Assembly: GCF_016616095.2 (NCBI RefSeq)
Contig: NZ_CP067089.2
Span: forward strand, 2,542,001-2,606,000
Direction: 5' to 3'
DNA from: Breznakiella homolactica
Lineage (GTDB): Bacteria > Spirochaetota > Spirochaetia > Treponematales > Breznakiellaceae
Length of the DNA: 64,000 bases
Both the position numbers and the translations under genes were made by a program. Below, in pieces: positions 1 through 64,000 of the stretch; the first letter of the stretch is position 1, and each line of letters starts with the position of its first letter. Below the pieces are notes generated by a model. It was not told the DNA's origin. It saw only the letters and a program-made list of their open reading frames with translations, and searched no databases.

Positions 1-829
1 GCTGGAACCGGGGATTGGTGATCATCCTGGCGTCGATATGCCGCAGCATGGGCCCTTTCTTGAGGGCGGTCTGTGACGCGTAGGCGTCCACCACCGTATC
101 ATCCGCGGGACAGCCTTCGAAGGAAATGGCGATATCCGGCCGCACCACCTGAGCGGTAACCGTTGCCCCCCGGAGCCCGACCTCCTCCTGGGCGGCGAAA
201 GCGCCGGTGATGTTGACCTTGAGATTTTCCCCGGACAGTTCCTGCAAAGTCGAAATAATCGCCGCGCAGCCGAGCCGGTTATCGAAGCCTTTGCCGACCA
301 TGGTATCGTGGGCCGGAGAATATTCAAAAGCGACCTCCGGTACCACCGGAGCGGCCACGGGGATTTTATACTCCTCCGCCACTTCCCGGTAACTGGACGC
401 TCCCACATCGATGACGAGGCTGGAGATTTCCAGGGGGGCCTTCTTTTCCGCCTCGGTCATATAGTGGGGCGGCTTGCTGGCCACCACACCGGGAATGTAT
501 TTGCCTTCGGTGTTTTTTATCAGAACCCGGTGGGCGGGGATATTGGAAACGACCCACCCGCCGATGGGGATAAAATCAATCATTCCGTTGGGACGGATGG
601 CTTTTACCATAAAGCCGACTTCGTCGCTGTGGGCATCGAGCTGGAGCACCGGAAGCCCGTCCCGGCTTCCCGGCCGGCGGATGTAGAAGTTCCGCATGGC
701 ATCTTCAGTACAGTCACCGAGTCCGGCGGCGTACTGCCGGATCAGTCTGACCGGCTCATCCTCAAACCCGGAAATACCCGGCGCGTCAGACAGAGCCGCT
801 ATCATTTCAATTGTTTTCTGCTTATCCAT
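1..829 (-). CDS. M42 family metallo-aminopeptidase (3' end off window)
   Basis: A cytosolic zinc or cobalt aminopeptidase of the M42 (glutamyl aminopeptidase/endoglucanase-like) family, expected to trim N-terminal residues from peptides. 276 codons are present and about 75 C-terminal residues lie beyond the left edge. Visible metal and catalytic positions: DAHSDE with His67, GKGFDNRLG with Asp183, AAQEEVG with the Glu215-Glu216 pair, and FEGCPADD with Glu238 followed by a ligand Asp. The start ATG at 829 follows AAAGGAT. It is the last gene of the operon transcribed leftwards from 7243 (ABC transporter, binding protein, creatininase), which supports a role in breaking down imported peptides. 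Family call is firm; the substrate is not known. Confidence 0.9.
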   Translation of the reverse strand, partial: MDKQKTIEMIAALSDAPGISGFEDEPVRLIRQYAAGLGDCTEDAMRNFYIRRPGSRDGLPVLQLDAHSDEVGFMVKAIRPNGMIDFIPIGGWVVSNIPAHRVLIKNTEGKYIPGVVASKPPHYMTEAEKKAPLEISSLVIDVGASSYREVAEEYKIPVAAPVVPEVAFEYSPAHDTMVGKGFDNRLGCAAIISTLQELSGENLKVNITGAFAAQEEVGLRGATVTAQVVRPDIAISFEGCPADDTVVDAYASQTALKKGPMLRHIDARMITNPRFQ

Positions 830-874
830 GATTTAATCCTTTTGGCGGCATAGTTCAACAGTCCGCCGGCAGTA

Positions 875-1636
875 TCATACTTTGACCTTTTCGAATTCTA
901 CCACGAAATCCGCGAGATAATCAGCCATGGCCTGGAGCATCTTTTTGCCCCACTCCTCGGTGGCCGTATTGGGATGGTCGGGACCGATCCATCCGTTGTC
1001 CGTTACGTGAGGGGTCGCCCGGGGAACCGTTACCTGGATGCCTTTGAATTCCACGGTGTAAAAACCCGTTGCCTTGAGCCCCGGAGACACGTCTTTGAGC
1101 TTGAGGTCTTTGTTAATTTCACTCATGTCCACCAGGGATGGATCGATGCCCATGATACCGGCGGTTTCCTCGCCGCCGCCGTGGCCGCCCTTCCATGCGG
1201 GATCCATTTCCCAGACATTGAGCCACCAGTTGAGCAGGGCCAGGAGACAGCCTTCCTTGTCGAGTTCGATACCGATGCGCTCAATGGTTTTGACGTTCCC
1301 GCCGTGGCCGTTGAGGATGATGAATTTTTTCGCGCCGTGCTGGCGGAGGCTGTCGATGATCCGTTTCATAAGCTGGTACAGAATATCCATGCCGATATTG
1401 ATCGTTCCGGGGAAGGGTTCAAGACTGTCGCAGGATCCGTAGGGAATCGTGGGCACGATCAGTATTTCTTTGTTTTTTTCTTCCAGCAGTTCCAGAATCC
1501 GGTCAGGGATCAGGGTATCGGTTCCCAGGGGAAGGTGCCTGCCGTGGCATTCGATGCTGCCCACGGCAATGATAACGATGTCGTGTTTCTTAAAATAAGC
1601 CTCGGCCTGGGGCCAGGTTATATTGGCTAAACGCAT
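875..1636 (-). CDS. Creatininase-family amidohydrolase
   Basis: A 253-residue member of the creatininase/creatinine amidohydrolase family, binuclear metal enzymes that open cyclic amides or hydrolyse related C-N bonds. Metal ligands are visible in GSIECHGRHLPLGTD (Glu29, His31 or His34, Asp40) and in the NGHGGN motif near residue 111; GGHGGGEETAG later supplies further family residues. SD AAGGAG precedes the ATG at 1636. It sits between the binding-protein gene and the M42 peptidase and is probably co-expressed, but a terminator-like stem (1648-1684) directly upstream could reduce read-through. True creatinine hydrolysis is only one activity in this family (others act in cofactor or mycofactocin maturation), so the substrate is open. 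A cyclic dipeptide or an amide released from imported peptides is conceivable but is inference. Confidence 0.85.
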   Translation of the reverse strand: MRLANITWPQAEAYFKKHDIVIIAVGSIECHGRHLPLGTDTLIPDRILELLEEKNKEILIVPTIPYGSCDSLEPFPGTINIGMDILYQLMKRIIDSLRQHGAKKFIILNGHGGNVKTIERIGIELDKEGCLLALLNWWLNVWEMDPAWKGGHGGGEETAGIMGIDPSLVDMSEINKDLKLKDVSPGLKATGFYTVEFKGIQVTVPRATPHVTDNGWIGPDHPNTATEEWGKKMLQAMADYLADFVVEFEKVKV

Positions 1637-1647
1637 AATTTCTCCTT

Positions 1648-1684
1648 AAAAAAAGGGTACACGGACCTTCCGGCCCGGGTACCC
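1648..1684 (-). terminator. Intrinsic terminator-like stem upstream of the creatininase gene
   Basis: Read on the minus strand, GGGTAC and GTACCC pair across an 18-base loop and are followed at once by seven T. It lies after the binding-protein stop and just before the creatininase SD. It may terminate part of the transcript so that the binding protein is made in excess of the enzymes. The loop half can also pair with a segment about 50 bases upstream (see findings). Confidence 0.55.
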
Positions 1685-1777
1685 TGCATTACATCCGCTG
1701 TTCTGCGGGATTTACGTTCCTGCACCGGAAGGCCGGTCCGCCGCGGGATGCGGCGGAAAACCGACCGGTTTCTGGAA

Positions 1778-3307
1778 CTATCTCCGGACCTGGACTCCTT
1801 CGAGTTTGTGGTACCCGATGGGATCAAGGATGAAATTTTCCACTTTGTTGTTCGCGCCGGCATTGATCTCGGTATACACAATGTTGGCGTTGTTGGCAAT
1901 ATCCGCGAGCCGAACCGCGAGATCCCGGTAGGCTGCTTCCCGGATTCTGGGATCGGTGTTGGTGCGGCCGGTGGTTACCAGGCGGTCCACTTCGGGATCG
2001 GAGATAAAGGACCGGTTACCCGGGGCGCCGTGCTGGCTGGAATGTTCCAGTGAGTAGTAGGTATAGTCCGCGTCCTTGGTGGAGGTTACCCAGCCGAAGT
2101 AGCCCATGTCGTGTTCGCCCGCGGAGGTCCGCTGGATAAAGGCGCCGAATTCCAGAACTTCAAGCTTGCAGTTGATGCCCACTTCCCGGAGCATTTCCAC
2201 CACCGCCTGGCAGACTTCCACCCGGTCCTTGTTGTTGTTGACCCAGATGGTACAGCTGAACCCGTTGGGGTATCCCGCGTCGGACAGAAGTTTCTTCGAC
2301 AGCGCCGGATTGTACTCGGGCACGCCGGTGCTGTAGTACCCGTATACCGCGGGGGCTACGATGGCGTCCGCCGGCTCACCGCTGCCGGAGAGCACCGTAT
2401 CGATAATGAGCTGCCGGTCAATGGCGTGGGTAATAGCCTGGCGCACCAGTTTGTTGTCAAAGGGCTTTTTCCGCATGTTCATGGAAATGTAGAAGCAGCT
2501 CAAAGAAGGAGCCGTGTACATGGTAAGATTTTTGTTCGCGTCCACAATTTTGAAGTCGTTGGTGGTCATATCGTAGGCCAGATCGATTTCCCCGGTTTCC
2601 AGGGCGATGGTCCGCTGGGACGCTTCGGGAATGACCTTCATGACCAGGTTTTTGGTTTTGGCGGGGCCGGCGTAGTACTCTTCATACGCTTCAAGCTTAA
2701 CCGAGTCGTTCTGGCTCCAGGACACGAATTTGTAGGGGCCGCTGCCGATGGGCTGCCGGATAAACCGGTCGGGATCGGCCTGGACATAGGCCTTAGGAAC
2801 GATCGCGGCAAAGGGAACCGCCAGGTTCCGGAGGGCCGGCGCGTAGGGAGCCTTGGTGGTCACCACCACGGTGTAGGAATCTTCAATTTTAACATTGTCG
2901 ATGAAGTCGACAATATAGGAAACCGAACCGGAGGCGATGGCCCGGTCAAGGGAGAATTTTACATCATCCGCGGTCAGCTCCGTTCCGTTGTGGAACTTGA
3001 TTCCCTTGCGGATAAAAAACCGGTAGGAAACATCCGACAGCTGTTCCCAGCGTTCCGCGACCTGGGGCACCAGTTCGTTGGTTACTCCGTCGACTTCGAC
3101 CAGGGTGTCGAAGATATGGTTGGTAACCTGGACCGCGGGGGTTTCCTTGCCCACGTGGGGATCAAAGGATGTTACGTCCGCTCCCTGTCCCCAGGTGATG
3201 GTATCCTTGTAGGTTCCGTCTCCCGCGCCGGAATCACTTCCGCCGCCGGCAAAGGCAAAAGCCGCCGCGAGCAGCAATACCGCGGCGATAGAAATAATCT
3301 TTTTCAT
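1778..3307 (-). CDS. Peptide-type ABC transporter substrate-binding protein (SBP family 5)
   Basis: A 509-residue periplasmic or surface binding protein of the Opp/Dpp cluster (SBP_bac_5). The signal peptide runs to AFAFA followed by GGGSDSG; there is no lipobox Cys, so cleavage by signal peptidase I is expected. The domain order is the normal one: N-terminal SFDPH and HIFDTLVEVDG, then FHNGTELTADDVKFSLDR, then GSGPYKF, then the hinge into FDNKLVRQAITHAIDR and the C-terminal lobe. This makes it a useful internal comparison with the permuted paralogue at 13497-15140. SD AGGAGG lies before the ATG at 3307. It follows the two ATPase genes of the same operon. A di- or oligopeptide ligand is likely from the context but not proven. 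Confidence 0.92.
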   Translation of the reverse strand: MKKIISIAAVLLLAAAFAFAGGGSDSGAGDGTYKDTITWGQGADVTSFDPHVGKETPAVQVTNHIFDTLVEVDGVTNELVPQVAERWEQLSDVSYRFFIRKGIKFHNGTELTADDVKFSLDRAIASGSVSYIVDFIDNVKIEDSYTVVVTTKAPYAPALRNLAVPFAAIVPKAYVQADPDRFIRQPIGSGPYKFVSWSQNDSVKLEAYEEYYAGPAKTKNLVMKVIPEASQRTIALETGEIDLAYDMTTNDFKIVDANKNLTMYTAPSLSCFYISMNMRKKPFDNKLVRQAITHAIDRQLIIDTVLSGSGEPADAIVAPAVYGYYSTGVPEYNPALSKKLLSDAGYPNGFSCTIWVNNNKDRVEVCQAVVEMLREVGINCKLEVLEFGAFIQRTSAGEHDMGYFGWVTSTKDADYTYYSLEHSSQHGAPGNRSFISDPEVDRLVTTGRTNTDPRIREAAYRDLAVRLADIANNANIVYTEINAGANNKVENFILDPIGYHKLEGVQVRR

Positions 3308-3351
3308 TTTTGTCCTCCTGAAATTTTTTAAACCGGATAATCCGGCACTGG

Positions 3352-4314
3352 TTACACTAGGGTACAGGCCACAAAATGGTTTTCTTCGGCTTCCTTAAAG
3401 GGAATATCCGCGCCGAGGCACGCATCCGTTACGTAGGGACACCGTTTGGCGAAACGGCATCCCGGCGGCGGTTCAATCGGAGAGGTCAGCTCCCCCTTGA
3501 GGGAAATACGCTGCACATCGAAATCCGGATCCGGAACGGGTATGGCCGAAAGCAGCGCCTGGGTGTAGGGATGCAAAGGTTTTTCGAAGAGCTTTCCCGC
3601 CGGAGCTTTTTCGACCATCTGGCCGAGGTACATAACCAGGATGTCATCGGACAGATGCTTAACCACCGAAAGGTCATGGGTAATGAACAGGTAGGTAAAT
3701 CCCATCCGGTCCTGAAGGTCCTGCATGAGGTTGAGTATCTGGGCCTGGATAGAAACATCCAGGGCGCTGACCGGTTCGTCACAGACAATCATCTTCGGGT
3801 CGAGGGCCAGGACCCGGGCGATACCGATCCGCTGCCGCCGGCCGCCGTCGAGCTCATGGGGGTAGGTGTTGACCAGCCGGGGCGCCAGGCCGACCATGTC
3901 CATGAGTTCCAGGGCCCGCTTCCGGAGGCCCTCCTTATCCCGGGGGGAATAGAGCTTCTGAATGAGCAGGGCCTCGTAGATGGTTTCGCTTACGGTCATC
4001 CGGGGATTGAGGGACGCGAAGGGATCCTGAAAAATAATCTGCATATCCCGGCGCATGGCCTTCATCTTCTTCTTATCGTAGGCGAGGATGTCTTCCCCCT
4101 CAAAGAGGACCTTTCCCGAAGTCGGTTCATGGAGCCGGAGGATGGCCCGGCCCAGGGTGCTCTTGCCGCAGCCGCTTTCACCGACGATCCCCAGGGTTTC
4201 CCCCTTCATAACGGTAAACGAAACATCGTCCACCGCGTGGAGAACACCGAAGGGTGTATTGAAGTATTTCTTGAGATGCTCCACCCGGAGCAGTTCGGTC
4301 TTTGCGTGGGCCAT
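3352..4314 (-). CDS. Oligopeptide ABC transporter ATPase, DppF/OppF type
   Basis: A 320-residue nucleotide-binding subunit that powers peptide uptake with its partner at 4314-5357. Walker [10 protein letters not shown] is at residues 45-53, the signature is [10 protein letters not shown] near 153 (a variant of LSGGQ common in this subfamily), Walker [12 protein letters not shown] near 176, and the H-loop is FITHDLSVV. The C-terminal oligopeptide extension carries [12 protein letters not shown] and a third Cys shortly after; such cysteines bind an iron-sulphur cluster in some relatives. The ATG shares one base with the stop codon of the upstream ATPase gene (TAATG), indicating translational coupling. 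The call is firm at family level. Confidence 0.93.
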
Positions 4315-5357
4315 TACAGAACCTCCCCATTAGCGGACAGCGCAGGTTCCTCACCGGCAGCGTCCGGCTGAGCGGCAGAGGGAAATTCCCTTCCCGCGTA
4401 AATACAGCGGACCAGATGGCCGGTTTCGGTTTCCGTAAGGGCCGGGACAGCCTGTATACACTGCTCCGATACGTAATTGCACCGGGTATGGAATTTGCAG
4501 CCTTCGGGCAGGCAGGTGGGATCGGGCATCAGGCCTTTGATGGGTTTGAGACGCACCACCTCTTTTGCCAGACTGGGAATGGACTCCAGGAGCCCGATGG
4601 TATAGGGATGTTCGGGATTCTTGAATATGTCCCGGAGCGTGCCGTATTCCACGATTTCTCCGGCGTAAATTATGGCCACGTGGTCGCAGTTCTGCGCGAC
4701 TACCCCCAGGTCATGGGTAATAAGCAACATGGAAGTATTCAGCTTGCCCTTGAGGGACTGAATCATTTCCAGCACCTGGGCCTGGATGGTCACATCGAGC
4801 GCCGTGGTGGGCTCATCGGCGATAAGCAATTTTGGGTTGCAGGCAAGAGCGATAGCGATGATGACCCGCTGTTTCATTCCCCCGGAAAACTGGTGGGGAT
4901 ATTCCCCTGCCCGGTCCGCGGAGATCCCCACGGTTTCCAGCATGTCCCGGGCCGCCGCCGCGGCTTCGGCTTTGGTCATTTTATTATGCGCCTGGATTAC
5001 TTCCATTATCTGGTCGCCCACGGTCATGACAGGATTGAGGCTCGTCATGGGATCCTGGAAAATCATGGAAATCTGCCGGCCCCGGATGCCCCGCATTTTC
5101 GCTTCGCTGAGACCCAGCAGTTCCTGTCCGTCAAAGTGTATCTTTCCCCCGCAGATTTCCCCCGGAGGGCTGGGGATGAGACGCATGATCCCCTTTGCCA
5201 GGGTTGTCTTGCCCGCGCCGGTTTCCCCGACGAGACCCAGGGTATGGCCTTCCTTAAGGGACAGGCTGATGCCGTTGAGGGCTTCCACGGTACCATCGTC
5301 GGTTACGTACCGGATGGCCAGATCTTCTATCCGGAGCAGTTCTTTCTCGTCACTCAT
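4314..5357 (-). CDS. Oligopeptide ABC transporter ATPase, DppD/OppD type
   Basis: Second ATPase of the first peptide transporter, about 347 residues. Walker [10 protein letters not shown] lies near residue 45, the signature is FSGGMKQRV, Walker [13 protein letters not shown], and the H-loop [10 protein letters not shown]. The C-terminal domain has the [10 protein letters not shown] cysteine motif. Two starts are possible: GTG at 5366 and ATG at 5357. The ATG with GGTGG five bases upstream is chosen. It follows the permease gene ending at 5373 with almost no gap and overlaps the next ATPase by one base. Confidence 0.92.
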
Positions 5358-5372
5358 AGCAGCCACCGTACC

Positions 5373-6281
5373 TTAGGTTTTGAGTCTCGGATCAAGGGCG
5401 TCCCGGAGTCCGTCGCCCACCACGTTAAGGGCCAGAATCGTGAGCATAATACCGAGCCCCGGAATAACCGTAATATGCCATCCGTCCCGGATATACGAGC
5501 GGGCCCCGGAAAGCATGGATCCCCATTCCGGGGTCGGCGGCTGAATGCCGAGGCCGAGGAAGGAGAGCCCCGCGATAGAAAGGATGGCTCCGGCCACACC
5601 CAGAGTCGCCTGGACGATCAGCGGCGCCATGGAGTTGGGAATAATATATTTGAAGATAATACGGGAATCCCCCGCCCCCAGCGCCCGGGCCGCCTCAATG
5701 TACTCCTGGTCCTTGACCGTGAGAACCGAGGCGCGGACCGTCCTGGCAAAGGTCGGGATATAGGAAATCGCGATGGCGATGAGTACATTGGTCAGGCTCG
5801 TTCCCAGGGCCGCCACAATTGCCGTGGCCAGGAGCATGGACGGTATGGCCAGAAGAATATCCATAAAACGCATGATCGCGTTGTCGGCGAATTTACCGTA
5901 ATACCCCGCCAGGGCGCCGAGGACTCCGCCGATCAGCGTGGAAATGACAATCGCGAAGGTTCCCATGAACAGGGAATACCGGACGCCCCAGAGCATGCGG
6001 AGCAGTATGTTCCGCCCGAATTCATCCAGGCCGAAGGGGTACTGCCAGCTCGGTCCCTGCAGGCGCATGCGGAGATTCTGTTTTATCACGTAGTTGTTGT
6101 ACACCGACTGACTGGTGACAAAGTCAATGACAATGGTACCGACGGCGATCACCACCAGGATGGAAAGAAACCCAAGCCCCACCAGGGCGAGTTTGTTTTT
6201 CTTGAGCCGCCGCCAGACTTCGGCCCAGAGGGATCTTTGCTTTTGTCCGCCTGATTTTGCGGAAGTTTTTTTCAGTGCCAT
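5373..6281 (-). CDS. Peptide ABC transporter permease, DppC type
   Basis: A 302-residue inner-membrane permease of the BPD type. A basic cytoplasmic N-terminus is followed by a first helix near residues 32-52 and five more hydrophobic segments. The EAA loop that docks with the ATPases is visible as EAARALGAGDSRIIFKYIIP. It pairs with the DppB-type permease upstream, whose stop overlaps this ATG by one base (TAATG). Confidence 0.92.
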   Translation of the reverse strand: MALKKTSAKSGGQKQRSLWAEVWRRLKKNKLALVGLGFLSILVVIAVGTIVIDFVTSQSVYNNYVIKQNLRMRLQGPSWQYPFGLDEFGRNILLRMLWGVRYSLFMGTFAIVISTLIGGVLGALAGYYGKFADNAIMRFMDILLAIPSMLLATAIVAALGTSLTNVLIAIAISYIPTFARTVRASVLTVKDQEYIEAARALGAGDSRIIFKYIIPNSMAPLIVQATLGVAGAILSIAGLSFLGLGIQPPTPEWGSMLSGARSYIRDGWHITVIPGLGIMLTILALNVVGDGLRDALDPRLKT

Positions 6282-7243
6282 TATACGACCCCCTTGGACG
6301 TGGTTTTATACTGGGATTTAATCCTCGGATCGACAAAGGCATAGATGATATCCACACAAAGGTTAACAATGGAAAAGGTCACCGCCATAAAAATGACTGC
6401 CCCGAGCACCATGGGAATGTCCTTGCTGCCGATGGAATCAACCATAAGGCGGCCCAGACCCGGCCAGGAGAACACCGTCTCTGTCAGCATGGCTCCGCCG
6501 AGGAGAACCCCGAACTGGAGTCCCACAGCGGTGATGATCGGGATGAGGGCGTTTTTGAACATATGCCTGCGGGTTACTTCCTGCTCGGTTATTCCCTTGG
6601 AACGGGCGGTAAAAATATAATCCTGCCGGATAACCTCCAGCATGGATGACCGGGTCATACGGACCACCGTGGCGGCGGCGCCGGTCCCCAGGGTCAGGGC
6701 AGGCAGGACAATACTTCTCAGGAGCGGAATAAAGCCCGTTCCCATGCCCTGGGATGGAAGCCATCCCAGCTTGAGGGCAAAGAGCAGCGAAAACAGGAGC
6801 CCCAGCCAGAAGTTGGGCATGGAGACCCCCACCAGGGATAGGACCACCGAAACATTGTCCATGGCTGTGTACTGTTTCTTCGCGGATAAAATCCCCACGG
6901 GAATACCGATGAGGAGCGCCACAAAAATCCCCGCGAAGGCCAGGATAACCGTATTGGGGAATTTGTCCCAGACCTGGTCCCAGACACTGATTTTGTTTTT
7001 ATAGGAGGTTCCCAGATCACCCCTGAGCATGTTCTTCATGTAATTGAAATACCTGACCAGAAGGGGGTCGTTGAGTCCCAGTTCTTCCCGTTTCAGTTCC
7101 AGCGCCTCCGCGGTGGCCTGGTCCCCAAGGATGATTGCCGCGGGATCTCCGGGGGTCAGGTTGAGGATAAAAAAGACAATGAAGGTAACGCCCAGAAGAA
7201 CGGGAATCATAAGAAGCAGTCTTTTCAGAATGTACTTAATCAT
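6281..7243 (-). CDS. Peptide ABC transporter permease, DppB type
   Basis: The DppB-type half of the inner-membrane channel, about 320 residues. The N-terminus MIKYILKRLLLMIPVLLGV and the LTPGDPAAIILG motif after the first helix are typical of DppB. The docking loop reads FTARSKGITEQEVTRRHMFK. ATG 7243 is chosen over an upstream in-frame TTG (7267) because the protein then starts at the usual family position. It is the first transporter gene of the operon and lies 175 bases downstream of the regulator gene on the same strand. Confidence 0.92.
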   Translation of the reverse strand: MIKYILKRLLLMIPVLLGVTFIVFFILNLTPGDPAAIILGDQATAEALELKREELGLNDPLLVRYFNYMKNMLRGDLGTSYKNKISVWDQVWDKFPNTVILAFAGIFVALLIGIPVGILSAKKQYTAMDNVSVVLSLVGVSMPNFWLGLLFSLLFALKLGWLPSQGMGTGFIPLLRSIVLPALTLGTGAAATVVRMTRSSMLEVIRQDYIFTARSKGITEQEVTRRHMFKNALIPIITAVGLQFGVLLGGAMLTETVFSWPGLGRLMVDSIGSKDIPMVLGAVIFMAVTFSIVNLCVDIIYAFVDPRIKSQYKTTSKGVV

Positions 7244-7417
7244 GGCAGCCCCCGCAACAGGATTCAATAAAAATGAATAAAAATCAATATTACCGGGGAA
7301 TTTTCTGTATTTTTATTCAGAATATTCCCGTTTTCTGCAAGAAAATACGTTTCAATTCTCCAAAAAATCCAATAATATCATCACCACCGCAGTGGTCTGG
7401 GAACACACCCAGGATTG

Positions 7418-8080
7418 CTATTTGCTTTCCAGAGTCCGGATGTGCATGTATACGGTATTCTTTGTTATGCCGAGGTCCTTGGAAATAAGCTTTACTGAGT
7501 TTTTCAGCTTGAATATTCCCTGGTGGTACAGGAGGGTAATGATCTCCTTGTTTTTCTGTGACACGGGGATTGAAGAATCCGATTCTACATTGGCTTTTGT
7601 TTTCTCCAGGGCCTTTACGATCAGCTCATCGGATTCACTGATAAAATTCTCGGTTACGTATTCGGTGTAATTGTTGTTGGGAAGAAAGCTTTGGAGCACC
7701 GTGGAAAAAGACGTATCCATATAAAAGTTGATACATAAAAGTCCGATAACCGTATCCTGCTCCCCAAAGATGGCGATAGTTACGGCTTTAACGGGTTTTC
7801 CGTATTTGCTTTTCGAATGGTAGGCAATAAAGTGCGCTCCGTCACTTTCGGTAATTTTTTCCAGCATGGAAAGGGCAAGGTCCGTTATGGGGGCGCCTTC
7901 CTTCCGCCCCGAGTGCATACCGTTTACGATTTTGATAACCGAATGGTCGAGGTCATCCAGATCATGGAGTACGAACTCGAAAGCTCCGCCCAGATACGCC
8001 GCCAATCCGTCCAGGCAGGCTTTGTAGGAATTTAAAATATGTTTATCGGTGCTGGATAGGGAACTCTTGGTCTTTGACAT
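7418..8080 (-). CDS. YheO/DauR-type helix-turn-helix regulator
   Basis: A 220-residue cytoplasmic regulator with the YheO-like PAS domain (residues about 15-120, with the family stretch FEFVLHDLDDLDHSVIKI and GMHSGRKEGAPITDL) and a C-terminal DauR-type HTH (about 170-218, ending ISKDLGITKNTVYMHIRTLE). Relatives sense amino acids or similar small molecules, for example DauR of D-arginine catabolism. Its position just upstream of the peptide-transporter operon on the same strand suggests local control. No clear SD is needed to decide the ATG at 8080. Confidence 0.85.
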   Translation of the reverse strand: MSKTKSSLSSTDKHILNSYKACLDGLAAYLGGAFEFVLHDLDDLDHSVIKIVNGMHSGRKEGAPITDLALSMLEKITESDGAHFIAYHSKSKYGKPVKAVTIAIFGEQDTVIGLLCINFYMDTSFSTVLQSFLPNNNYTEYVTENFISESDELIVKALEKTKANVESDSSIPVSQKNKEIITLLYHQGIFKLKNSVKLISKDLGITKNTVYMHIRTLESK

Positions 8081-8217
8081 ATTATTCTACCAATAATTCA
8101 GCCGTTTCAGGAACAGATGAACCTAAACCTGACTAAATTATTTTTTATTCTACAGGGTGAATTAAATACTGTCAAATAATAAAAACAGGGTATCCGCAGT
8201 TTATTGTATTGCCCGGC

Positions 8218-8357
8218 ACAGAAGCATGGAGGGACCGGGTTCGGGGGTCCTGCCTGTGGGAATGGGTTCTGGCTCCTCAGCGGCCTTCGGCCTCGAAAGT
8301 CGCTCAGAACCCATTCCCACAGGCACCCCGCGATACAGGTAAACACCATACTTCTGT
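8218..8357. repeat. 140-bp palindromic intergenic repeat, copy 1
   Basis: This element ends in ACAGAAGCATGG and its near-inverse CCATACTTCTGT. Inside is a perfect 21-bp inverted repeat (8251-8271 against 8305-8325) around a smaller CGGCC-TT-CGGCC core. Weaker pairing extends outward to 8181 and 8392 (AAAACAGG arms). A diverged copy of nearly the same length occurs at 16659-16800. It fills most of the 411-base gap between the YheO-like regulator and the nanA-like gene; no gene is visible there. Confidence 0.7.
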
Positions 8358-8491
8358 GCCGCTCTTCCGTATTGCTGCGGGTATCCTGTTTTGGGGGTGC
8401 TGGGTGGCGGTGGATGGTTACGGTATTTGTATATGATTATCCGGTGGTACCAATATACCCCCGGCGGGGATACCGCCGGGGTTTTGCTGTA

Positions 8492-9418
8492 TTACAGTTT
8501 GTCCAGGAAGGGGATTCCGGTTACTGCCAGCTGTTTTTTGAGCTCCCGGAAATCCTCTTTGTATTTTGCTTCCATGGCGGGCTCGAGGCGGCCGAAGGGT
8601 TCCCGGCAGTAGCCCGCGTCGAGGCCCATCCACTGCATCTCGGCTTTTATCCCGACCTGGAAACCCCGGTCCAGGGTGTGCATGATGATGGCGTTGGCAA
8701 TACGCTGTTTTTCCGCTGCCGCGAAAAGGTTTCCCTCCTGCACCGCTTTGTATATATCCAGGAACGGTTCGGGAATCAAATTATAGAAAGAACCGATGAT
8801 ACCATCCGCCCCGAAGCTCAGTCCGGTCATGGCCATTTCATCCGCCCCGGAATAGACCATAAAATCCTGTCCGATTTCTTCTTTTATACGCATCATCTCA
8901 AACTGGGATGTAAGGGTGTACTTGATGCCTTCCACCCCTTTTATCGACGCCAGGGATTTTATAAAATTGAAACCCACGGCCCCGGCGAGGGCAATATTGT
9001 ACACAACCATGGGGATATTCACGGATTCTGAAATATCCCGGTAATAGCTGTACATCTGGGACTCGGAGAATTTCCAGTAGAAGGGCGGCACCGAGGAAAT
9101 CGCGTCCGCTCCGGCGGCTTCAGCGTGTTTTGCCAGGTCCGCGGAAATTCTCGTCCCGATGGCGCCCACATGGACAATCACCGGGACACGGCCTTTCACT
9201 TCATCAATCACATCCTCAACCAGTTTCTTCCGTTCCTCCGGGGTCATGAGAAATCCCTCTCCGGTGCTTCCGGTGAGGTACAGACCATGGATACCCCGGT
9301 CAATCAAATAGGAAGTTACCTTCCGCTGGCGCTTTTCATCGTAGTTTTCGTGTTCATCAAAGCAGCTGACCAGCGCAGGGATGACACCTTTAATTTCCTT
9401 AAGGGGAACGCGGCTCAT
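8492..9418 (-). CDS. N-acetylneuraminate-lyase/dihydrodipicolinate-synthase family aldolase
   Basis: A 308-residue class I (Schiff-base) pyruvate aldolase of the DapA/NanA superfamily. The carboxylate-binding GSTGEGF is at residues 50-56, the catalytic tyrosine is Tyr140 in VVYNIALAG, and the Schiff-base lysine is Lys166 in GIKYTLT. The positions match sialic-acid lyase (Tyr137 and Lys165 in E. coli NanA), and the KYT context is closer to lyases than to DapA. SD AAGGAG is present. It is the last gene of the operon with the second Opp-type transporter, and a YhcH/NanQ-like gene lies at the other end of the locus, so cleavage of sialic acid or a similar keto-acid sugar to pyruvate is the best guess. 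DapA-like or other keto-acid aldolase activity remains possible. Confidence 0.8.
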   Translation of the reverse strand: MSRVPLKEIKGVIPALVSCFDEHENYDEKRQRKVTSYLIDRGIHGLYLTGSTGEGFLMTPEERKKLVEDVIDEVKGRVPVIVHVGAIGTRISADLAKHAEAAGADAISSVPPFYWKFSESQMYSYYRDISESVNIPMVVYNIALAGAVGFNFIKSLASIKGVEGIKYTLTSQFEMMRIKEEIGQDFMVYSGADEMAMTGLSFGADGIIGSFYNLIPEPFLDIYKAVQEGNLFAAAEKQRIANAIIMHTLDRGFQVGIKAEMQWMGLDAGYCREPFGRLEPAMEAKYKEDFRELKKQLAVTGIPFLDKL

Positions 9419-9421
9419 AGT

Positions 9422-10471
9422 TTACTCCTTAATCTCCGTTGCATTAATAAAATGGCAGGAAGCGTAATGTTCCTTGTTGTTGACCAGATATTTTTTTAAA
9501 CCCGGCGCTTCGGTCCGGCAGCGTTCCCGGCACTCGGGGCATCGGGGATGGAAATGGCATCCCGCCGGCGGGTTTATGGGGCTGGGTACGTCGCCCTGGA
9601 GCATGATCCGTTTTGATCTGCGGTCCAGGTCAGCCACAGGGATGGCTGAAAGCAGCGCCTTGGTATACGGGTGTAGGGTATTCTTGTAGAGATCCTCACT
9701 TTCGGAAAGCTCAACGATTTTTCCCAGGTACATCACCGCGATCCGGTCGCTGATATATTCCACCACACTTAAATCATGGGTGATGAACACATAGGTCAGC
9801 CCCCGTTCATCCTTCAGTTTTTTCAGAAGTTTGATTACCTGAGCCTGGATGGAAACATCCAGGGCGCTGACCGCTTCGTCGCAGACGATCAGTTCGGGAT
9901 CAACGCTGAGGGCCCGGGCGATGCCGATCCGCTGGCGCTGGCCGCCGGAAAACTCATGGGGATAACGGTCCATGTAATCGGCCTGCATGTTCACCGCTTC
10001 CAGGAGTCCGGCGATTTTTTTCCGCCGTTCTGTTCTGGTTTTAATGCCGAACTTTTTCAGCGGATCCTCCAGGGAACCGAAGATGGTAAACGCCGGATTC
10101 AGCGATGAGTACGGGTCCTGGAAAACAATCTGGAGCCGTTTCCGGAATTCCTGAAGCTCCCGGGGTTTGAGCTTCATCAGGTCAACCTGTTCCGGCGTGC
10201 TCCCGCCAGCGTCAGCGGCCGGCGCGGAGGTTCCGCGGTATTCCACGGACCCGCCGCTGGCTTTAACCAGCTGCAGGATGGTTTTTCCCAGAGTGGTTTT
10301 TCCGCAGCCGCTTTCGCCCACAAGACCCAGGGTCTCGCCGCGGTATATGTCCAGGTCAACACCGTCCAGCGCCTTTACATGGCCCACGGTTTTCTTGAAC
10401 ACCCCTTTGTGCACGGGGAACCAGGTCCTGAGATCCCGGATTCTGAGAATCACTTCCTTGTTATCGGTCAT
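9422..10471 (-). CDS. Opp/Dpp-type ABC transporter ATPase (F subunit), second system
   Basis: About 349 residues. Walker A GESGCGKTT, signature FSGGQRQRIG, Walker B LIVCDEAVSALD (Glu-Ala where Glu-Pro is usual) and H-loop FITHDLSVV are visible. Between Walker A and the Q-loop there is a family-atypical insert rich in Ala and Gly (GTSAPAADAGG). The C-terminal domain has PPAGCHFHPRCPEC. The ATG at 10471 is preceded by GGAGGG and overlaps the stop of the upstream ATPase as ATGA. It forms the uptake ATPase pair with 10468-11472 for the permuted binding protein. Confidence 0.92.
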   Translation of the reverse strand: MTDNKEVILRIRDLRTWFPVHKGVFKKTVGHVKALDGVDLDIYRGETLGLVGESGCGKTTLGKTILQLVKASGGSVEYRGTSAPAADAGGSTPEQVDLMKLKPRELQEFRKRLQIVFQDPYSSLNPAFTIFGSLEDPLKKFGIKTRTERRKKIAGLLEAVNMQADYMDRYPHEFSGGQRQRIGIARALSVDPELIVCDEAVSALDVSIQAQVIKLLKKLKDERGLTYVFITHDLSVVEYISDRIAVMYLGKIVELSESEDLYKNTLHPYTKALLSAIPVADLDRRSKRIMLQGDVPSPINPPAGCHFHPRCPECRERCRTEAPGLKKYLVNNKEHYASCHFINATEIKE

Positions 10472-11472
10472 ACCGGTTTCCCTCCGCTTTTCCAGCACCG
10501 GACCCCATGGGTCCCGCCGAGGCTCACCTCTTCGGGCATGGATGAGCACCGTTCATGGCAGTAATCACAGCGGGGGGCAAACTGGCAGCCCGGGGGACGG
10601 TTAAACGGATCCGGGGTACTTCCCTTAATCGGTTCCAGGACCTGATTCTTTCCTTTGCCCAGAATGGGAATCGATTCGAGAAGCGCCTGGGTGTAGGGGT
10701 GCGCCGGAGTCCTGAGAACTTCCTCAACGGTTCCCCGCTCCACGATATTCCCCATATACATAACGATCACATCGTCGGCCAGTTCCGTAACCACCCCCAT
10801 GTCATGGGTGATCAGCATGATCGCCGTTTCCCGGGTTTCCTTGAGCTTTTCAATAAGCTCGAATATCTGGGCCTGGATAGTCACATCCAGGGCCGTGGTC
10901 GGCTCATCGGCGATCAGGAGCTGGGGGTCGCAGGCCATGGCCATGGCGATCATGGAACGCTGGCGCATTCCCCCGGAAAACTGGTGGGGGTATTCCCTGA
11001 CCCGCTGTTCCGGAGCGGGGATTCCCATGCTGCGGAGCAGGTCCACGGATTTTTCCCGGCGCTCTTTTTTATTCATCGCCGTATGGTACTGGAGGTTTTC
11101 ACCGATCTGGAATCCGATGGAATAAACAGGATTGAGGGCCGTCATGGGGTCCTGAAAAATCATGGCCATTTCCTGTCCCCGGAGGGACCGCATGATCCTG
11201 CCGTTTGCCTCGAGCCGGTCAACCCGGATCGGTCCATTTTCTTCACTGTTGTAGGTGATGGATCCCTTTTCTATTCTCGCCAGCTGGGGGAGCAGCCGCA
11301 TGATGGCGGACGCGGTAACACTCTTGCCGCAGCCGCTTTCCCCCACAACACCCAGGGTCCGCTTTCTGCAAATATCAAATGAAACACCCCGGACGGCTTT
11401 GTTGCACCGCTGGTTGTTATAGAAATACACTTCCAGGTCCTTCACCTGGACCAGGATATCTTTTTGGTCCAT
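10468..11472 (-). CDS. Opp/Dpp-type ABC transporter ATPase (D subunit), second system
   Basis: A 334-residue ATPase with Walker A GESGCGKS near residue 41, signature FSGGMRQRS, Walker [13 protein letters not shown] and H-loop LITHDMGVV. The C-terminal cysteine motif is GCQFAPRCDYC. Start ATG 11472 follows TAGGAAC. It lies four bases after the OppC-type permease gene and is coupled to the next ATPase by ATGA. Confidence 0.92.
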   Translation of the reverse strand: MDQKDILVQVKDLEVYFYNNQRCNKAVRGVSFDICRKRTLGVVGESGCGKSVTASAIMRLLPQLARIEKGSITYNSEENGPIRVDRLEANGRIMRSLRGQEMAMIFQDPMTALNPVYSIGFQIGENLQYHTAMNKKERREKSVDLLRSMGIPAPEQRVREYPHQFSGGMRQRSMIAMAMACDPQLLIADEPTTALDVTIQAQIFELIEKLKETRETAIMLITHDMGVVTELADDVIVMYMGNIVERGTVEEVLRTPAHPYTQALLESIPILGKGKNQVLEPIKGSTPDPFNRPPGCQFAPRCDYCHERCSSMPEEVSLGGTHGVRCWKSGGKPV

Positions 11473-11476
11473 GTTC

Positions 11477-12409
11477 CTACCCCTGCTGGGACGGATCGGT
11501 GGAATCCCTGAAGCCGTCTCCGATAAAGTTGATGCTCAGCACGAAAAGAGAAATCACGATACCCACCGGAAGCCAAATCCACCAGTTCTCCCGGAGAATC
11601 GTGATGTCCTGAGCAACATTAAGAATGTTCCCCCAAGTCGCGATCTGCAGAGGGACCCCCAGGCCGAGAAAACTCAACCCCGCTTCTTCCAGAATAAACA
11701 TGGCGGTGCTGAGGGTAATATTCACCGCGATGGGACCCAGGGCATTGGGAAGCATGTGCTTGAAGCAGATAACGAAACTGTTGATTCCGAAGGCCCTGAG
11801 GGACTGAACGTACTCCTCTTCCCGGATCGACAGTATCCGCGCCCGGGCCATGCGGTACATGCTGCCCCAGCCGGTAATAATAAAAATGACGATCAGGTTC
11901 ATGAGACTCTGCCCGATTATCGTAACCAATAAAAGCACCAGGATGATCTGGGGAAAACTCATAAAGACTTCCGAAACCCGGAGGCAGGCCGCGTCAAAAA
12001 AACCGCCCTTGTATCCCGCGTAGCATCCCAGGGAAACGCCGATCAGAGCCGCTCCCAGGGCGCTCCCGAATCCTACCAGGATAGAAATCCTCCCGCCGTA
12101 TACGATCCGGGCGAAGATGTCCCGGCCGACCTTATCGGTTCCGAGGATATGTTCCGATGAAGGAGACTGAAGGATTGAATTGAGATCTATCGCCAGGGGG
12201 TTGTACCGGCAGATCAGGGGGGCGAAAACCGAAGCCAGAAGGATCACGGAAAAAACAGCAAGCCCGAATACGGAAAGCTTATTGTTGAAGAATTTCCGCA
12301 GCGCCCGGCTGATTTCCCGGCTGCTTAGGAGGCCCGCTTCTTCCTTCGCCAGGATCTTATCCATCTGCCGGTCCAGGCGGCTCTTTCGTCTTACCGCAGT
12401 ATCACTCAT
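11477..12409 (-). CDS. Opp/Dpp-type ABC transporter permease (C subunit), second system
   Basis: A 310-residue inner-membrane permease with a long cytoplasmic N-terminus (first helix near residues 49-71) and about six transmembrane segments. The docking loop reads YVQSLRAFGINSFVICFKHMLP; the usual EAA-R-LG start is replaced by QSLRAFG, a modest deviation. SD AAGGAG lies before ATG 12409. Its partner is the B-type permease ending at 12419. Confidence 0.9.
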   Translation of the reverse strand: MSDTAVRRKSRLDRQMDKILAKEEAGLLSSREISRALRKFFNNKLSVFGLAVFSVILLASVFAPLICRYNPLAIDLNSILQSPSSEHILGTDKVGRDIFARIVYGGRISILVGFGSALGAALIGVSLGCYAGYKGGFFDAACLRVSEVFMSFPQIILVLLLVTIIGQSLMNLIVIFIITGWGSMYRMARARILSIREEEYVQSLRAFGINSFVICFKHMLPNALGPIAVNITLSTAMFILEEAGLSFLGLGVPLQIATWGNILNVAQDITILRENWWIWLPVGIVISLFVLSINFIGDGFRDSTDPSQQG

Positions 12410-12418
12410 AGCCGCTCC

Positions 12419-13378
12419 TTAACTCAATTTAACCCGCGGGTCCAGCAGTGCGGTGAACACATCCACCAGAAAGCTCGCCAGGAGCATCACCGAAACCATA
12501 AGCAGGGCGATCATCATAACCAGGGGATAATTCTGGCCCCGCACCGCGGAGACGAATTCCCGCCCGATCCCCGGCCACTGAAAAACCTGCTCAAGCACAA
12601 CGGAGCCTCCCACCAGGGTCGGCAGCCGGAATCCTATAAGCACAATAACCGGGGTCAATGCCACCCGGAATCCGTGGACAAAGTTTACCCGCCATTCGGG
12701 AAGCCCCTTGCTCCGGGCGGTTTTGATAAAGTCCTTGTTCATGGCGTCCAGCATACTGGACCGGGAATACCGCATGACCCCGGCGGTCATGGAAAGGGCC
12801 ATCACCAGGGAGGGCAGGACGAGATTCGGGACGCGGTCGAAAAAGCCGGTATACTCCGGACTCAGCCGGCCTCCGGCGGGCAGCCAGTTGAGACGGAGGG
12901 AGAATATCAGGATGGCCACCAGGCCGAAGAAAAACTGGGGAATGGAAACCCCCAGCATACCCGCCACGGTCAGGGCGGTATCGCCGATGGACCCGCGCTT
13001 GAGGGCACTCACGGTCCCGAGGACACTCCCGAAAACCGTGGAAAGGAGCAGCGCGATCCCCGCCAGTTCCAGAGTCGCCGGGAGTCTGGTGGCCACAATG
13101 GATTTTATGGCCACGCCGCTGGTAAGGCTGTACCCGAAATCGCCCTTCACCACATTAAAGAGCCATTTTCCGTAACGCACGATAAACGGATCGTTCAGCC
13201 CCAGGGCTTCCCGCATGGCATTGAGCTGGGCTTCGGTCATGGAAGCCATGGCTTCCGGTCCGATCATATAGGAAACAGGATCCCCGGGGGTCAGCTCAAG
13301 TCCGAGATAAATAAGGAAACTGATAACCAGCAGCATGGGAAGCATTATCAGTAAACGCCGGATAATATATGCAGCCAC
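12419..13378 (-). CDS. Opp/Dpp-type ABC transporter permease (B subunit), second system
   Basis: A 319-residue permease beginning MAAYIIRRLLIMLPMLL with the LTPGDPVSYMIG motif after helix 1 and the docking loop FIKTARSKGLPEWRVNF. The start is GTG at 13378, supported by AAGGGG six bases upstream and the family start position. It is the first gene after an intrinsic terminator (13454-13481) that separates it from the binding-protein gene, so permease expression probably depends on read-through. Confidence 0.92.
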   Translation of the reverse strand: MAAYIIRRLLIMLPMLLVISFLIYLGLELTPGDPVSYMIGPEAMASMTEAQLNAMREALGLNDPFIVRYGKWLFNVVKGDFGYSLTSGVAIKSIVATRLPATLELAGIALLLSTVFGSVLGTVSALKRGSIGDTALTVAGMLGVSIPQFFFGLVAILIFSLRLNWLPAGGRLSPEYTGFFDRVPNLVLPSLVMALSMTAGVMRYSRSSMLDAMNKDFIKTARSKGLPEWRVNFVHGFRVALTPVIVLIGFRLPTLVGGSVVLEQVFQWPGIGREFVSAVRGQNYPLVMMIALLMVSVMLLASFLVDVFTALLDPRVKLS

Positions 13379-13453
13379 GGGAATCCCCTTCAGGGAACCG
13401 CTAAAAAACCCGGTTGAAGTTTTTAGAAGTTCTCTTCAGCAAAAATTCAATAG

Positions 13454-13481
13454 AAAAAACGCCGGCCCAGACGGACCGGCG
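13454..13481 (-). terminator. Rho-independent terminator after the permuted binding-protein gene
   Basis: On the minus strand CGCCGG and CCGGCG pair across a 10-base loop and are followed by six T. It lies between the binding-protein stop (13497) and the OppB-type start (13378). Partial termination here would give more binding protein than permease, a usual stoichiometry for ABC importers. Confidence 0.75.
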
Positions 13482-13496
13482 AAGACGTATCTGTTT

Positions 13497-15140
13497 TTAT
13501 TTCTTGGGGAATTTATTCACAAAGAACAGCCGGGTATAGAACATATTCACGGGGAAAACCTTCATACCGGAAACTTTTTCCAGAGCAATGGCGTCATTGG
13601 AATTCTTGGTGTATCCGTAATCGAGGTTGTTGGCATTGGCGTTGATCACCAGGTTGGCGTCATTCTCGCCGCTGGGGTACGAACGGATTTCATCGATTTT
13701 TGCCACGCCCTTGTAGTAATCCCGGAAAGGCACGAATACCGCGTAGTCGTTCATCTTGGCTTCCCTGACCATAAAGGGACCGGAGCCGACGGGTTTCTGC
13801 CAGTAAGCGTTCTGCTGGAACTGGGCAGGGTCGGTGCCGATAAAATAACTCTGGGGAAGCGGGGCGAACTGGGAGAAGGTCATGAGCATGTTGGGATCCA
13901 GGGCGGCAAATTTAATGGTAATGGTATTGCCGTTAATCTGGATTCCCCGTACATCCTGGGCCGACCCGGCTTTGAATTCCGCGGCGCCGTCAATGGCGTT
14001 GAAGGTCGAAGCAAACACCGCGTGAATAGCGGGAACCTTAAGGGCGTACTCGATACTCCATTTGACATCCTGGGGGGTGATGGGTTTTCCGTCATGCCAT
14101 TTGATATTGTTCCGCATGGTAAAGGTAAGGGTCATGTTGTCCGGAGAAACTGTGTATGACGAAGCCAGGGCGCCTTCCTTGGGAGCGAGGGAACCGTCCG
14201 CAACGATAAGCCGGTCAAAGAGAACCTTGGAACCGATATACACTCCGGGGTTGAACCAGGGATGCTCAAAAAACTGCACGGGCCCGGCGTTGGTCTTAAG
14301 AACCTTTTTCCCGGAAGCGTCGGGTTTTACATCCCAGTTGATGATGTTCCAGTCGTAATTGTACTGGGCGTTGCCGTTGGTGTCCCCGGTCCGGGTAACC
14401 GTATCCCGGCAGAAAATGAACAGGGGCTGGTAATACAGCGGAATGGCGAACAGGTTTTCGTTTTCATATTTCTGCAGTTCGTTGAAAGCCGCCTTCTGTT
14501 TTGCCACATCCGCGGTGGCGTTGGTGGCCGCGATAAGCGTGTCGAGCTGGGGATCCGTAGGGGTATGGGAATTGCCCGCGGAACCGCCGATGTATTTATT
14601 GTAGTATTCATGGAGAACCAGGGCGGCGGTGGCGCCGTACAGGACATCCCAATCCACCGCGGAAGGACCGTTTACCGGATCCTTGGGCGGCATCCACAGG
14701 AGGGTATTAAAATCTCCCTGTATCCTGCGGAAGTTGGCCTTAATCCCGACCGCTTCGAGGTAAGCCTGAACGGCAACCATCAGATCCACGGTCTGCTGGT
14801 CGTCATAGTAATACCCCACATCCAGGGTGTAGTTCGGATCCCACTTGGCCGCCTTGAGCAGCTCCATGGCTTTGGACGGATTGTACGTATAGTTATTCAA
14901 TCCGGAAACTTTCCACTCACCATTGGGGGTAAGGCTGTTCGCGGGAACAGCCTTGTCCAGGAGCAGGGTTCTGCAGATTGTATCCATATCAATCGCGTAA
15001 GCAATCGCCTGGCGAACCTGGGGGTCCGACAGGGGATTGCTGTTTACGGCTCCGGTCCCGCCCGCTTTGTCACTTCCGCCGCCTGCGAAAACACAGACCG
15101 AAAGAGCTGCCAGCAAAACCGAAAGACACAGTTTTTTCAT
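13497..15140 (-). CDS. SBP family 5 binding protein with circularly permuted domain order
   Basis: 547 residues from ATG 15140 (SD GGAGGATCCC). The signal peptide ends VCVFA-GGGSDK. All family-5 motifs are present but the two halves are swapped. After the signal peptide comes the part normally found in the second half: LSDPQVRQAIAYAID (about 37-51), YNPSKAMELLKAA, LEAVGIKANFRRIQGDFN. From about residue 300 comes the normal first half: VLFDRLIVADGSLAP, SYTVSPDNMTLTFTMRNNIKWHDGKPITPQDVKWSIEYA (around 347), VGSGPFMVREA, and finally MFYTRLFFVNKFPKK at the C-terminus. Joining this C-terminus to residue 35 recreates the usual order (FYTRLFFVNK then LSDPQVRQAIAYAID). The paralogue at 1778-3307 has the normal order. 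Reading frame, signal peptide, SD and stop are all intact. It is the likely ligand-binding component of the transporter at 9422-13378. Confidence 0.88.
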   Translation of the reverse strand: MKKLCLSVLLAALSVCVFAGGGSDKAGGTGAVNSNPLSDPQVRQAIAYAIDMDTICRTLLLDKAVPANSLTPNGEWKVSGLNNYTYNPSKAMELLKAAKWDPNYTLDVGYYYDDQQTVDLMVAVQAYLEAVGIKANFRRIQGDFNTLLWMPPKDPVNGPSAVDWDVLYGATAALVLHEYYNKYIGGSAGNSHTPTDPQLDTLIAATNATADVAKQKAAFNELQKYENENLFAIPLYYQPLFIFCRDTVTRTGDTNGNAQYNYDWNIINWDVKPDASGKKVLKTNAGPVQFFEHPWFNPGVYIGSKVLFDRLIVADGSLAPKEGALASSYTVSPDNMTLTFTMRNNIKWHDGKPITPQDVKWSIEYALKVPAIHAVFASTFNAIDGAAEFKAGSAQDVRGIQINGNTITIKFAALDPNMLMTFSQFAPLPQSYFIGTDPAQFQQNAYWQKPVGSGPFMVREAKMNDYAVFVPFRDYYKGVAKIDEIRSYPSGENDANLVINANANNLDYGYTKNSNDAIALEKVSGMKVFPVNMFYTRLFFVNKFPKK

Positions 15141-15177
15141 GGGATCCTCCTGAAATTCATTCGAAATAGGTAAGATC

Positions 15178-15206
15178 ATGCTATGACGGGAATTCCTATT
15201 TGTCAA
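15178..15206 (-). promoter_or_regulatory. Sigma70-type promoter for the permuted binding-protein operon
   Basis: On the minus strand TTGACA (15206-15201), a 17-base spacer and TAGCAT (15183-15178). The start codon is 38 bases further on with a strong SD. An inverted AAAATACT site lies just upstream of the -35 box. Confidence 0.6.
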
Positions 15207-15217
15207 GAAATTTTGAT

Positions 15218-15305
15218 AGTATTTTTACATTTTCTTATAAAACATAAAAATTTTCTTTCAAGTTTGAAAATACTGCGGTAAGATAGAACAGGGTAAGAAA
15301 ATACT
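15218..15305. promoter_or_regulatory. Candidate RpiR operators (three AAAATACT sites)
   Basis: AGTATTTT at 15218-15225 (inverted), AAAATACT at 15267-15274 and AAAATACT at 15298-15305 lie between the binding-protein gene and the divergent RpiR-type regulator gene. The arrangement fits autoregulation plus control of the transporter. Binding is inferred from position and repetition only. Confidence 0.4.
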
Positions 15306-15322
15306 TTATGATAAGGAACGAT

Positions 15323-16216
15323 ATGAATTATTCCCTTGACGTAATTATCCAGATAGGCGGGGCCATTAATACATTCAGCAAGACTGAAAAGAAAATAGCC
15401 CAGTTTATCATGGACAAACCCAGCGAGGCGCTTGCCCTCTCAATCACCGATCTGGCGAAGACATGCAATGTCAGTGAAGCTACGGTATTCCGGTTCTGCA
15501 AAACCCTGAATCTCAACGGATACCAGGAACTCCGGGTGGAGCTTATGAAGGCGATTTCAAAACGCCAGAACCCGGAAAAGCTGGAAGACGCGGCTATCGA
15601 AGACCGGGACAGCCTCCAGGTACTGGCTAAAAAAGTTATGCACCTCCAGCAGGAGGCTTTGGAACGGGCCTACAACGCCCTGGATTTCAAAGCCCTTGAA
15701 AAAGCCATAACCCTGATAGACCGGGCGGAAAAGGTATACTTTTTCGGAACCGGGAATTCCTTCCTGAACGCCATGATAGCGAAAACCCAGTTCATGGATG
15801 TTTCCCATAAATTCCATGTGGAACAGGATATTTACGCCCAGGCGTACGCGGCGTCCCTCCTTCCGAAAGGGACCGCCGCGGTATTTTTTTCCTACAGCGG
15901 CGCTACCCAATGTACCGTCGAGGTGGCAAAACTTGCAAAGGCTGCGGGGGCAAAAATAATCGCCATCACCCGGTTTATCCGTTCACCGCTGACCGAATAC
16001 TGCGACGTCGTCATCCAGTGCGGAGTCAATGAGGCGCCTAACCAGCAGGGGTCGCTTTCGGTAAAAGTCGGAACCATGTACCTGCTGGATATTATTTTTA
16101 CCGATTATATCCGCCGCAACCAGAGCGCGGTGACGAGAAACCGCGAGATTTCGGGACACGCGGTCTTTGACCGGATTCCGACGAAAACGAAAAAAAAGAA
16201 AAAGGAAGAACCATGA
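15323..16216 (+). CDS. RpiR-family transcriptional regulator (HTH plus SIS domain)
   Basis: About 297 residues. The N-terminal HTH_6 domain (residues about 1-77) has SKTEKKIAQFIM and SITDLAKTCNVSEATVFRFCKTLNLNGYQELR. The C-terminal SIS sugar-phosphate-binding domain (about 105-245) has VYFFGTGNSFLNAMIA and FFSYSGATQCTVEVAKLAK. The C-terminus is lysine rich (KTKKKKKEEP). ATG 15323 with AAGGA five bases upstream is preferred to ATG 15308, which lacks an SD. It is divergent from the transporter operon and overlaps the yhcH-like gene by ATGA. RpiR-type NanR proteins control sialic-acid genes in several bacteria; that role here is inference. Confidence 0.9.
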   Translation: MNYSLDVIIQIGGAINTFSKTEKKIAQFIMDKPSEALALSITDLAKTCNVSEATVFRFCKTLNLNGYQELRVELMKAISKRQNPEKLEDAAIEDRDSLQVLAKKVMHLQQEALERAYNALDFKALEKAITLIDRAEKVYFFGTGNSFLNAMIAKTQFMDVSHKFHVEQDIYAQAYAASLLPKGTAAVFFSYSGATQCTVEVAKLAKAAGAKIIAITRFIRSPLTEYCDVVIQCGVNEAPNQQGSLSVKVGTMYLLDIIFTDYIRRNQSAVTRNREISGHAVFDRIPTKTKKKKKEEP

Positions 16217-16677
16217 TTTACGATACTACGGAAAACGCGGATCAGTACCGGGGGATCTCCTCCAATCTGGATAAGGCTCTTGATTTTATAAAAAGCTGTA
16301 CCCCCGATATTACCGAAGGCCGTCACGAGATCGACGGGGAGAAGGTGTTTGCCCTGGTCAGCAATTACCAAAGCAAACACCAACAGGAAAGCAGCCCCGA
16401 GGCGCATGTGCGGTACATTGATCTGCAGATGGTGCTGTCCGGTGAGGAATTCCTGATCTGCGGTTTCCTGAAGGATGCCCGGAAGAAACTGTCCGGAGAT
16501 CCGGATAAGGATATTGCCTTTTACGAAGCCGACGGGATACCCCTGCCCCTTTCTCCGGGAAAATTTGCCGTTCTGTTTCCCGCGGACCTCCACCAGCCGG
16601 GAATCCGCGTGCACGAACCGGCTCCGGTAAAGAAACTTGTTATTAAAATTGAAATGCAACAAAAAAGCATGGTATAA
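16213..16677 (+). CDS. YhcH/YjgK/YiaL (NanQ-like) family protein
   Basis: A 154-residue cupin-like protein of the DUF386 family. Members of this family assist sialic-acid use (NanQ, anomerase activity) or other sugar pathways. Family motifs are GRHEIDGEKVFALVSNY, EAHVRYIDLQMVLSGEE and FAVLFPADLHQPGI, in which the His and Glu metal ligands can be seen. It is translationally coupled to the RpiR gene (ATGA). The last codons (KSMV and the stop) fall inside the left end of palindromic repeat copy 2, so the repeat may have set or extended the C-terminus. Confidence 0.87.
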   Translation: MIYDTTENADQYRGISSNLDKALDFIKSCTPDITEGRHEIDGEKVFALVSNYQSKHQQESSPEAHVRYIDLQMVLSGEEFLICGFLKDARKKLSGDPDKDIAFYEADGIPLPLSPGKFAVLFPADLHQPGIRVHEPAPVKKLVIKIEMQQKSMV

Positions 16678-16800
16678 CAGGTTCAGGGGGTCCTGCCGGG
16701 GAGAATGGGGTATGGCTCCTGCCTCGGCCTGCGGCCTCCGAGAAGCTATACATTCGGTACTCCGACAGGCCCCCCGGCCCCGGTATCTCCGTGCTTCTGT
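16659..16800. repeat. 140-bp palindromic intergenic repeat, copy 2
   Basis: A diverged copy of the element at 8218-8357, in the same orientation. It starts ACAAAAAAGCATGG, ends CCGTGCTTCTGT, shares GGGGGTCCTGCC and GGCTCCT, and has a central CGGCC-TGC-GGCC hairpin within longer imperfect arms. Its right end is partly repeated 60 bases on (GTATCTCC-A-T-A-CTTCT, 16843-16859). It contains the stop codon of the yhcH-like gene. Confidence 0.6.
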
Positions 16801-16902
16801 GTTTATCAATGATTTTATAATGCAGGTACCCTGCCCGGCAATTGTATCTCCATACTTCTTTGCTTATTATGAAGATATACTGCGGTTGTATGGAGGAAAA
16901 AC

Positions 16903-18246
16903 ATGGCAGCAAAGAAACTGACGGTTCGGGAAAAACTCGGGTTCGGGATTTACGATCTCGGCGGCAATCTGTTTTTTACCGCCCTTGGTTTCTGGAGCCT
17001 TAACTACCTAACCGATACGGTCGGTTTGGCAGCGGGCCTTGCCGGGCTCGCTGTGATGATCGGCAAGCTGTGGGATGCGGTCACCGATCCGGTAATGGGC
17101 TATATCTCAGACAGGACGAGATCCCGCTGGGGGCGGCGGCGGCCCTATCTGCTTTTCGGGGCGGTCCCGCTTTTCCTGACCATGTGGTTCTTTTTTACTA
17201 ATCCTCAGATTGAAAATCCGGTGCTGCTGACACTCTGGGCGGCACTGGCGCTGATGCTGCTCAACACCGCCTATACCGTAACGAATATCCCTTATTCATC
17301 CCTTACCCCGGAACTGACCGACGATTACCATGAACGGACAAGCCTCAACGGCTACCGCTTCGGATGCGCGGTATTCGGCACCATAATCGGGGCGGCTGCG
17401 GTACAGCCCATTGTGGACACCTTCCCTGATAAAAGCAAAGGGTTCTCCGCGGCGGGTTTTATCCTCGGACTGATCATGATGGCGGCGACCTTGATAACGT
17501 TTTTCGGAACCAAGGAAAAAAAACATTCCCCCAAGGATTACCCCACGGAGGGTTTCTTCTCAACCTACAAGGCGGTCTTCTTCAATAAACCCTATGTAAT
17601 ACTGCTCATCACCTATGCCCTCAACCTCATGGGATTGAATTTTCTCCAGGGCATTCTGGTATATTACACAAAATATATTTATAACCGTGAGGACATCACC
17701 ACCATTGCCCTGGTGATACTTTTGGCTGTGGCCATGGTGTGCATTCCCCTCTCGGTGCTGGTCTCAAAAAAGATCGGCAAGAAGCGGACCTATCAGATCT
17801 GTTTCGGTGTGCTTGCTTCAGCCTGCGCCATTATCTTTTTTCTGGGGCACATCCTGGGACCGAATTTCTTTTTAGGTCTCATGGTATACGCAGGAATCGG
17901 TGTCGGCTTCGGGTATGTGGCGCCCTTCTCGATGGTCCCCGATACAATTGAATTCGACGCGGTAAAAACCGGAGCGCGGAAAGAAGGAGCGTACTACGGC
18001 ATGTGGACCTTTGTATCCAAGGCAGGCCAGGCTCTTTCGATCTTTTTTTCCGGCCTCATCCTTTCCCTGGGAGGGTATGTCGCGGACGGCATCCAGAATT
18101 CCGGAGCGATCATGGCAATCCGGTTAATTATCGGCCCCTTCCCCGCACTGGTACTGATCGCGGCGTTCATCCTGGTACAGTTTTATCCGATAGACGAAAA
18201 GACCTACCAGAGCATCATTGCCCAAAACAGCCGGGAAGAATCCTAG
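16903..18246 (+). CDS. GPH-family sugar:cation symporter (MFS_2)
   Basis: A 447-residue inner-membrane transporter of the glycoside-pentoside-hexuronide family with about 12 transmembrane helices. Family marks include the N-terminal GFGIYDLGGNLFF, KLWDAVTDPVMGYISDRTRSRWGRRRPY (loop 2-3) and YAGIGVGFGYVAPFSMVPDTIEFD in the second half. SD TGGAGG is seven bases before the ATG. Substrates of this family are sugars, glycosides or uronates. It lies just outside the repeat-bracketed locus and may or may not serve the same pathway. Confidence 0.9.
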   Translation: MAAKKLTVREKLGFGIYDLGGNLFFTALGFWSLNYLTDTVGLAAGLAGLAVMIGKLWDAVTDPVMGYISDRTRSRWGRRRPYLLFGAVPLFLTMWFFFTNPQIENPVLLTLWAALALMLLNTAYTVTNIPYSSLTPELTDDYHERTSLNGYRFGCAVFGTIIGAAAVQPIVDTFPDKSKGFSAAGFILGLIMMAATLITFFGTKEKKHSPKDYPTEGFFSTYKAVFFNKPYVILLITYALNLMGLNFLQGILVYYTKYIYNREDITTIALVILLAVAMVCIPLSVLVSKKIGKKRTYQICFGVLASACAIIFFLGHILGPNFFLGLMVYAGIGVGFGYVAPFSMVPDTIEFDAVKTGARKEGAYYGMWTFVSKAGQALSIFFSGLILSLGGYVADGIQNSGAIMAIRLIIGPFPALVLIAAFILVQFYPIDEKTYQSIIAQNSREES

Positions 18247-18250
18247 GCCG

Positions 18251-18874
18251 TTACGGAGATACGTCCTGTTTCGGGAGGATCCGTCTCAGCAGGGTCCTGA
18301 AAAACGAAATCAGCGGACCGGTGCACAGCGCCGTCAGCAGTGTGCCGATACCTACGGTACTGCCAAAAAGCCATGCCACCAGAACACAGACGGCGTCGGT
18401 AAAAATTCTGAACCACCGGAACAGGGATTCCCGGTGGAGTTTTTCCGCCGCCACCAGAGCCAGGGCATCGTAGGGTGATGTCCCAAGATTGGTTTCAATA
18501 TAAATAGTAGCCCCAACGCAGATAAGCAGGATCCCCAGGAGCATGCCAGTGACACGGATATAGATATTCTCCGGCGGCAGGATTGATTGAATTATAAAAA
18601 GACCAAAATCCGATATATACCCGACTATTACCATACTCACCAGGGTTCCGAACCCGATTTTACTGCGGTCGGCAAAGAAGACAACCACCAGAAGAATCGC
18701 GTTAAAGATGATCTGCCAGGTCCCGAAACTTATTCCCACGGCCCGGGCCAAACCAATATTCATGCCCGAATAGGGATCGGTTCCCAGTTCCGCAAAACGC
18801 AGAAAAGAAATCCCTATGCTGATAATTGCCACACCAAGGACACACAGGGCACCTCTGATAAGATACGGTTTCAT
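18251..18874 (-). CDS. YczE/YitT-like integral membrane protein
   Basis: A 207-residue protein with five predicted transmembrane helices. AELGTDPYSGMNIGLA and ETNLGTSPYDALALVA are the paired G-T-S/D-P-Y motifs of the YczE/YyaS/YitT group, whose biochemical role is unsettled. It is convergent with the symporter gene (stops four bases apart) and is probably its own transcription unit. Confidence 0.8.
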   Translation of the reverse strand: MKPYLIRGALCVLGVAIISIGISFLRFAELGTDPYSGMNIGLARAVGISFGTWQIIFNAILLVVVFFADRSKIGFGTLVSMVIVGYISDFGLFIIQSILPPENIYIRVTGMLLGILLICVGATIYIETNLGTSPYDALALVAAEKLHRESLFRWFRIFTDAVCVLVAWLFGSTVGIGTLLTALCTGPLISFFRTLLRRILPKQDVSP

Positions 18875-19093
18875 TCTTAAATCTCCGAACAGTTCCGCAG
18901 CCGCATTTTTGTTTCACACCGATGGTAAACTGCCGCAGACTAACAGGAGTGTACCGGGAAACCGTACTTTATTCCAGGGCAGCCGTGTTATGCGGAACGA
19001 CAGCCGTGGCTGCTTATACGTTTGGCAGGGCCGCCGGAGAGATTCCATACGGCCCGTTTTTCCAGAACTTGCGTTGCTCCGGAGGCCCATATA

Positions 19094-19103
19094 AAGTATA
19101 CTT
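19094..19103. promoter_or_regulatory. Palindrome AAGTATACTT before the CDF exporter gene
   Basis: A perfect 10-bp palindrome 29 bases upstream of the exporter start, in an otherwise featureless 258-base gap. It could be an operator for a metal-sensing repressor, but there is no second copy in the window, so support is weak. Confidence 0.2.
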
Positions 19104-19132
19104 CTGGATACATAAGTGAAGAAAAGGTGTAT

Positions 19133-20092
19133 ATGGCAGATTCAGCAGATAAGACTACTTCCCGGGCAGGAATCATCAGGACCGCCGCCCTCACGGCGCT
19201 CATCGGCAATACCATCCTTGCGGTACTGAAAATAGTTGTCGGGCTTTCTTCCGGCAGCCTTGCGGTTGTGGGGGATGGTATCGATTCATCCATCGATGTC
19301 CTCATTGCCCTGATGTCGCTTTTGGTCGCCCGGATTATTGCCCGCCCCGCTGACGCGGGCCACCCCTGGGGTCACGGACGGGCGGAGACGATCGCAACGG
19401 TGGTTCTTTCTTTTATCCTGTTCTTTGCCGGCGGCCAGCTGATCCTCAACGCGGTATCTTCCATAGCTTCCGGGGAAGTTCCCGAGGTTCCTTCCATGCC
19501 GGCGGTGGTGGTTACGGTTATTTCCATAGCGGGAAAGCTGCTCCTTGCGTACAGCCAGTTCGCTTTCGGCAAAAAGGCCAATTCCGCCATGCTCAAGGCA
19601 AACGCAAAAAACATGGCATCCGATGTTATTATTTCTGCGGGAGTACTGGTGGGCCTCGGTATTTCCATGCTTACGGGGATCGGTATTATTGATCCCATTG
19701 TGGCGATCCTGGTCGGCTTCTGGGTCATAAAATCGGCGGTGGGCATTTTTACGGAAGCCAATGCGGAACTGATGGACGGCGGTTCGGGAACCGAACCGTA
19801 CCGGGAAGTTTTCGATGCGGTCCGCACCGTTCCGGGAGCCGGAAACCCCCACCGGGCGAGGATGCGCCGCATCGCGGGCTTCTGGGATATTGATATCGAT
19901 ATAGAAGTTAACCCCGACCTGACTGTCCGGGAAGCCCACGGGATCGCCACGAAAGTGGAGGATGCCATAAAGGCGCGGATAGAAGGCGTGTACGATATCA
20001 TGGTTCATGTCGAGCCCGCAGGGGATTCTACCAATTCAACGGAAGAAGGATTCGGTCTGTGCGAGGATGAACTCCGGAAAGACGGGAATTAA
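19133..20092 (+). CDS. Cation diffusion facilitator (CDF) family metal transporter
   Basis: A 319-residue inner-membrane divalent-metal exporter. Six helices and a cytoplasmic C-terminal domain are predicted. Motifs: VVGDGIDSSIDVLIAL (helix 2), HPWGHGRAET after helix 3, and NMASDVIISAGVLVG in helix 5, where the usual first His of the zinc site is replaced by Asn. That change is seen in non-zinc (iron, manganese or cobalt) members, so the metal is uncertain. ATG 19133 is chosen over an upstream in-frame extension that lacks homology. It ends convergently with the lipoprotein gene, their stop codons overlapping. Confidence 0.9.
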   Translation: MADSADKTTSRAGIIRTAALTALIGNTILAVLKIVVGLSSGSLAVVGDGIDSSIDVLIALMSLLVARIIARPADAGHPWGHGRAETIATVVLSFILFFAGGQLILNAVSSIASGEVPEVPSMPAVVVTVISIAGKLLLAYSQFAFGKKANSAMLKANAKNMASDVIISAGVLVGLGISMLTGIGIIDPIVAILVGFWVIKSAVGIFTEANAELMDGGSGTEPYREVFDAVRTVPGAGNPHRARMRRIAGFWDIDIDIEVNPDLTVREAHGIATKVEDAIKARIEGVYDIMVHVEPAGDSTNSTEEGFGLCEDELRKDGN

Positions 20093-20736
20093 AACGTGAT
20101 GACCGCCGGGAGCGAAACATCACTGCTGTAATGCTTAATCGAAACAAAATAGGTAAACCGGGAAACAAGGCTGGAAATCAGCCGCTCCCGGCTGCCGCCG
20201 CTGAGCGGTTCATTGCCGGAAATTGAAGGGAAGCCGACAATCAGAGTCCAATATTCCCCGGGGGGACCGCTTTCCAGGGACAGGGCAAAAAGCTGTCCGT
20301 CCTCCGTATTCTGTTCACGCATTTGATATCCTCCGGGGGACGGCCGCAGGGTCCAAATCCCCGGATCGTAGTATACCGGTTCTCCGCTGGCCCAGACGAA
20401 AAATCCCGGAACGTCAGAAGCCGCCCCGGCCTCCCCTTCCGCGGGAAATTCAACATTATATTCACCGTATACCGACGAAAACGCGTTGGGGCCGAACCCA
20501 GGCAGCCCGGAAGCGCGGGTATCCCCGCGGACAAGAATTGCCGAAGGCGCGGTTACCGGCTGGACCGGCCGCGGGTCCCGCTCAACCAGCAGGACCGGGG
20601 ACTGTCCCTGCCGGAAGAGGTCCGTTCCTCCGGAACCATCCTCCGGGCGGAGAAGCCCCGCGCAGGAAAAAAGTGACAGACAATATAAAGCGACGGCACC
20701 GAAAAAAAGGCGGCGCCTAACACCCCAAGCTTCCAT
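20089..20736 (-). CDS. Hypothetical lipoprotein
   Basis: About 215 residues beginning MEAWGVRRRLFFGAVALYCLSLFSCAG, a signal peptide with lipobox LFSC. The mature part is rich in Gly and Pro and has a repeated theme of short beta-prone segments (VPGFFVWASGEPVYYDPG, YWTLIVGFPSISG). No family is recognised. ATG 20736 gives the more typical signal peptide than ATG 20772. It is divergent from the orphan at 20862; a palindrome lies between them. Confidence 0.65.
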   Translation of the reverse strand: MEAWGVRRRLFFGAVALYCLSLFSCAGLLRPEDGSGGTDLFRQGQSPVLLVERDPRPVQPVTAPSAILVRGDTRASGLPGFGPNAFSSVYGEYNVEFPAEGEAGAASDVPGFFVWASGEPVYYDPGIWTLRPSPGGYQMREQNTEDGQLFALSLESGPPGEYWTLIVGFPSISGNEPLSGGSRERLISSLVSRFTYFVSIKHYSSDVSLPAVITF

Positions 20737-20832
20737 ATAATAATGATACCTGAAATAGAAAAATTTTTCCATAATTCGTAAAATAGTCTTCTCAGGGAAT
20801 CCGGGATCTCCTCGAACATGTCACTTTTTATC

Positions 20833-20854
20833 GCTAAAATATTGTCGTTTTAGC
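20833..20854. promoter_or_regulatory. Inverted repeat between divergent genes
   Basis: GCTAAAA and TTTTAGC are separated by eight bases, ending eight bases before the start of the 642-residue orphan. It may be an operator, or a hairpin affecting initiation of a gene that has no clear SD. Confidence 0.35.
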
Positions 20855-20861
20855 AATAAGA

Positions 20862-22790
20862 ATGTATGATAAAGTAATGGCTCAGAATACCGCATTATAT
20901 CCAATACTCCGATCATTCGCGAACAAAAACCACTACCCGGAAATAAATATTGAGGCATTTATCAGTTTTCTGGAGAAGTACGCGAAACGGGCAATTCCCG
21001 AACGGCCGGAGTGGAACCGGTGGGCCGAAGACACCAGCCAGAGAGTCTGGGGAGAACTTCCCTCGCTGGTGGAAGATGAAAAGATTCAGCTCTTAACCGA
21101 TGAGTTCGGTACGAGAATCGTGATGATCCACTTCTATGTGGATATAATCCAGCAGGCTTATGAATCGCCGGACTCAACGGCGGACCTGCCCTTTCCCGAC
21201 GAAAAGTCGTTCAAATTATCTATCTCCGAGGACCAGATCAGGCCGATCAGTGTTGAATACGATCTTTCGGCGTATATTGATAATCCCCAGGAAACTCAGC
21301 TCCCAATCATCAAACTGACCTTCCCCGACGGGTTGGGCAATACCCTGATCCTGGCGTCCATGATACCCGACACCCTTCTGGAATCGGCTTTTCTCAAGAT
21401 CAGGAATTTTCTCCGGAGCCACAACAACAAAGAATATTTCCAGCACAAACTGGCGCCGTCATTCCAGGGCAAGGAGTCCCAGCTCCGGGAAGTCCTCAAC
21501 CAGCTTCTGGTAAAACCCTTCGAAGCCCTTCGGATTATGAAGGATGCCGGGGATTTTTCATTTTTGTTCTGGTCATATTTCGCAAATTTTGTCAGAAGCG
21601 ATATTAAAAAGAAAAAAGAACAGCTTCTGGAAGAAACCGCCGCGCTCCAGTCAATATATATTATTGAAGTTTTCAACAGTTATTACAAAGGAAAGGCGGT
21701 TAAAAGAAGGGAATCAGAGCTGGCGTTTAAAAACCTGGATTTGCTGCTGGACAAACCGCCCTTTATGTATACCCTGGACAATGTCATCAAATTCACCGAT
21801 AAAAACGGCGTCCCCCTGCTGGGACAGTACACCCAGGAAGCGCTGGAAGATTTTTTAAAAACAAAAACCACCGAAAGCAAGCAGGATGAACTCCCTGAGC
21901 TGCTCATTGTCCGCGGACTGCAGGACGAACGCTGGTTTGTCAAAAAAACAAAAATGCTTCCACTGTGTACGCGGCTTCTCGGTGACGCCAGACCCCTGAT
22001 ACGGAAGGCGATCTCCAAACGGTGGCTTAAAATTCTTAAGGAATACCAAAACGAGCCGGCCATGGAAAGCGACGCCGAGTTTGAAAGACTGCTGCTGAAA
22101 TACATGACTGAGCTGGCTCCGGCGCTGACCGCTCTGCTGGAAGATCAGAAGCTCTACCTCGTGTATGAAGAGCTGGAACGCACCCAGTCGGATATTCCGG
22201 AAACGAGCCGGCTGTACCGCAACGGTGTGCTCATACCGCTCAACGAACTTCTGCTCATCCGGCGCAAGGATACCTTGACGGATACCAAGATACTGCTGCC
22301 CTTCTGGCATTCTATTCCGATACTCACCTGGCTTATCGGCTTCTTTAAAAATCTGGGAAAACGAAAGCAGATCAGCCGCGCCATGGAGCAGGAAAACCAG
22401 GCCGCGGAAGACGAAATCATCCCAACGAAAAAAATCACCTCCCAGCAGCATACACTGAAAGCCGCTGCCCAGGATCTCAAGGAACAGCTTGTTCCCGAAG
22501 GGGAAACCCTGGATTCATATCTTCAGATTCTGCAGGAACGGTGGAGCCGCCTGCTCAACGCCCAGGCTAAACAGAATCTCATTGAGGATGTCAACGCCCT
22601 GGTCCGGGACCGGCTCAGACAGATTCTTCGCATCCAGAAGAATTCCACCCTTACGGAAGACACTCTCCACAGAATGTCAAATGCCATTATCAACGATACA
22701 CCGGCGCTGCAGCGGCTGGGCAGCCGGGAGTCCCTGACCATGTATATTGAAATTTACGTTATAAAACTCGTTCTGAATATCCGGTTCTGA
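20862..22790 (+). CDS. Conserved-type hypothetical protein, 642 residues
   Basis: I do not recognise this protein. It is predicted cytoplasmic, largely alpha-helical and acidic-basic mixed, with no signal peptide. A single hydrophobic stretch (ILLPFWHSIPILTWLIGFF, near residue 490) could be a membrane anchor or buried helix. Predicted coiled-coil-like segments follow (about 510-600, with LKAAAQDLKEQLVPEG and RWSRLLNAQAKQN). The start is ATG 20862 or the in-frame ATG 20877; neither has a strong SD. Base composition resembles the neighbours and the frame is open throughout, so it is very likely a real gene. Confidence 0.75.
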   Translation: MYDKVMAQNTALYPILRSFANKNHYPEINIEAFISFLEKYAKRAIPERPEWNRWAEDTSQRVWGELPSLVEDEKIQLLTDEFGTRIVMIHFYVDIIQQAYESPDSTADLPFPDEKSFKLSISEDQIRPISVEYDLSAYIDNPQETQLPIIKLTFPDGLGNTLILASMIPDTLLESAFLKIRNFLRSHNNKEYFQHKLAPSFQGKESQLREVLNQLLVKPFEALRIMKDAGDFSFLFWSYFANFVRSDIKKKKEQLLEETAALQSIYIIEVFNSYYKGKAVKRRESELAFKNLDLLLDKPPFMYTLDNVIKFTDKNGVPLLGQYTQEALEDFLKTKTTESKQDELPELLIVRGLQDERWFVKKTKMLPLCTRLLGDARPLIRKAISKRWLKILKEYQNEPAMESDAEFERLLLKYMTELAPALTALLEDQKLYLVYEELERTQSDIPETSRLYRNGVLIPLNELLLIRRKDTLTDTKILLPFWHSIPILTWLIGFFKNLGKRKQISRAMEQENQAAEDEIIPTKKITSQQHTLKAAAQDLKEQLVPEGETLDSYLQILQERWSRLLNAQAKQNLIEDVNALVRDRLRQILRIQKNSTLTEDTLHRMSNAIINDTPALQRLGSRESLTMYIEIYVIKLVLNIRF

Positions 22791-23022
22791 TTGCTCCTTT
22801 TACACAGAGTAATTTTCGATTCAATTGCTTTTTCCATACCCCTGGACCGCTGCGTCTAAATACGCTCACCGCCGGGACGCGGCTGTGAACTTCTCCGCAG
22901 AAAAACGGATATCCCGAATTCCGCCGCTGATTACCGGTGTACATTGTGCAAAACCTTGAACACCAAAGGTAAATCACGCATACTAATAAGGATACTAATT
23001 GCGGATCAAGGTACGTGAACCT

Positions 23023-24192
23023 ATGGCAAATGGACTGAATAACAGTAATCTCAAAAGCAGCAACCGAGGCTTAATGCTGCAGCTTATTGCGGCGGGAAAG
23101 CAGCCGTCCAGAATAGAATTGGCCAGACAAAGTAATTTAACTAAGATGGCGGTTTCCAAAATTGTCACCAATCTGATCGATGACGGATTGGTTGAAGAAA
23201 CCGGAATTGAAGAAACAAACAATGTCGGACGCAACCCGATCGGGCTGGGAATTTCTTCCCGGGCGCCTAAAATTGTTGGGCTGCTTATTGACCGCAAATA
23301 CTGTATGGCGATTCTCTGCGATCTGAGAATGAAAATATTGTTGTTGGAACGTTTGGATCTGGACGAGTCCTGTAACAGCACTTCACTGCAGAAAACCATC
23401 TATACCCTGCTGGGAAAAATATTCCGCAGCCCCCAGGCTGATACTGTACTTGGTATTGGAGTTGGAACACCAGGTCCTGTTGATATCAACAACGGGATTA
23501 TTCTGAATCCGCCTAATTTTTACGGAATCACAAACTTCCCGGTTGGATCAATACTGCGAAGAAAGTATGACCTGCCGGTTCTTGTCGACAACCAGTGCAA
23601 CACCGCCGCGGTGGTGGAACGTTTTTTCGGGGTTGGAAAGTATTTTTTAGATTTTGTTTATGTGGGAATCACAACCGGCATTGGCTCCGGCATTATTACG
23701 AACGGTCAGCTGCTCCAGAACTTCAACGGTCTTTCCAGTGAAATCGGGCATTTGAGTATTAATTATGACGGCCCCGTTTGCACCTGCGGAAACCGCGGAT
23801 GCCTTGAGGCATATATCGGAACGCCGGTATTAAGCAAAACAATTGAAGAACTTACCGGAGAGCGTCTGTCTTTCCGGGAGCTTTGTGAACGGGATGGAAC
23901 CTCACCCTATACGGAATTGTTTGAGGATATGATTGAAAAACTGGGGAGCGCGTTAACCAGCTGTATCAATTTGCTCAATCCGCAGGCAGTTGTATTGGGC
24001 CACGAAAGCTACTGGCTTTCGGATATGCGAACCAACCAATTGGAGCAATTACTCAACGCGCGCAAAATATCGCAAACCTACCGTCATATAGAAGTCATCA
24101 AGCCTTTTTTCGCTGAACAAACGACAGTTCTGGGCTGTGCCTCATCGATTGCGGCGCTTGTTTTTAGCGGACAGCTATTGTCCGGCAAATAG
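23023..24192 (+). CDS. ROK-family transcriptional regulator/sugar kinase-like protein
   Basis: About 389 residues with an N-terminal winged HTH (SRIELARQSNLTKMAVSKIVTNLIDDGLVEE) fused to a ROK domain. ROK motifs are GIGVGTPGPVDINNG and the zinc site CTCGNRGCLEAYIG; the acidic position appears in VDNQCNTAAVVERFFG. Such XylR/NagC-like proteins repress sugar genes and release DNA on binding the sugar. TTG 22999, with AAGGA seven bases upstream, is an alternative start; ATG 23023 is conservative. It is convergent with the kinase-aldolase-isomerase operon, which it probably controls. Confidence 0.88.
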   Translation: MANGLNNSNLKSSNRGLMLQLIAAGKQPSRIELARQSNLTKMAVSKIVTNLIDDGLVEETGIEETNNVGRNPIGLGISSRAPKIVGLLIDRKYCMAILCDLRMKILLLERLDLDESCNSTSLQKTIYTLLGKIFRSPQADTVLGIGVGTPGPVDINNGIILNPPNFYGITNFPVGSILRRKYDLPVLVDNQCNTAAVVERFFGVGKYFLDFVYVGITTGIGSGIITNGQLLQNFNGLSSEIGHLSINYDGPVCTCGNRGCLEAYIGTPVLSKTIEELTGERLSFRELCERDGTSPYTELFEDMIEKLGSALTSCINLLNPQAVVLGHESYWLSDMRTNQLEQLLNARKISQTYRHIEVIKPFFAEQTTVLGCASSIAALVFSGQLLSGK

Positions 24193-24265
24193 CCAATGCA
24201 AAAACGGGTATCCGGCAGTTAGGGTATGGTTATTTTATACCGGGTATGTTCAGATTTTTACGGAA

Positions 24266-25390
24266 TCAACGATTCACAGCGGCGGGACGTTTTTTCCAAC
24301 CTGCTTCGATCTTCTTTATCATTTCCTCAAAGGACATCAATCCGCTTAACGCATCGTAGGATGCGACACAGCAAGCGCCCGCGCCGGCGGCGAGCTGCAA
24401 ACATCGCTGCGGAGAATATCCTTCTATGGCAGCCATAAGGAACGCCGCCAGGCTCACATCACCGGCGCCTGTGCCGGAACAGTAACGCTCTTCCTGGTAG
24501 CTTGCCTCAAAAACATCCGTACCAGCCCATGGTTCATACTGCGGTCCAAGCGCCGTGAGGGTTCCTGCGTCCGCTGTCCGCAGATACATCCCGGGAGCTC
24601 CGCACTTTATCAGGACTATTTTCGCGCCCCAATCAATCAGCTGGTCCGCAAGCGGTTTAATGTCTTGTTCCAAATCAAGGACCAACGTAACATCTTTGCC
24701 CTTGCTCCGGTCCAGCCATTCGGCGTGGCGTTCACGATCCAGCATAAAACACAGCTCCTCTACACTGGGAACAAAAAAATCAACATATTGTATCAAGTCC
24801 TTCAGGATCACCCGCCAATCCGGTTTCGCCGCATCCGATGACGGATCGATTGCCGCCATATCCAGGGATGTCAGGATGCCCAGATCTTTGACTTCCCTGA
24901 AAATCCGGATCAGCTCGGAACCGTTATTCCCGTATAGGCGCTGCATAACAGTGGGGTAACCGAAATGAAACAGGTCAGCGCCTTCAACTTTGCCAAAGTC
25001 AATATCGCTGTAATCGAAAAAATTGCTGGCCCCGGGATAATGAAGGAATATCCGGTCAATTCCGGGCGGGGAAAGAACCACCGAATACGATGTGCCGCAA
25101 TCGGGCGAAACAATCAGACCTTCATGGATTCCATACCCGGCGAGAATTTTTTCAACAAGGGTTCCAAAATAGTCCCGGCCGATTTTTCCCATCAACGTAA
25201 CATCAGCGCCGAAGTACTGGAACGCAAGTCCGGAATTTGCCACGGAACCGCCGGTATGAATATCCGCGTTGTCGATCTCTATCAATTTTCCAGGGGACAG
25301 AAGTTCCTGTATTTCTTTCCTGGGACCTTCCTTGAAGACCGGCATTATATCAAGACACAGCAGCCCGGCGGATACTATCTTTTTGGCCAT
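24266..25390 (-). CDS. PfkB-family carbohydrate kinase
   Basis: A 374-residue ribokinase-like kinase. The substrate-binding start reads DIHTGGSVANSGLAFQYFGADVTLMGKIGRD (PfkB signature 1 region) and the catalytic anion-hole motif is CSGTGAGDVSLAAFL near residue 305, with Asp as the expected general base. Third gene of the operon after the isomerase and aldolase. It probably phosphorylates the ketose made by the isomerase. The exact hydroxyl (1 or 5) cannot be told from sequence. Confidence 0.87.
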   Translation of the reverse strand: MAKKIVSAGLLCLDIMPVFKEGPRKEIQELLSPGKLIEIDNADIHTGGSVANSGLAFQYFGADVTLMGKIGRDYFGTLVEKILAGYGIHEGLIVSPDCGTSYSVVLSPPGIDRIFLHYPGASNFFDYSDIDFGKVEGADLFHFGYPTVMQRLYGNNGSELIRIFREVKDLGILTSLDMAAIDPSSDAAKPDWRVILKDLIQYVDFFVPSVEELCFMLDRERHAEWLDRSKGKDVTLVLDLEQDIKPLADQLIDWGAKIVLIKCGAPGMYLRTADAGTLTALGPQYEPWAGTDVFEASYQEERYCSGTGAGDVSLAAFLMAAIEGYSPQRCLQLAAGAGACCVASYDALSGLMSFEEMIKKIEAGWKKRPAAVNR

Positions 25391-25410
25391 GGCACATTCA
25401 CCCTTTATTA

Positions 25411-26259
25411 TTAAGCTCTGTTTACCGAACCAAAGAGCTGCAGCTTTTTCACCACCTCTGCCTGAATAGCCTCTGTTACACCAATCTCCAGGTCGGTATA
25501 ACCCATTCCGTCTTTATAATGGCCGGCGATATAGCGGGCGGCAGTGTTATTGATGTCGGTAAAAATATTAACCTTACAGATTCCTTCCCGGATGCAGTTT
25601 CTGAAATCATCGGCCGACAAGCCGGAGCCGCCATGCAGTACCAGCGGGCATGAAACATCGGATGAGATTTGCTTCAGAATACCAATATCCAGTTTGGGAG
25701 CTGTGGTATACGCGCCGTGCGCATTGCCGATGGCGACAGCCAGAGCATCAACCCCTGTCCGCTCTGCGTATTCCTGCGCCTGTTTTGGATCAGTATAGAT
25801 AGAATGATCATCTCCTCCGCTGCTTTCGGCGGCATTTTCATTTGCTCCCACATGCCCAAGCTCACCTTCCACTGACGCACCAAAGTTATGCGCTGCTTTC
25901 GTTAATGCCGCGACCCGTTTGATATTATTCCCGTAGGTGTCGGTTGAGCAATCGTACATAACCGAGGTAAAACCGGCTTTCAGCGCATGAAAAATATTTG
26001 CTTCTGTCAGACCGTGATCAAAATGGACGACCACCGGAACTTTGGCTTTTTTCGCCATGGGGATCAGAAAGTAAGACAGTTCCTCCAAACCGGCGATGGG
26101 AAGAAGGACCTCGGCGGTACCGAATATGACCGGCGACTGTGTTTCCTCGGCGGCGCGGATGATACCTTTGGCCATTTCGAGATTGGTCGCGTTGAACATA
26201 CCCACCGCGTATTTATTCTTCCTGGCGTCTTTCAGGACTTCATTCAGTGTTACGAGCAT
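25411..26259 (-). CDS. Class II fructose-bisphosphate/tagatose-bisphosphate-type aldolase
   Basis: A 282-residue zinc aldolase of the FbaA/GatY/KbaY family, which cleaves ketose phosphates to dihydroxyacetone phosphate and an aldehyde. Zinc ligands appear in VHFDHG, AIGNAHGAY and VLHGGSG; GASVEGELGHVG supplies the conserved Glu. The phosphate-binding KVNIFTDIN is present. It lies between the isomerase and kinase genes. Substrate is likely the phosphorylated ketose of this operon rather than the glycolytic intermediate. Confidence 0.9.
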   Translation of the reverse strand: MLVTLNEVLKDARKNKYAVGMFNATNLEMAKGIIRAAEETQSPVIFGTAEVLLPIAGLEELSYFLIPMAKKAKVPVVVHFDHGLTEANIFHALKAGFTSVMYDCSTDTYGNNIKRVAALTKAAHNFGASVEGELGHVGANENAAESSGGDDHSIYTDPKQAQEYAERTGVDALAVAIGNAHGAYTTAPKLDIGILKQISSDVSCPLVLHGGSGLSADDFRNCIREGICKVNIFTDINNTAARYIAGHYKDGMGYTDLEIGVTEAIQAEVVKKLQLFGSVNRA

Positions 26260-26325
26260 ATTATAGACCCCCTTCTTTCTTCGAACGAGCCTCCGCGGGG
26301 AAAAACCTGCGGAGACTCTTTGACC

Positions 26326-26856
26326 TTATACGCGCTTGATCCGCGGGTCGGTAAAAATGTCGTATTCATCGTGGCTTGCGGTGCTGAACTCGGATATAAC
26401 CGCCCCTTCGGGGCCGGCCTGGAACCAATGGAGCGTATCCGGTACCAGTGTATACTGCTCACCCGGGTTCAGGACTATTTCCCTGGCAGCGGTATAGTAT
26501 GCCTCGTCGCCCGCGGGAGCCTTTACCGCCGGATCCGGCGTGGCTTCGCCCGCAACGTGAAGATAGACCTTCCCGTAGCGGCAGCGGAATGTCTCCTCCT
26601 TCCCCATATAGCCATTGTCCAGGGGTTTATGAGTGTGTTCCGGACACGTTTGCCCGGGCATTAGTACCATCTCTTTGGCGCAGCACAGATCGGTATTTAC
26701 ATAGGTCAGGATACAGATGCCGGTCCGGTCGAAGTCGTCCAGCGCACAGTCTACGACTTCAATCTTCTGTTTTTCCGATTCCGTAAGAACAATATGCGCC
26801 TTCTCATACATCATCAAAGCATTCTGAACGGCGCTGCTGTGTTTCTGTTTAGTCAT
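26326..26856 (-). CDS. D-lyxose/D-mannose isomerase-type cupin
   Basis: About 176 residues of the D-lyxose ketol-isomerase family (DUF1498), manganese cupins that interconvert D-lyxose and D-xylulose or mannose and fructose. Cupin metal ligands appear in CPEHTHKPLDNGYMGKEETFRCRYG (two His and a Glu) and in VPDTLHWFQAG (His). ATG 26856 with GGAGAGGG upstream is chosen over an upstream start without SD. It is the first gene of the three-gene sugar operon, directly after the promoter at 26908-26936. Confidence 0.87.
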   Translation of the reverse strand: MTKQKHSSAVQNALMMYEKAHIVLTESEKQKIEVVDCALDDFDRTGICILTYVNTDLCCAKEMVLMPGQTCPEHTHKPLDNGYMGKEETFRCRYGKVYLHVAGEATPDPAVKAPAGDEAYYTAAREIVLNPGEQYTLVPDTLHWFQAGPEGAVISEFSTASHDEYDIFTDPRIKRV

Positions 26857-26887
26857 TATCCCTCTCCAATAAGGCAAATGCATTTTC

Positions 26888-26936
26888 AATAGTAATAGGT
26901 GTTTACTATTATTAAGTACATTTTATTATCTGTCAA
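26888..26936 (-). promoter_or_regulatory. Promoter with overlapping operator for the sugar operon
   Basis: On the minus strand TTGACA (26936-26931) is followed after 16 bases by TAATAA (26914-26909). A perfect inverted repeat AATAGTAA-N7-TTACTATT (26888-26910) covers the expected transcription start. A repressor bound there would block initiation; the neighbouring ROK regulator is the best candidate. The rest of the gap up to 27164 shows nothing recognisable. Confidence 0.55.
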
Positions 26937-27164
26937 TCAAAAATTACCAGGCGTATCTTTTATGCGGAAGAGCGGCCGTAACTTCAAAGAGAACGATATC
27001 CCATGAGAGACAATACAAACCATACTATTACTCAGAATTGCCATGCGCGTTTTGAATCGTTCGATTGAGACTGAGTCATTCCGCCGTATTCGATTTCATC
27101 AGAAGCAGAACCGGATTAATCGTCAGCGTGTTGCATTCCCCGGGGCTGCCGCCTTTCATGGTTA

Positions 27165-28655
27165 TTAAAAGTCATTTGGATCCCGCATATTGGGATAGAT
27201 TTCTTTCAGCAAATTATCAGGATAGTGTTTGTCGAGAAATAACTCCAGGCGATTTTTTGCTTCGATACCGTCCTGCCGCTCGCCCCAGCGGTATACGGCC
27301 ACTGCTGAAATCGCCATATCAAAGATAATAAAAACCACGAGAATCCATGTTACAAATCTGTTTTGTTTCCTGGCTATTCTATTGATAAGTTTCAGGAACC
27401 GGGGAAGGACAAACTTCATAAAGAGAACTCCAAGGATGCCCCAGAAAATCATGGGCAGCAGTGCGGTTCTTCCTTCTTTGCCTATGGCGAAAATTTGCCC
27501 CTTATATTGCCATGAAACGGTTCCGAATATTTTCTCCTGAATAAAACTGCATACCCATTCAAAGGCGCCGCCGATAATAGCGCTGCCTATAAAAATAATA
27601 ATAGTTTTCTTTTTTACCAGAGGCAGTAACGCAAGTACGATGATAAGTCCGCCGAAGGCATATACCTGGTTGAATGGACCATAGATTACTCCCTGACGGC
27701 TTTCAAGAACACCCCGGGTAACGAGCGCAAACAATGTTTCAACCACATAACCAAAAATCCCGCAGATAAGAAATATCCAAAACACTTTGGAAAAGTTTAA
27801 GCCGCCGGTCAGTTCCCGCGCGTCCTGCTTTGCCGATTCAATAAACCGTTTTGATTTCGTTTTAGTCTTGATCCATCCGCGTTCAACCCAGCGATCTTTA
27901 TCCCTTTGCAGCAAATCCTTAAGTATGGTGATGCTCTCGCCGTCATCCTTGATTTTCATATCCGGATAGGATTTAAACAACCGGTAACCGCTGTGTTCTT
28001 TTTCAGTAATTGTATTTATTTCTTCCCTAATCTCCGGGGGGAATTGATCAAACTCCGTCTTATTTTTTATTTGAACGAGCTGACACTTTCCCTCTTCATC
28101 CAATTTCGCGTATAACTTTTTCCAATCTGTCAGTCTGTCATGAAAATCCGCCAGATTTTTTAGTGAAAAATATTGGTCTGTGATTATAACGATAATAATT
28201 CCGGAGGAAATCAAACGGAGAACCGCAGAAGGGGTATTTCCAAAAAGAAGACCGAATATTGGCCCGCCGTAAAAAATTAAACAACTGAAAACAAGGGCAT
28301 AAAAAAATGCATAGGGAAAATAAACCCGTCCGCGAAACTGCAGTTTTCGGCCGTCGTAATTCCACCACTGGATATTGGTAAGTTTCTCAAGAACAAGATT
28401 TCCGGTATATTCGTAAAAAATAAAGAATAGAAAAGCAAAAAGGAAAAAGAGTAAGAATGGAACAGGCAGAATCATCTTAAACAGGATCAATATGAGCCCT
28501 GCAAAACCATACATAGGACTATACGGGCCGAAAAGAAATCCTTTATTCACGAATTTTTTATAATGGATAAGATGCAGTATTGTTTCGCCAATCCATCCGA
28601 CAACACTAAAAAACAAAAGGGAAAAAATAACATCAGAAAATGAATCAATAACCAT
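27165..28655 (-). CDS. CmpB-type putative ABC transporter permease, tandem-domain membrane protein
   Basis: A 496-residue membrane protein with two related membrane domains of the ABC_trans_CmpB (putative ABC-transporter type IV) family. Domain 1 (about 5-160) has GWIGETILHLIHYKKFVNKGFLFGPYSPMYGFAG; domain 2 (about 285-450) has GYVVETLFALVTRGVLESRQGVIYGPFNQVYAFGG. The shared pattern E-T, then G-x-x-x-GP-x-x-x-x-YAFGG/YGFAG marks the duplication. A hydrophilic linker of about 110 residues separates them. No ATPase gene is adjacent and transport has not been shown for this family. Confidence 0.8.
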   Translation of the reverse strand: MVIDSFSDVIFSLLFFSVVGWIGETILHLIHYKKFVNKGFLFGPYSPMYGFAGLILILFKMILPVPFLLFFLFAFLFFIFYEYTGNLVLEKLTNIQWWNYDGRKLQFRGRVYFPYAFFYALVFSCLIFYGGPIFGLLFGNTPSAVLRLISSGIIIVIITDQYFSLKNLADFHDRLTDWKKLYAKLDEEGKCQLVQIKNKTEFDQFPPEIREEINTITEKEHSGYRLFKSYPDMKIKDDGESITILKDLLQRDKDRWVERGWIKTKTKSKRFIESAKQDARELTGGLNFSKVFWIFLICGIFGYVVETLFALVTRGVLESRQGVIYGPFNQVYAFGGLIIVLALLPLVKKKTIIIFIGSAIIGGAFEWVCSFIQEKIFGTVSWQYKGQIFAIGKEGRTALLPMIFWGILGVLFMKFVLPRFLKLINRIARKQNRFVTWILVVFIIFDMAISAVAVYRWGERQDGIEAKNRLELFLDKHYPDNLLKEIYPNMRDPNDF

Positions 28656-29086
28656 ACTTCATCCCGTACGTCATTTAAAAGTGATACATAATTCTGCAGC
28701 CGCCGGTGAACTCCTATTGCAGGCAAATTCACCGGCGCCTCTATAAAAAAGCATTAATACTATTGTCAAAGATAATGGAACCTGCGGCCGATTTCACCAC
28801 CCCAATGGGTAGGAAATGAGATATCCGGGACGTATTTTGGTGAAAAAAATGTTTTTCCTTCATAAATAACGGCTTTTCTGTTTTGCTGGAAATCAACGCC
28901 GGGAAGGGTACCAACTTTCCTGCTGATAAACCAGTGAAAGAAATTTCTTGCTGCCGGCATATAGAACATTAAAGCAAACTGCCCAACCACCCCATATTAA
29001 GACTACACAGGCAGAACAAAATGATGCCATTCGTGCTGCTTGGTGTCTCCGTCTGATCGGAGATTATTTCAATACGGGAGGCCTTC
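28656..29086. other. Intergenic region between the CmpB-type gene and ssb
   Basis: A 431-base gap. It holds a 10-bp inverted repeat (CGCCGGTGAA at 28701-28710 and its inverse at 28728-28737) without a T tract, and a small stem TCTCCG-CGGAGA at 29046-29063 just before the ssb SD. A minus-strand reading frame of about 74 codons at 28766-28990 starts with GTG, lacks an SD and matches nothing I know; it may be a remnant. Nothing else is apparent. Confidence 0.4.
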
Positions 29087-29524
29087 ATGAATAATTTGAA
29101 TAGCCTGCTTCTTGAGGGTAATTTAGTAAAGGATCCGGTGTTCCGTTCCACCGCAAAAGGAACGCCGGTCTGCACCTTCAGTCTCGCTTCGAACCGTTTC
29201 TACAGGCAGGATTCGGGTCTGGAAAAAGAAGTCAGTTTTTTTGATGTTGAGACCTGGGCTAAGCTCGCGGAGAACTGCTACAACCTCGGCCGCAAAGGCC
29301 GCGGCGTCCGGGTAGTCGGCAGGCTGAAACAGGAACGCTGGAACGGGGCCGACGGAAAGCAGCATTCAAAGGTCACCATAGTTGCGGAACACGTAGAATT
29401 CAGGCCCGAATTCAAAAAGGACAAGGAAAAACAGTCCGGAGAACCGGAAGAAATAATTCCTGGAGATTCTCCCGAAGACGAAGACATCCCCGTTCTTGAG
29501 GAAGCCGAAGCCGTTACTTTTTAA
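29087..29524 (+). CDS. ssb: Single-stranded DNA-binding protein
   Basis: A 145-residue SSB that coats single-stranded DNA in replication and repair. The OB fold spans residues about 1-108 (LNSLLLEGNLVKDPVFRSTAKGTPVCTFSLASNRF, FFDVETWAKLAENC, GRGVRVVGRLKQERW). A short acidic tail follows, ending EEAEAVTF; the last residues differ from the usual DDIPF partner-docking tip but keep a terminal Phe after acidic residues. SD GGGAGG is five bases before the ATG. Monocistronic, with a strong stem-loop downstream. Confidence 0.93.
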   Translation: MNNLNSLLLEGNLVKDPVFRSTAKGTPVCTFSLASNRFYRQDSGLEKEVSFFDVETWAKLAENCYNLGRKGRGVRVVGRLKQERWNGADGKQHSKVTIVAEHVEFRPEFKKDKEKQSGEPEEIIPGDSPEDEDIPVLEEAEAVTF

Positions 29525-29569
29525 GCGGGAGTATCCGCCGTTCCGCGGGACTTAAGTAATCCTGAAACA

Positions 29570-29614
29570 GATACAGCGGTTTTTCCATTCTGAAAAATGA
29601 GAAACCGCTGTATC
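29570..29614. terminator. Stem-loop terminator between convergent ssb and U32 genes
   Basis: A perfect 13-bp inverted repeat (GATACAGCGGTTT and its inverse) around a 19-base loop. It follows ssb and lies 24 bases beyond the U32 stop on the other strand, so it can serve both. The T tract is weak (ATTTATT), so efficiency is uncertain. Confidence 0.55.
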
Positions 29615-29637
29615 ATTTATTGAATAGCGGTATCCGG

Positions 29638-31740
29638 TCAGCCGCCGCGGTTATTTCCGGACTGGCGGTTTTCCCCGGGGCTTTCGCTGTTGGAGAAGAA
29701 TCCATCCTTCCAGTTAAACCGGGTTATATTCGGCAGTGGCGTTCCGTTTTTAACGGCGTCCATAACATCTTTGTAATCTTTTTTCCTGAGCCTGGGTCCG
29801 GAAAAATCAACGATAAAACGGCTGAATCCCGCCTCTTTGAGAAACGGAATTTTATCGACAATCGAGAATGGTTTTTCCGGAATAATCCGGCTCCCCTCGT
29901 CACCGGTGATAAGCGTAAAATTTTCGTTCCGGCTGTCCGTAAAATTCCTGAAGTCATAGACATTCCCCAGGCTTGACCGGATTCTGAACAGCGCAGGATA
30001 GGCAAATACCGGAATAAAAACATCCCGCCGCCGTTCTCGAAGAATTGTTTTTTCAAGATTCTGCCTGTTGTTTTCCAGGGGCGAGACGATGGCATCCGTT
30101 CCAAGGTCAGAGATAAAACTTTGCGCCCACCGGTTAAATACATACAAATACGGACCGGCGATAAGTTTCGCATCGGTATTTCTGAAATACGAAAAATGTC
30201 CCAGATTATTGACAACATACTGCCGGTATCCGGCTTCCAGAAGACGGGGAATTTCTTCCGCCAGGACATGGTCCATACTTTGCGGGAAATACGGATCCAG
30301 GACGAGAATTATTTCGCCCGGGGAGAATGGCACCGGCTGTTTGGGATCAGCCAGGAGGACGGAAACATTCCGGCGGGTGTATTCAAGCATAACCCGTATC
30401 GGCCGCTGTGACTGGACAATAAAAAGATCATCCGCAGTGGAAACACCAACATACATACCTTCGGGAAACAGTTCGGAAGATTTTTTCGGAGCCGGCGGAA
30501 ATACGGGAAGGGGCGCTTTATCCCTGCCGGGCATACGGCGGAAGGCCGATAAATCCCTGGGAACGACCGGAGCGTACCGTTTACCCATGGCTTTTGTCTG
30601 AATAAGATATACCGAATCCCCTATATCGAAACCTTCGGGAATTGAAATCCAGAGATTGCCCGAACCATCCCGTTCGGTTTCGGTAATCTTATGGGATTTC
30701 CGCTCCGTATCATCAGCTCTGTGAAACCTGACCGAATCCCCGGGTCCGGGCATCCACGATCCCCAGGAAATCAATCCGCGGCGGCGCGCTTCCCGGCCTT
30801 TTACTTTAAGAATATTTCCAAGGGGTATACCGGTCCCGCCGTCCTGGGATGCGTTGAGCCAATTCTCAGGGCTGCCTCCGTTAAAGTAGAATAAAGTTTT
30901 TGACCGGGCGAAATCATTCTGCAGAACCTTAAGCCCCTCGGAAATCGCCGCCTCCCGGTCTCCGTCGAGCCCGTCAAGAACCCGCCGGTAAGCCGAGACG
31001 ACAGTACCGACATACTCGGCACTCTTCATGCGTCCTTCGATTTTAAAGGAAGTGACCCCCGCGTCCACAAGGCTGGGGATCAGCTCCAGAAGCTGGAGGT
31101 CCGATGGGCTGAAATAATACCCCCGGTTTTCCTGATCATTATACAGCCGCCGGCAGGCTTGGGTGCACATGCCGCGGTTTGCCGATTTTCCTCCGAGGTA
31201 GCTGGAAAACAGGCAGAGTCCCGAAGACGATACACAGAGAGCCCCATGGACAAAAACTTCCAGCTCCATATTGGTCTTTTCCCGGATATCCCGGATTTCC
31301 TCAAGGGTCAATTCCCTGGCAAGAACGACCCGGGAGAAACCGTACTTTGAAAGGAGGTTTGTACCGCGGGCGGAAGCAATATTCATCTGTGTCGATGCGT
31401 GGAGCTTGAGTCCGGGAAAATTATCCCTGGCCATTTTCGCGGTTCCGAGATCCTGGACAATGATTCCGTCGGGACCCACGGATGAAAGATATTTTAAAAG
31501 CTGGTAGAGTCTGTCCGCTTCCCGCTGTTCAAAAACAGTATTCACCGTAACGTAAATTTTACGGTTCTGGCGGTGGAGATTCCGGACGGCCCCCTCAAAC
31601 TGCGAATAAGCGAAATTGGAAGTCCGCATCCTGGCGTTGAAGTTTTTTAAACCAAGGTAAACAGCATCGGCACCTTCGCCGACAGCCGCATCAAGAGCTT
31701 CCGGCGAACCGGCAGGAGCTAAAAGTTCGGCTTTTTTCAC
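29638..31740 (-). CDS. Peptidase U32 family protein (RlhA/TrhP-like)
   Basis: A 700-residue U32 family member with the N-terminal collagenase-like barrel (LLAPAGSPEALDAAVGEGADAVYLG) and the U32 signature ELEVFVHGALCVSSSGLCLFSSYLGG near residues 160-185. Cysteines here and in MCTQACRRLY form the set that binds an iron-sulphur cluster in RNA-hydroxylating relatives (RlhA, TrhP). A DUF3656-like middle part follows. The start is GTG at 31740, overlapping the marC-type stop as GTGA. RNA 5-hydroxycytidine or hydroxyuridine formation is more likely than proteolysis, from family knowledge. Confidence 0.88.
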   Translation of the reverse strand: MKKAELLAPAGSPEALDAAVGEGADAVYLGLKNFNARMRTSNFAYSQFEGAVRNLHRQNRKIYVTVNTVFEQREADRLYQLLKYLSSVGPDGIIVQDLGTAKMARDNFPGLKLHASTQMNIASARGTNLLSKYGFSRVVLARELTLEEIRDIREKTNMELEVFVHGALCVSSSGLCLFSSYLGGKSANRGMCTQACRRLYNDQENRGYYFSPSDLQLLELIPSLVDAGVTSFKIEGRMKSAEYVGTVVSAYRRVLDGLDGDREAAISEGLKVLQNDFARSKTLFYFNGGSPENWLNASQDGGTGIPLGNILKVKGREARRRGLISWGSWMPGPGDSVRFHRADDTERKSHKITETERDGSGNLWISIPEGFDIGDSVYLIQTKAMGKRYAPVVPRDLSAFRRMPGRDKAPLPVFPPAPKKSSELFPEGMYVGVSTADDLFIVQSQRPIRVMLEYTRRNVSVLLADPKQPVPFSPGEIILVLDPYFPQSMDHVLAEEIPRLLEAGYRQYVVNNLGHFSYFRNTDAKLIAGPYLYVFNRWAQSFISDLGTDAIVSPLENNRQNLEKTILRERRRDVFIPVFAYPALFRIRSSLGNVYDFRNFTDSRNENFTLITGDEGSRIIPEKPFSIVDKIPFLKEAGFSRFIVDFSGPRLRKKDYKDVMDAVKNGTPLPNITRFNWKDGFFSNSESPGENRQSGNNRGG

Positions 31741-32396
31741 CCCAGCATCCCCCCGACAATGCCAAGCTTCACCATACCATCATAGACAAACTGTACGGAA
31801 AGGCCGGAAAGAAGAAGGCCCATAATGCGCTCAATCACGGAAACACCGGTTTTCCCCAGGTATTTCAGAATTATATCCGACGCCTTAAAAGCAATTCCGG
31901 TTATCGTGAGAATTATGATAAGGCAAACAAAAAGCATTACCATCATACTGACCGGCTCGTGTTCCGAGCTGGTAAAGAGAATAATTGTGGTTATTGCCCC
32001 GGGCCCCGCCATCATCGGAATTGCCAGGGGAAAAATGGCAACGGAGGCCCCTTCCTCACCATCTTCTTCCCTTTGGGTTTCCTGCGGCATTTCCTTCCTC
32101 GACACCTTTGTCCTGGAAGGCCTTCCGAACAGCATTTCCAGTGAAACGATAAACAGCATTATGCCGCCGGCAATAAAGAACGATCCCGCTTCAATATGGA
32201 GCAGACCAAGAATCCACTTGCCGGCAATGATAAACAGACCCAGTACAAGAAACGCCGACAGCAGGGCTTTGCGGATTATTTGGCCTTTCAGGGCGGGATC
32301 CGTATGGGATGTCAGTCCCAAATACATGGGAACCAATCCGATGGGATCAATTACAATAAACATTGTAAAAAAAATAGGGAGGAACGTCGCTAACAT
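31737..32396 (-). CDS. MarC-family integral membrane protein
   Basis: About 219 residues with six hydrophobic segments. The family start FFTMFIVIDPIGLVPMYLGL and the central FPLAIPMMAGPGAITTIIL are diagnostic of MarC/YchE. Function is unknown despite the historical antibiotic-resistance name. ATG 32396 lies exactly six bases after a perfect TATAAT and has no SD, suggesting leaderless translation; an upstream in-frame TTG (32432) overlaps the -35 region and is unlikely. The stop overlaps the U32 start (GTGA), so the two genes form an operon. Confidence 0.87.
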   Translation of the reverse strand: MLATFLPIFFTMFIVIDPIGLVPMYLGLTSHTDPALKGQIIRKALLSAFLVLGLFIIAGKWILGLLHIEAGSFFIAGGIMLFIVSLEMLFGRPSRTKVSRKEMPQETQREEDGEEGASVAIFPLAIPMMAGPGAITTIILFTSSEHEPVSMMVMLFVCLIIILTITGIAFKASDIILKYLGKTGVSVIERIMGLLLSGLSVQFVYDGMVKLGIVGGMLG

Positions 32397-32432
32397 AGGT
32401 GTATTATAGAGGGGAAATAATAGTCCATACAA
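32396..32432 (-). promoter_or_regulatory. Promoter placing the transcription start on the marC start codon
   Basis: On the minus strand TTGTAT (32432-32427), an 18-base spacer, TATAAT (32408-32403), then six bases and ATG. The expected first transcribed base is the A of the start codon. Confidence 0.6.
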
Positions 32433-32451
32433 GCATCTGTCTCTTGTTGTT

Positions 32452-32478
32452 TTGTTGCGGTTAATTTATTACTATAAT
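32452..32478 (+). promoter_or_regulatory. trxA promoter
   Basis: TATAAT at 32473-32478 with a poor, short-spaced TTGTTG at 32452-32457. Transcription would begin near 32485, giving a leader of about 20 bases with the SD TTAGGAG. It is divergent from the marC promoter. Confidence 0.45.
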
Positions 32479-32504
32479 TAAGGTAGAAATAATTAGGAGT
32501 TTGT

Positions 32505-32828
32505 ATGAGTACAGGAATAACCTTAACGGATGAAAATTTCGCAACCGAGGTAATTGAGTCGGATTTGCCGGTACTGATCGATTTCTGGGCTGAGTGGTGC
32601 ATGCCCTGCAAAATGATCGGACCAATTATTGACCAGCTTGCGGGCGAATACGCGGGAAAAATCAAAATCGGTAAAGTCAATATCGATGAGGAAGGTGATT
32701 TAGCCGCTAAACACAATGTAATTTCAATTCCAACTTTAATAGTATACAAAAACGGAAATATTGTGCGGCAGAAAGCCGGCGCCGTTCCAAAACACGAAAT
32801 TGAAAATCTTTTTAAGGATCTCCTCTAG
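32505..32828 (+). CDS. trxA: Thioredoxin with CMPC active site
   Basis: A 107-residue cytosolic thioredoxin that reduces protein disulphides. The fold is complete: active site WAEWCMPCK with Cys32 and Cys35, and the cis-proline in ISIPTLIVY (Pro76). The active-site dipeptide is Met-Pro rather than the usual Gly-Pro, which in related oxidoreductases shifts redox potential. SD TAGGAG is present. A single-gene unit divergent from marC. Confidence 0.94.
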   Translation: MSTGITLTDENFATEVIESDLPVLIDFWAEWCMPCKMIGPIIDQLAGEYAGKIKIGKVNIDEEGDLAAKHNVISIPTLIVYKNGNIVRQKAGAVPKHEIENLFKDLL

Positions 32829-32859
32829 CGCAGTTTTTCTGCATGCGGCTTAATCACTT

Positions 32860-33876
32860 CTACGGTGTATACCGTTTTACGCTGTTCGTACCGCCGGGAG
32901 TTGCCTGGCTTGTGGCGCAGATATACCAGTCGGCGGCATTATTGCGGTCCGGCAATGTTTCGTCCCGGCATACGGTCCGTGTGGCCGTGGCGCCCTGGGT
33001 AATGACAGCGTCCCGGGGACTTACCAGGGTACTTTCGGGGTTATCCAAGGGTATCCATGCGCCGTGATCGGCAAACATCTGAGCCGCGGAAACCATTTCC
33101 TCCTTTGCCCACCACGCATCCGCGGTTTCGCTCAGCAGAACAGCGTCAATAATCCGGTCGTCCTGATCAAGAAAAAACACGGCATCGGTTTTTCTGAGAC
33201 GTTTTACCGCTCCGGGAGTCCAGAAATCCCTGGCATTGGGAGAAGCCTCATTTCCCGGGGACAAAGCCAGATCAGTCCCGGTTTCATCAGCACTTTCCGG
33301 GTCGAGAGTCCTGAGATGCAGGACGATGTATTCATCCGCGGCAACTTCAACCGGCGGAAATTCATAAACCGGTGTCTCAAACCCCTGGCTCGCGGTATAA
33401 ACCCTGACCGCCCCCATATTTCCCGCGGCGGCTGTTTTGATTTCGATAAATTCAACCCGGGGTTTGGAATATTCCGTCCGCAGCTCATTAATAAGGAATT
33501 CCGGTATGCGGTCATTGCGGGTCCGGAAAGGGACAAGGACCTGCAGGGTATTGCCGTGTTCATCCTCCACAAGTACATCCGCCGTTACCCGGCTTCCTTC
33601 CGGCAGGGTTTCGGATATGCGGACTATAACCTGCTCTCCGCTGCCCACGGAAACCGTTTCCAGGGGCGGATCGAAACGCAGGGAAGCCACGGTTACACTG
33701 CAGGAAAACCGGAATTCAACCTCATCCCGGGAAACGGACCGGCACCCGAGGAAAACCGGCGAATCGGTACTGCCCCCCAGGATTTTCTGAATCGATTTTT
33801 CCGGGGAACAGGCGCAGGCGGAAAACAGCAGCAGAGCAGCTATAATAGAAGAGAAAAAACGCAGTACGGATCTCAT
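32860..33876 (-). CDS. Lipoprotein with lamin-tail-like domain
   Basis: About 338 residues. Signal peptide MRSVLRFFSSIIAALLLFSACAC with a lipobox around FSAC. After an Ig-like beta segment (about 40-120), FLINELRTEYSKPRVEFIEIKTAAAGNMGAVRVY resembles the start of a lamin-tail (LTD) domain, which on surface proteins mediates binding or scaffolding; GIYRP-type motifs are absent. ATG 33876 has GGAGG seven bases upstream and is preferred to GTG 33888. Probably exported and membrane-anchored. No adjacent gene explains its role. Confidence 0.7.
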   Translation of the reverse strand: MRSVLRFFSSIIAALLLFSACACSPEKSIQKILGGSTDSPVFLGCRSVSRDEVEFRFSCSVTVASLRFDPPLETVSVGSGEQVIVRISETLPEGSRVTADVLVEDEHGNTLQVLVPFRTRNDRIPEFLINELRTEYSKPRVEFIEIKTAAAGNMGAVRVYTASQGFETPVYEFPPVEVAADEYIVLHLRTLDPESADETGTDLALSPGNEASPNARDFWTPGAVKRLRKTDAVFFLDQDDRIIDAVLLSETADAWWAKEEMVSAAQMFADHGAWIPLDNPESTLVSPRDAVITQGATATRTVCRDETLPDRNNAADWYICATSQATPGGTNSVKRYTP

Positions 33877-33917
33877 GGCAGCCTCCACGGAAATAAAGGC
33901 TCCGCCGTGGCCGCTAC

Positions 33918-33953
33918 TTTAAAATTCATGCTTTTTTATGTATTATCCCGGGT
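33918..33953 (+). promoter_or_regulatory. Candidate promoter abutting the start codon at 33954
   Basis: TTTAAA (33918-33923), a 17-base spacer, TATTAT (33941-33946), then seven bases to the ATG. No SD is present, so a leaderless mRNA is likely. Confidence 0.4.
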
Positions 33954-34376
33954 ATGATTCCCCTTGATTATTTTACCCTGGATCTCCGTTCCCCCCTGGT
34001 TTATGCCAGGGACGCAAAAATGCGACCATTCGAATATTCCCGGGATTCCGGTGAAACCGTGCACAGTTTTACGGTTTTTCCCGAACAGGCGTATACCATA
34101 GAACCTTCGGAAGAACACTATATTGGCGCCCCCGAATGGATAGGCAGGAGTACCGGAACAGAAGCAGCCGGACCATTGGCTGAAATCCCCGGGGGACTGT
34201 ATTTCTTTTCCCAGACCCGGATGGTTCTGGACAGGGATGATTTTATCCGCATGGCCATAGAAGTGCAGAAAGAAGCGCTCTGGCAAAAAAAAAGCCTGGG
34301 AACCAGGCTCTACCTCCGGTACTTATACGAAGGAGGAGGACCGGTCACCCAGGTTTTCAGGGAGATTATCCGGTAA
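33954..34376 (+). CDS. Hypothetical protein, 140 residues
   Basis: Not recognised. A soluble, probably cytosolic protein starting MIPLDYFTLDLRSPLVYARDAKMRPFEYSRDSG; it has no signal peptide or membrane segment. GGLYFFSQTRMVLDRDDFIRMAIEVQKEALWQKKSLGTRLYLRYLYEGGG towards the C-terminus looks helical. Codon use resembles neighbours. The start codon immediately follows a -10-like box and lacks an SD. It ends four bases before the stop of the convergent DUF2259 gene. Confidence 0.7.
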   Translation: MIPLDYFTLDLRSPLVYARDAKMRPFEYSRDSGETVHSFTVFPEQAYTIEPSEEHYIGAPEWIGRSTGTEAAGPLAEIPGGLYFFSQTRMVLDRDDFIRMAIEVQKEALWQKKSLGTRLYLRYLYEGGGPVTQVFREIIR

Positions 34377-34379
34377 CGG

Positions 34380-35087
34380 CTACAGCCGCAGGGCTTCCAC
34401 CATATACCGGATATCGTGGCCGTCGTCGCTGATTTTACGCATTTCCACCACAAAAATCAGGGAACCGTCCCTGGGCGCTATCATCGCTTTATGGATATGG
34501 TATGAAGAAATCATCGGCCGCTTAAGCTGGGGCGTTCCGACGATATAGGATGATTTCGTACCGTTTGAAGCGGTTCTTTCAACATTGATATAGAAGGAAG
34601 ATTTTAAATTAGGGCCGAGACCTTCCACATAGGGAATAAGTGTCGCCTTGTAGGAACTTCCGGATTCAAAATCCCTGAATTCAATGGTCTCCCCGCTGTT
34701 CCCGTCCCGGGATCCGGTATTGAGGGCAACATACAGCGGCTGCCCCTGGAACAGGAAATCCACCCCGTACCGTTCGGCCAGGGACGCGTTGCGGGCGATG
34801 AGCCGGTACAGGGCTCCGGACCCATCCTGGCCCGATACCACCGGCGTGCTGTGGACATAGGAAATCCGGCCGCCGGAAACAAAATTGTTCTTAGGCACAT
34901 CCACAACGTATAAATCGGCCCACGGCCGCAGGGTTTTCGATTCAATTCCGTATTGGGCGAACATATACACTTTTCCGTCCGGAGAAAAGCCCAGATCGAC
35001 AAAGGACGCGGCATCACCCGCCCACAGGCAAGCTGCACTGAAAAGAGAGGTTACTATTATAAAAATGAAGAATTTCCTTTTAGACAT
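34380..35087 (-). CDS. DUF2259-type secreted protein
   Basis: About 235 residues with a signal peptide (MSKRKFFIFIIVTSLFSAACLWAGDAASF). The mature part begins FVDLGFSPDGKVYMFAQYGIESKTLRPWADLYVVDVPKNNFV, the conserved opening of the DUF2259 family of predicted secreted proteins, which is common in treponemes. The rest is beta-rich. Cleavage after LWAG or AWA-like sites is possible; AAC could also act as a lipobox. ATG 35087 with GGAGGAG upstream is chosen; longer versions have no support. Function unknown. Confidence 0.8.
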   Translation of the reverse strand: MSKRKFFIFIIVTSLFSAACLWAGDAASFVDLGFSPDGKVYMFAQYGIESKTLRPWADLYVVDVPKNNFVSGGRISYVHSTPVVSGQDGSGALYRLIARNASLAERYGVDFLFQGQPLYVALNTGSRDGNSGETIEFRDFESGSSYKATLIPYVEGLGPNLKSSFYINVERTASNGTKSSYIVGTPQLKRPMISSYHIHKAMIAPRDGSLIFVVEMRKISDDGHDIRYMVEALRL

Positions 35088-35179
35088 ACGGTTCTCCTCC
35101 TCTTTAATATCGGTTTTTACCTTGAACTCTTGAGGCTCAGTACCGTAAATATTTGAACCGCAAAGTCCCCAGCCAACCC

Positions 35180-35215
35180 TTGAGTCAACCAAGTCTGATA
35201 GGCTATGCTTATAGT
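35180..35215 (+). promoter_or_regulatory. Candidate promoter abutting the start codon at 35216
   Basis: TTGAGT (35180-35185), an 18-base spacer, TATGCT (35204-35209), then six bases to the ATG. No SD. Both boxes are imperfect, so support is moderate. Confidence 0.35.
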
Positions 35216-36049
35216 ATGACCCTGCTGCAACGAAACCGGCTGTTTGTGTTTGGTATTGCCCTTTCCGCCCTCATGTTTCTGGCGGTACTGGCATTGTCGG
35301 TGATGATTGTCCCCTCCTTCGGGGAAATTACAGCAGGCGCCGCACGGCGGGCTTCGGGAATTCTCCAGCCGCTTATGATCCGGCTGCTTGATCCGTCTCC
35401 GTATGTTCCCTATATTTCCATGATCCTTGCGTGTACCTATTCCCTGGCAACCACCATTCTGATTTTTTACTTCTTTGAGAAAACCCAATCCTCGGAGATT
35501 CTTTTCTTTTCGCTGTTTGTGCTTTCCTTTACCGCGGAGGTCATGCGTACGGCGGTCCCTTTGTTTTCAGTTCTGGAACTTCCCCACGTGTACCTTATCA
35601 TGACAGGACGGGTTCTCTATTTTGGCCGGTATTTCGGACTTTTGTCGCTTTTTGCCGCCAGTGTGTACGCCGCGGGTTTGGATATACAGAAGCAGGGCAC
35701 GGTTATCCTCATTTCTTTTGTCATCACCATGCTCATTGCAATTGGCATACCCATTGACGGCCTTTCCTGGGATACGAGTTTTACCGTAACCACCGGCTAT
35801 TCATCCATGTTCACCCTGGCCGAAGCCGGAATCGGCTTTATCACCATACTGAGTTTCTTTATTGCAGCTTATTCCAGGGGATCAAAGGAATATACCTTTA
35901 TAGGAATCGGGTCACTGCTGGTTTATATTGGAAGGAATGTACTGCTTACCGCGGATACCTGGCCGCCGCTGCCTCTGGCGATTGCCATGCTCGCGGCGGG
36001 CACATGGCTCACCTGCACGAGGATACACCAGGTGTATCTGTGGCTGTAA
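35216..36049 (+). CDS. Hypothetical integral membrane protein (about 7 helices)
   Basis: About 277 residues with roughly seven to eight hydrophobic segments, starting MTLLQRNRLFVFGIALSALMFLAVL. A periplasmic loop after helix 1 (VPSFGEITAGAARRASGILQPL) is followed by evenly spaced helices; the layout resembles seven-helix sensor input modules, but no kinase or output domain is attached. Not recognised as a known family. The chosen ATG lies after a candidate -10 box with no SD. Convergent with the next gene. Confidence 0.7.
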   Translation: MTLLQRNRLFVFGIALSALMFLAVLALSVMIVPSFGEITAGAARRASGILQPLMIRLLDPSPYVPYISMILACTYSLATTILIFYFFEKTQSSEILFFSLFVLSFTAEVMRTAVPLFSVLELPHVYLIMTGRVLYFGRYFGLLSLFAASVYAAGLDIQKQGTVILISFVITMLIAIGIPIDGLSWDTSFTVTTGYSSMFTLAEAGIGFITILSFFIAAYSRGSKEYTFIGIGSLLVYIGRNVLLTADTWPPLPLAIAMLAAGTWLTCTRIHQVYLWL

Positions 36050-36053
36050 TGTA

Positions 36054-36704
36054 TTATACGATCATAAGAAGCTGAACGACAAAGCCGACGGACAGGGGAA
36101 GCGCGATATTATCGTAGTCATTCAGCGGAAGAGCTTCTACCAGTGCGGCGGTTATGGCCGCGAAAAAGGCAATCCGGAAATCCGCTGATATATGATACGC
36201 GGCGAAAAAAACCGCCGTGAAACAGGCCAGGGATCCTTCCACGCTTTTGCCCATAAGGAACGCGGGACGGATGCTTCCGAATATTTTGCCGATAAGGCTG
36301 GCGAGACCGTCGCCGAACGCCAGGGCGTAAATAGCTATGGCAGCGGCGGGGGACGGGTACAGAAGCAGCGCCAGAAGCGCGCCCAGGCCGAGAGTAACGG
36401 GACCGAGAACAAAGCGGCCCTGATCCCTTGAACGGGACGCCATAGCGGTGACCGAAGAAATAACCGGTATATGGACGCCGGAAAGCCGGAGGTGTTCCAT
36501 AAACGCATAGGAAACCGTCCCCAGCATGAGGAGAAGAACCGTAACAGGACGGTTAATAGCCGCCATGGTCGGGGTTAAGGCAATAAGTAAATGTATGGAT
36601 TTTCTGATTAATTCAGTCTTTATTTCCTGAACGGCGGCGGATGCGGCTCCGATACCGGGAAGAGCAAAAATCTGGTTTCTGTAATCAATAGCAAATTTAT
36701 TCAT
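36054..36704 (-). CDS. Polyprenol/diacylglycerol kinase-like (SEC59/CDP-diglyceride synthase superfamily) membrane protein
   Basis: About 216 residues with six or seven transmembrane segments. Diagnostic stretches are IRKSIHLLIALTPT, the conserved IYALAFGDGLASLIGKIFG and KSVEGSLACF, and ALPLNDYDNIALPLSVG, which match the dolichol-kinase/phosphatidate cytidylyltransferase-like family. Members phosphorylate polyprenols, phytol or diacylglycerol using nucleoside triphosphates. ATG 36704 lies six bases after an extended -10 and lacks an SD. Confidence 0.8.
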   Translation of the reverse strand: MNKFAIDYRNQIFALPGIGAASAAVQEIKTELIRKSIHLLIALTPTMAAINRPVTVLLLMLGTVSYAFMEHLRLSGVHIPVISSVTAMASRSRDQGRFVLGPVTLGLGALLALLLYPSPAAAIAIYALAFGDGLASLIGKIFGSIRPAFLMGKSVEGSLACFTAVFFAAYHISADFRIAFFAAITAALVEALPLNDYDNIALPLSVGFVVQLLMIV

Positions 36705-36719
36705 ATATATATTATAGCA
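36704..36719 (-). promoter_or_regulatory. Extended -10 promoter placing transcription start on the start codon
   Basis: On the minus strand TGCTATAAT (36719-36711) is an extended -10 with a perfect TATAAT, followed by six bases (ATATAT) and the ATG. There is no good -35 box, which extended -10 promoters do not need, and no SD. Confidence 0.6.
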
Positions 36720-36957
36720 AATTCCGTGCCATTTAAAAAGCAGAATGACAAAACAAAAAAGCGGATATAATTCATTATAAAATAATGAATTATAAACTGG
36801 CCATTTTCTACCGTCTCGGAGGCTGAAGAAAATGTATAAAAAATCATACGCGGAATTATTCATATATTACTATGCGTCCGCGTCCGTGCAAAAAACAGAG
36901 CAGCATGGAGGAAAAAGCGCCTCGGGGATTGGTATTTCAGCCCAAAAAACCCAATCC

Positions 36958-36986
36958 TTGACAGGATTTTTTCCCGGTGGTAGTAT
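36958..36986 (+). promoter_or_regulatory. tRNA-Val promoter
   Basis: A perfect TTGACA (36958-36963), 17-base spacer and TAGTAT (36981-36986). Transcription would start near 36993, eight bases before the tRNA. It is the best -35/-10 pair in the window. Confidence 0.75.
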
Positions 36987-37000
36987 TGCTTCAGATTTTC

Positions 37001-37072
37001 GGACGATTAACTCAGCGGGAGAGTGCTACCTTCACACGGTAGAAGTCACTGGTTCAAATCCAGTATCGTCCA
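37001..37072 (+). tRNA. tRNA-Val (anticodon CAC)
   Basis: A complete cloverleaf of 72 bases. The acceptor stem GGACGAT pairs with ATCGTCC; the anticodon stem CTACC/GGTAG encloses loop TTCACAC with anticodon CAC (codon GUG); the T arm is ACTGG-TTCAAAT-CCAGT. The discriminator base is A and the CCA end is not encoded, so it must be added after transcription. It is a single-gene unit with its own promoter. The 271 bases that follow hold no other gene. Confidence 0.95.
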
Positions 37073-37343
37073 TTGCGCTGACTATTTATTGTATAGTGAA
37101 TTAAGTCCACCCGAGAAGAACGGACGGCGTAACACGAATAAAAACCGACTGATATAATTTTTTCAAATCCTAAAAGTTCAAAGTCCTCCTAAACACCCCA
37201 GGATTACAGATTGAAATCAACATAATATGGGCTGTCTTCCAATAATTATTCTTTATCAAAATATTTCTTGCAATCAATTTTTAATGAATCTATCTTTGTT
37301 TTGAGATTGACCTAAAAAAGTTAACCGGAGGAAATCGCAGAAC

Positions 37344-38318
37344 ATGGATCAAAAAAAAATTACACAGCTCGAACAGATAATTGACAGTGAATACAGCAAC
37401 ACTGTGTGTATTGCCGTACAGAAAAACGGAAAACCACTGTATGAAAACTACTTTAATGGGTATGCAGCCAACAACGCCACCCACGTATATTCGGTAACCA
37501 AAAGCGTTTTTTCCGCACTCATTGGGATCGCCATTGATAAAGGGTATATAAAAAGTATCGATCAGACGGTGCTGGAATTTTTTCCTGACTGCTTGATTTC
37601 CGAAGGAGAAGAAACGATACAGCACGTTACGATCCGGGACATGCTGACCATGACGGCTCCGTACAAGTATGATTCGGAACCCTATGAAGCGTTTTTTATG
37701 AGTGAGAATTGGATGAACTTTGCGCTTGCCCAATTGGGCGGAAAAGAAAAAACCGGTGAATTTGTTTACTCGGCCATTGTGGGAACGCATATCCTTTCCG
37801 GAGTATTGGCAAAAGCAGCCGGCGGTTCAATCCTTGATTTCGCCGCGGAAAACTTTTTCTCGCCCCTTGGAATCACTGTGCCGGGTAATGTGGAACTGCG
37901 CACTAAAGAAGAGCATATTGCCGCCATGACCGACAAAAACACCAGCGGCTGGGCTGCTGACCCTCAGGGGATAAACCCGGCAGGCTGGGGACTTTTCCTG
38001 ACACCCTCTGACATGACAAAAATCGGCCAGCTATATTTAGATGGCGGCAAGTGGTATGGAAAGCAGGTTGTACCGGCTTGGTGGGTGGCTGAAAGCACAC
38101 GGACACAGAGCCGATGGGGTGATTTGTCCTATGGTTTTCTGTGGTGGATCATTGACGAGAAGGAACATATTTACGCCGCCATGGGCGACGGAGGCAATGT
38201 AATTTATATAAATACAAGGAAAAATATGGTAATTTCTATTGCCGCTCTCTTTGCGCCTGACGCGAAAGACAGAATTGGACTTATTACGGAATATATCGAG
38301 CCGCTATTTGCGGACTAA
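37344..38318 (+). CDS. Serine hydrolase, class C beta-lactamase fold
   Basis: A 324-residue member of the beta-lactamase/esterase (AmpC, EstB, DD-peptidase) family. The nucleophile motif SVTK has Ser50 and Lys53 in HVYSVTKSVFSALIG. The second motif, usually Y-x-N, reads Tyr142-Ser-Ala, so the Asn is missing. The third motif region is GDGGNVIYINTR. No signal peptide is present, so it is probably a cytosolic esterase or peptidase, not a resistance enzyme. SD GGAGG lies about 14 bases before the ATG, a long spacing. It stands alone downstream of a tRNA and appears more AT-rich in its spacer than neighbours, so acquisition by transfer is possible but unproven. Confidence 0.85.
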   Translation: MDQKKITQLEQIIDSEYSNTVCIAVQKNGKPLYENYFNGYAANNATHVYSVTKSVFSALIGIAIDKGYIKSIDQTVLEFFPDCLISEGEETIQHVTIRDMLTMTAPYKYDSEPYEAFFMSENWMNFALAQLGGKEKTGEFVYSAIVGTHILSGVLAKAAGGSILDFAAENFFSPLGITVPGNVELRTKEEHIAAMTDKNTSGWAADPQGINPAGWGLFLTPSDMTKIGQLYLDGGKWYGKQVVPAWWVAESTRTQSRWGDLSYGFLWWIIDEKEHIYAAMGDGGNVIYINTRKNMVISIAALFAPDAKDRIGLITEYIEPLFAD

Positions 38319-38365
38319 TCCTGAATCTCCATTTTAGTTTACAAGAGGACCAGAATCAGCAGAGT

Positions 38366-38388
38366 GCGGATAAAGCGGCTTTATCTGC
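38366..38388. terminator. Stem-loop between convergent genes
   Basis: GCGGATAAAG and CTTTATCTGC pair across CGG. It lies between the serine hydrolase stop and the FlcA-like stop on the other strand. No T tract follows on either strand, so it may only protect 3' ends. Confidence 0.35.
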
Positions 38389-38415
38389 GCCAAAATGCAC
38401 GCTGGCCGCCGCCGG

Positions 38416-41400
38416 CTACTCCCGAACCTGGAAGGGAATATCCCCGGAAAGGCCCGTGGACGGAGGGGCGAGCTTTTCCCATATAGACGGTTCAATCACA
38501 TCCTTGTCAATCTGGGTGTAGATCTGAGGCTCATACCCCTGTTCGGGATACAGGGTATTCCGGGAGTTGAGGTACGCCTGATTTACGCCGGGGCCGGAAA
38601 GATCCGCGGCGCCCATACGGATCATGGTATCGGGATTTCTGGTCAGGGCATCCCAGGCACGGGCCGATTCAACGTACAGCGCCATGGCCCGGGACCGGTA
38701 TCCGGGATCGCCGGTCCGGTCCGCCAGGGCTTCCAAGGTTACCCCGAGGTTGTTCCGGGCGACCATCAGGCGTTCCGCCAGTTCCATGTGCTCCGGCCGG
38801 TCATGGGGCAGGAGCATGGGGAACCGGGACCGTTCGGCTTCGAGCATATCCAGAAGCCGGTTGAAATATCCCTGGGCAGCAAAATAGTTGCCCCGGAGAT
38901 ATGAGGTATTGCCCAATGCGTACAGCAGCCGCCGGTTCAGCGGCAGCGACGATGAAGCTTCGAAGAAATTCTCCAGGGAAGGCGCCCACTGTTCCGTATG
39001 GTAATACGCGGAACCGAGGCGGTACAGCATTTCCGGCGGCGCCCATCCGTTCTGCCGTGATTCCCGGTAATAGAGGATGGCCCGTTCCATATTTCCGTCT
39101 TTCGTAAAATATTCAAGATCCCCGAGGTCGGCGTACAGCCTGCCGAACTCCGGCGCCCGGGACAGCACCCGCCGGCGGACCGCGTCTTCATAAATATCAA
39201 TGCCCTTGATGAGCTGTTCCTCGGCGGGGAAAAATTCTCCGGCGCTGGTTAACAGCCAGGCGTACCGCTGCTGGGCGTTGATTCTGTAGGATACCCGCTG
39301 GGGAGACAGTTCCGGGGAAATATCAAAATACCGGATGGCGTTTTCCAGGGTCTGCCGTTCCTCCATGCTGTTGCCGAAGCGGCTGTAATACCGGGAAAGG
39401 TGGTAATGGGCTTCCGGGTACGCGGGATCCAAACCGACCGCCCGGAGAAGGATATCCCTGATCCCCTCTATCCGGCTGAGATTCTCATCCGGGACACCCC
39501 GCACTTCTTCAAACCGTTTGTCCAGGAGATATCCCCCCAGCTCGCTGAGGCCGGATACGGAGATCTTTGTCCTGGGGGAACTCATAAAATGAACCTGCAG
39601 GGGGAGAACCTCGCCGAGCTGGTCGGTGCGGATAAAGTATTTCATCATCCGTTCGAGGTACTCATCCTTTTCCCCGTAGGCTTCCATAAGGCGGGCATAG
39701 GCGCGCCGGGCTTCCTCATACCGGGATGGGTCGACCTCGCCCCAGGCAAGGTTGTTGTCCCCCAGCGCCAGAAGCCCTTCCCGGTCATCCACGGAATAAT
39801 TGAGAATATTGGTCCTGAGGATCCGGTCGGCTTTTTCAAAATTCCGGAGGTAATTCGTTTCAAGATCCGCGTACGCCAGGGCGCCTTCCTTGTCCCGGGG
39901 ATAATACCGGAGGAGCTCATCGTATTTCTGTTCCGCGTACAGGTACTGCCGGGCGTCCCTGAACCCTATGGCGTAACTGAAGAACCACTTCTTCATCCTG
40001 CGGATCCGCAGGGCTTCCAGGAAATTCTCGTTGGCCCGGGCGTACTGCCCGGCTTCAATCCGCTCATATCCCCGCTGGTACATGGCATTTGCCCGGAGAG
40101 GCGTATAGACAAACTGGTATATAAGGTAGAAAAGTGAAACTGCCACAATACCAACGGCCAGGAAAATCCGCAGCACCGGCAGAAAGTTATGGACGAAAAT
40201 ATACCCAAAGCTGGACTGTTCCGCTTCAAGCTCTTCGCCGGTTTTCTTCTCAAACCCCTTGGGAATGGGAATGCTCCGGCCCAGGATTTTGCCCGCCAGG
40301 GAGGCGGTTTCCTTTGGTCCTGCCCCTGCGACGAGTTTTTTGACCAGGGCGGACATCAGATCCGGAGAAACCGCCTGCTCCGCGATGAGTTCTTCCACGG
40401 CGATACGCAGGTTTAAGGGATAGGACGCGAGGGTTTTCTCCAGTTTTTCCAGGTCACTGCCTGAAAGCTGTATCTCCTCAACCTCTTCGCCGCCGCCTGA
40501 TACTCCGCCTCCCGCCGCCGGTCCGGCCCCCTGGGGCCTTCCGGGCTCTTCGCCGCCGAATACATCATCAATACCGGGAAGGGAAAATTCCTCAAGACGG
40601 CCAACATCGCCGAAGGTACTATCATCGAGGTTCAGATCGGAGTCGGGAATATTAAAGTCCATTCCCAGGGAATCCCCGTCCAGGCTGAAACTGTCAAAAG
40701 GATCCGCGTCCGGGGTTTCCCCGCCGCCGGGCTCCTCAAAAAATTCCCCGCCCAGATCCAGAGCATCCCCGCCGGCCTCATCGGCAGCTGAACCATCCCC
40801 ATCCGCGGCGGTTCCTTCCTCGCCGGTTATACCCTGCTGGATATCCCCGCTGAAATCGGCGTCAAAATCGGGAATGGAAAAATCATCGAAACTGTCGGCG
40901 GAGGAACTTTCCTCCAAGGGCCCGTCATCCGCCGGCGGCATTTCCTCCGGAAGTCCGTCATCCGCTTCTCCGCCGAGATCCATGTCCACGGAATCACTGC
41001 CGGCGGATTCATCCATGTCCGGGAAAGTACCGTCAAAGTCGGGGATGGAAAAATCGGAACTATCCTCCGCTTCCGGCTCTGGCGTGTCCGGGGAATCCTC
41101 CTCCGCCGGAGGAGGATCAGCGGGCGCCTCGGAAAACAGGGAGAACATTTCATCCTCCGGAAGATCCAGGGGATTATCGGTGAAATCCGGAAGGCCCTCT
41201 TCCGGCTGGGAATCTTCCGCAAAGGTATCGCCGGCTTCGGGAAGTTCCGATTCCTCGGGAATGCTGAAATCTCCGAAGTCATCAAACCCCGCGGGATCGT
41301 CCCCGGACCCGGTATCCCCTGAAGTGTCCAGAATTTCGGCATCCTCCGCGCCGCCGGATTGGCCGCCGAAAACGGATTCTTCCGGCAGTCCGCCTTCCGT

Positions 41401-42099
41401 ATCTTCACCGGAACCGAAATCGGGTATGGAAAAATCATCGGAATCATCGAATCCGGCGGACATATCACCGGCATCCGCGGATTCACCGTCGAAGTCGGGA
41501 ATGGAATAATCATCCCCGGAAAAGGTATCGCCGCCGGTGATATCCTCAAAGGAAACCGCAGGGGAATCGCTTTCCCCGGCGTTCGCGCGTTCAGCTTCTA
41601 TTTCATCCGCAAAACCATCGAGGAGATTATCAAGTATATTGAAGTCATCGGGATCATCCGGCGCGGCGTCTTCTCCCGCGGCCCCGGAATCAATATCGCT
41701 GCCGGAAAAATCAAAATCACCGGAAATATCGTTTTCCGGGACCGACAGATCGTCGGGGATTGTATCCAGAAATGCCCCGAAATCGAGGCCGGAACCGTCA
41801 TCATCGCCGGTGTTTCCGGTAAAATCGCCGAATCCGTCAAAATCACTGCCGCCGGTCCCCGGTGAATCCGCCCCGGAATCCGAAAAACCGCTGTCCCCGG
41901 GATCGTCGAAATTGATAAACCCCGGGCCGGGCATGGCGGCGGAACCGGACTTGCGGTCCGCAAAGGGGTCCGACGCCGGATCGCTGCTGGGAAGATCGAG
42001 ATCGTTTAAGGGTATGCCGCGCTCGGCCATGACCATGGCTTCGTCACCGATGTCCCGGAAAGAGGATTTAAACTCTTCAAGCGCTTTTCTTGTCGGCAT
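38416..42099 (-). CDS. flcA: Large TPR membrane protein, FlcA-like periplasmic flagellar collar candidate
   Basis: 1227 residues in three parts. Residues about 1-535 are highly acidic and low complexity (Asp, Ser, Gly, Pro, Glu), probably disordered and cytoplasmic, with about seven repeats of a DFSIPDF-type motif. Residues about 543-630 form a small helical domain (IQLSGSDLEKLEKTLASYP, VEELIAEQAVSPDLMSALVKKLV). One transmembrane helix follows at about 639-662 (FLPVLRIFLAVGIVAVSLFY). Residues about 670-1200 are tetratricopeptide-like repeats on the far side (YQRGYERIEAGQYARANENFLEAL, EAHYHLSRYYSRFGNSMEE, ALGNTSYLRGNYFAAQGYFNRLL). This layout matches the spirochaete collar protein FlcA (BB0326 type), which scaffolds the periplasmic flagellar motor and stators. 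The identity is from architecture, not alignment. No SD precedes ATG 42099. Confidence 0.7.
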   Translation of the reverse strand: MPTRKALEEFKSSFRDIGDEAMVMAERGIPLNDLDLPSSDPASDPFADRKSGSAAMPGPGFINFDDPGDSGFSDSGADSPGTGGSDFDGFGDFTGNTGDDDGSGLDFGAFLDTIPDDLSVPENDISGDFDFSGSDIDSGAAGEDAAPDDPDDFNILDNLLDGFADEIEAERANAGESDSPAVSFEDITGGDTFSGDDYSIPDFDGESADAGDMSAGFDDSDDFSIPDFGSGEDTEGGLPEESVFGGQSGGAEDAEILDTSGDTGSGDDPAGFDDFGDFSIPEESELPEAGDTFAEDSQPEEGLPDFTDNPLDLPEDEMFSLFSEAPADPPPAEEDSPDTPEPEAEDSSDFSIPDFDGTFPDMDESAGSDSVDMDLGGEADDGLPEEMPPADDGPLEESSSADSFDDFSIPDFDADFSGDIQQGITGEEGTAADGDGSAADEAGGDALDLGGEFFEEPGGGETPDADPFDSFSLDGDSLGMDFNIPDSDLNLDDSTFGDVGRLEEFSLPGIDDVFGGEEPGRPQGAGPAAGGGVSGGGEEVEEIQLSGSDLEKLEKTLASYPLNLRIAVEELIAEQAVSPDLMSALVKKLVAGAGPKETASLAGKILGRSIPIPKGFEKKTGEELEAEQSSFGYIFVHNFLPVLRIFLAVGIVAVSLFYLIYQFVYTPLRANAMYQRGYERIEAGQYARANENFLEALRIRRMKKWFFSYAIGFRDARQYLYAEQKYDELLRYYPRDKEGALAYADLETNYLRNFEKADRILRTNILNYSVDDREGLLALGDNNLAWGEVDPSRYEEARRAYARLMEAYGEKDEYLERMMKYFIRTDQLGEVLPLQVHFMSSPRTKISVSGLSELGGYLLDKRFEEVRGVPDENLSRIEGIRDILLRAVGLDPAYPEAHYHLSRYYSRFGNSMEERQTLENAIRYFDISPELSPQRVSYRINAQQRYAWLLTSAGEFFPAEEQLIKGIDIYEDAVRRRVLSRAPEFGRLYADLGDLEYFTKDGNMERAILYYRESRQNGWAPPEMLYRLGSAYYHTEQWAPSLENFFEASSSLPLNRRLLYALGNTSYLRGNYFAAQGYFNRLLDMLEAERSRFPMLLPHDRPEHMELAERLMVARNNLGVTLEALADRTGDPGYRSRAMALYVESARAWDALTRNPDTMIRMGAADLSGPGVNQAYLNSRNTLYPEQGYEPQIYTQIDKDVIEPSIWEKLAPPSTGLSGDIPFQVRE

Positions 42100-42139
42100 A
42101 ATTAAGATATTGAAGCATCAACCGATAATTGTAAAGAAC

Positions 42140-42892
42140 ATGAAGTACTTTAATTGTCTGATGCTCTTATTGCTTATTATCGGTAATATCAGCGCGGTAG
42201 ATACAGAATCTTATCAATTTATTGATCACCTTTTGTCGATTTCCGGACCAAAGGCGCCGGAAATCTATGAAGACGCTGTTATTTTTACCGTGCCCTCCTC
42301 ATACCGGCGGGTGGGAATTACCTTTGCCCACGAAGGGTTCTCAAAAATCTACTGGTTCCGGAACCTCATGGTTTCCGGAGAAATTCCCCAATCCGGGAAT
42401 ACCGAAACACCCCCGAAGCCGCCCCGGATCACCGAAGTCGATTCGGGCTTTCTCTTTCATGTTTTTAATTTTCCAGAGGGATTGTCACAGCTTGAATACC
42501 GGCTCATTATCAACGGGCTCTGGACCACCGATCCCATGAACCCGCGGACAAAGCTGGATTCCGGCACGGGGCTGACCCTTTCTGTTCTGGAGCTGCCGGC
42601 GCTGCGGAAAGTTGATTCCATCTTTGACGCCCCTCCGGGCCATCTCCGGTTCATCTATTCCGCCCCTTCGGGGGAAGCCGTCACCGTGGCGGGGAGTTTT
42701 AACGGCTGGGATCCTTTTATGTATGAACTCCGGGAAACATCGCCGGGATATTATACCCTTACGCTTCCGGTTCCCCCGGGAACCTACCAGTATGTATTTT
42801 TCCACCGGGGCCGCCGTGTCCCCGATCCGGGCAACCCCAATACGGTATTTACCCGGGAGGGAACCGCGGCTTCCGAGATACGGGTCAATTAG
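42140..42892 (+). CDS. Secreted protein with C-terminal glycogen-binding-type (AMPK CBM48-like) domain
   Basis: About 250 residues. Signal peptide MKYFNCLMLLLLIIGNISA-VDT. The middle (about 45-165) is beta-rich and unassigned. The C-terminal domain (about 170-250) has FIYSAPSGEAVTVAGSFNGWDPFMYEL and TLPVPPGTYQYVFFHRGRRVPDPGNPN, the hallmark of the E-set glycogen-binding domain also found in AMPK-beta and isoamylases. ATG 42140 is chosen because everything upstream in this frame overlaps the divergent FlcA-like gene and looks like antisense. Divergent by 40 bases from that gene, which hints at shared regulation and an envelope or motor-linked role. Confidence 0.75.
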   Translation: MKYFNCLMLLLLIIGNISAVDTESYQFIDHLLSISGPKAPEIYEDAVIFTVPSSYRRVGITFAHEGFSKIYWFRNLMVSGEIPQSGNTETPPKPPRITEVDSGFLFHVFNFPEGLSQLEYRLIINGLWTTDPMNPRTKLDSGTGLTLSVLELPALRKVDSIFDAPPGHLRFIYSAPSGEAVTVAGSFNGWDPFMYELRETSPGYYTLTLPVPPGTYQYVFFHRGRRVPDPGNPNTVFTREGTAASEIRVN

Positions 42893-42984
42893 GTTCCGCC
42901 GGCGCCGTACCGGGATTATAGGTACTCAGTTGTCATACACTATAAAAATACTCTAAAATATAAAAAATAATTTCAGGAGGAAAT

Positions 42985-44439
42985 ATGAAAAAAACCGCAG
43001 CATTCTTAATGATCTGCGCTGCCGCCCTGGCAGCCGTTATCGGATGTGCCACATCATCCGGTTCCGGCGGTGAAAACCTTAAAAACGCCCGGACAGTTGA
43101 AACCGATATCGTTATTGTAGGCGGAGGCGGAACCGGCCTCAGCGCGGCTCTGGCCGCGGCGGAACAGGGCAAAAAAGTCATTTTGCTGGAAAAAATGGGA
43201 TACCTCGGCGGGGCAACCGCTATGTCCGCGGGAAAAGTACCCGCCGCCGGCACGAAACAGCAGGCGGCTCTGGGTATTGAGGACAGCCCTACCGCTCTTG
43301 CCATCGATATACTCCGCCCCGGAGACTGGAGCCAGCGCATAGACCTGGTTAACCTGGTGGCGGACAACGCCAAAGAATATATTGAATGGTCCGAAAAGCA
43401 GGGTGTCCAGTGGGAACTTGAAACCAACCTGCTCTACAACGGCCAGAGCGCTTACCGCATGCATGTATCCAAAGATGCCGGAGCGGGCCTCGTAAAAGCC
43501 CTGTCCGACGCGGTTAACGCCAGCCCCAACATCACGGTTATGCTCAACACCCCCGGCACCGGACTTATTTCCAACGCCAAAGGTGAAGTAACCGGCGTAA
43601 GCGCCACGGACAACAGGACCAAAGAAAACCTCCGCATCAACGCCAAGGCGGTTATCCTGGCCACCAGCGGCTTCGCGGCCAACCGGGAAATGGTGGAAAA
43701 ATACACACCTTCCATTGCCAACGCGTACCCCCTGGTTGCCCCCGGCGCCACCGGCGAAGGGATTCTGTGGGGACTCGGGCTCGGAGCGGGGGTCCGCAAC
43801 ATGAGCTCATACCAGGGCTACGCGCCCATCAGCTTTGAAAGCAAGAAAGGCCTCGGCCAGAGCATCCTCAATGCCGGCGGTATTATGGTAAACAGCGACG
43901 GCTGGCGCTTTACCGATGAATTCGCCGGTTATTCAAATCTGGCCGCAACCATCGTCAACCAGAAAGGCGCCTTTGCGTACATGCTTTGGGATGACAACAT
44001 CGCCGCGGCCCAGCGGAATCTGGTCAACCAGTGGGAAAAAGACGGTATCCTGATCAAAGCGAATTCGATCCAGGAAATGGCCGGAGCCCTTTCGGTTAAT
44101 TCCTCCCGGCTGCTGAAGGAAATCGACCTGCTCAACGCGGGTATTACGAAAGGTATGGATTACCTCGACCGGGTAATGCTGCCGAAACAGAGCTATAAAC
44201 CGCCCTACTACGCGGTAAAAGTCACCGGAGATTTCCGGCACACCCAGGGCGGTCTTACCATTGACCTCAGCACCCGGGTTCTCAAAGACGACAACACCGT
44301 GATTCCCGGATTGTACGCCGGCGGCGGTGTCACCGAGGGATTCTCCAGCACCGGCGGCCCCGGCTACATGTCCGGAAACGGCCTGCTCCAGGCGCTGGTT
44401 CTGGGAAAAATCGCCGGCCAGCAGGCGGCAGCGTACTAA
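42985..44439 (+). CDS. FAD-binding fumarate-reductase-like lipoprotein
   Basis: 484 residues. The lipoprotein signal peptide ends AVIGC-ATSS, so the enzyme is exported and lipid-anchored. The FAD domain starts TDIVIVGGGGTGLSAALAAAEQGKKVILLEK with YLGGATAMSAG next; the C-terminal FAD segment is DNTVIPGLYAGGGVTEG and GNGLLQALVLGKIAG. The substrate-side motif FRHTQGGLTIDLSTRVL matches soluble fumarate or urocanate reductases. It lacks both the haem domain and the covalent FMN-binding domain that usually deliver electrons, so a separate donor is needed. SD AGGAGG. Followed by a strong terminator. Confidence 0.87.
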   Translation: MKKTAAFLMICAAALAAVIGCATSSGSGGENLKNARTVETDIVIVGGGGTGLSAALAAAEQGKKVILLEKMGYLGGATAMSAGKVPAAGTKQQAALGIEDSPTALAIDILRPGDWSQRIDLVNLVADNAKEYIEWSEKQGVQWELETNLLYNGQSAYRMHVSKDAGAGLVKALSDAVNASPNITVMLNTPGTGLISNAKGEVTGVSATDNRTKENLRINAKAVILATSGFAANREMVEKYTPSIANAYPLVAPGATGEGILWGLGLGAGVRNMSSYQGYAPISFESKKGLGQSILNAGGIMVNSDGWRFTDEFAGYSNLAATIVNQKGAFAYMLWDDNIAAAQRNLVNQWEKDGILIKANSIQEMAGALSVNSSRLLKEIDLLNAGITKGMDYLDRVMLPKQSYKPPYYAVKVTGDFRHTQGGLTIDLSTRVLKDDNTVIPGLYAGGGVTEGFSSTGGPGYMSGNGLLQALVLGKIAGQQAAAY

Positions 44440-44451
44440 TTCCAAAAACTG

Positions 44452-44482
44452 AAAAAGGTTCATCCCCGGATGAACCTTTTTT
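44452..44482 (+). terminator. Rho-independent terminator after the flavoprotein gene
   Basis: AAGGTTCATCC pairs with GGATGAACCTT around CC, followed by a run of T. It is a textbook hairpin 13 bases beyond the stop codon. Confidence 0.88.
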
Positions 44483-44549
44483 ATTCGACCGCCCGGTTTA
44501 TTATCCCGCGGAGATTATTTCCCTTTTTTTAAAAATTACGTCCGGAAAC

Positions 44550-44597
44550 TTGACAGCCTCACCATTATCCGTTAAATTCGAATGAATGATTCGCTCG
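44550..44597 (+). promoter_or_regulatory. Promoter 1 with operator copy 1
   Basis: TTGACA (44550-44555), 17-base spacer and TAAATT (44573-44578). The expected start point lies inside the repeated 22-base element at 44576-44597, which contains the palindrome GAAT-G-ATTC. Confidence 0.55.
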
Positions 44598-44639
44598 TAA
44601 TATCGTGAATCTTTTACATTCTGCGGACAGAGAATGTCA

Positions 44640-44664
44640 TATAATCGAACGAACTGTTCGCTCA
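44640..44664 (+). promoter_or_regulatory. -10 box with operator copy 2
   Basis: TATAAT (44640-44645) overlaps the start of a second copy of the 22-base element (44643-44664), whose core CGAACTGTTCG is a perfect 11-bp palindrome. It lies just before the SD of the next gene. Seventeen of 22 positions match copy 1. Confidence 0.55.
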
Positions 44665-44681
44665 CAAAAAAGAGGAAAATG

Positions 44682-45389
44682 ATGACTATCAGCCATAAGG
44701 CACTGCTCCTGTTTGTTCCGGCAATGATCCTTTCGGGGGCCATCCGGGTATATCCAAAGCCGTATATTTCCGGCGCCGCGGCGGAAATAGCCGTCGTTCC
44801 CGAAATAAACAGGAGCCTGGGGTATTGCTGGAACATCACGGCCAAGGGAACCCTGGAACTGAACAAACTGCTGGAATTCAGCGGCGGCGCCGCCTTGGGA
44901 CAGGAAGGGACCTCCGCCGCCGATGTTTTCGCCCGGGCAGGCGCGGGACTTCCCTTTTTTCCCAACCTATCGTTCCACGCTGCGTACATCTTTAACACCT
45001 ACCCCGGCTACAATACCAGGATCCATTCGGTGATACCCGCGGTCCGCCTCAGACTGTGGCGGATTGAGGCGGTCCTGGGCTACTGCTTCCGCGTGACGGT
45101 TTTTGGTTCTGAGGATACCCTGGCGGAACGGAATTTTGCCTACCGGGCGGGAATAAAACTGATTGATTCAGACCGGGGAAATTTCTCCGTACACATCGGC
45201 AACGTATCCGATTTTTTCTGCGGCAACTTAGGATCCTACAGTCTGGGCTTTTCATATTCCGTACCGGTATCCCGACGAATCTCGATTTCCGGAGGCATGG
45301 AATTATACCAGACGGGAAGCATTGCCCTGGCTTCAAATAATTACGGCACCGCATTAAAAGGAGGGGTGGTATTTTGTTTTCAAAATTAA
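44682..45389 (+). CDS. Hypothetical exported beta-barrel-like protein
   Basis: About 235 residues with a signal peptide (MTISHKALLLFVPAMILSGAIRVYPKPYISG). The mature part alternates hydrophobic and polar residues and ends in GVVFCFQN, an outer-membrane-like aromatic terminus. Segments such as LELNKLLEFSGGAALG, FRVTVFGSEDTLAERNFAYRAGIKL and LGFSYSVPVSRRISISGGMEL look like barrel strands. Two adjacent ATGs (44679 and 44682) follow AGAGG; the second has better spacing. It is the first gene of an operon with the metallophosphoesterase, under the duplicated operators upstream. Function unknown. Confidence 0.7.
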   Translation: MTISHKALLLFVPAMILSGAIRVYPKPYISGAAAEIAVVPEINRSLGYCWNITAKGTLELNKLLEFSGGAALGQEGTSAADVFARAGAGLPFFPNLSFHAAYIFNTYPGYNTRIHSVIPAVRLRLWRIEAVLGYCFRVTVFGSEDTLAERNFAYRAGIKLIDSDRGNFSVHIGNVSDFFCGNLGSYSLGFSYSVPVSRRISISGGMELYQTGSIALASNNYGTALKGGVVFCFQN

Positions 45390-46231
45390 TGAAGAAACTG
45401 CGGCGGATGGTTCCGGTAATCGTTTTGGCGGCGGCGGTCCCGGCAATTTCCTGCTCAAACGATCTTTTCGGGCTCGTCTCCGCCGGGGACAGCAGCGAAC
45501 GGGAGTCGTACCGGAATGTTTTCGTTTTTCCGGCGGAAGCCGAAAGAAACATTTCCCTGGGAAGTTCCTATTCGTTTGTCGTACTGACCGATGTCCACAT
45601 AACGGGAACAAATGCCTGGAAACTGGAACAGCTCGGCCCGATTCTGGAGGAAAACAACGACGCCTTCATGGTAATTACCGGGGACATTACCCAATCCGGG
45701 GAACGGCAGGAACTCGAACGGTTTATAGAAATAGCCGGAACATTTCCTGTTCCGTGTTTTCCGGTGATCGGAAATCACGATGTATATTTCGGGAACTGGG
45801 AGGTCTGGAAAGAATTGATAGGATCTTCCATATACCGGATAGACGCAGGAGATACCACCTTGATCGTTCTGGATTCCGCCAACGCGTCCTTCGGCGCGAA
45901 CCAGCTCGACTGGCTGGAGGGCCAGCTCGCGGCGGCCGGCAAAAACACCTTTGTTTTTACCCATACCAACCTGTTTACCGACGGTTCCGACTGCCTGCAG
46001 CAAATCACCGATATCAGGGAACGGGCCCGTTTTATGGCGCTTCTTGAAAACCGGTGTACGGCCATGTTTTCCGGGCACGTCCACAGAAGAATACTCAGGG
46101 AAGCGGGCGGAGTACGCTACGTGACTCTGGAGGATTTCCGGTCGGAAGGCACATACTGCCGGGTCAGGGTTTCTCCGGAAGGGGTCTCTTATGAATTCCG
46201 CACAATTACAGCGGACAATCCCGCTTCATGA
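45389..46231 (+). CDS. Calcineurin-like metallophosphoesterase lipoprotein
   Basis: About 280 residues. The signal peptide ends AVPAISC-SND, a lipobox. All metallophosphoesterase motifs are present in order: LTDVHITG (Asp and His), ITGDITQSG (Gly-Asp), IGNHDVYF (Gly-Asn-His-Asp), FTHTNLF (His) and FSGHVHRR (Gly-His-x-His). It hydrolyses phosphoesters outside the cytoplasm. ATG 45389 shares one base with the upstream stop (TAATG); TTG 45374 with GGAGGGG upstream is an alternative. Its last 43 bases overlap the convergent gene at 46189. Confidence 0.88.
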   Translation: MKKLRRMVPVIVLAAAVPAISCSNDLFGLVSAGDSSERESYRNVFVFPAEAERNISLGSSYSFVVLTDVHITGTNAWKLEQLGPILEENNDAFMVITGDITQSGERQELERFIEIAGTFPVPCFPVIGNHDVYFGNWEVWKELIGSSIYRIDAGDTTLIVLDSANASFGANQLDWLEGQLAAAGKNTFVFTHTNLFTDGSDCLQQITDIRERARFMALLENRCTAMFSGHVHRRILREAGGVRYVTLEDFRSEGTYCRVRVSPEGVSYEFRTITADNPAS

Positions 46232-47286
46232 TACTGCTTCCAGAAGTCCTTCCGGTCAGGCGGCTCTGGTCCGGGAGCGGATAACCGCTGCTGAAGCGAA
46301 AGGGCTTCGCAGACAGGGCGTTCTTCCAGGGAAGCCGCGGCAGCCGACAGCCCGAGCAGGTTTTTGCCTTGGGGTGTATTTACCAGCACAAGCGAAACCC
46401 CCAGGGGATCATAAAAGTTCGGTGCTGATTTCTCGATGCCAAAATAATCAGCCATGGTTATATCGGAGGTCCGTTTTATATCGGCAAAGGGGCAGCGGTA
46501 ACAGCTGGGACGGACAATGGCGTTCCCATTAATAAAGAGTGTATAAAAACGGTCATCTCCCCTGTCATCATCTTCCCCGGATATTTTATACAGGAATCCT
46601 TTATTGGAGTTCGCCCGGTTCCAGGGGTATTTTTTTGAACGGAACTGAACCCAGGACAGTTTTCCGCGGCATTCTGTTTCCAGCAGTTTCTTGTAGTCTT
46701 CCCAGACACGGGGACTCGGGACACTGTGGCAGATGACATCACAGAGAAATAAATTGCTGTCCGCCGGGAATACCGCGCGTATTCCCGCGGACTGGCACGG
46801 GGTTCCGGTGAAGAGTACCTTTTTACCCGCCGCGAGATCATTTCCGATATCGCGGCAGATACCGCGGAGATCACTCTGTACGTATTTTGAAAACCGCATG
46901 GCATTCCTCTCTTCCGGAGTACTTGCCCGCCTGTGCACTACCCGCAGATCTCCGTCAAAGACAGCGCCGTACACAATGCCCCCCAAAGCCAGGACACTGT
47001 CGGAAAACGCCGTAAAGGCACCGCCTGAGGTTGACTGCTTTAATACTTCCGCGGACTTATGGCGCAGCGCGTAACATGAGGGCTCGGCTTCAGACTTATA
47101 ATGATCTTTCTTCCGGAAGGGACAGAGGACAACGCATTTTCCGCAGCCGACACAGGCAGTCCGGTTTATCAGAGGATAGAGAAAACCTTCTTCGTCCGGA
47201 AGCATGGTGATGGCAGCCGCCGGGCAGATACTCTCACACGCGCCGCAGCCGGAGCAGCTGTGTTTTTTAGAAAAAACCGATTCCAT
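46189..47286 (-). CDS. FrhB-type coenzyme F420 hydrogenase/dehydrogenase beta-subunit family, with 2[4Fe-4S] ferredoxin domain
   Basis: A 365-residue protein. The N-terminal ferredoxin domain has two clusters, CSGCGACESICP (residues 11-22) and CVGCGKCVVLCP (about 41-52). The rest matches the FrhB/FpoF-type domain (KQSTSGGAFTAFSDSVLALGGIVYGAVFD, VLFTGTPCQSAGIRAVFP, CDVICHSVPSPRVWEDY, FNGN-like CYRCPFADIKRTSDITMADYFGIEK). In bacteria without F420 such proteins often act near polysaccharide pyruvyl transferases or in flavin-dependent redox steps. It follows the RpiR gene by 12 bases on the same strand. Its 3' end overlaps the metallophosphoesterase gene. Confidence 0.87.
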   Translation of the reverse strand: MESVFSKKHSCSGCGACESICPAAAITMLPDEEGFLYPLINRTACVGCGKCVVLCPFRKKDHYKSEAEPSCYALRHKSAEVLKQSTSGGAFTAFSDSVLALGGIVYGAVFDGDLRVVHRRASTPEERNAMRFSKYVQSDLRGICRDIGNDLAAGKKVLFTGTPCQSAGIRAVFPADSNLFLCDVICHSVPSPRVWEDYKKLLETECRGKLSWVQFRSKKYPWNRANSNKGFLYKISGEDDDRGDDRFYTLFINGNAIVRPSCYRCPFADIKRTSDITMADYFGIEKSAPNFYDPLGVSLVLVNTPQGKNLLGLSAAAASLEERPVCEALSLQQRLSAPGPEPPDRKDFWKQYHEAGLSAVIVRNS

Positions 47287-47298
47287 TTCATTTCCCGC

Positions 47299-48150
47299 CT
47301 AATACTGATTAGTTTCTTCCAAATACCGCTCCATGCGCTTAAGGCGCTGCTGTGTTTTTTTCATACTCCGATGGCCTACAAGGAGCACGATTTTTTCCAT
47401 ATTCATCACAAAGCTGGTGTAGGCATTAAAAAAGCTGAAGTTGTCCGCACTGTTGATTACAATAGTGTCGGCGTATTCCGCGAGGGGTGCGGCATAGCTG
47501 TCGGTCATAACCACAATGCGGGAAGAACTGTCCTTAGCCATGCGCACCGCAAAAAGAGTGTCCCGGGAATACCGTGAAAAGGAGATGGCGATGAGCAAAT
47601 CCCGGCTTGTCAGATCAACCAGCTGATCAACAATGGGTTGCTGATCCACGGTATAAATATCCGGGCGGCAGCAGGCAAGCATGGTTCTGAAGGTCGACGC
47701 AAACCCCGCGCAGGCGCGGAAGCCGGCGATAAAAACCCGTTCCGCGGATAATATCGAATCGGCCGTTTCGGAGATCTTATCCTCCGTTGCCGGGTTCGCG
47801 TCCGTTTGAATGTGACGGATTACATTCTGGGTATAAGAAGCCAGCAGCTGCCGGCCGGATAAATGGCGGTTCCCAGCCAGTTTTTTATACGGAAGGGTTT
47901 TTGATTTTCCCGGCGGAGTGTTTCCCGTGACCTCATTCTGCAGAGCCCGGCGCAGGGCGGTATAGTTTTCAAATCCGAGCTTTTTCGCTAGCCTGACCAC
48001 CGAAGACGCGCCGATATTCAGATTTTTCCCGATTTCAGCGGAGGTCATAAAACAGGCTGAACCGAGGTTCTTCATAATATAATCCAGCGCAAGCCGTTCC
48101 TTTTTGGTTAAATCCGTAAGATTCGCCCGCTCTTCGATTGTCTGATTCAT
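47299..48150 (-). CDS. RpiR/MurR-family transcriptional regulator
   Basis: 283 residues with an N-terminal HTH_6 (LTKKERLALDYIMKNLG, TSAEIGKNLNIGASSVVRLAKKLGFENYTALRR) and a C-terminal SIS domain (VFIAGFRACAGFASTFRTML, LLIAISFSRYSRDTLFAVRMAK). It senses an unknown sugar phosphate. It is divergent from the MATE gene across a 107-base region with two TGGTT-N6-AACCA palindromes, and is co-transcribed with the ferredoxin/FrhB-like gene. Control of all three genes is likely. Confidence 0.9.
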   Translation of the reverse strand: MNQTIEERANLTDLTKKERLALDYIMKNLGSACFMTSAEIGKNLNIGASSVVRLAKKLGFENYTALRRALQNEVTGNTPPGKSKTLPYKKLAGNRHLSGRQLLASYTQNVIRHIQTDANPATEDKISETADSILSAERVFIAGFRACAGFASTFRTMLACCRPDIYTVDQQPIVDQLVDLTSRDLLIAISFSRYSRDTLFAVRMAKDSSSRIVVMTDSYAAPLAEYADTIVINSADNFSFFNAYTSFVMNMEKIVLLVGHRSMKKTQQRLKRMERYLEETNQY

Positions 48151-48188
48151 AACGCCCCTGCCCTATTGATTATTTTTACAGTACCACA

Positions 48189-48240
48189 TTATATTGGTTC
48201 CTGTAAACCATATAATATTATTTTTGGTTTTTAATAACCA
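48189..48240. promoter_or_regulatory. Divergent promoter region with two RpiR-type operators
   Basis: TGGTT-N6-AACCA occurs at 48195-48210 and again at 48225-48240, 30 bp (about three helical turns) apart. A plus-strand TATAAT (48211-48216) lies between them and a minus-strand TATAAT lies at 48194-48189, so both divergent promoters are covered. Confidence 0.6.
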
Positions 48241-48257
48241 TAAAGAAGAATCATACC

Positions 48258-49622
48258 ATGCGTGACATGACGGAAGGTAGTATTCCCGGACACATGATGA
48301 GGTTCACCGTTCCGCTGCTGTTAAGCAATGTGTTTCAGCAGCTGTACAACGCGGCGGATACCGTTATAGTCGGCAGATACCTTGGCAAGGAAGCGCTTGC
48401 CGCAGTGGGCAGCGCCGGTGCTGTGATGAACATTCTTTTCTTTCTCATATTTGGTATTTCCATGGGTGCTTCCGTGATAATCGCGCAGTATTACGGCGCG
48501 CGCAGAATTGCTCTGGTAAAAAAAGAAATGGGGACTGCCTGTACAGCGGGAATGCTCTTTACGGTTTTTATAATAATACTTTCTTTTTCATCGGCGGACT
48601 GGGTACAGAGAACCATAAAAACCCCGGATGAAATTCTGCCGCAGGCGGTACAGTATTTACGGATTATAATAGGCGGGCTCATTTTTACGTTTATCTATAA
48701 TATGCTGTCATCGGCGATGCGGGCGCTGGGTGACGCCAACGCGCCTGTGATATTTCTGATACTATCATCCGGATTGAATATTATTCTTGATCTCATATTT
48801 ATCCGCTCTTTCGGCATGGGAACTTCCGGGGCCGCCTGGGCAACAGTTATATCCCAGGCGGCGGCGGCAATCCTGTGCGTTATCCATATCCGGCGTAAGG
48901 TTCCGGCTCTCAGGCTGGCCGGACAGGATTTTACAGTCGACCCGAGGCTGCTCCGGCAAACCATACGGTTCAGCGGAGTATACGCCGTCCAACAGTGTGT
49001 GCTGTACTCCGGGGTACTCCTGGTGCAGGGTACGGTTAACAGCTTAGGCATTGACGCGATGGCGGCTTATAACGCTGGGACAAAAATAGACAATTTTTTT
49101 CTCATGCCCGGGGACAGTCTGGCAGCCGCGTTGTCAACATTCGCCGCACAGAATACGGGCGCCGGAAATACCAAAAGAATCAAGGCCGGCCTGGGGTACA
49201 CCATCGGTATCGGATTGGGTTTCTGCGGAATACTCGCGCTTCTGCTTCTTCTTACCGCGCCGCGGATGATGGGACTTTTTCTGGATTCCAGCGATTCCGC
49301 AGTCATCCTCCTCGGTACTTCGTATCTGAGGATGATGGCAGTGCTCTATCCCCTGACGGCATTGTGCAATTCCTTTCAGGGCTTCTTCCGGGGAATCGGC
49401 AATATGAAGGTCACCCTTATCGCGACACTGCTCCAGATACCCATCCGGGTCGTTCTTTCGGCAATCCTGGTACACCGTTTTGCGCTAAACGCGGTCCCCG
49501 TCGCTGCGGGCATCGGGTGGATTGCCATGATTCTGTATGAATTTTATGAGTACAATAGATACCGGAAAAGCATCAGCTCCGGAAATCCGGCGGATAAAAC
49601 CGCGGAGCGTTCTCTTGCCTGA
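48258..49622 (+). CDS. MATE-family efflux transporter
   Basis: A 454-residue inner-membrane exporter with 12 predicted helices. Family features: IPGHMMRFTVPLLLSNVFQQLYNAADTVIVGRYLGKEALAAVG at the N-terminus, the equivalent repeat in the second half (MAAYNAGTKIDNFFLMPGDSLAAALSTFAAQNTGAG) and FRGIGNMK. Substrates are typically cationic drugs or metabolites coupled to sodium or protons. SD-like AAGAAG lies eight bases before the ATG. Divergent from the RpiR gene. Confidence 0.9.
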   Translation: MRDMTEGSIPGHMMRFTVPLLLSNVFQQLYNAADTVIVGRYLGKEALAAVGSAGAVMNILFFLIFGISMGASVIIAQYYGARRIALVKKEMGTACTAGMLFTVFIIILSFSSADWVQRTIKTPDEILPQAVQYLRIIIGGLIFTFIYNMLSSAMRALGDANAPVIFLILSSGLNIILDLIFIRSFGMGTSGAAWATVISQAAAAILCVIHIRRKVPALRLAGQDFTVDPRLLRQTIRFSGVYAVQQCVLYSGVLLVQGTVNSLGIDAMAAYNAGTKIDNFFLMPGDSLAAALSTFAAQNTGAGNTKRIKAGLGYTIGIGLGFCGILALLLLLTAPRMMGLFLDSSDSAVILLGTSYLRMMAVLYPLTALCNSFQGFFRGIGNMKVTLIATLLQIPIRVVLSAILVHRFALNAVPVAAGIGWIAMILYEFYEYNRYRKSISSGNPADKTAERSLA

Positions 49623-49656
49623 ATCGGGATCAGCCTCGCCCGGCAGGGCCTGCCGG

Positions 49657-51810
49657 TCAGGGGTTTGTCTCGTTAGGATTATTGCCCGATACAGTGCCGG
49701 TTCCCTGGTTAAACACTGAACCGGATATTCTATAAACTCCGCCGCCGTCCAGAGCGGTATTGCCTTCACCGTTATTGCCGGAATTCAGGCCGATCGCGGA
49801 AGTGCCGGACATGGTAAGGTTTCCATTAAATGTGGTCCCACCAACAGAAGGATTCCCCAGATATGCGCCGCCGCCGTATTGGGAGGCGTGATTGCCGGAG
49901 ATATTGGCGGTCCCGGACATATTCACCGTCCCGCCGGAAATCGAGACCCCGCCGCCGTTATTCGCGGCGGTATTCCCCCTGCCGCCGCCGGCCAGGGTTT
50001 TCCCCACGGATCCGCCGGACATGGTAAATGTCGTATTAGCCCCCACATGCACGCCGCCGCCGCCGCCGAGTGCGGTATTTCCGGAAATAATTGAGTTCCC
50101 GGACATGGTGAAGGATTTACCGTCCGTACGGCTGCTATCGAAGCATAACCCGCCGCCGTCAAGGCGTGCCGTATTCGCATCGGTTTCAGCGGTACCGCCG
50201 ATGGTGCCGCCATTCATGATAAACGCAGCAACTCCGATAATGTACGCCCCGCCGCCGAAAGAATTCGTATAGTTTCCTGAAATTACACTGGAATCGTTCA
50301 TGGTCATCGTGACCGGGGTACTGGCGGTGCCGGAAATCCATAGCCCGCCGCCGCTGTTCCCGCTCGCGGAATTGCCGGAAATTCTTGAATTTCCGTTCAT
50401 GGTAAAGGTTCCGCCCTCTATAGTTACCCCCCCGCCGCCGCCGGTCGTAGAGTTCCCGGATATTTCAGCGGTGCCGTTTAACACAGCAGTGCCGTTAGTG
50501 ATACGGAGGCCCCCTGCATAAAATGAAATGTTGTTGCCGGTAATCCGGACCTTATCGTTCAGTTCAATCTTACCCAGGCTGTTGACAACGACCACGGACA
50601 TATTGTTGTTCTTATTGCCCTTGAGGGTTAATCCCGCGGCAGCTCCCGCTTCGCCGAGGATAAGTTTTGCCCCGGACTGGACCGTAAACAGGCTGCCCCG
50701 GCCCGTAATTTCCACGGTTTTTGACCCGTTGGGGTCTGCGAGTATGGTGACGGTTTTGGAATTATCTATAGTATATCCAGCCGCAGTCTGAATATCCTTA
50801 AGAATGGTTATTTCCGCGGTATCCCCGGCGGAAAGAGCTGACAACGCGCTGCCCAGGTTCTCGTAATAAATTTCATCCGAAGGAGCGGCGCTTTTTACCA
50901 TCATTACCGCGTGGTTTCCGCTGAGTTCCGTAACGCTTTCAAGCTCGTCTTTATTTGTAAAAACAAATTCGCAGGAGAACGACGTGATGCTGCTGTCGGG
51001 ATTGTCAATTTCCGCATCGTACAGCCGCGTATGGGGAGAAGCGGACACCATGGTACTCGGGGACATCCGGATCAGAGGATCAGCCGCCGCGGGGGTCCAG
51101 TCATAGGAACCGTCCCGGGTAAACTCCCATGTTTTTTCGGCGCCTCCGTTGACGGCGCAGGTTATTTTCAGGAAACCCGCGTCCTGGACGGTGCCTTCAA
51201 GATCCTGATTCCAGGAAAATTTTACGGTCTTCCGCACGTTGGGATATTGAATTTGCACGTTTTCCATTCCTGAAGGAAAATCGTTATAGCATATTCTTGG
51301 AAGCTCGTAGGTCTCGGCGAAATCCCGGCCGGTGGCAATTTCCTTCAGCCGGAGGAGGAAGTAGTATTCATCCCCGATAATGGGGAAATCAGCGGCCTGC
51401 CCCAATACCACTTTTACCAGATTCGGCTCCGCGAACTGGGTGCCTGTCCAGGCCTGATGGGCGCTTCCGCCGAGATCATCCAGAAGCGGATCGATATCGT
51501 ACAGCCGCGGATTCCGGAGGCGCAGGGTTAAAACAGTAGCCTCACTCCCCGGCCGTATTACCTGTGTTCCGTCGCTTTTTATATGAACCGGCGGCGGATA
51601 AATAGTCAGCAATTGTTCCGCCGCAGCGCTGTTCACGTATTCATCAATATATTCCGGAACGGAAAGATTAAACACATCACAGGCAGACAGGAGCAGCGCC
51701 GCGGGAATAAGGATCCCGGCGGCGGCAATCCGCAGGAAAACGCGGATTTTACGGGTTTTATTGTTGGGAAGCTGCGGCCTCAATCTGAAAAACACTGCCT
51801 TTTCTCGCAC
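49657..51810 (-). CDS. Lipoprotein with right-handed beta-helix repeats
   Basis: About 717 residues. Signal peptide and lipobox: IAAAGILIPAALLLSAC-DVF. Residues to about 290 form Ig-like or structural domains (YNDFPSGMENVQIQYPNVRKTVKFSW). From about 310 a short repeated-unit beta-helix follows, with many ISGN and GGG turns (FTMNGNSRISGNSASGNSGGG, FTMSGNSIISGNTALGGGGG, VNMSGTANISGNHASQYGGGAY), typical of polymorphic outer-membrane or pectin-lyase-like passengers. Probably surface exposed. GTG 51810 with AAGGA nine bases upstream is chosen; ATG 51849 is possible and sits behind a TATAAT (51869-51864). No autotransporter barrel is present. Confidence 0.8.
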   Translation of the reverse strand: MREKAVFFRLRPQLPNNKTRKIRVFLRIAAAGILIPAALLLSACDVFNLSVPEYIDEYVNSAAAEQLLTIYPPPVHIKSDGTQVIRPGSEATVLTLRLRNPRLYDIDPLLDDLGGSAHQAWTGTQFAEPNLVKVVLGQAADFPIIGDEYYFLLRLKEIATGRDFAETYELPRICYNDFPSGMENVQIQYPNVRKTVKFSWNQDLEGTVQDAGFLKITCAVNGGAEKTWEFTRDGSYDWTPAAADPLIRMSPSTMVSASPHTRLYDAEIDNPDSSITSFSCEFVFTNKDELESVTELSGNHAVMMVKSAAPSDEIYYENLGSALSALSAGDTAEITILKDIQTAAGYTIDNSKTVTILADPNGSKTVEITGRGSLFTVQSGAKLILGEAGAAAGLTLKGNKNNNMSVVVVNSLGKIELNDKVRITGNNISFYAGGLRITNGTAVLNGTAEISGNSTTGGGGGVTIEGGTFTMNGNSRISGNSASGNSGGGLWISGTASTPVTMTMNDSSVISGNYTNSFGGGAYIIGVAAFIMNGGTIGGTAETDANTARLDGGGLCFDSSRTDGKSFTMSGNSIISGNTALGGGGGVHVGANTTFTMSGGSVGKTLAGGGRGNTAANNGGGVSISGGTVNMSGTANISGNHASQYGGGAYLGNPSVGGTTFNGNLTMSGTSAIGLNSGNNGEGNTALDGGGVYRISGSVFNQGTGTVSGNNPNETNP

Positions 51811-52066
51811 AGCGGATATTCCTTCTCGCGGATGCATACATCGGGACATTGTACAACGGAGTAATTATACCGCAATAACGGGGTTAAGAAAAACTATTTT
51901 TTTAGTTTTATATTTGGTTTAGACTTTTTAGAAAGAATAGCTTTCCGGAAAATATCCCTCCGGCGTAACAACCCATTCCAAAAAATCCAGCAAATTGATT
52001 TCCGGTATCTGCCGGTATATATTGGATGTATCAATTTACAGTTCAAAGAAATTCTAGGAGGATACA

Positions 52067-52624
52067 TTGAAAAGGGGTTATTACGTTCTTGGTGTTGTTT
52101 TGTTTCTCTCGCTGCTGATGAGCTGCGGGTCATTCTCCGTGGCCGTATTTGATCCGGACCTGCCCGATGAAGAGATCACAACCCTATGTTTCGTTGGAGG
52201 GATGACATCCGCTCCAAGGAACTTCTATGTCAGATCGATTAACGGAATAGCGGCAGAGAAGAAATATACTTATTTTTTGAAAATTCCCGCTGGAAAGACA
52301 ACATTAGTGGGTGATGTAAAGGTTGAGTCGTTCACATCGTCAATAGTTTATACCGCCGATGATGTTGAATTCACCTACACTTTTGAACCGGGGAAGGCCT
52401 ATTATATTGATCCCATAGTCGAAGGGTCAGCCACTTTTACCGGCAGCTCATTGACGGGTGTTAAGGTTGACAGCGGCCAAATGGATATGTATATAAAGAT
52501 ATATCAAGTTGAAGTGGAATATAACGGAAATAAAATAAAAGGCGTTAAGGATTATAACGAAATGTTTGATGGAGAACCGCTGGCAAAGGTGCCTACCGGT
52601 GTGGTCTTTAAGAAAGAAGAATAA
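52067..52624 (+). CDS. Hypothetical lipoprotein (TTG start)
   Basis: 185 residues. The start is TTG, decided by a perfect AGGAGG six bases upstream and the lack of any nearby ATG. Signal peptide MKRGYYVLGVVLFLSLLMSC-GSF with lipobox LMSC. The mature part has PDEEITTLCFVGGMTSAPRNFYVRSINGI and IPAGKTTLVGDV, with beta-sandwich character reminiscent of small treponemal lipoproteins with a PEGA-like stretch, though no family is certain. A monocistronic gene followed by a palindromic terminator. Confidence 0.75.
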   Translation: MKRGYYVLGVVLFLSLLMSCGSFSVAVFDPDLPDEEITTLCFVGGMTSAPRNFYVRSINGIAAEKKYTYFLKIPAGKTTLVGDVKVESFTSSIVYTADDVEFTYTFEPGKAYYIDPIVEGSATFTGSSLTGVKVDSGQMDMYIKIYQVEVEYNGNKIKGVKDYNEMFDGEPLAKVPTGVVFKKEE

Positions 52625-52718
52625 CGTTAATACCGCGGTTCTCCGCAAATAAAAAAACCGCCCCTTCTGGTTTTCAGGTCCTGCTTCACAGGTATCCATC
52701 TGTACCCAGAAGAAAAAC

Positions 52719-52742
52719 GCCTGCCCCTAATTAGGAGCAGGC
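52719..52742. terminator. Bidirectional stem-loop between convergent genes
   Basis: GCCTGC-C-CCTAATTAGG-A-GCAGGC is a 24-base palindrome with one mismatch, placed between the lipoprotein stop and the GH13 stop. Minus-strand downstream bases are GTTTTTCTTC, so it should terminate the lower-strand transcript less well than the upper; the TTATAT tail on the plus strand is short. Confidence 0.5.
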
Positions 52743-52769
52743 TTATATCATACTCAGAAAGATGTTACG

Positions 52770-54998
52770 TTACTTCAAAAGCTCCCAAGCCTGATAGCCC
52801 CATCCGGCAAGACTGACATCAAGTGATTCCCCGCCTTTAACGGTTTTTCGTTTGGAAGAGAAGTGATCGTAGAAAACGTACTCTTTACCCTTTTCGAGTC
52901 CAAGGGCGGAAACATCTATCTTCACTTCTTTTAAATCTTCTCCGCTGAAATTGAGCACCGGAATTACAACTTGCCCTTCATAATCGCGCAGCATCGTAAA
53001 GACCATATCCGCGTCAGCCTTGATAGCCAGATAATCACAGGAGCCCCGTAACAGCGCCGGCACTTTTTTGCGGGTCGCGATGAGTGTCCGGTAGATAACC
53101 TCACTGCCCTTTTCGGCTTCCGAAAAATTGAGAATGCCGCCGCCGGGCGCAAGGCAGCAATAGGCAAACAGGTTGCGCGCCTGCTCAATACCGAACAGCT
53201 CTCGGCGGTAGATACCTTTGCGGGAACACAGCTCATGGGTGTCATGGGCGTCGCAGAAATGCACCTTGATTAACGTTGAAGGCAGGACCTTCTGACGCAT
53301 GGCGAACCAGTCCGCTATTTCGCCGGCATTGAGGTACCGCATGTCCGGGTGATTAAAGAAGGACAAACTCGTAACGCCGAATTTCGGATCAGGCCTGTAG
53401 ATGTTATCATATACCCAGATTTCATCGTAAATATACGCAAGCTCACAGGAGCTTCCCGGGAGCGGCCCGGTCGGTTCCGTAAAGAATACACAGTCCGGCT
53501 TAATCTCACGGCATACGCGGCGGGCATTTACAAGCAGTCCATAGGCTCCCAGGAAGCTTTCATAGCCGTGGTAGGGAAGCCCCTTATCGTAGTTGGGAAA
53601 GGAACTCCAGCTCGGCGCGTCAACACGGAATCCGTCGACATCCCATTCGCGGACATAGTACGCAAACACGTCTTCCAGATATTTCCGGACTTCCTTTTTG
53701 CGGAGATCAAAGGCATGGGTGTATGTATGGGCGAACTCACCGTTCTCCTGCCGCATGAACCAGTCGGGATGTTCTTCGAGCATGGGGTGGCGGTCCCAGA
53801 TGGGATCGTCGGGCGCGCGGTTCGCGTCGGCGGCGCGGAGCTCACCCATGTATTTAATGCTTTCCCTGTCCATAACGCCGTGGAGTACAATATCAAAGAA
53901 AACCCGCATACCGAGCTCATGGCATTTGTCAATGATCTTTTTAATCCAGACGGGATCGCCGTAGCATTGCAGTATGTTGTAATAATCATACACGACGTAT
54001 CCGGGCCACGGGAATTTCGGCATAAGTTCAAGGACCGTATACCCGAATTCCTTGAGGTATTCCAGATCGTCATACATATCCTTCTCGGTCGGATACGCTT
54101 TATGCCAGCGCGATTCGTCGCGGTATTTCTTTACACCCACATGGGCTTCGCAGATGAAGACTTCCTTTCCCCAGTCGGGGGTTCTGTCTTTGAGTACAAG
54201 GCCAGCTTCATCCAGGAAGGCGCTGACATTATTGAGGCCCTCAAGAAACTCGCCTTTGCCGGCATAGAGATACTGAGTCTCAAGGGTGATCTCGTCAGCC
54301 GGGGCAATGCGGCATCCGCTCAGCCATTTCTGTTCAAACCAGGTTCCTGTCATGCCGCGCCAGATCCTCCAGTATATCGGCATGGTGTCTCCGGCGTATA
54401 ATTGGGAAATCATGTGGAATCCCTTCTGCGCCAGTCCGATGACGCCGGCATTCCAGTCAGGGGCGGGATGGGTATCCTCAAAGACACGCTTCATCGAACC
54501 GCAGTAACCGTAATTTACCTTTTCGTGCAGGAAGCTGGCAAACCCCGGCATCTCCATAAGCCAGTCGTCTTCGTCGGCGATTACGGGCATCCTGGTCGCG
54601 GTCCAGCGCATCAGTTCTTCTTTTTCGCCATGGTGAGCAATACGGAAGGTCCGCTCTACGCGGACTTTTGAAGCGTTATACGCGAAAGTCTCGGTAATGG
54701 TCCATTCTTTATTGCCGTACGTGAGGATAAGGGTATCCTTTTCTTCCTTATAATTATTCAGAAGAAAATCCGCTCCGACCTCAGTACAGTCGCGAACACT
54801 CCACACCTGCTCGCGGCCAAACGTCTGGGTCATCACTCCGTTGAGGGTGAGTGTAATGGGGGCAAGGCCGGAGCTGCCCCTGAGGATTGTTTTACCTTCG
54901 GCGCTGAAACCCGTCCATGCGCCGTTTTTTTCGCTGAACTCAAGGTTAAATTTTCCCGCAGAAAAAAGTATTTTTCCGTCTTTTATTGTAACTGACAT
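52770..54998 (-). CDS. GH13-family alpha-amylase-like glycoside hydrolase
   Basis: 742 residues, no signal peptide, so cytosolic. A beta-rich N-terminal domain (about 1-260) precedes the catalytic barrel. GH13 residues: nucleophile Asp in WDVDGFRVDAPSW near 460, acid Glu in VFFTEPTGP near 508, transition-state Asp in CDAHDTHE near 587, and the earlier region FGYTVLELMPKFPWPG with RVFFDIVLHGVM in place of the usual DxVxNH. The C-terminal beta domain ends AGWGYQAWELLK. It acts on alpha-glucans or related oligosaccharides. It lies downstream of tctA but is separated by 210 bases of hairpins, so it may be independent. Confidence 0.88.
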   Translation of the reverse strand: MSVTIKDGKILFSAGKFNLEFSEKNGAWTGFSAEGKTILRGSSGLAPITLTLNGVMTQTFGREQVWSVRDCTEVGADFLLNNYKEEKDTLILTYGNKEWTITETFAYNASKVRVERTFRIAHHGEKEELMRWTATRMPVIADEDDWLMEMPGFASFLHEKVNYGYCGSMKRVFEDTHPAPDWNAGVIGLAQKGFHMISQLYAGDTMPIYWRIWRGMTGTWFEQKWLSGCRIAPADEITLETQYLYAGKGEFLEGLNNVSAFLDEAGLVLKDRTPDWGKEVFICEAHVGVKKYRDESRWHKAYPTEKDMYDDLEYLKEFGYTVLELMPKFPWPGYVVYDYYNILQCYGDPVWIKKIIDKCHELGMRVFFDIVLHGVMDRESIKYMGELRAADANRAPDDPIWDRHPMLEEHPDWFMRQENGEFAHTYTHAFDLRKKEVRKYLEDVFAYYVREWDVDGFRVDAPSWSSFPNYDKGLPYHGYESFLGAYGLLVNARRVCREIKPDCVFFTEPTGPLPGSSCELAYIYDEIWVYDNIYRPDPKFGVTSLSFFNHPDMRYLNAGEIADWFAMRQKVLPSTLIKVHFCDAHDTHELCSRKGIYRRELFGIEQARNLFAYCCLAPGGGILNFSEAEKGSEVIYRTLIATRKKVPALLRGSCDYLAIKADADMVFTMLRDYEGQVVIPVLNFSGEDLKEVKIDVSALGLEKGKEYVFYDHFSSKRKTVKGGESLDVSLAGWGYQAWELLK

Positions 54999-55052
54999 GT
55001 ATACTCCATGGATTTAAGGATAGCGCATGCCGCGTGAGCGGCCGTACAATCG

Positions 55053-55087
55053 AGGTGATTTCAGAAAATGAAATTTTGAAATCACCT
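55053..55087. repeat. Hairpin AGGTGATTTCA upstream of the GH13 gene
   Basis: A perfect 11-bp inverted repeat with a 13-base loop, immediately next to repeat element copy A. It may be a terminator remnant or part of the same repeat cluster. Confidence 0.45.
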
Positions 55088-55102
55088 CCCTAGATGCAGT
55101 AT

Positions 55103-55185
55103 GGAAAGCGTGTTTATCACGTTTTCTGCCGAGCCAAGTTCAAACCCAGCCTCAGACTGAAGGTCCGCGTTTTGAACTTGGCTCG
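55103..55185 (+). repeat. Two-hairpin intergenic repeat, copy A
   Basis: Hairpin 1 GGAAAGCGTG/CACGTTTTC is followed by hairpin 2 with a perfect 14-bp stem GAGCCAAGTTCAAA (55131-55144 and 55171-55184). The inner loop contains CTCAGACTGAAG. It lies between the tctA stop and the GH13 start. A diverged inverted copy lies at 56735-56820. Confidence 0.65.
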
Positions 55186-55208
55186 ATCAATACCTTTTTT
55201 GAACTGAC

Positions 55209-56705
55209 TTAGATTGCCTGCGCTGCTTTCTTTTTCTTAATGTTTGAATAAACCATTACGGCCACAAACAGTACAAAAATCCCCAAGACAATAAGGCAGA
55301 TCGGCCGTCCCAGTATAAACATAGGCAGAGAAACTCCCTGGGAACCTGCGAGCGCCACTGACCGCCGGTAATTCAACTCAATAAGATTTGACAGCACGGC
55401 GCCTATCATAAGGGGTGAAAGGGGTATATCAAAAGTGCGCAGCACAATTCCCAGAATCCCGAAGATGAGAGCCACAAACACATCGAACATACTGTTGTTT
55501 ATGCTGAATGAACCAAAGATGGAAAAACACAGGACAAGGGGAATAAGGTACTGCATTTTGACTTTAAGTATTTGATTGAAAAACCGTATGCCGAAAGTTC
55601 CGATTAAACCCATAGCTATGGTCACAAAAATCATGCCATACATAAAAACGTACGCCACATCGGGACGTGTTATAAAGAGATCCGGGCCCGGTATAATACC
55701 GTGCATCATCAATCCCGCGCCGACGAGCGCCGCGTTGAGCGAGCCCGGGATGCCAAGGGTCAGGAGCGGTATACACGCTCCGCCGACAACGGCGTTGTTG
55801 GAAGCTTCCGCGGCGATAACGCCTTCGATATTGCCTTTGCCGAAACTGTCGGGATCCTTGGAAGAACGCTTGGCTTCACCATACGCAACAAAATTACTTG
55901 TTCCGCCGCCGATGCCGGGCAGTATCCCGAGAAAAATCCCGATGACCGTTGATTTAATCAGGACCCGCCATTTCGCAAACATCTCCCGCAGTACGGTTAA
56001 CCTTTTTATGGGGATGTCCTTAAACTCGAAGGTAGCCGCTTTTTTCTGTCCGATGTTTTTAAACATTTCACCGAAACAGTAAAACCCCATAACCATGCTT
56101 ATCAGGTTTATGCCCGCGCTCAAAGGCCAGATTCCAAAGGTCATGCGCCGGACGCCCGAAATGCTGTCGGTACCGATGGTGGCAATAAAGAGTCCGAGGG
56201 CGGTGGCAAAAAGGGCCTTCCAAATATTTTTACCCGCCAGGCTGCCGACAATGCTTAAGCCCACCAGCGAAACAAGCAGCATTTCCGACGCGCCAAACTT
56301 AAGGGATATACTCGCGAGGGGCGGTGTAAAGAATACCAGGCACAGTACGCCGACAATGCCGCCGAAGGTACTGGCAAAAATCGAGAGATAGAGAGCCTCT
56401 CTGGAGCGGCCCTGCAAAGCCAGCGGGTGTCCGTCCCAGGCGGTTGCGGTGTTTTCTACCGCGCCGGGGACATTAAGGAGAATCGCCGTAATAGACCCTC
56501 CGTACTCCCCGCCCATATAGATGCCGCCAAGCATCAGAACGCCCGCTGCCGGTGAAAGAACATAGGTAACCGGGAGAAGCAGGGATATCCCAATTGCAGC
56601 ATTGAGTCCCGGAATAGCGGAGAAAATGATACCTAAAATAGTCCCAAACAATGAAAAACCAATTACTTCGGGATTTAATAACTGCAAAAAAATATCCCAA
56701 TTCAT
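55209..56705 (-). CDS. tctA: Tripartite tricarboxylate transporter large permease TctA
   Basis: A 498-residue inner-membrane permease with about 12 helices. TctA marks: SFFGTILGIIFSAIPGLNAAIGISLLLPVTY-like N-terminus, GGIYMGGEYGGSITAILLNVPG, and the mirrored second half GIFLGILPGIGGGTSNFVAYGEAKRSSKDP with GNIEGVIAAEASNNAVVGGACIPLLTLGIPG. With TctB and TctC it imports carboxylic acids using the ion gradient. SD GGAGG upstream of ATG 56705. Repeat elements in inverted orientation lie on both sides of the gene. Confidence 0.93.
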   Translation of the reverse strand: MNWDIFLQLLNPEVIGFSLFGTILGIIFSAIPGLNAAIGISLLLPVTYVLSPAAGVLMLGGIYMGGEYGGSITAILLNVPGAVENTATAWDGHPLALQGRSREALYLSIFASTFGGIVGVLCLVFFTPPLASISLKFGASEMLLVSLVGLSIVGSLAGKNIWKALFATALGLFIATIGTDSISGVRRMTFGIWPLSAGINLISMVMGFYCFGEMFKNIGQKKAATFEFKDIPIKRLTVLREMFAKWRVLIKSTVIGIFLGILPGIGGGTSNFVAYGEAKRSSKDPDSFGKGNIEGVIAAEASNNAVVGGACIPLLTLGIPGSLNAALVGAGLMMHGIIPGPDLFITRPDVAYVFMYGMIFVTIAMGLIGTFGIRFFNQILKVKMQYLIPLVLCFSIFGSFSINNSMFDVFVALIFGILGIVLRTFDIPLSPLMIGAVLSNLIELNYRRSVALAGSQGVSLPMFILGRPICLIVLGIFVLFVAVMVYSNIKKKKAAQAI

Positions 56706-56734
56706 ATTAGGTTACCTCCATATATCGATTACTC

Positions 56735-56820
56735 GAACCAATTTCAAAAGACAGATCTTCGGTCTGAAGTTGGTTTTGAAATTGGCTCCGCGGAAAGTGT
56801 GACGAACACACGTTCCGCGC
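56735..56820 (-). repeat. Two-hairpin intergenic repeat, copy B (inverted relative to copy A)
   Basis: GAACCAATTTCAAAA pairs with TTTTGAAATTGGCTC (56735-56749 and 56774-56788), next to GCGGAAAGTGTG/CACACGTTCCGC (56790-56801 and 56807-56818). Reverse-complemented, it aligns along its length with copy A. It lies inside the operon between tctC and tctA, where it could set transcript stability or attenuation. Confidence 0.65.
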
Positions 56821-56826
56821 TTTTTA

Positions 56827-57852
56827 TCAGTAATTCGGACGAATTTCATCTCCGTAGGTCTCAACAAGATTTTTAGCTTTATTATAATACCCGGTAAACA
56901 ATGCGGTTAAATCGTCACCGAAAACCGGTTCGTATAAATAATTAAGATCTTCGATTCTTTTACGGAAACCATACGCGGGATCCTGGGCGATTTTTTTACA
57001 AGCGTCGGTGAGTTTATCCAGAATTTCCTGGGGCACATCCGCGGGCGCGACTAAGGTAGTTCTTACACCAAGGAAATCAAGAATAAGACCCGAGGCATTC
57101 GCCAATTCAATGTTGGGATAGCTTGGAGGGGGAACCGGGTCGCCCCACAGGATGGGGAAAGCGCCAAGAGCTTCCATACTTGAAAGAGCGCCTGCGGTGG
57201 TACTCAGAATATCCACATGGTCTCCCAGGAAAGCCGCCTGGGCGTCGCCGCCGCCGGGGTAACTGATGGGACTGAATTTGATATCGTAATGCTTCATAAC
57301 AGAAACCGCAAAAACACGGTGCATAAGTCCGCCGGGGGCCGTGGAGGTAAGTTTACCCGGATTGGCTTTGGCGTATGCGAGGAATTGATCCCAGGATGTT
57401 ATGCCGTATTTATTATTCTTCTTCATAAAATACGCGTTTATGGTATTGGGAAGCGCCGCGATGTAGCGCACACTCGTAGGGGTGCTGAATTCCTTGGCAA
57501 AGTCAGGATTAGACAATTCCGAAAGAAACATATCCGGGCAGTTCATGATACCAAGGGTATAGCCGTCCGGTTTGGCTTTTACAATGTTCAGGGTGCCCAT
57601 TTCACCGCTGGACCCGGGTTGGTTCACCACGACAAAGTTAGCTCCCAGCTCCCGGTTAAGGGCATCTGCCCACATCCGGCCGATAAGATCAGCCATCCCA
57701 CCCGGGGAATAGGGGATTATCAGAGTAATCGGCCGTGCTGGCCAATTCTCTGTTGAGGATGACTGCTGACCGCCGGCAAAGGCGAAAGTCCCCGCGCACA
57801 GCAGCAGAACCAAAGAGAACATGATCACGCTTGTTGCTGATGTCCTTTTCAT
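56827..57852 (-). CDS. tctC: Tripartite tricarboxylate transporter substrate-binding protein TctC
   Basis: About 341 residues. Signal peptide MKRTSATSVIMFSLVLLLCAGTFAFA-GGQQ. The TctC/Bug fold opens WPARPITLIIPYSPGGMADLIGRMWADALNRELG, with VVNQPGSSGEMGTLNIVKAKPDGYTLGI next; these loops bind the ligand carboxylate. ATG 57852 is chosen over GTG 57861 because GGAAGG lies eight bases upstream. Ligand unknown; family ligands are citrate, nicotinate, glutamate, aromatic acids and others. Confidence 0.92.
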   Translation of the reverse strand: MKRTSATSVIMFSLVLLLCAGTFAFAGGQQSSSTENWPARPITLIIPYSPGGMADLIGRMWADALNRELGANFVVVNQPGSSGEMGTLNIVKAKPDGYTLGIMNCPDMFLSELSNPDFAKEFSTPTSVRYIAALPNTINAYFMKKNNKYGITSWDQFLAYAKANPGKLTSTAPGGLMHRVFAVSVMKHYDIKFSPISYPGGGDAQAAFLGDHVDILSTTAGALSSMEALGAFPILWGDPVPPPSYPNIELANASGLILDFLGVRTTLVAPADVPQEILDKLTDACKKIAQDPAYGFRKRIEDLNYLYEPVFGDDLTALFTGYYNKAKNLVETYGDEIRPNY

Positions 57853-57879
57853 GAAAAACACCTTCCTTAAAAAAGAAAT

Positions 57880-58380
57880 TTAAAACCCCCAAGGGCCGAT
57901 TGGTACTGGTAACCGAAGCAAAACGGAAAAACAGACATAGAAAACTACGCAAATTGCCGTTGTGCTTATCAGGAGCGTAATCACATCTTTTCGTTTAAGG
58001 GAAAATTTCCCCTTTATGATTACATCCTGTAAAATGTAGATGACAATAAAAAGAAGGAAACAGCCTAAATAGAAGCCTATGACTGTCATCAAAGCGCAGA
58101 TAGCAAACAAAATGCCCGAGGGTATTAAGGCGATCAGCACAAACTCCTTAAAGCTGATGGACTTCTCTTCTCTTTCTTCCGCTTTGCCTTTTTTCTGCCG
58201 CCAAAGCGATCTGACGATAATTCCTACCGCCGCTATAAGCATTAAAGCAAGCAGCACCCGTGGAAACTCCGCGGCTTTCGGAGGCAGGTTCACGGTCTGG
58301 CTATAGAATATTCCGACAAATACAATGATACCTATGCCGAAAAATACATCCTTGCTTTTCATCCGAACTTCGTTTTCCAT
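57880..58380 (-). CDS. tctB: Tripartite tricarboxylate transporter small permease TctB
   Basis: 166 residues with four predicted helices, the usual TctB size and topology: helix 1 FFGIGIIVFVGIFYSQ, then PPKAAEFPRVLLALMLIAAVGI, helix 3 around FVLIALIPSGILFAICALMTVIGFYLG and a final helix ending LRLPVPIGPWGF. SD AGAGAGG lies before ATG 58380. It is between the GntR regulator and tctC on one strand. Confidence 0.88.
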   Translation of the reverse strand: MENEVRMKSKDVFFGIGIIVFVGIFYSQTVNLPPKAAEFPRVLLALMLIAAVGIIVRSLWRQKKGKAEEREEKSISFKEFVLIALIPSGILFAICALMTVIGFYLGCFLLFIVIYILQDVIIKGKFSLKRKDVITLLISTTAICVVFYVCFSVLLRLPVPIGPWGF

Positions 58381-58438
58381 CTGAACCTCTCTTTAAAAGG
58401 TATTTCACCGCGATGCGGCTAACACACTGCCTGAACAG

Positions 58439-59122
58439 TCAGTCTCCCTTATGCTTTATGTTTTCAAGCGCTTCGAGATAAATATCCCTTGAACCGCCCA
58501 TAAGATGTTCTTCAATAACCTCAACTGAATTAGGCCATTTTTGAATAATGCAATCGGAAAGTAATTTATGTTTTCGGTAGGTTTCATCCGCGGGAACATG
58601 GGATCCGTTTATATTGATAATTTCCTGCATTAATGTAGACGCCGATTTCCAGGCCATGAAGATTGCTTTGTTGCCGCACATTTGAAACATGGCAATGTGG
58701 ACATTAAATCCCAGCTCCGCCATTTTGACAGGATCGGCAGTGCCGCCTTTATTATTTTCTTTATTTAATAAATTCATGATCTGGACCAGCGGACTGTAAT
58801 CCACATGGTCTTTTTCCAGGAGTATCTGCATGGCCCTTTTTTCAAGCCAGAGCCGCATATCGTACATATCGATAATATCCTGAACGGATATTCCGATTAC
58901 CGATACTCTGCCGTTAGGTTCGCTTTCCACAAGACCTTCCATTTCGAGCTTGTGCAAGGCGCGGGTTATGGATCCCCGGCTGACCTGATATTCCTGAGCA
59001 AGGACTTCCGTTTTTAAATGCTGCCCAATTTCATACTTTCCGGTGAGTAAATCCCTTCGCAAACTGTGCAAAGTATCCAATGAGGTGGGTGAATGCATAA
59101 ACATATTATCAAAAATGGACAT
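58439..59122 (-). CDS. GntR-family (FadR/FCD) transcriptional regulator
   Basis: About 227 residues. The winged HTH (LHSLRRDLLTGKYEIGQHLKTEVLAQEYQVSRGSITRALHKLEMEGLVESEPN) is followed by an FCD-type ligand domain (QDIIDMYDMRLWLEKRAMQILL, and helices with NVHIAMFQMCGNKAI). Acidic metabolites are usual effectors. ATG 59122 is chosen; it has no SD and lies six bases after TAATAT, so it may be leaderless. The promoter region carries two TGTCAACA sites. First gene of the tct operon and the probable regulator of both this operon and the one at 59221-63194. Confidence 0.87.
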   Translation of the reverse strand: MSIFDNMFMHSPTSLDTLHSLRRDLLTGKYEIGQHLKTEVLAQEYQVSRGSITRALHKLEMEGLVESEPNGRVSVIGISVQDIIDMYDMRLWLEKRAMQILLEKDHVDYSPLVQIMNLLNKENNKGGTADPVKMAELGFNVHIAMFQMCGNKAIFMAWKSASTLMQEIININGSHVPADETYRKHKLLSDCIIQKWPNSVEVIEEHLMGGSRDIYLEALENIKHKGD

Positions 59123-59127
59123 AATTA

Positions 59128-59177
59128 ATATTACCATACCTTTGAAAATTGTCAACATTTTTTTTATAATGTCAACA
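59128..59177 (-). promoter_or_regulatory. GntR-gene promoter with paired TGTCAACA sites
   Basis: TGTCAACA at 59150-59157 and 59170-59177, 20 bp apart. On the minus strand the first contains TTGACA (59155-59150), followed after 16 bases by TAATAT (59133-59128). This fits autorepression. An equivalent pair with identical spacing lies at 63340-63367. Confidence 0.6.
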
Positions 59178-59193
59178 GAATATAACCGTAACA

Positions 59194-59226
59194 ATCTGAG
59201 CTAATACCGACGGTATCAGCTCAGAT
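59194..59226 (-). terminator. Stem-loop at the end of the four-gene operon
   Basis: ATCTGAGCT pairs with AGCTCAGAT, and an inner ATACCG/CGGTAT pair extends the stem. The stop codon of the dehydrogenase gene lies inside the left arm. The T tract is weak (TTGTTA), so it may act mainly as a 3'-end stabiliser. Confidence 0.5.
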
Positions 59227-60207
59227 CTTCTTTTCAAGAATTTCGGGATTACGGAATCCCTTGGGATGTTCTCCGTCCGCAAAACGGATGAGGTTTTGTA
59301 TTGCCGCGCCTACCACCGCGTTTTTTCCTTCGTAGGAAGTACCGGCGTTGTGGGGAGCCAGCAGCAGATTGTCCAGTTCCAGAAGGGGGCTCGTGGGCGG
59401 CAGCGGTTCTTTGTCGAAAACATCCAAACCGGCGCCGAAGATTTTTCGTTCCTTCAGCGCATGGTACAGCGCCGCCTCATCTATAAGGCCGCCCCGGGCA
59501 CAGTTGATCAGAACCGACAAAGGCTTCATCAAACCAAAGGCCCGCTCTCCGATCATCCCCCGGGTCTCATCAGTTAAGGCTGTGTGGATACTGATGAAAT
59601 CACTTTCCCGCAGCAGATCGTCCAGAGGAAGGAAGGTAATCCCGTGCTCCCCGGCAAAATCCATGTCCGGAAACGGATCATACGCGACCACCCGCATCCG
59701 GAAACCCTGTACCAGCCGTACCAGCCATTTCCCGATATCCCCGAGGCCGATAATGCCAAGGGTTTTACCGTATACACTGGGACCGATAACTTTCTCCCAT
59801 CCATGGCGCACCTTGTAATCCCCCTGTATCATCTGGCGGCCGACGGCAAGCATCATGGCAAGCGCCGCTTCCGCGACAATATGGGAGTGAGCGCCGGGGG
59901 TGGTTAAAACCGCGATTTTCCGTTCCGTGGCGGCTTTTACGTCCACCGAATCGTAACCGACGCCGATGCGGGAAATTACCTTCAGGGAAGGAATCCGGTC
60001 CATTGCCCGGGCAGTCCAGCGGTCGGAACCGCAGACCACCGCATACAGGTCGTCCGGAAACTGAAGGACCTCTTCTTCAGGCATGTCGATCTCTTTGGGA
60101 TGAAGCATCACCGTGAAGCCCTTGGCTTCAAGGCTTTCAATCATCCTGTCAAACTCGGTGACATAGGAGGCCGGCCACGGCTGGGTTATCAAAACTTTTC
60201 GTTTCAC
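59221..60207 (-). CDS. D-isomer-specific 2-hydroxyacid dehydrogenase (phosphoglycerate-dehydrogenase-like)
   Basis: 328 residues. The catalytic and NAD domains are complete: GIGYDSVDVKAA-like hinge (ISRIGVGYDSVDVKAATERKI), NAD loop TLGIIGLGDIGKWLVR, catalytic Arg in LINCARGGLIDEAAL, Glu in the following helix, and His in LLAPHNAGTSYEG. It oxidises a 2-hydroxy acid or reduces a 2-keto acid with NAD. Start GTG 60207 with AAGGTACC upstream. Last gene of the operon. A second, different enzyme of the same family starts at 63569. Confidence 0.87.
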   Translation of the reverse strand: MKRKVLITQPWPASYVTEFDRMIESLEAKGFTVMLHPKEIDMPEEEVLQFPDDLYAVVCGSDRWTARAMDRIPSLKVISRIGVGYDSVDVKAATERKIAVLTTPGAHSHIVAEAALAMMLAVGRQMIQGDYKVRHGWEKVIGPSVYGKTLGIIGLGDIGKWLVRLVQGFRMRVVAYDPFPDMDFAGEHGITFLPLDDLLRESDFISIHTALTDETRGMIGERAFGLMKPLSVLINCARGGLIDEAALYHALKERKIFGAGLDVFDKEPLPPTSPLLELDNLLLAPHNAGTSYEGKNAVVGAAIQNLIRFADGEHPKGFRNPEILEKKI

Positions 60208-60225
60208 AATGGTACCTTCTATTTG

Positions 60226-61239
60226 TTAAGCGTTATTGCGGCTGGTGAGCCTTAAGATTGGGTAACCCGGGAAAGAATGGAGGGTGAACCCATACAGGAC
60301 ACCCTGCCCATTGCCGCACAATCCATGAAACCGCAGAGAAGAAAAGGGAAAGCCCAGCTGGGCAGCAATGTTCAGATCCATGTCGAATATGGTTAAACCA
60401 CCTCCCCGTTCTCCGGCGTAGATATACTGGCTGTCGCCCCAAAGACTCGAAGGCTGGTAAAAGCATTCGGCAGCATACCCCAGAAGTTCTCCGTCCCCGG
60501 AGAAAACATGAACAGCGCTGCCTTCCCGGTCGGCGACCCAGACCCGGTCAAGGACATCTATCCAGATGCTGTGCACCACAAGAAATTTCCCGGGACCTTC
60601 ACCCGGTTCTCCCCAGGTCTTGAGCAGCTGGCCGTCCTTGCTGAATTTATGCACGGCTGCGTTTCCGTATCCGTCGCTGAAGTACATTTCTCCTTTGGAG
60701 TTGAAAGCCACGCCGGTAGGTTTGTTGAAAGGCGGCGCGGTTCGTTTTATGGTTCGGACCTTTTCCAGAAATTCAAGATTAGGATTGGAATATTGATCAT
60801 ACGTTACCAGCCGGCCTGCTGCCCGCAGCTTCTGCCAAATATTCGGATCGTAACCGGTATCGCTGGGCTTGCCGAGATTTCCGATATCCCGGATCAGCTC
60901 TCCGGTCATACTTAGTTCCCGTGCTCCGTGCAGCCCGTCATCAACACACAAAAGAGTTCCCGCCGGTGTTATTTTGATGTCGTGAATGGTTTTGAAAAGC
61001 CCTTTGCCAAAATCGCGGAGGTAATTTCCATCGCTGTCGAGTACAACAACAGGGTGATCGATGTCCCTGCAGACGGCGTAAATAGTACCTGTCTCGTCAC
61101 AGCAGCCGGTGGGAAAACCGGCTGCCGCTAAATGGGCAGGCACCTTGGCAAAGTCCGGCTCCAGCTGATAGCTGAAACCGTTATTCCGGTAAAACTGTTC
61201 AGCTGATTTTGTTCTGTCGTTCCCTTGTATCCGCTTCAT
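60226..61239 (-). CDS. Six-bladed beta-propeller protein (NHL/SMP-30-like)
   Basis: 337 residues made of repeated beta blades: GTIYAVCRDIDHPVVVLDSDGNYLRDFGKGLF, KPTGVAFNSKGEMYFSDGYGNAAVHKFSKDGQLLKTWGEPGEGPGKF, and SIWIDVLDRVWVADREGSAVHVFSGDGELLG. This is NHL-type propeller sequence, related to lactonases and sugar-acid enzymes, but metal ligands of SMP-30 are not obvious. No signal peptide. It lies two bases after the short-chain dehydrogenase gene. A lactonase or a substrate-binding role in this acid pathway is plausible. Confidence 0.8.
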   Translation of the reverse strand: MKRIQGNDRTKSAEQFYRNNGFSYQLEPDFAKVPAHLAAAGFPTGCCDETGTIYAVCRDIDHPVVVLDSDGNYLRDFGKGLFKTIHDIKITPAGTLLCVDDGLHGARELSMTGELIRDIGNLGKPSDTGYDPNIWQKLRAAGRLVTYDQYSNPNLEFLEKVRTIKRTAPPFNKPTGVAFNSKGEMYFSDGYGNAAVHKFSKDGQLLKTWGEPGEGPGKFLVVHSIWIDVLDRVWVADREGSAVHVFSGDGELLGYAAECFYQPSSLWGDSQYIYAGERGGGLTIFDMDLNIAAQLGFPFSSLRFHGLCGNGQGVLYGFTLHSFPGYPILRLTSRNNA

Positions 61240-61240
61240 A

Positions 61241-62041
61241 TCAATTATCCCCTAAATATGTACTAGGACGGAGGAGTTCCCCTCCGTCAGCTATAACCGT
61301 GGAACCGGTCATAAATGAGTAAGCGTCGGTGACCATGGTGGCAATGATATTTCCGGCATCCGCGGGAACTCCCAGACGGCCGACGGGCAGTTTCTTCACC
61401 TTGTCATCGAAAATTTCCTGTTTTGAAAAAATATCCTTGTTAATGCCGGTGAGTATGCATCCGGGGGCGAAACTGTTGACACGTACCCCATAAGGCGCCA
61501 GGGTCGCTGCCAGACTCTGCATCAGCGACTGCAGCGATGCCTTCGTGGTAGAATAGATCGCCTGATCCGACAGCGGGAAAAGGCCATTGACCGAAGTAAC
61601 AATCACAATACTGCCGCTGCGCTGGCCCTTCATGATGTTTCCGGCATGCCGAAGCCCGAACCAGGCTCCTTTAAAATTAGTCGTCATTAACGCGTCAAAT
61701 TCTTCTTCCGTAATGTTCAGGGCGTCTTTCCGGATCTGGCGGCCGGCGTTGGAAATATAGATATCCAGCCTTCCCTGTTCTTTGCGGTACTTTTCAAAGA
61801 AAGCATCCACCTGTTCTTTTTTGGAAACATCCACGATATGGGATGAGCTTCTGCCGTTTATTTTGGCAATTTCCTCGGCGGTGGCGTCGAGCCCTTCGGC
61901 GCTGCGGCCGATGAGCGCGACCTCGGCGCCAAAGTTAGCTAACGCTACTGCCGCTGCCTGGCCGATTCCCGAGCTGGCACCCGTAACAACAGCCTTCCGG
62001 CCGTCCAGAGAGAAATATTTCCGGATATATGATTCGTTCAT
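61241..62041 (-). CDS. Short-chain dehydrogenase/reductase
   Basis: 266 residues of the classical SDR family. Cofactor motif AVVTGASSGIGQAAAVAL (residues about 16-33), NAG in ISNAGRQIRKDAL, and the catalytic Ser-Tyr-Lys with SVNGLF then IYSTTKASLQSLM. C-terminal TDAYSFMTGSTVIADGGEL is typical. The Asn in NAG and Arg-lacking first turn suggest NAD use. It oxidises a hydroxyl in the same operon as the hydroxyacid dehydrogenase. SD GGAG is present. Confidence 0.9.
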   Translation of the reverse strand: MNESYIRKYFSLDGRKAVVTGASSGIGQAAAVALANFGAEVALIGRSAEGLDATAEEIAKINGRSSSHIVDVSKKEQVDAFFEKYRKEQGRLDIYISNAGRQIRKDALNITEEEFDALMTTNFKGAWFGLRHAGNIMKGQRSGSIVIVTSVNGLFPLSDQAIYSTTKASLQSLMQSLAATLAPYGVRVNSFAPGCILTGINKDIFSKQEIFDDKVKKLPVGRLGVPADAGNIIATMVTDAYSFMTGSTVIADGGELLRPSTYLGDN

Positions 62042-62054
62042 TTCTTTCTCCGCT

Positions 62055-63194
62055 TTAGAAAAAATCAGTTTGGCGGAAAACAGGTTCCCCGCTTTTAAGA
62101 GTCATCTCGCAGCGGATGAGCCGGCTGCCTTCCAAAACTTCGCCTAAATAGTCGGTAAAGCGGACCGGTTTTTCCAGAACCCGCAGAATAGCCAGATCAG
62201 CCGGCGCACCGGGCCGGATAAATCCGGCTTTGTTGCCGAGGAACGCCTTCGCGGGGGTTTCCGTACTCAGCCGGATAAGCTCTTCCACAGAGAAACCCAG
62301 GTGAAGGTATTCGCTGAGAATATAACCGAGCGAATGAGCGGGCATGCGGTACAGGGAAAAACGGCTCAGGTCCGAAGTGATCAGATCCGGCTTAAAACCC
62401 TGATCCAAGGCGGCCCTGGCCATCTTGATAGAAGCGCCGCCCCGCCCGTGGGCCACATCGAACAAAACACCCCGGCGCTGTGCCTCGAATACCTCCGGCA
62501 GAACGTTTCCGTTCTTGTCGAGAATCACGCCATCCCCTGTATTATGGAAGACGTGACAGTACACATCCCCGGGCGCAAGCTGCGGCAAGACCTCATCCAC
62601 CGGGAGCGGGCAGTCGATCATGTGAACCACCAGCGGCAGGCCCGCCTGCCGGGCAAGCTGCACTGAAGCGGTCAGCGCGCCGGTACCGTGGTTTTTCAGC
62701 ATGGGCGCCCCAAGGCGGAGTTTGATGCCAACGATGTTGTCCCGGTATTTTTCACAATAACGAAGGATCTTCTCAGTCTCAAAACGGGCGGGATCCAGTT
62801 CCTCCGGATTAAGATGTGAAGTCTGGCCCACGGAGCCGACGTTCAGGAATGATTTGATCGTAACCTGGCTGCCCGCGATGACAGAATTATAGAAATTCTG
62901 AAAACCGGATACACCGCAGGTCCCGCCGTCCAGCACGGTGGTGACACCGCTCGGAAAGCAGCCGGTCTCTGCCTGAAAGGAATTATCACTGGAGCCGTAG
63001 TTAACATGGGCGTGGGCGTCAATCAATCCGGGAACCACCAGGCATCCCGCGGCGTCGATTATCTGAACATCCTCAGCGGCGCTGGAAGATTCCGGCATAA
63101 CAATAACGCCGTCCTCAACCGCGAGGTCCATCACCGTATCCACACCCGAAGATGGATCAAGCACACGGCCGTTTTTGATCAAAAAAGAATACAT
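62055..63194 (-). CDS. Amidohydrolase/deacetylase-family metallohydrolase
   Basis: 379 residues of the dihydroorotase/EF_0837-type amidohydrolase group. Metal motif GLIDAHAHVNYG near residue 60, a likely carboxylated lysine in VGIKLRLG, His in LPLVVHMIDCP and in VYCHVFHN, and a late Asp in LITSDLSRF. EF_0837-type enzymes have been proposed to act on N-acyl or cyclic amino-acid derivatives, and often sit with a selA-like or lyase gene; none is seen here. It is first in the operon, 86 codons of promoter region from the divergent 2-hydroxyacid dehydrogenase. The substrate is likely the compound brought in by TctABC. Confidence 0.85.
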   Translation of the reverse strand: MYSFLIKNGRVLDPSSGVDTVMDLAVEDGVIVMPESSSAAEDVQIIDAAGCLVVPGLIDAHAHVNYGSSDNSFQAETGCFPSGVTTVLDGGTCGVSGFQNFYNSVIAGSQVTIKSFLNVGSVGQTSHLNPEELDPARFETEKILRYCEKYRDNIVGIKLRLGAPMLKNHGTGALTASVQLARQAGLPLVVHMIDCPLPVDEVLPQLAPGDVYCHVFHNTGDGVILDKNGNVLPEVFEAQRRGVLFDVAHGRGGASIKMARAALDQGFKPDLITSDLSRFSLYRMPAHSLGYILSEYLHLGFSVEELIRLSTETPAKAFLGNKAGFIRPGAPADLAILRVLEKPVRFTDYLGEVLEGSRLIRCEMTLKSGEPVFRQTDFF

Positions 63195-63317
63195 ACGTTT
63201 TCCTATTTCTCCTTATTAGTGCAATTTCAATTAATCCATCCAATAAGTGGAGTTATCGGACAAATTTTCTATAAATTACAAATTATATAAAATAACTATT
63301 GCAAACAAACTGGATTG

Positions 63318-63367
63318 ATTATACCATGTCTTTATGAATTGTCAACAATTTCTGTTTTATGTCAGCA
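63318..63367 (-). promoter_or_regulatory. Amidohydrolase-operon promoter with paired GntR-type sites
   Basis: On the minus strand TTGACA (63345-63340), 16-base spacer and a perfect TATAAT (63323-63318). TGTCAACA at 63340-63347 covers the -35 box, and TGTCAGCA at 63360-63367 lies 20 bp upstream. TTGTCAACAA fits the FadR-subfamily pattern T-N-GT-N2-AC-N-A. The rest of the 374-base gap (63195-63568) holds no gene. Confidence 0.65.
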
Positions 63368-63568
63368 TTTTATCTGGCCACAAAATTGAAGCTGTATTTC
63401 CGCCATCTTTACAGACAGCCTGCAATACCATTAAATCAGTGGAAAAAATCCGCCCGCAGTGGCCAGCGTGGAAGGACCATTTTCGGTAAATTCCAAACCG
63501 GTCAGCCAAAGACTGGAACCGGACTATAGATACCTGATGTTTTGTCAGGTTAAGGAGAAGGAGAAAAA

Positions 63569-64000
63569 ATGAAAGTTCTGATCTCTTTGCCATGGAAACG
63601 GGATGATATTCTGCGCTTGGATGAATTTACGAAAAAACTGGAAGCAGCGGGCTGCCGCGTAACCGTGAGCCCGGGAACCGCGCGCATGACAGAGGAAGAG
63701 CTCATCCGGGCGGCGCAGGGCTGCTGTGCCCATATATGCGGCGGCGATGCCTGGACCTCCAAAGCGATGGACGCGCTGCCGGAGATACGGATTATCTCAC
63801 GGATCGGTGTTGGACATGAAACAGTGGATATTGAAGCCGCCAGAAACCGGGGTATCGCGGTTACAGTGACTCCGGGCGCAGGGGCTCAATATGTTGCGGA
63901 GTATGCCTTCACCGCGCTGCTGGCCCTTTCCCGCCGTCTTTATCAGAACGATACGCAGATGCGGGAAGGGAACTGGAGTCCGGTGATCGGCAGGTCGGTA
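63569..64000 (+). CDS. D-isomer-specific 2-hydroxyacid dehydrogenase (5' part, runs off window)
   Basis: 144 codons of a phosphoglycerate-dehydrogenase-family enzyme. Visible: MKVLISLPWKRDD, the substrate-domain GGDAWTSKAMDALPEIRIISRIGVGHETVDIEAARNRGIAV and the start of the NAD domain in PGAGAQYVAEYAFTALLALSRR. The NAD-binding GxGxxG would come just beyond the edge. SD AAGGAGAAGGAG. Divergent from the amidohydrolase operon across the paired GntR-type sites. It is clearly related to the enzyme at 59221-60207 (same IRIISRIGVG hinge) and may act on a different step or isomer. Confidence 0.88.
   Translation, partial: MKVLISLPWKRDDILRLDEFTKKLEAAGCRVTVSPGTARMTEEELIRAAQGCCAHICGGDAWTSKAMDALPEIRIISRIGVGHETVDIEAARNRGIAVTVTPGAGAQYVAEYAFTALLALSRRLYQNDTQMREGNWSPVIGRSV

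Follow-up and report, generated by a model that had tools for sequence, protein, structure and literature searches.

The gene described here encodes a family-5 substrate-binding protein (SBP) of Breznakiella homolactica that is circularly permuted by nature and very likely functional, although that it functions is inferred without an assay or binding data. The gene lies in a 64,000-nucleotide stretch of DNA, called the window below, and its ATG start, reading frame and stop codon are all intact (Table 1). The original prediction, made from sequence alone, had claimed the coordinates, frame, start, stop, Shine-Dalgarno sequence and signal peptide of this gene. All of these held, the last as a signal-peptide-like N-terminus, and no canonical lipobox was seen in the signal region. 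Beyond that prediction, the permutation is a widely shared trait of a protein family that has a close unpermuted sister group. That the trait is also old is our reading.

Table 1. Features of the permuted SBP gene and its neighbours (window coordinates; residue numbers refer to the SBP).
Feature	Coordinates	Strand	Basis
Family-5 SBP gene, circularly permuted, 547 aa	13497..15140	-	ORF, translation, Pfam
Shine-Dalgarno AGGAGG	15146..15151	-	upstream sequence read directly
Signal peptide, residues 1-19	15084..15140	-	cleavage site inferred by eye
Half B, residues 32-276: C-terminal half of ordinary SBP, now first	14313..15047	-	Pfam 210-326
Linker, about residues 272-284: ancestral C-terminus to ancestral mature N-terminus	14289..14327	-	junction alignments
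Half A, residues 279-547: N-terminal half of ordinary SBP, now last	13500..14306	-	Pfam 4-206
C-terminal strand, residues 535-541	13518..13538	-	AlphaFold2 secondary structure, junction alignment
Terminator-like hairpin and T tract between SBP gene and dppB	13460..13481	-	consensus match only
DppB-type permease, same operon	12419..13378	-	profile match, relatives
DppC-type permease	11477..12409	-	named from place and relatives
DppD-type ATPase	10468..11472	-	named from place and relatives
DppF-type ATPase	9422..10549	-	profile match
DHDPS-family lyase, nearest N-acetylneuraminate lyase model	8492..9418	-	247.5 bits, cut-off 281
RpiR-family regulator (HTH_6 and SIS), divergent	15308..16216	+	domain matches
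YhcH/YjgK/YiaL family	16213..16677	+	N-acetylneuraminate anomerase model, 96.9 bits, cut-off 160

The whole protein scores 197.9 bits against Pfam SBP_bac_5 (PF00496; gathering cut-off 32.4) and matches as two stretches in reversed order, not as one collinear match. Searched singly, the halves score 87.1 and 120.6 bits, with residues 34-142 on profile positions 210-326 and residues 323-541 on positions 4-206. They tile the profile without overlap, and the break point falls between positions 206 and 210. We take half B to be domain III and the last part of domain I, and half A to be domains I and II. The paralogue at 1778-3307 of the window gives one PF00496 stretch (profile 1-365 of 368), as does a normal-order relative from Proteiniclasticum ruminis (L057; profile 2-327). 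The original prediction had proposed swapped halves of SBP family 5, to be checked by two partial Pfam matches in reversed order, refuted by a single collinear full-length match, and controlled by the collinear paralogue. The swap, the two partial matches and the control all held, and the refuting outcome was not seen. No NCBIfam model scored above its cut-off for the window SBP.

The PDB was searched with a profile built from 39 permuted sequences of the family. On chain 8efz, residue 253 is matched by both position 534 and position 25 of that profile; profile 295-534 corresponds to chain 35-253, 25-96 to 253-324, and 180-264 to 412-497, which is the chain C-terminus. L057 covers 8efz in a single stretch (66-557 on chain 29-495), and DppA 268-481 aligns to profile 23-233. 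The permuted SBP contains no duplicated part and lacks no large one, with profile 97-179 left unaligned on 8efz. A natural permutation should have its parts present once, its ends abutting and unpermuted homologues in existence, and all three points are met. The C-terminal strand of the permuted chain corresponds to the strand through which an ordinary SBP continues into domain III, inferred to be the first hinge crossing.

Both chain orders were modelled by AlphaFold2 and compared with known SBPs by Foldseek, as the original prediction had proposed. The window SBP, modelled with 39 permuted sequences, reaches a pLDDT of 90.2 and a pTM of 0.86, and segments of three or more residues with pLDDT below 50 are confined to residues 1-7 and 9-32. 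The new N-terminus precedes a helix at residues 40-49, and the C-terminus is the strand listed in Table 1. The 50 best Foldseek rows of this model, by title family-5 type binding proteins, span 229-299 columns with TMq 0.29-0.40, about half of known SBPs, whereas the 50 best rows of the normal-order sister model span 529-589 columns with TMq 0.57-0.69, nearly the full SBP length. Half-length matches for the permuted protein and full-length matches for its sister are as expected of a permutation under a sequential aligner. The sister model is poorer (8 sequences, pLDDT 69) and serves as a control for alignment coverage, not as a structural model. The permuted model predicts that the bilobed three-domain cluster C fold is kept; no coordinates were inspected and there is no experimental structure. 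Both termini of DppA and OppA are known to lie in domain I, which is the background to the earlier remark that the two ends share a lobe, and here too no coordinates were inspected.

The permuted order recurs in many genomes. A scan of genome contigs returned 43 loci, 41 of them permuted by ORF reading. Complete genes account for 37 of these; the other four are cut at the 5' end (L026), frameshifted (L054), whole in both halves with no in-frame Met ahead of them (L035), or on a contig that stops after half B, where the order rests on the signal peptide directly preceding that half (L058). Only two of the 43 loci have the normal order, the close L057 and the distant L063 (30%). Half-HMMs, made from eight normal-order proteins only, were also applied to ORFs of at least 220 aa from 122 loci and the window. 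Both halves were found in 99 distinct ORFs, 45 normal and 54 permuted, the latter including the window ORF and one frameshifted fragment. Since models from normal-order proteins alone give 54 permuted ORFs among 99, chance is excluded. All 54 fall inside one family, and no permuted ORF was found outside it.

By record title the hosts are spirochaetes, Bacillota (Dethiosulfatibacter, Acidaminobacter), Pseudomonadota (Devosia, Rhodobacteraceae, Oceanospirillaceae, Chromatiales), Deltaproteobacteria-labelled records and candidate division KSB3, many of the records being metagenome-assembled genomes. A search for permuted homologues in other treponemes had been suggested, and the permuted family extends across several phyla beyond spirochaetes. 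Within Spirochaetota the permuted form is sparse (5/392 genomes: G000, G416, G134, G290 and G026), and three further genomes at the threshold hold distant normal-order kin only. Around Devosia riboflavina 30 of 300 genomes match, 27 collinear with the permuted query, two in pieces (G886, G954) and one distant. Around Dethiosulfatibacter 21 of 249 match, with high identity in G040 itself only. A tblastn search (E 1e-20) of 72,556 plasmid records found no plasmid-borne relative. In D. algicola the permuted gene is split over frames (L054:6001-7547), and in D. rhodophyticola no in-frame Met or recognisable signal peptide precedes the mature part (L035:5920-7533). These apparently damaged genes in two Devosia genomes may reflect loss in that lineage.

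The closest unpermuted relatives were found around Proteiniclasticum, where seven of 194 genomes match and five (G039, G422, G423, G461, G502) encode a normal-order sister with 51-54% identity in half A and 54-62% in half B. These sisters, from Proteiniclasticum ruminis and four other genomes (L057, L077-L081), have the same operon in 4/5 cases (contig long enough). They differ from the permuted form in their ordinary order, in the unbroken loop at the cut site and in being predicted lipoproteins. A lipobox was found in two of 50 permuted and six of seven normal proteins, a difference confounded by the kind of host cell.

The junction in L057 reads YTRLFYMNKFKGADGKVSPLADVRVRQAIAYAID. Permuted proteins begin, after the signal peptide, at NPLSDVRVRQAIAYAID-like residues and end shortly past an NKF-like motif. 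The loop at the cut site is unbroken in all five sisters and aligns without gaps to two distant normal-order kin (L084 and L003); it has the same length in L068, exceeds it by one or two residues in L086-L091 and is shorter in the window paralogue. The typical permuted linker, NWTVEPDxxGKxVLYTNTGPxxFFE, consists of the old C-terminus (NWEVKAD-like in the sister) followed by what was once the mature N-terminus (in the sister, VMYSNGGPVEFFE), without signal peptide or spacer. It is shorter in L002, L065 and L066.

Sequence divergence points to a working protein. Between the window gene and its nearest relative (L060, 77% identical) dN is 0.17 and dS 2.3, which is saturated; five other pairs, one of them normal-order, give dN of 0.09-0.15 and dS of 0.7-2.0 in four, dS being not computable in the fifth. 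Strong purifying selection supports a functional protein, and function itself remains an inference. The earlier statement that the gene looks functional is supported in this way and by the conserved operon, not by an assay.

The genes for DppB, DppC, DppD and DppF lie downstream of the SBP gene in permuted and normal members alike. All four are present in 37 of the 41 permuted loci, and the other four loci (L026, L030, L034, L058) reach contig ends. Identity of the Dpp proteins to those of the window is 57-87% in permuted loci and 63-71% in four close normal-order loci, and the DppBCDF genes are orthologous for either SBP order. Terminator-like sites number four in 13300-15400, compared with 2.9 +/- 1.9 in shuffled sequences, and the hairpin between the SBP gene and dppB has the longest stem of them. 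This hairpin, a consensus match only, could raise the abundance of the binding protein above that of the permeases. A second, unpermuted SBP5-DppBCDF operon lies at 875-7267 (minus strand), adjoining a creatininase-family gene and accompanied by a YheO-like regulator gene at 7418-8080.

A DHDPS-family gene on the same strand accompanies 20 of the 41 permuted loci (identity at least 54% in 18), a more distant, divergently oriented one (30-35%) is present in 11 more, and in the remaining 10 none was found in the flank examined. It also occurs in 4/4 close (48-56%) and 6/7 distant (34-53%) normal-order loci. Among the neighbours of L024 are members of the amidohydrolase, glucosamine-6-phosphate isomerase and phosphofructokinase families, together with genes that resemble the ROK (31%) and YhcH (27%) proteins of the window. 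From such neighbours the cargo may be inferred to be a sialic-acid-like 2-keto-3-deoxy sugar acid, a call that could as readily prove wrong as right, binding and uptake being inferred as well. It is weak because the lyase and YhcH fall below the NanA and anomerase cut-offs and because NanE, present in the genome, lies about 105 kb from the operon. FAD-binding oxidoreductase genes adjoin the operon in both forms (L057:12437-13549, normal; L024:4236-5846, permuted) and are possible markers of the cargo pathway. Six distant normal-order loci (L126, L127, L132-L135) combine SBP-DppBCDF with a nearby same-strand NanA-like gene, and they suggest a wider keto-sugar-acid transporter family.

The phylogeny bears on whether the order changed once or twice. 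Separate trees of half A and half B agree in that the smallest group containing all 53 permuted rows adds the same five sisters and no distant normal row. SBP-only trees were made with FastTree on 80 rows (duplicates, L054 and most rows below 100 bits left out) and on reduced sets of 44 of those 80 and 38 of the 44. In all three the root is unstable and the close normal-order group is placed within the permuted ones, a position that would need two changes. An AU test on the 38 rows does not reject one permuted clade (p 0.201). The transporter tree (41 rows, 1300 columns, no mixture model; seven incomplete, distant or other-operon loci and 11 near-duplicates left out) leaves one permuted row outside (L129, from the genome of L066; support 93), and here too one clade is not rejected (AU, p 0.358). 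A long-branch warning applies to the 38-row SBP tree and the 41-row transporter tree. The combined SBP and transporter tree (33 of the 41 rows, 1820 columns) has one permuted clade beside the close normal form, with a support of 13 only. Because of the combined tree, the AU tests and the unbroken loop in the normal-order sister, we infer that a single ancient permutation is the likely explanation.

Under a single permutation, the ancestor would have been a normal-order SBP in an SBP-DppBCDF-lyase operon. The first step would most likely have been a tandem duplication and fusion of the SBP gene, after which the leading copy would have lost its first half and the trailing copy its last half. The outcome would be the order signal peptide, half B, linker, half A. 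The break would lie in the loop that leads from the first hinge strand to domain III, and a short linker would connect the old C-terminus to the old mature N-terminus. The permuted protein would then have replaced the ancestral SBP in the same transporter, and the operon would have spread between phyla by horizontal transfer. No duplication intermediate was found: among ORFs of at least 220 aa from the 122 loci and the window, none carries either half twice; the two half-A stretches that the half-HMMs report, in L063 only, are consecutive parts of one match.

The folded Venus-flytrap would stay the same, each lobe becoming one continuous stretch of chain and only one of the two lobe-to-lobe hinge crossings remaining covalent. 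Both consequences are inferred from the alignment of DppA 268-481 and from the known domain limits of DppA. The N-terminus or lipid anchor would leave from the hinge side of domain III and not from domain I.

The protein resembles SBP family 5 or cluster C (PF00496; DppA, OppA, NikA, SatA) in both Pfam halves, its predicted fold and its DppBCDF-type operon, and differs from DppA, OppA, NikA and SatA in the reversed half order and, by inference, in the cut hinge crossing and the N-terminus on domain III. SatABCD of Haemophilus ducreyi is a sialic acid ABC importer (PMC11364026; PDB 5z99). As in SatABCD, a family-5 type SBP feeds an ABC importer, and 5z99 is rank 49 of the 50 best Foldseek rows; SatA itself, however, has the normal order and is only distantly related (phmmer matches part of the chain at E 6.5e-9), and the cargo of the window SBP is inferred only.

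In the open-access literature searched we found no description of a permutation in family 5 or cluster C, and the claim that none had been described for the family held to that extent. The novelty is limited by a natural permutation already published for another SBP class, Tp0684 (MglB-2) of Treponema pallidum, a naturally permuted cluster B SBP assigned to 'Cluster Bc', whose topology is common to relatives in treponemes and Gram-positives (PMC4990184). Both cases are natural permutations of bilobed SBPs with relatives of the same topology. Tp0684, however, has the cluster B (type I) sugar-binding fold (PMC4990184) and the window SBP belongs to cluster C. In Tp0684 three N-lobe strands were moved and a fourth hinge crossing was added (PMC4990184), whereas in the window SBP one of two covalent crossings is inferred to be lost. 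The permuted part of Tp0684 retains only 13% identity (PMC4990184), while both halves of the window SBP are recognisable by sequence. Membership of Cluster Bc was considered and is not met, the window SBP matching Pfam family 5 only and its structural hits being family-5 type proteins.

A bolder reading, which is possible, is that selection acted on the permutation as a change in mechanism: a single covalent crossing, free ends at the hinge and a tether on the other lobe. It competes with a neutral reading, in which hinge dynamics, anchoring and docking are unaffected; this rival concerns the selected mechanism and not the permutation itself. Both chain orders come with a conserved operon and conserved permeases, and engineered SBP permutants are known to work; the two points favour neutrality. 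Against it, long retention and wide spread indicate at least that there is no large cost, and the lipobox is rarer in permuted proteins, subject to the confounding by host noted above. On balance we lean slightly towards the neutral reading.

Two alternatives seem unlikely: that this loop was permuted independently two or more times, and that the clostridial group went back to normal order after one permutation. In their favour are the normal-order group among permuted rows in the SBP-only trees, the divergent permuted pair L002/L066 outside in the 80-row FastTree and the well-supported placement of L129 outside the other permuted rows in the transporter tree. Against them, the AU tests allow one clade and the combined tree recovers it, if weakly. 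A return to normal order would have had to rebuild a loop that is gap-free relative to L084 and L003. Independent events are further opposed by the common cut point and the similar linkers, although three of the linkers are shorter.

A chimera, in which the reversed halves would come from two separate SBP genes, is very unlikely. Recombination would be possible in the many genomes with several SBP_bac_5 genes, but both halves have close normal-order relatives in the same five clostridial ORFs, and the tree of each half groups the 53 permuted rows with those five and with no distant normal row. We reject the chimera because kinship agrees half by half. An assembly artefact, whether two ordinary SBP genes side by side or a misassembly of the region, had been named beforehand as a refuting outcome and is all but excluded: the window genome is known from assembled sequence only and many relatives are metagenome-assembled, but independent genomes share the order, with the same cut in 54 distinct ORFs, in isolates (Dethiosulfatibacter aminovorans DSM 17477, Thalassovita autumnalis CECT 5118, several Devosia) and in one-contig genomes (G000, G416).

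This permutation adds a natural case in cluster C SBPs to that in cluster B. It also carries a warning for annotation: permuted proteins are undercounted wherever collinear models, sequential structure aligners or half-coverage filters are relied on. Permuted and unpermuted forms, 51-62% identical and beside orthologous transporter subunits, make a good natural experiment in which one can compare directly how chain order affects folding, movement of the hinge, secretion or anchoring, and docking to the ABC importer. If the bolder reading were true, the permutation would mean altered opening dynamics or an altered presentation to the DppBCDF-type importer, and the family would be a distinct subclass ('cluster C, permuted') that spread horizontally together with its transporter.
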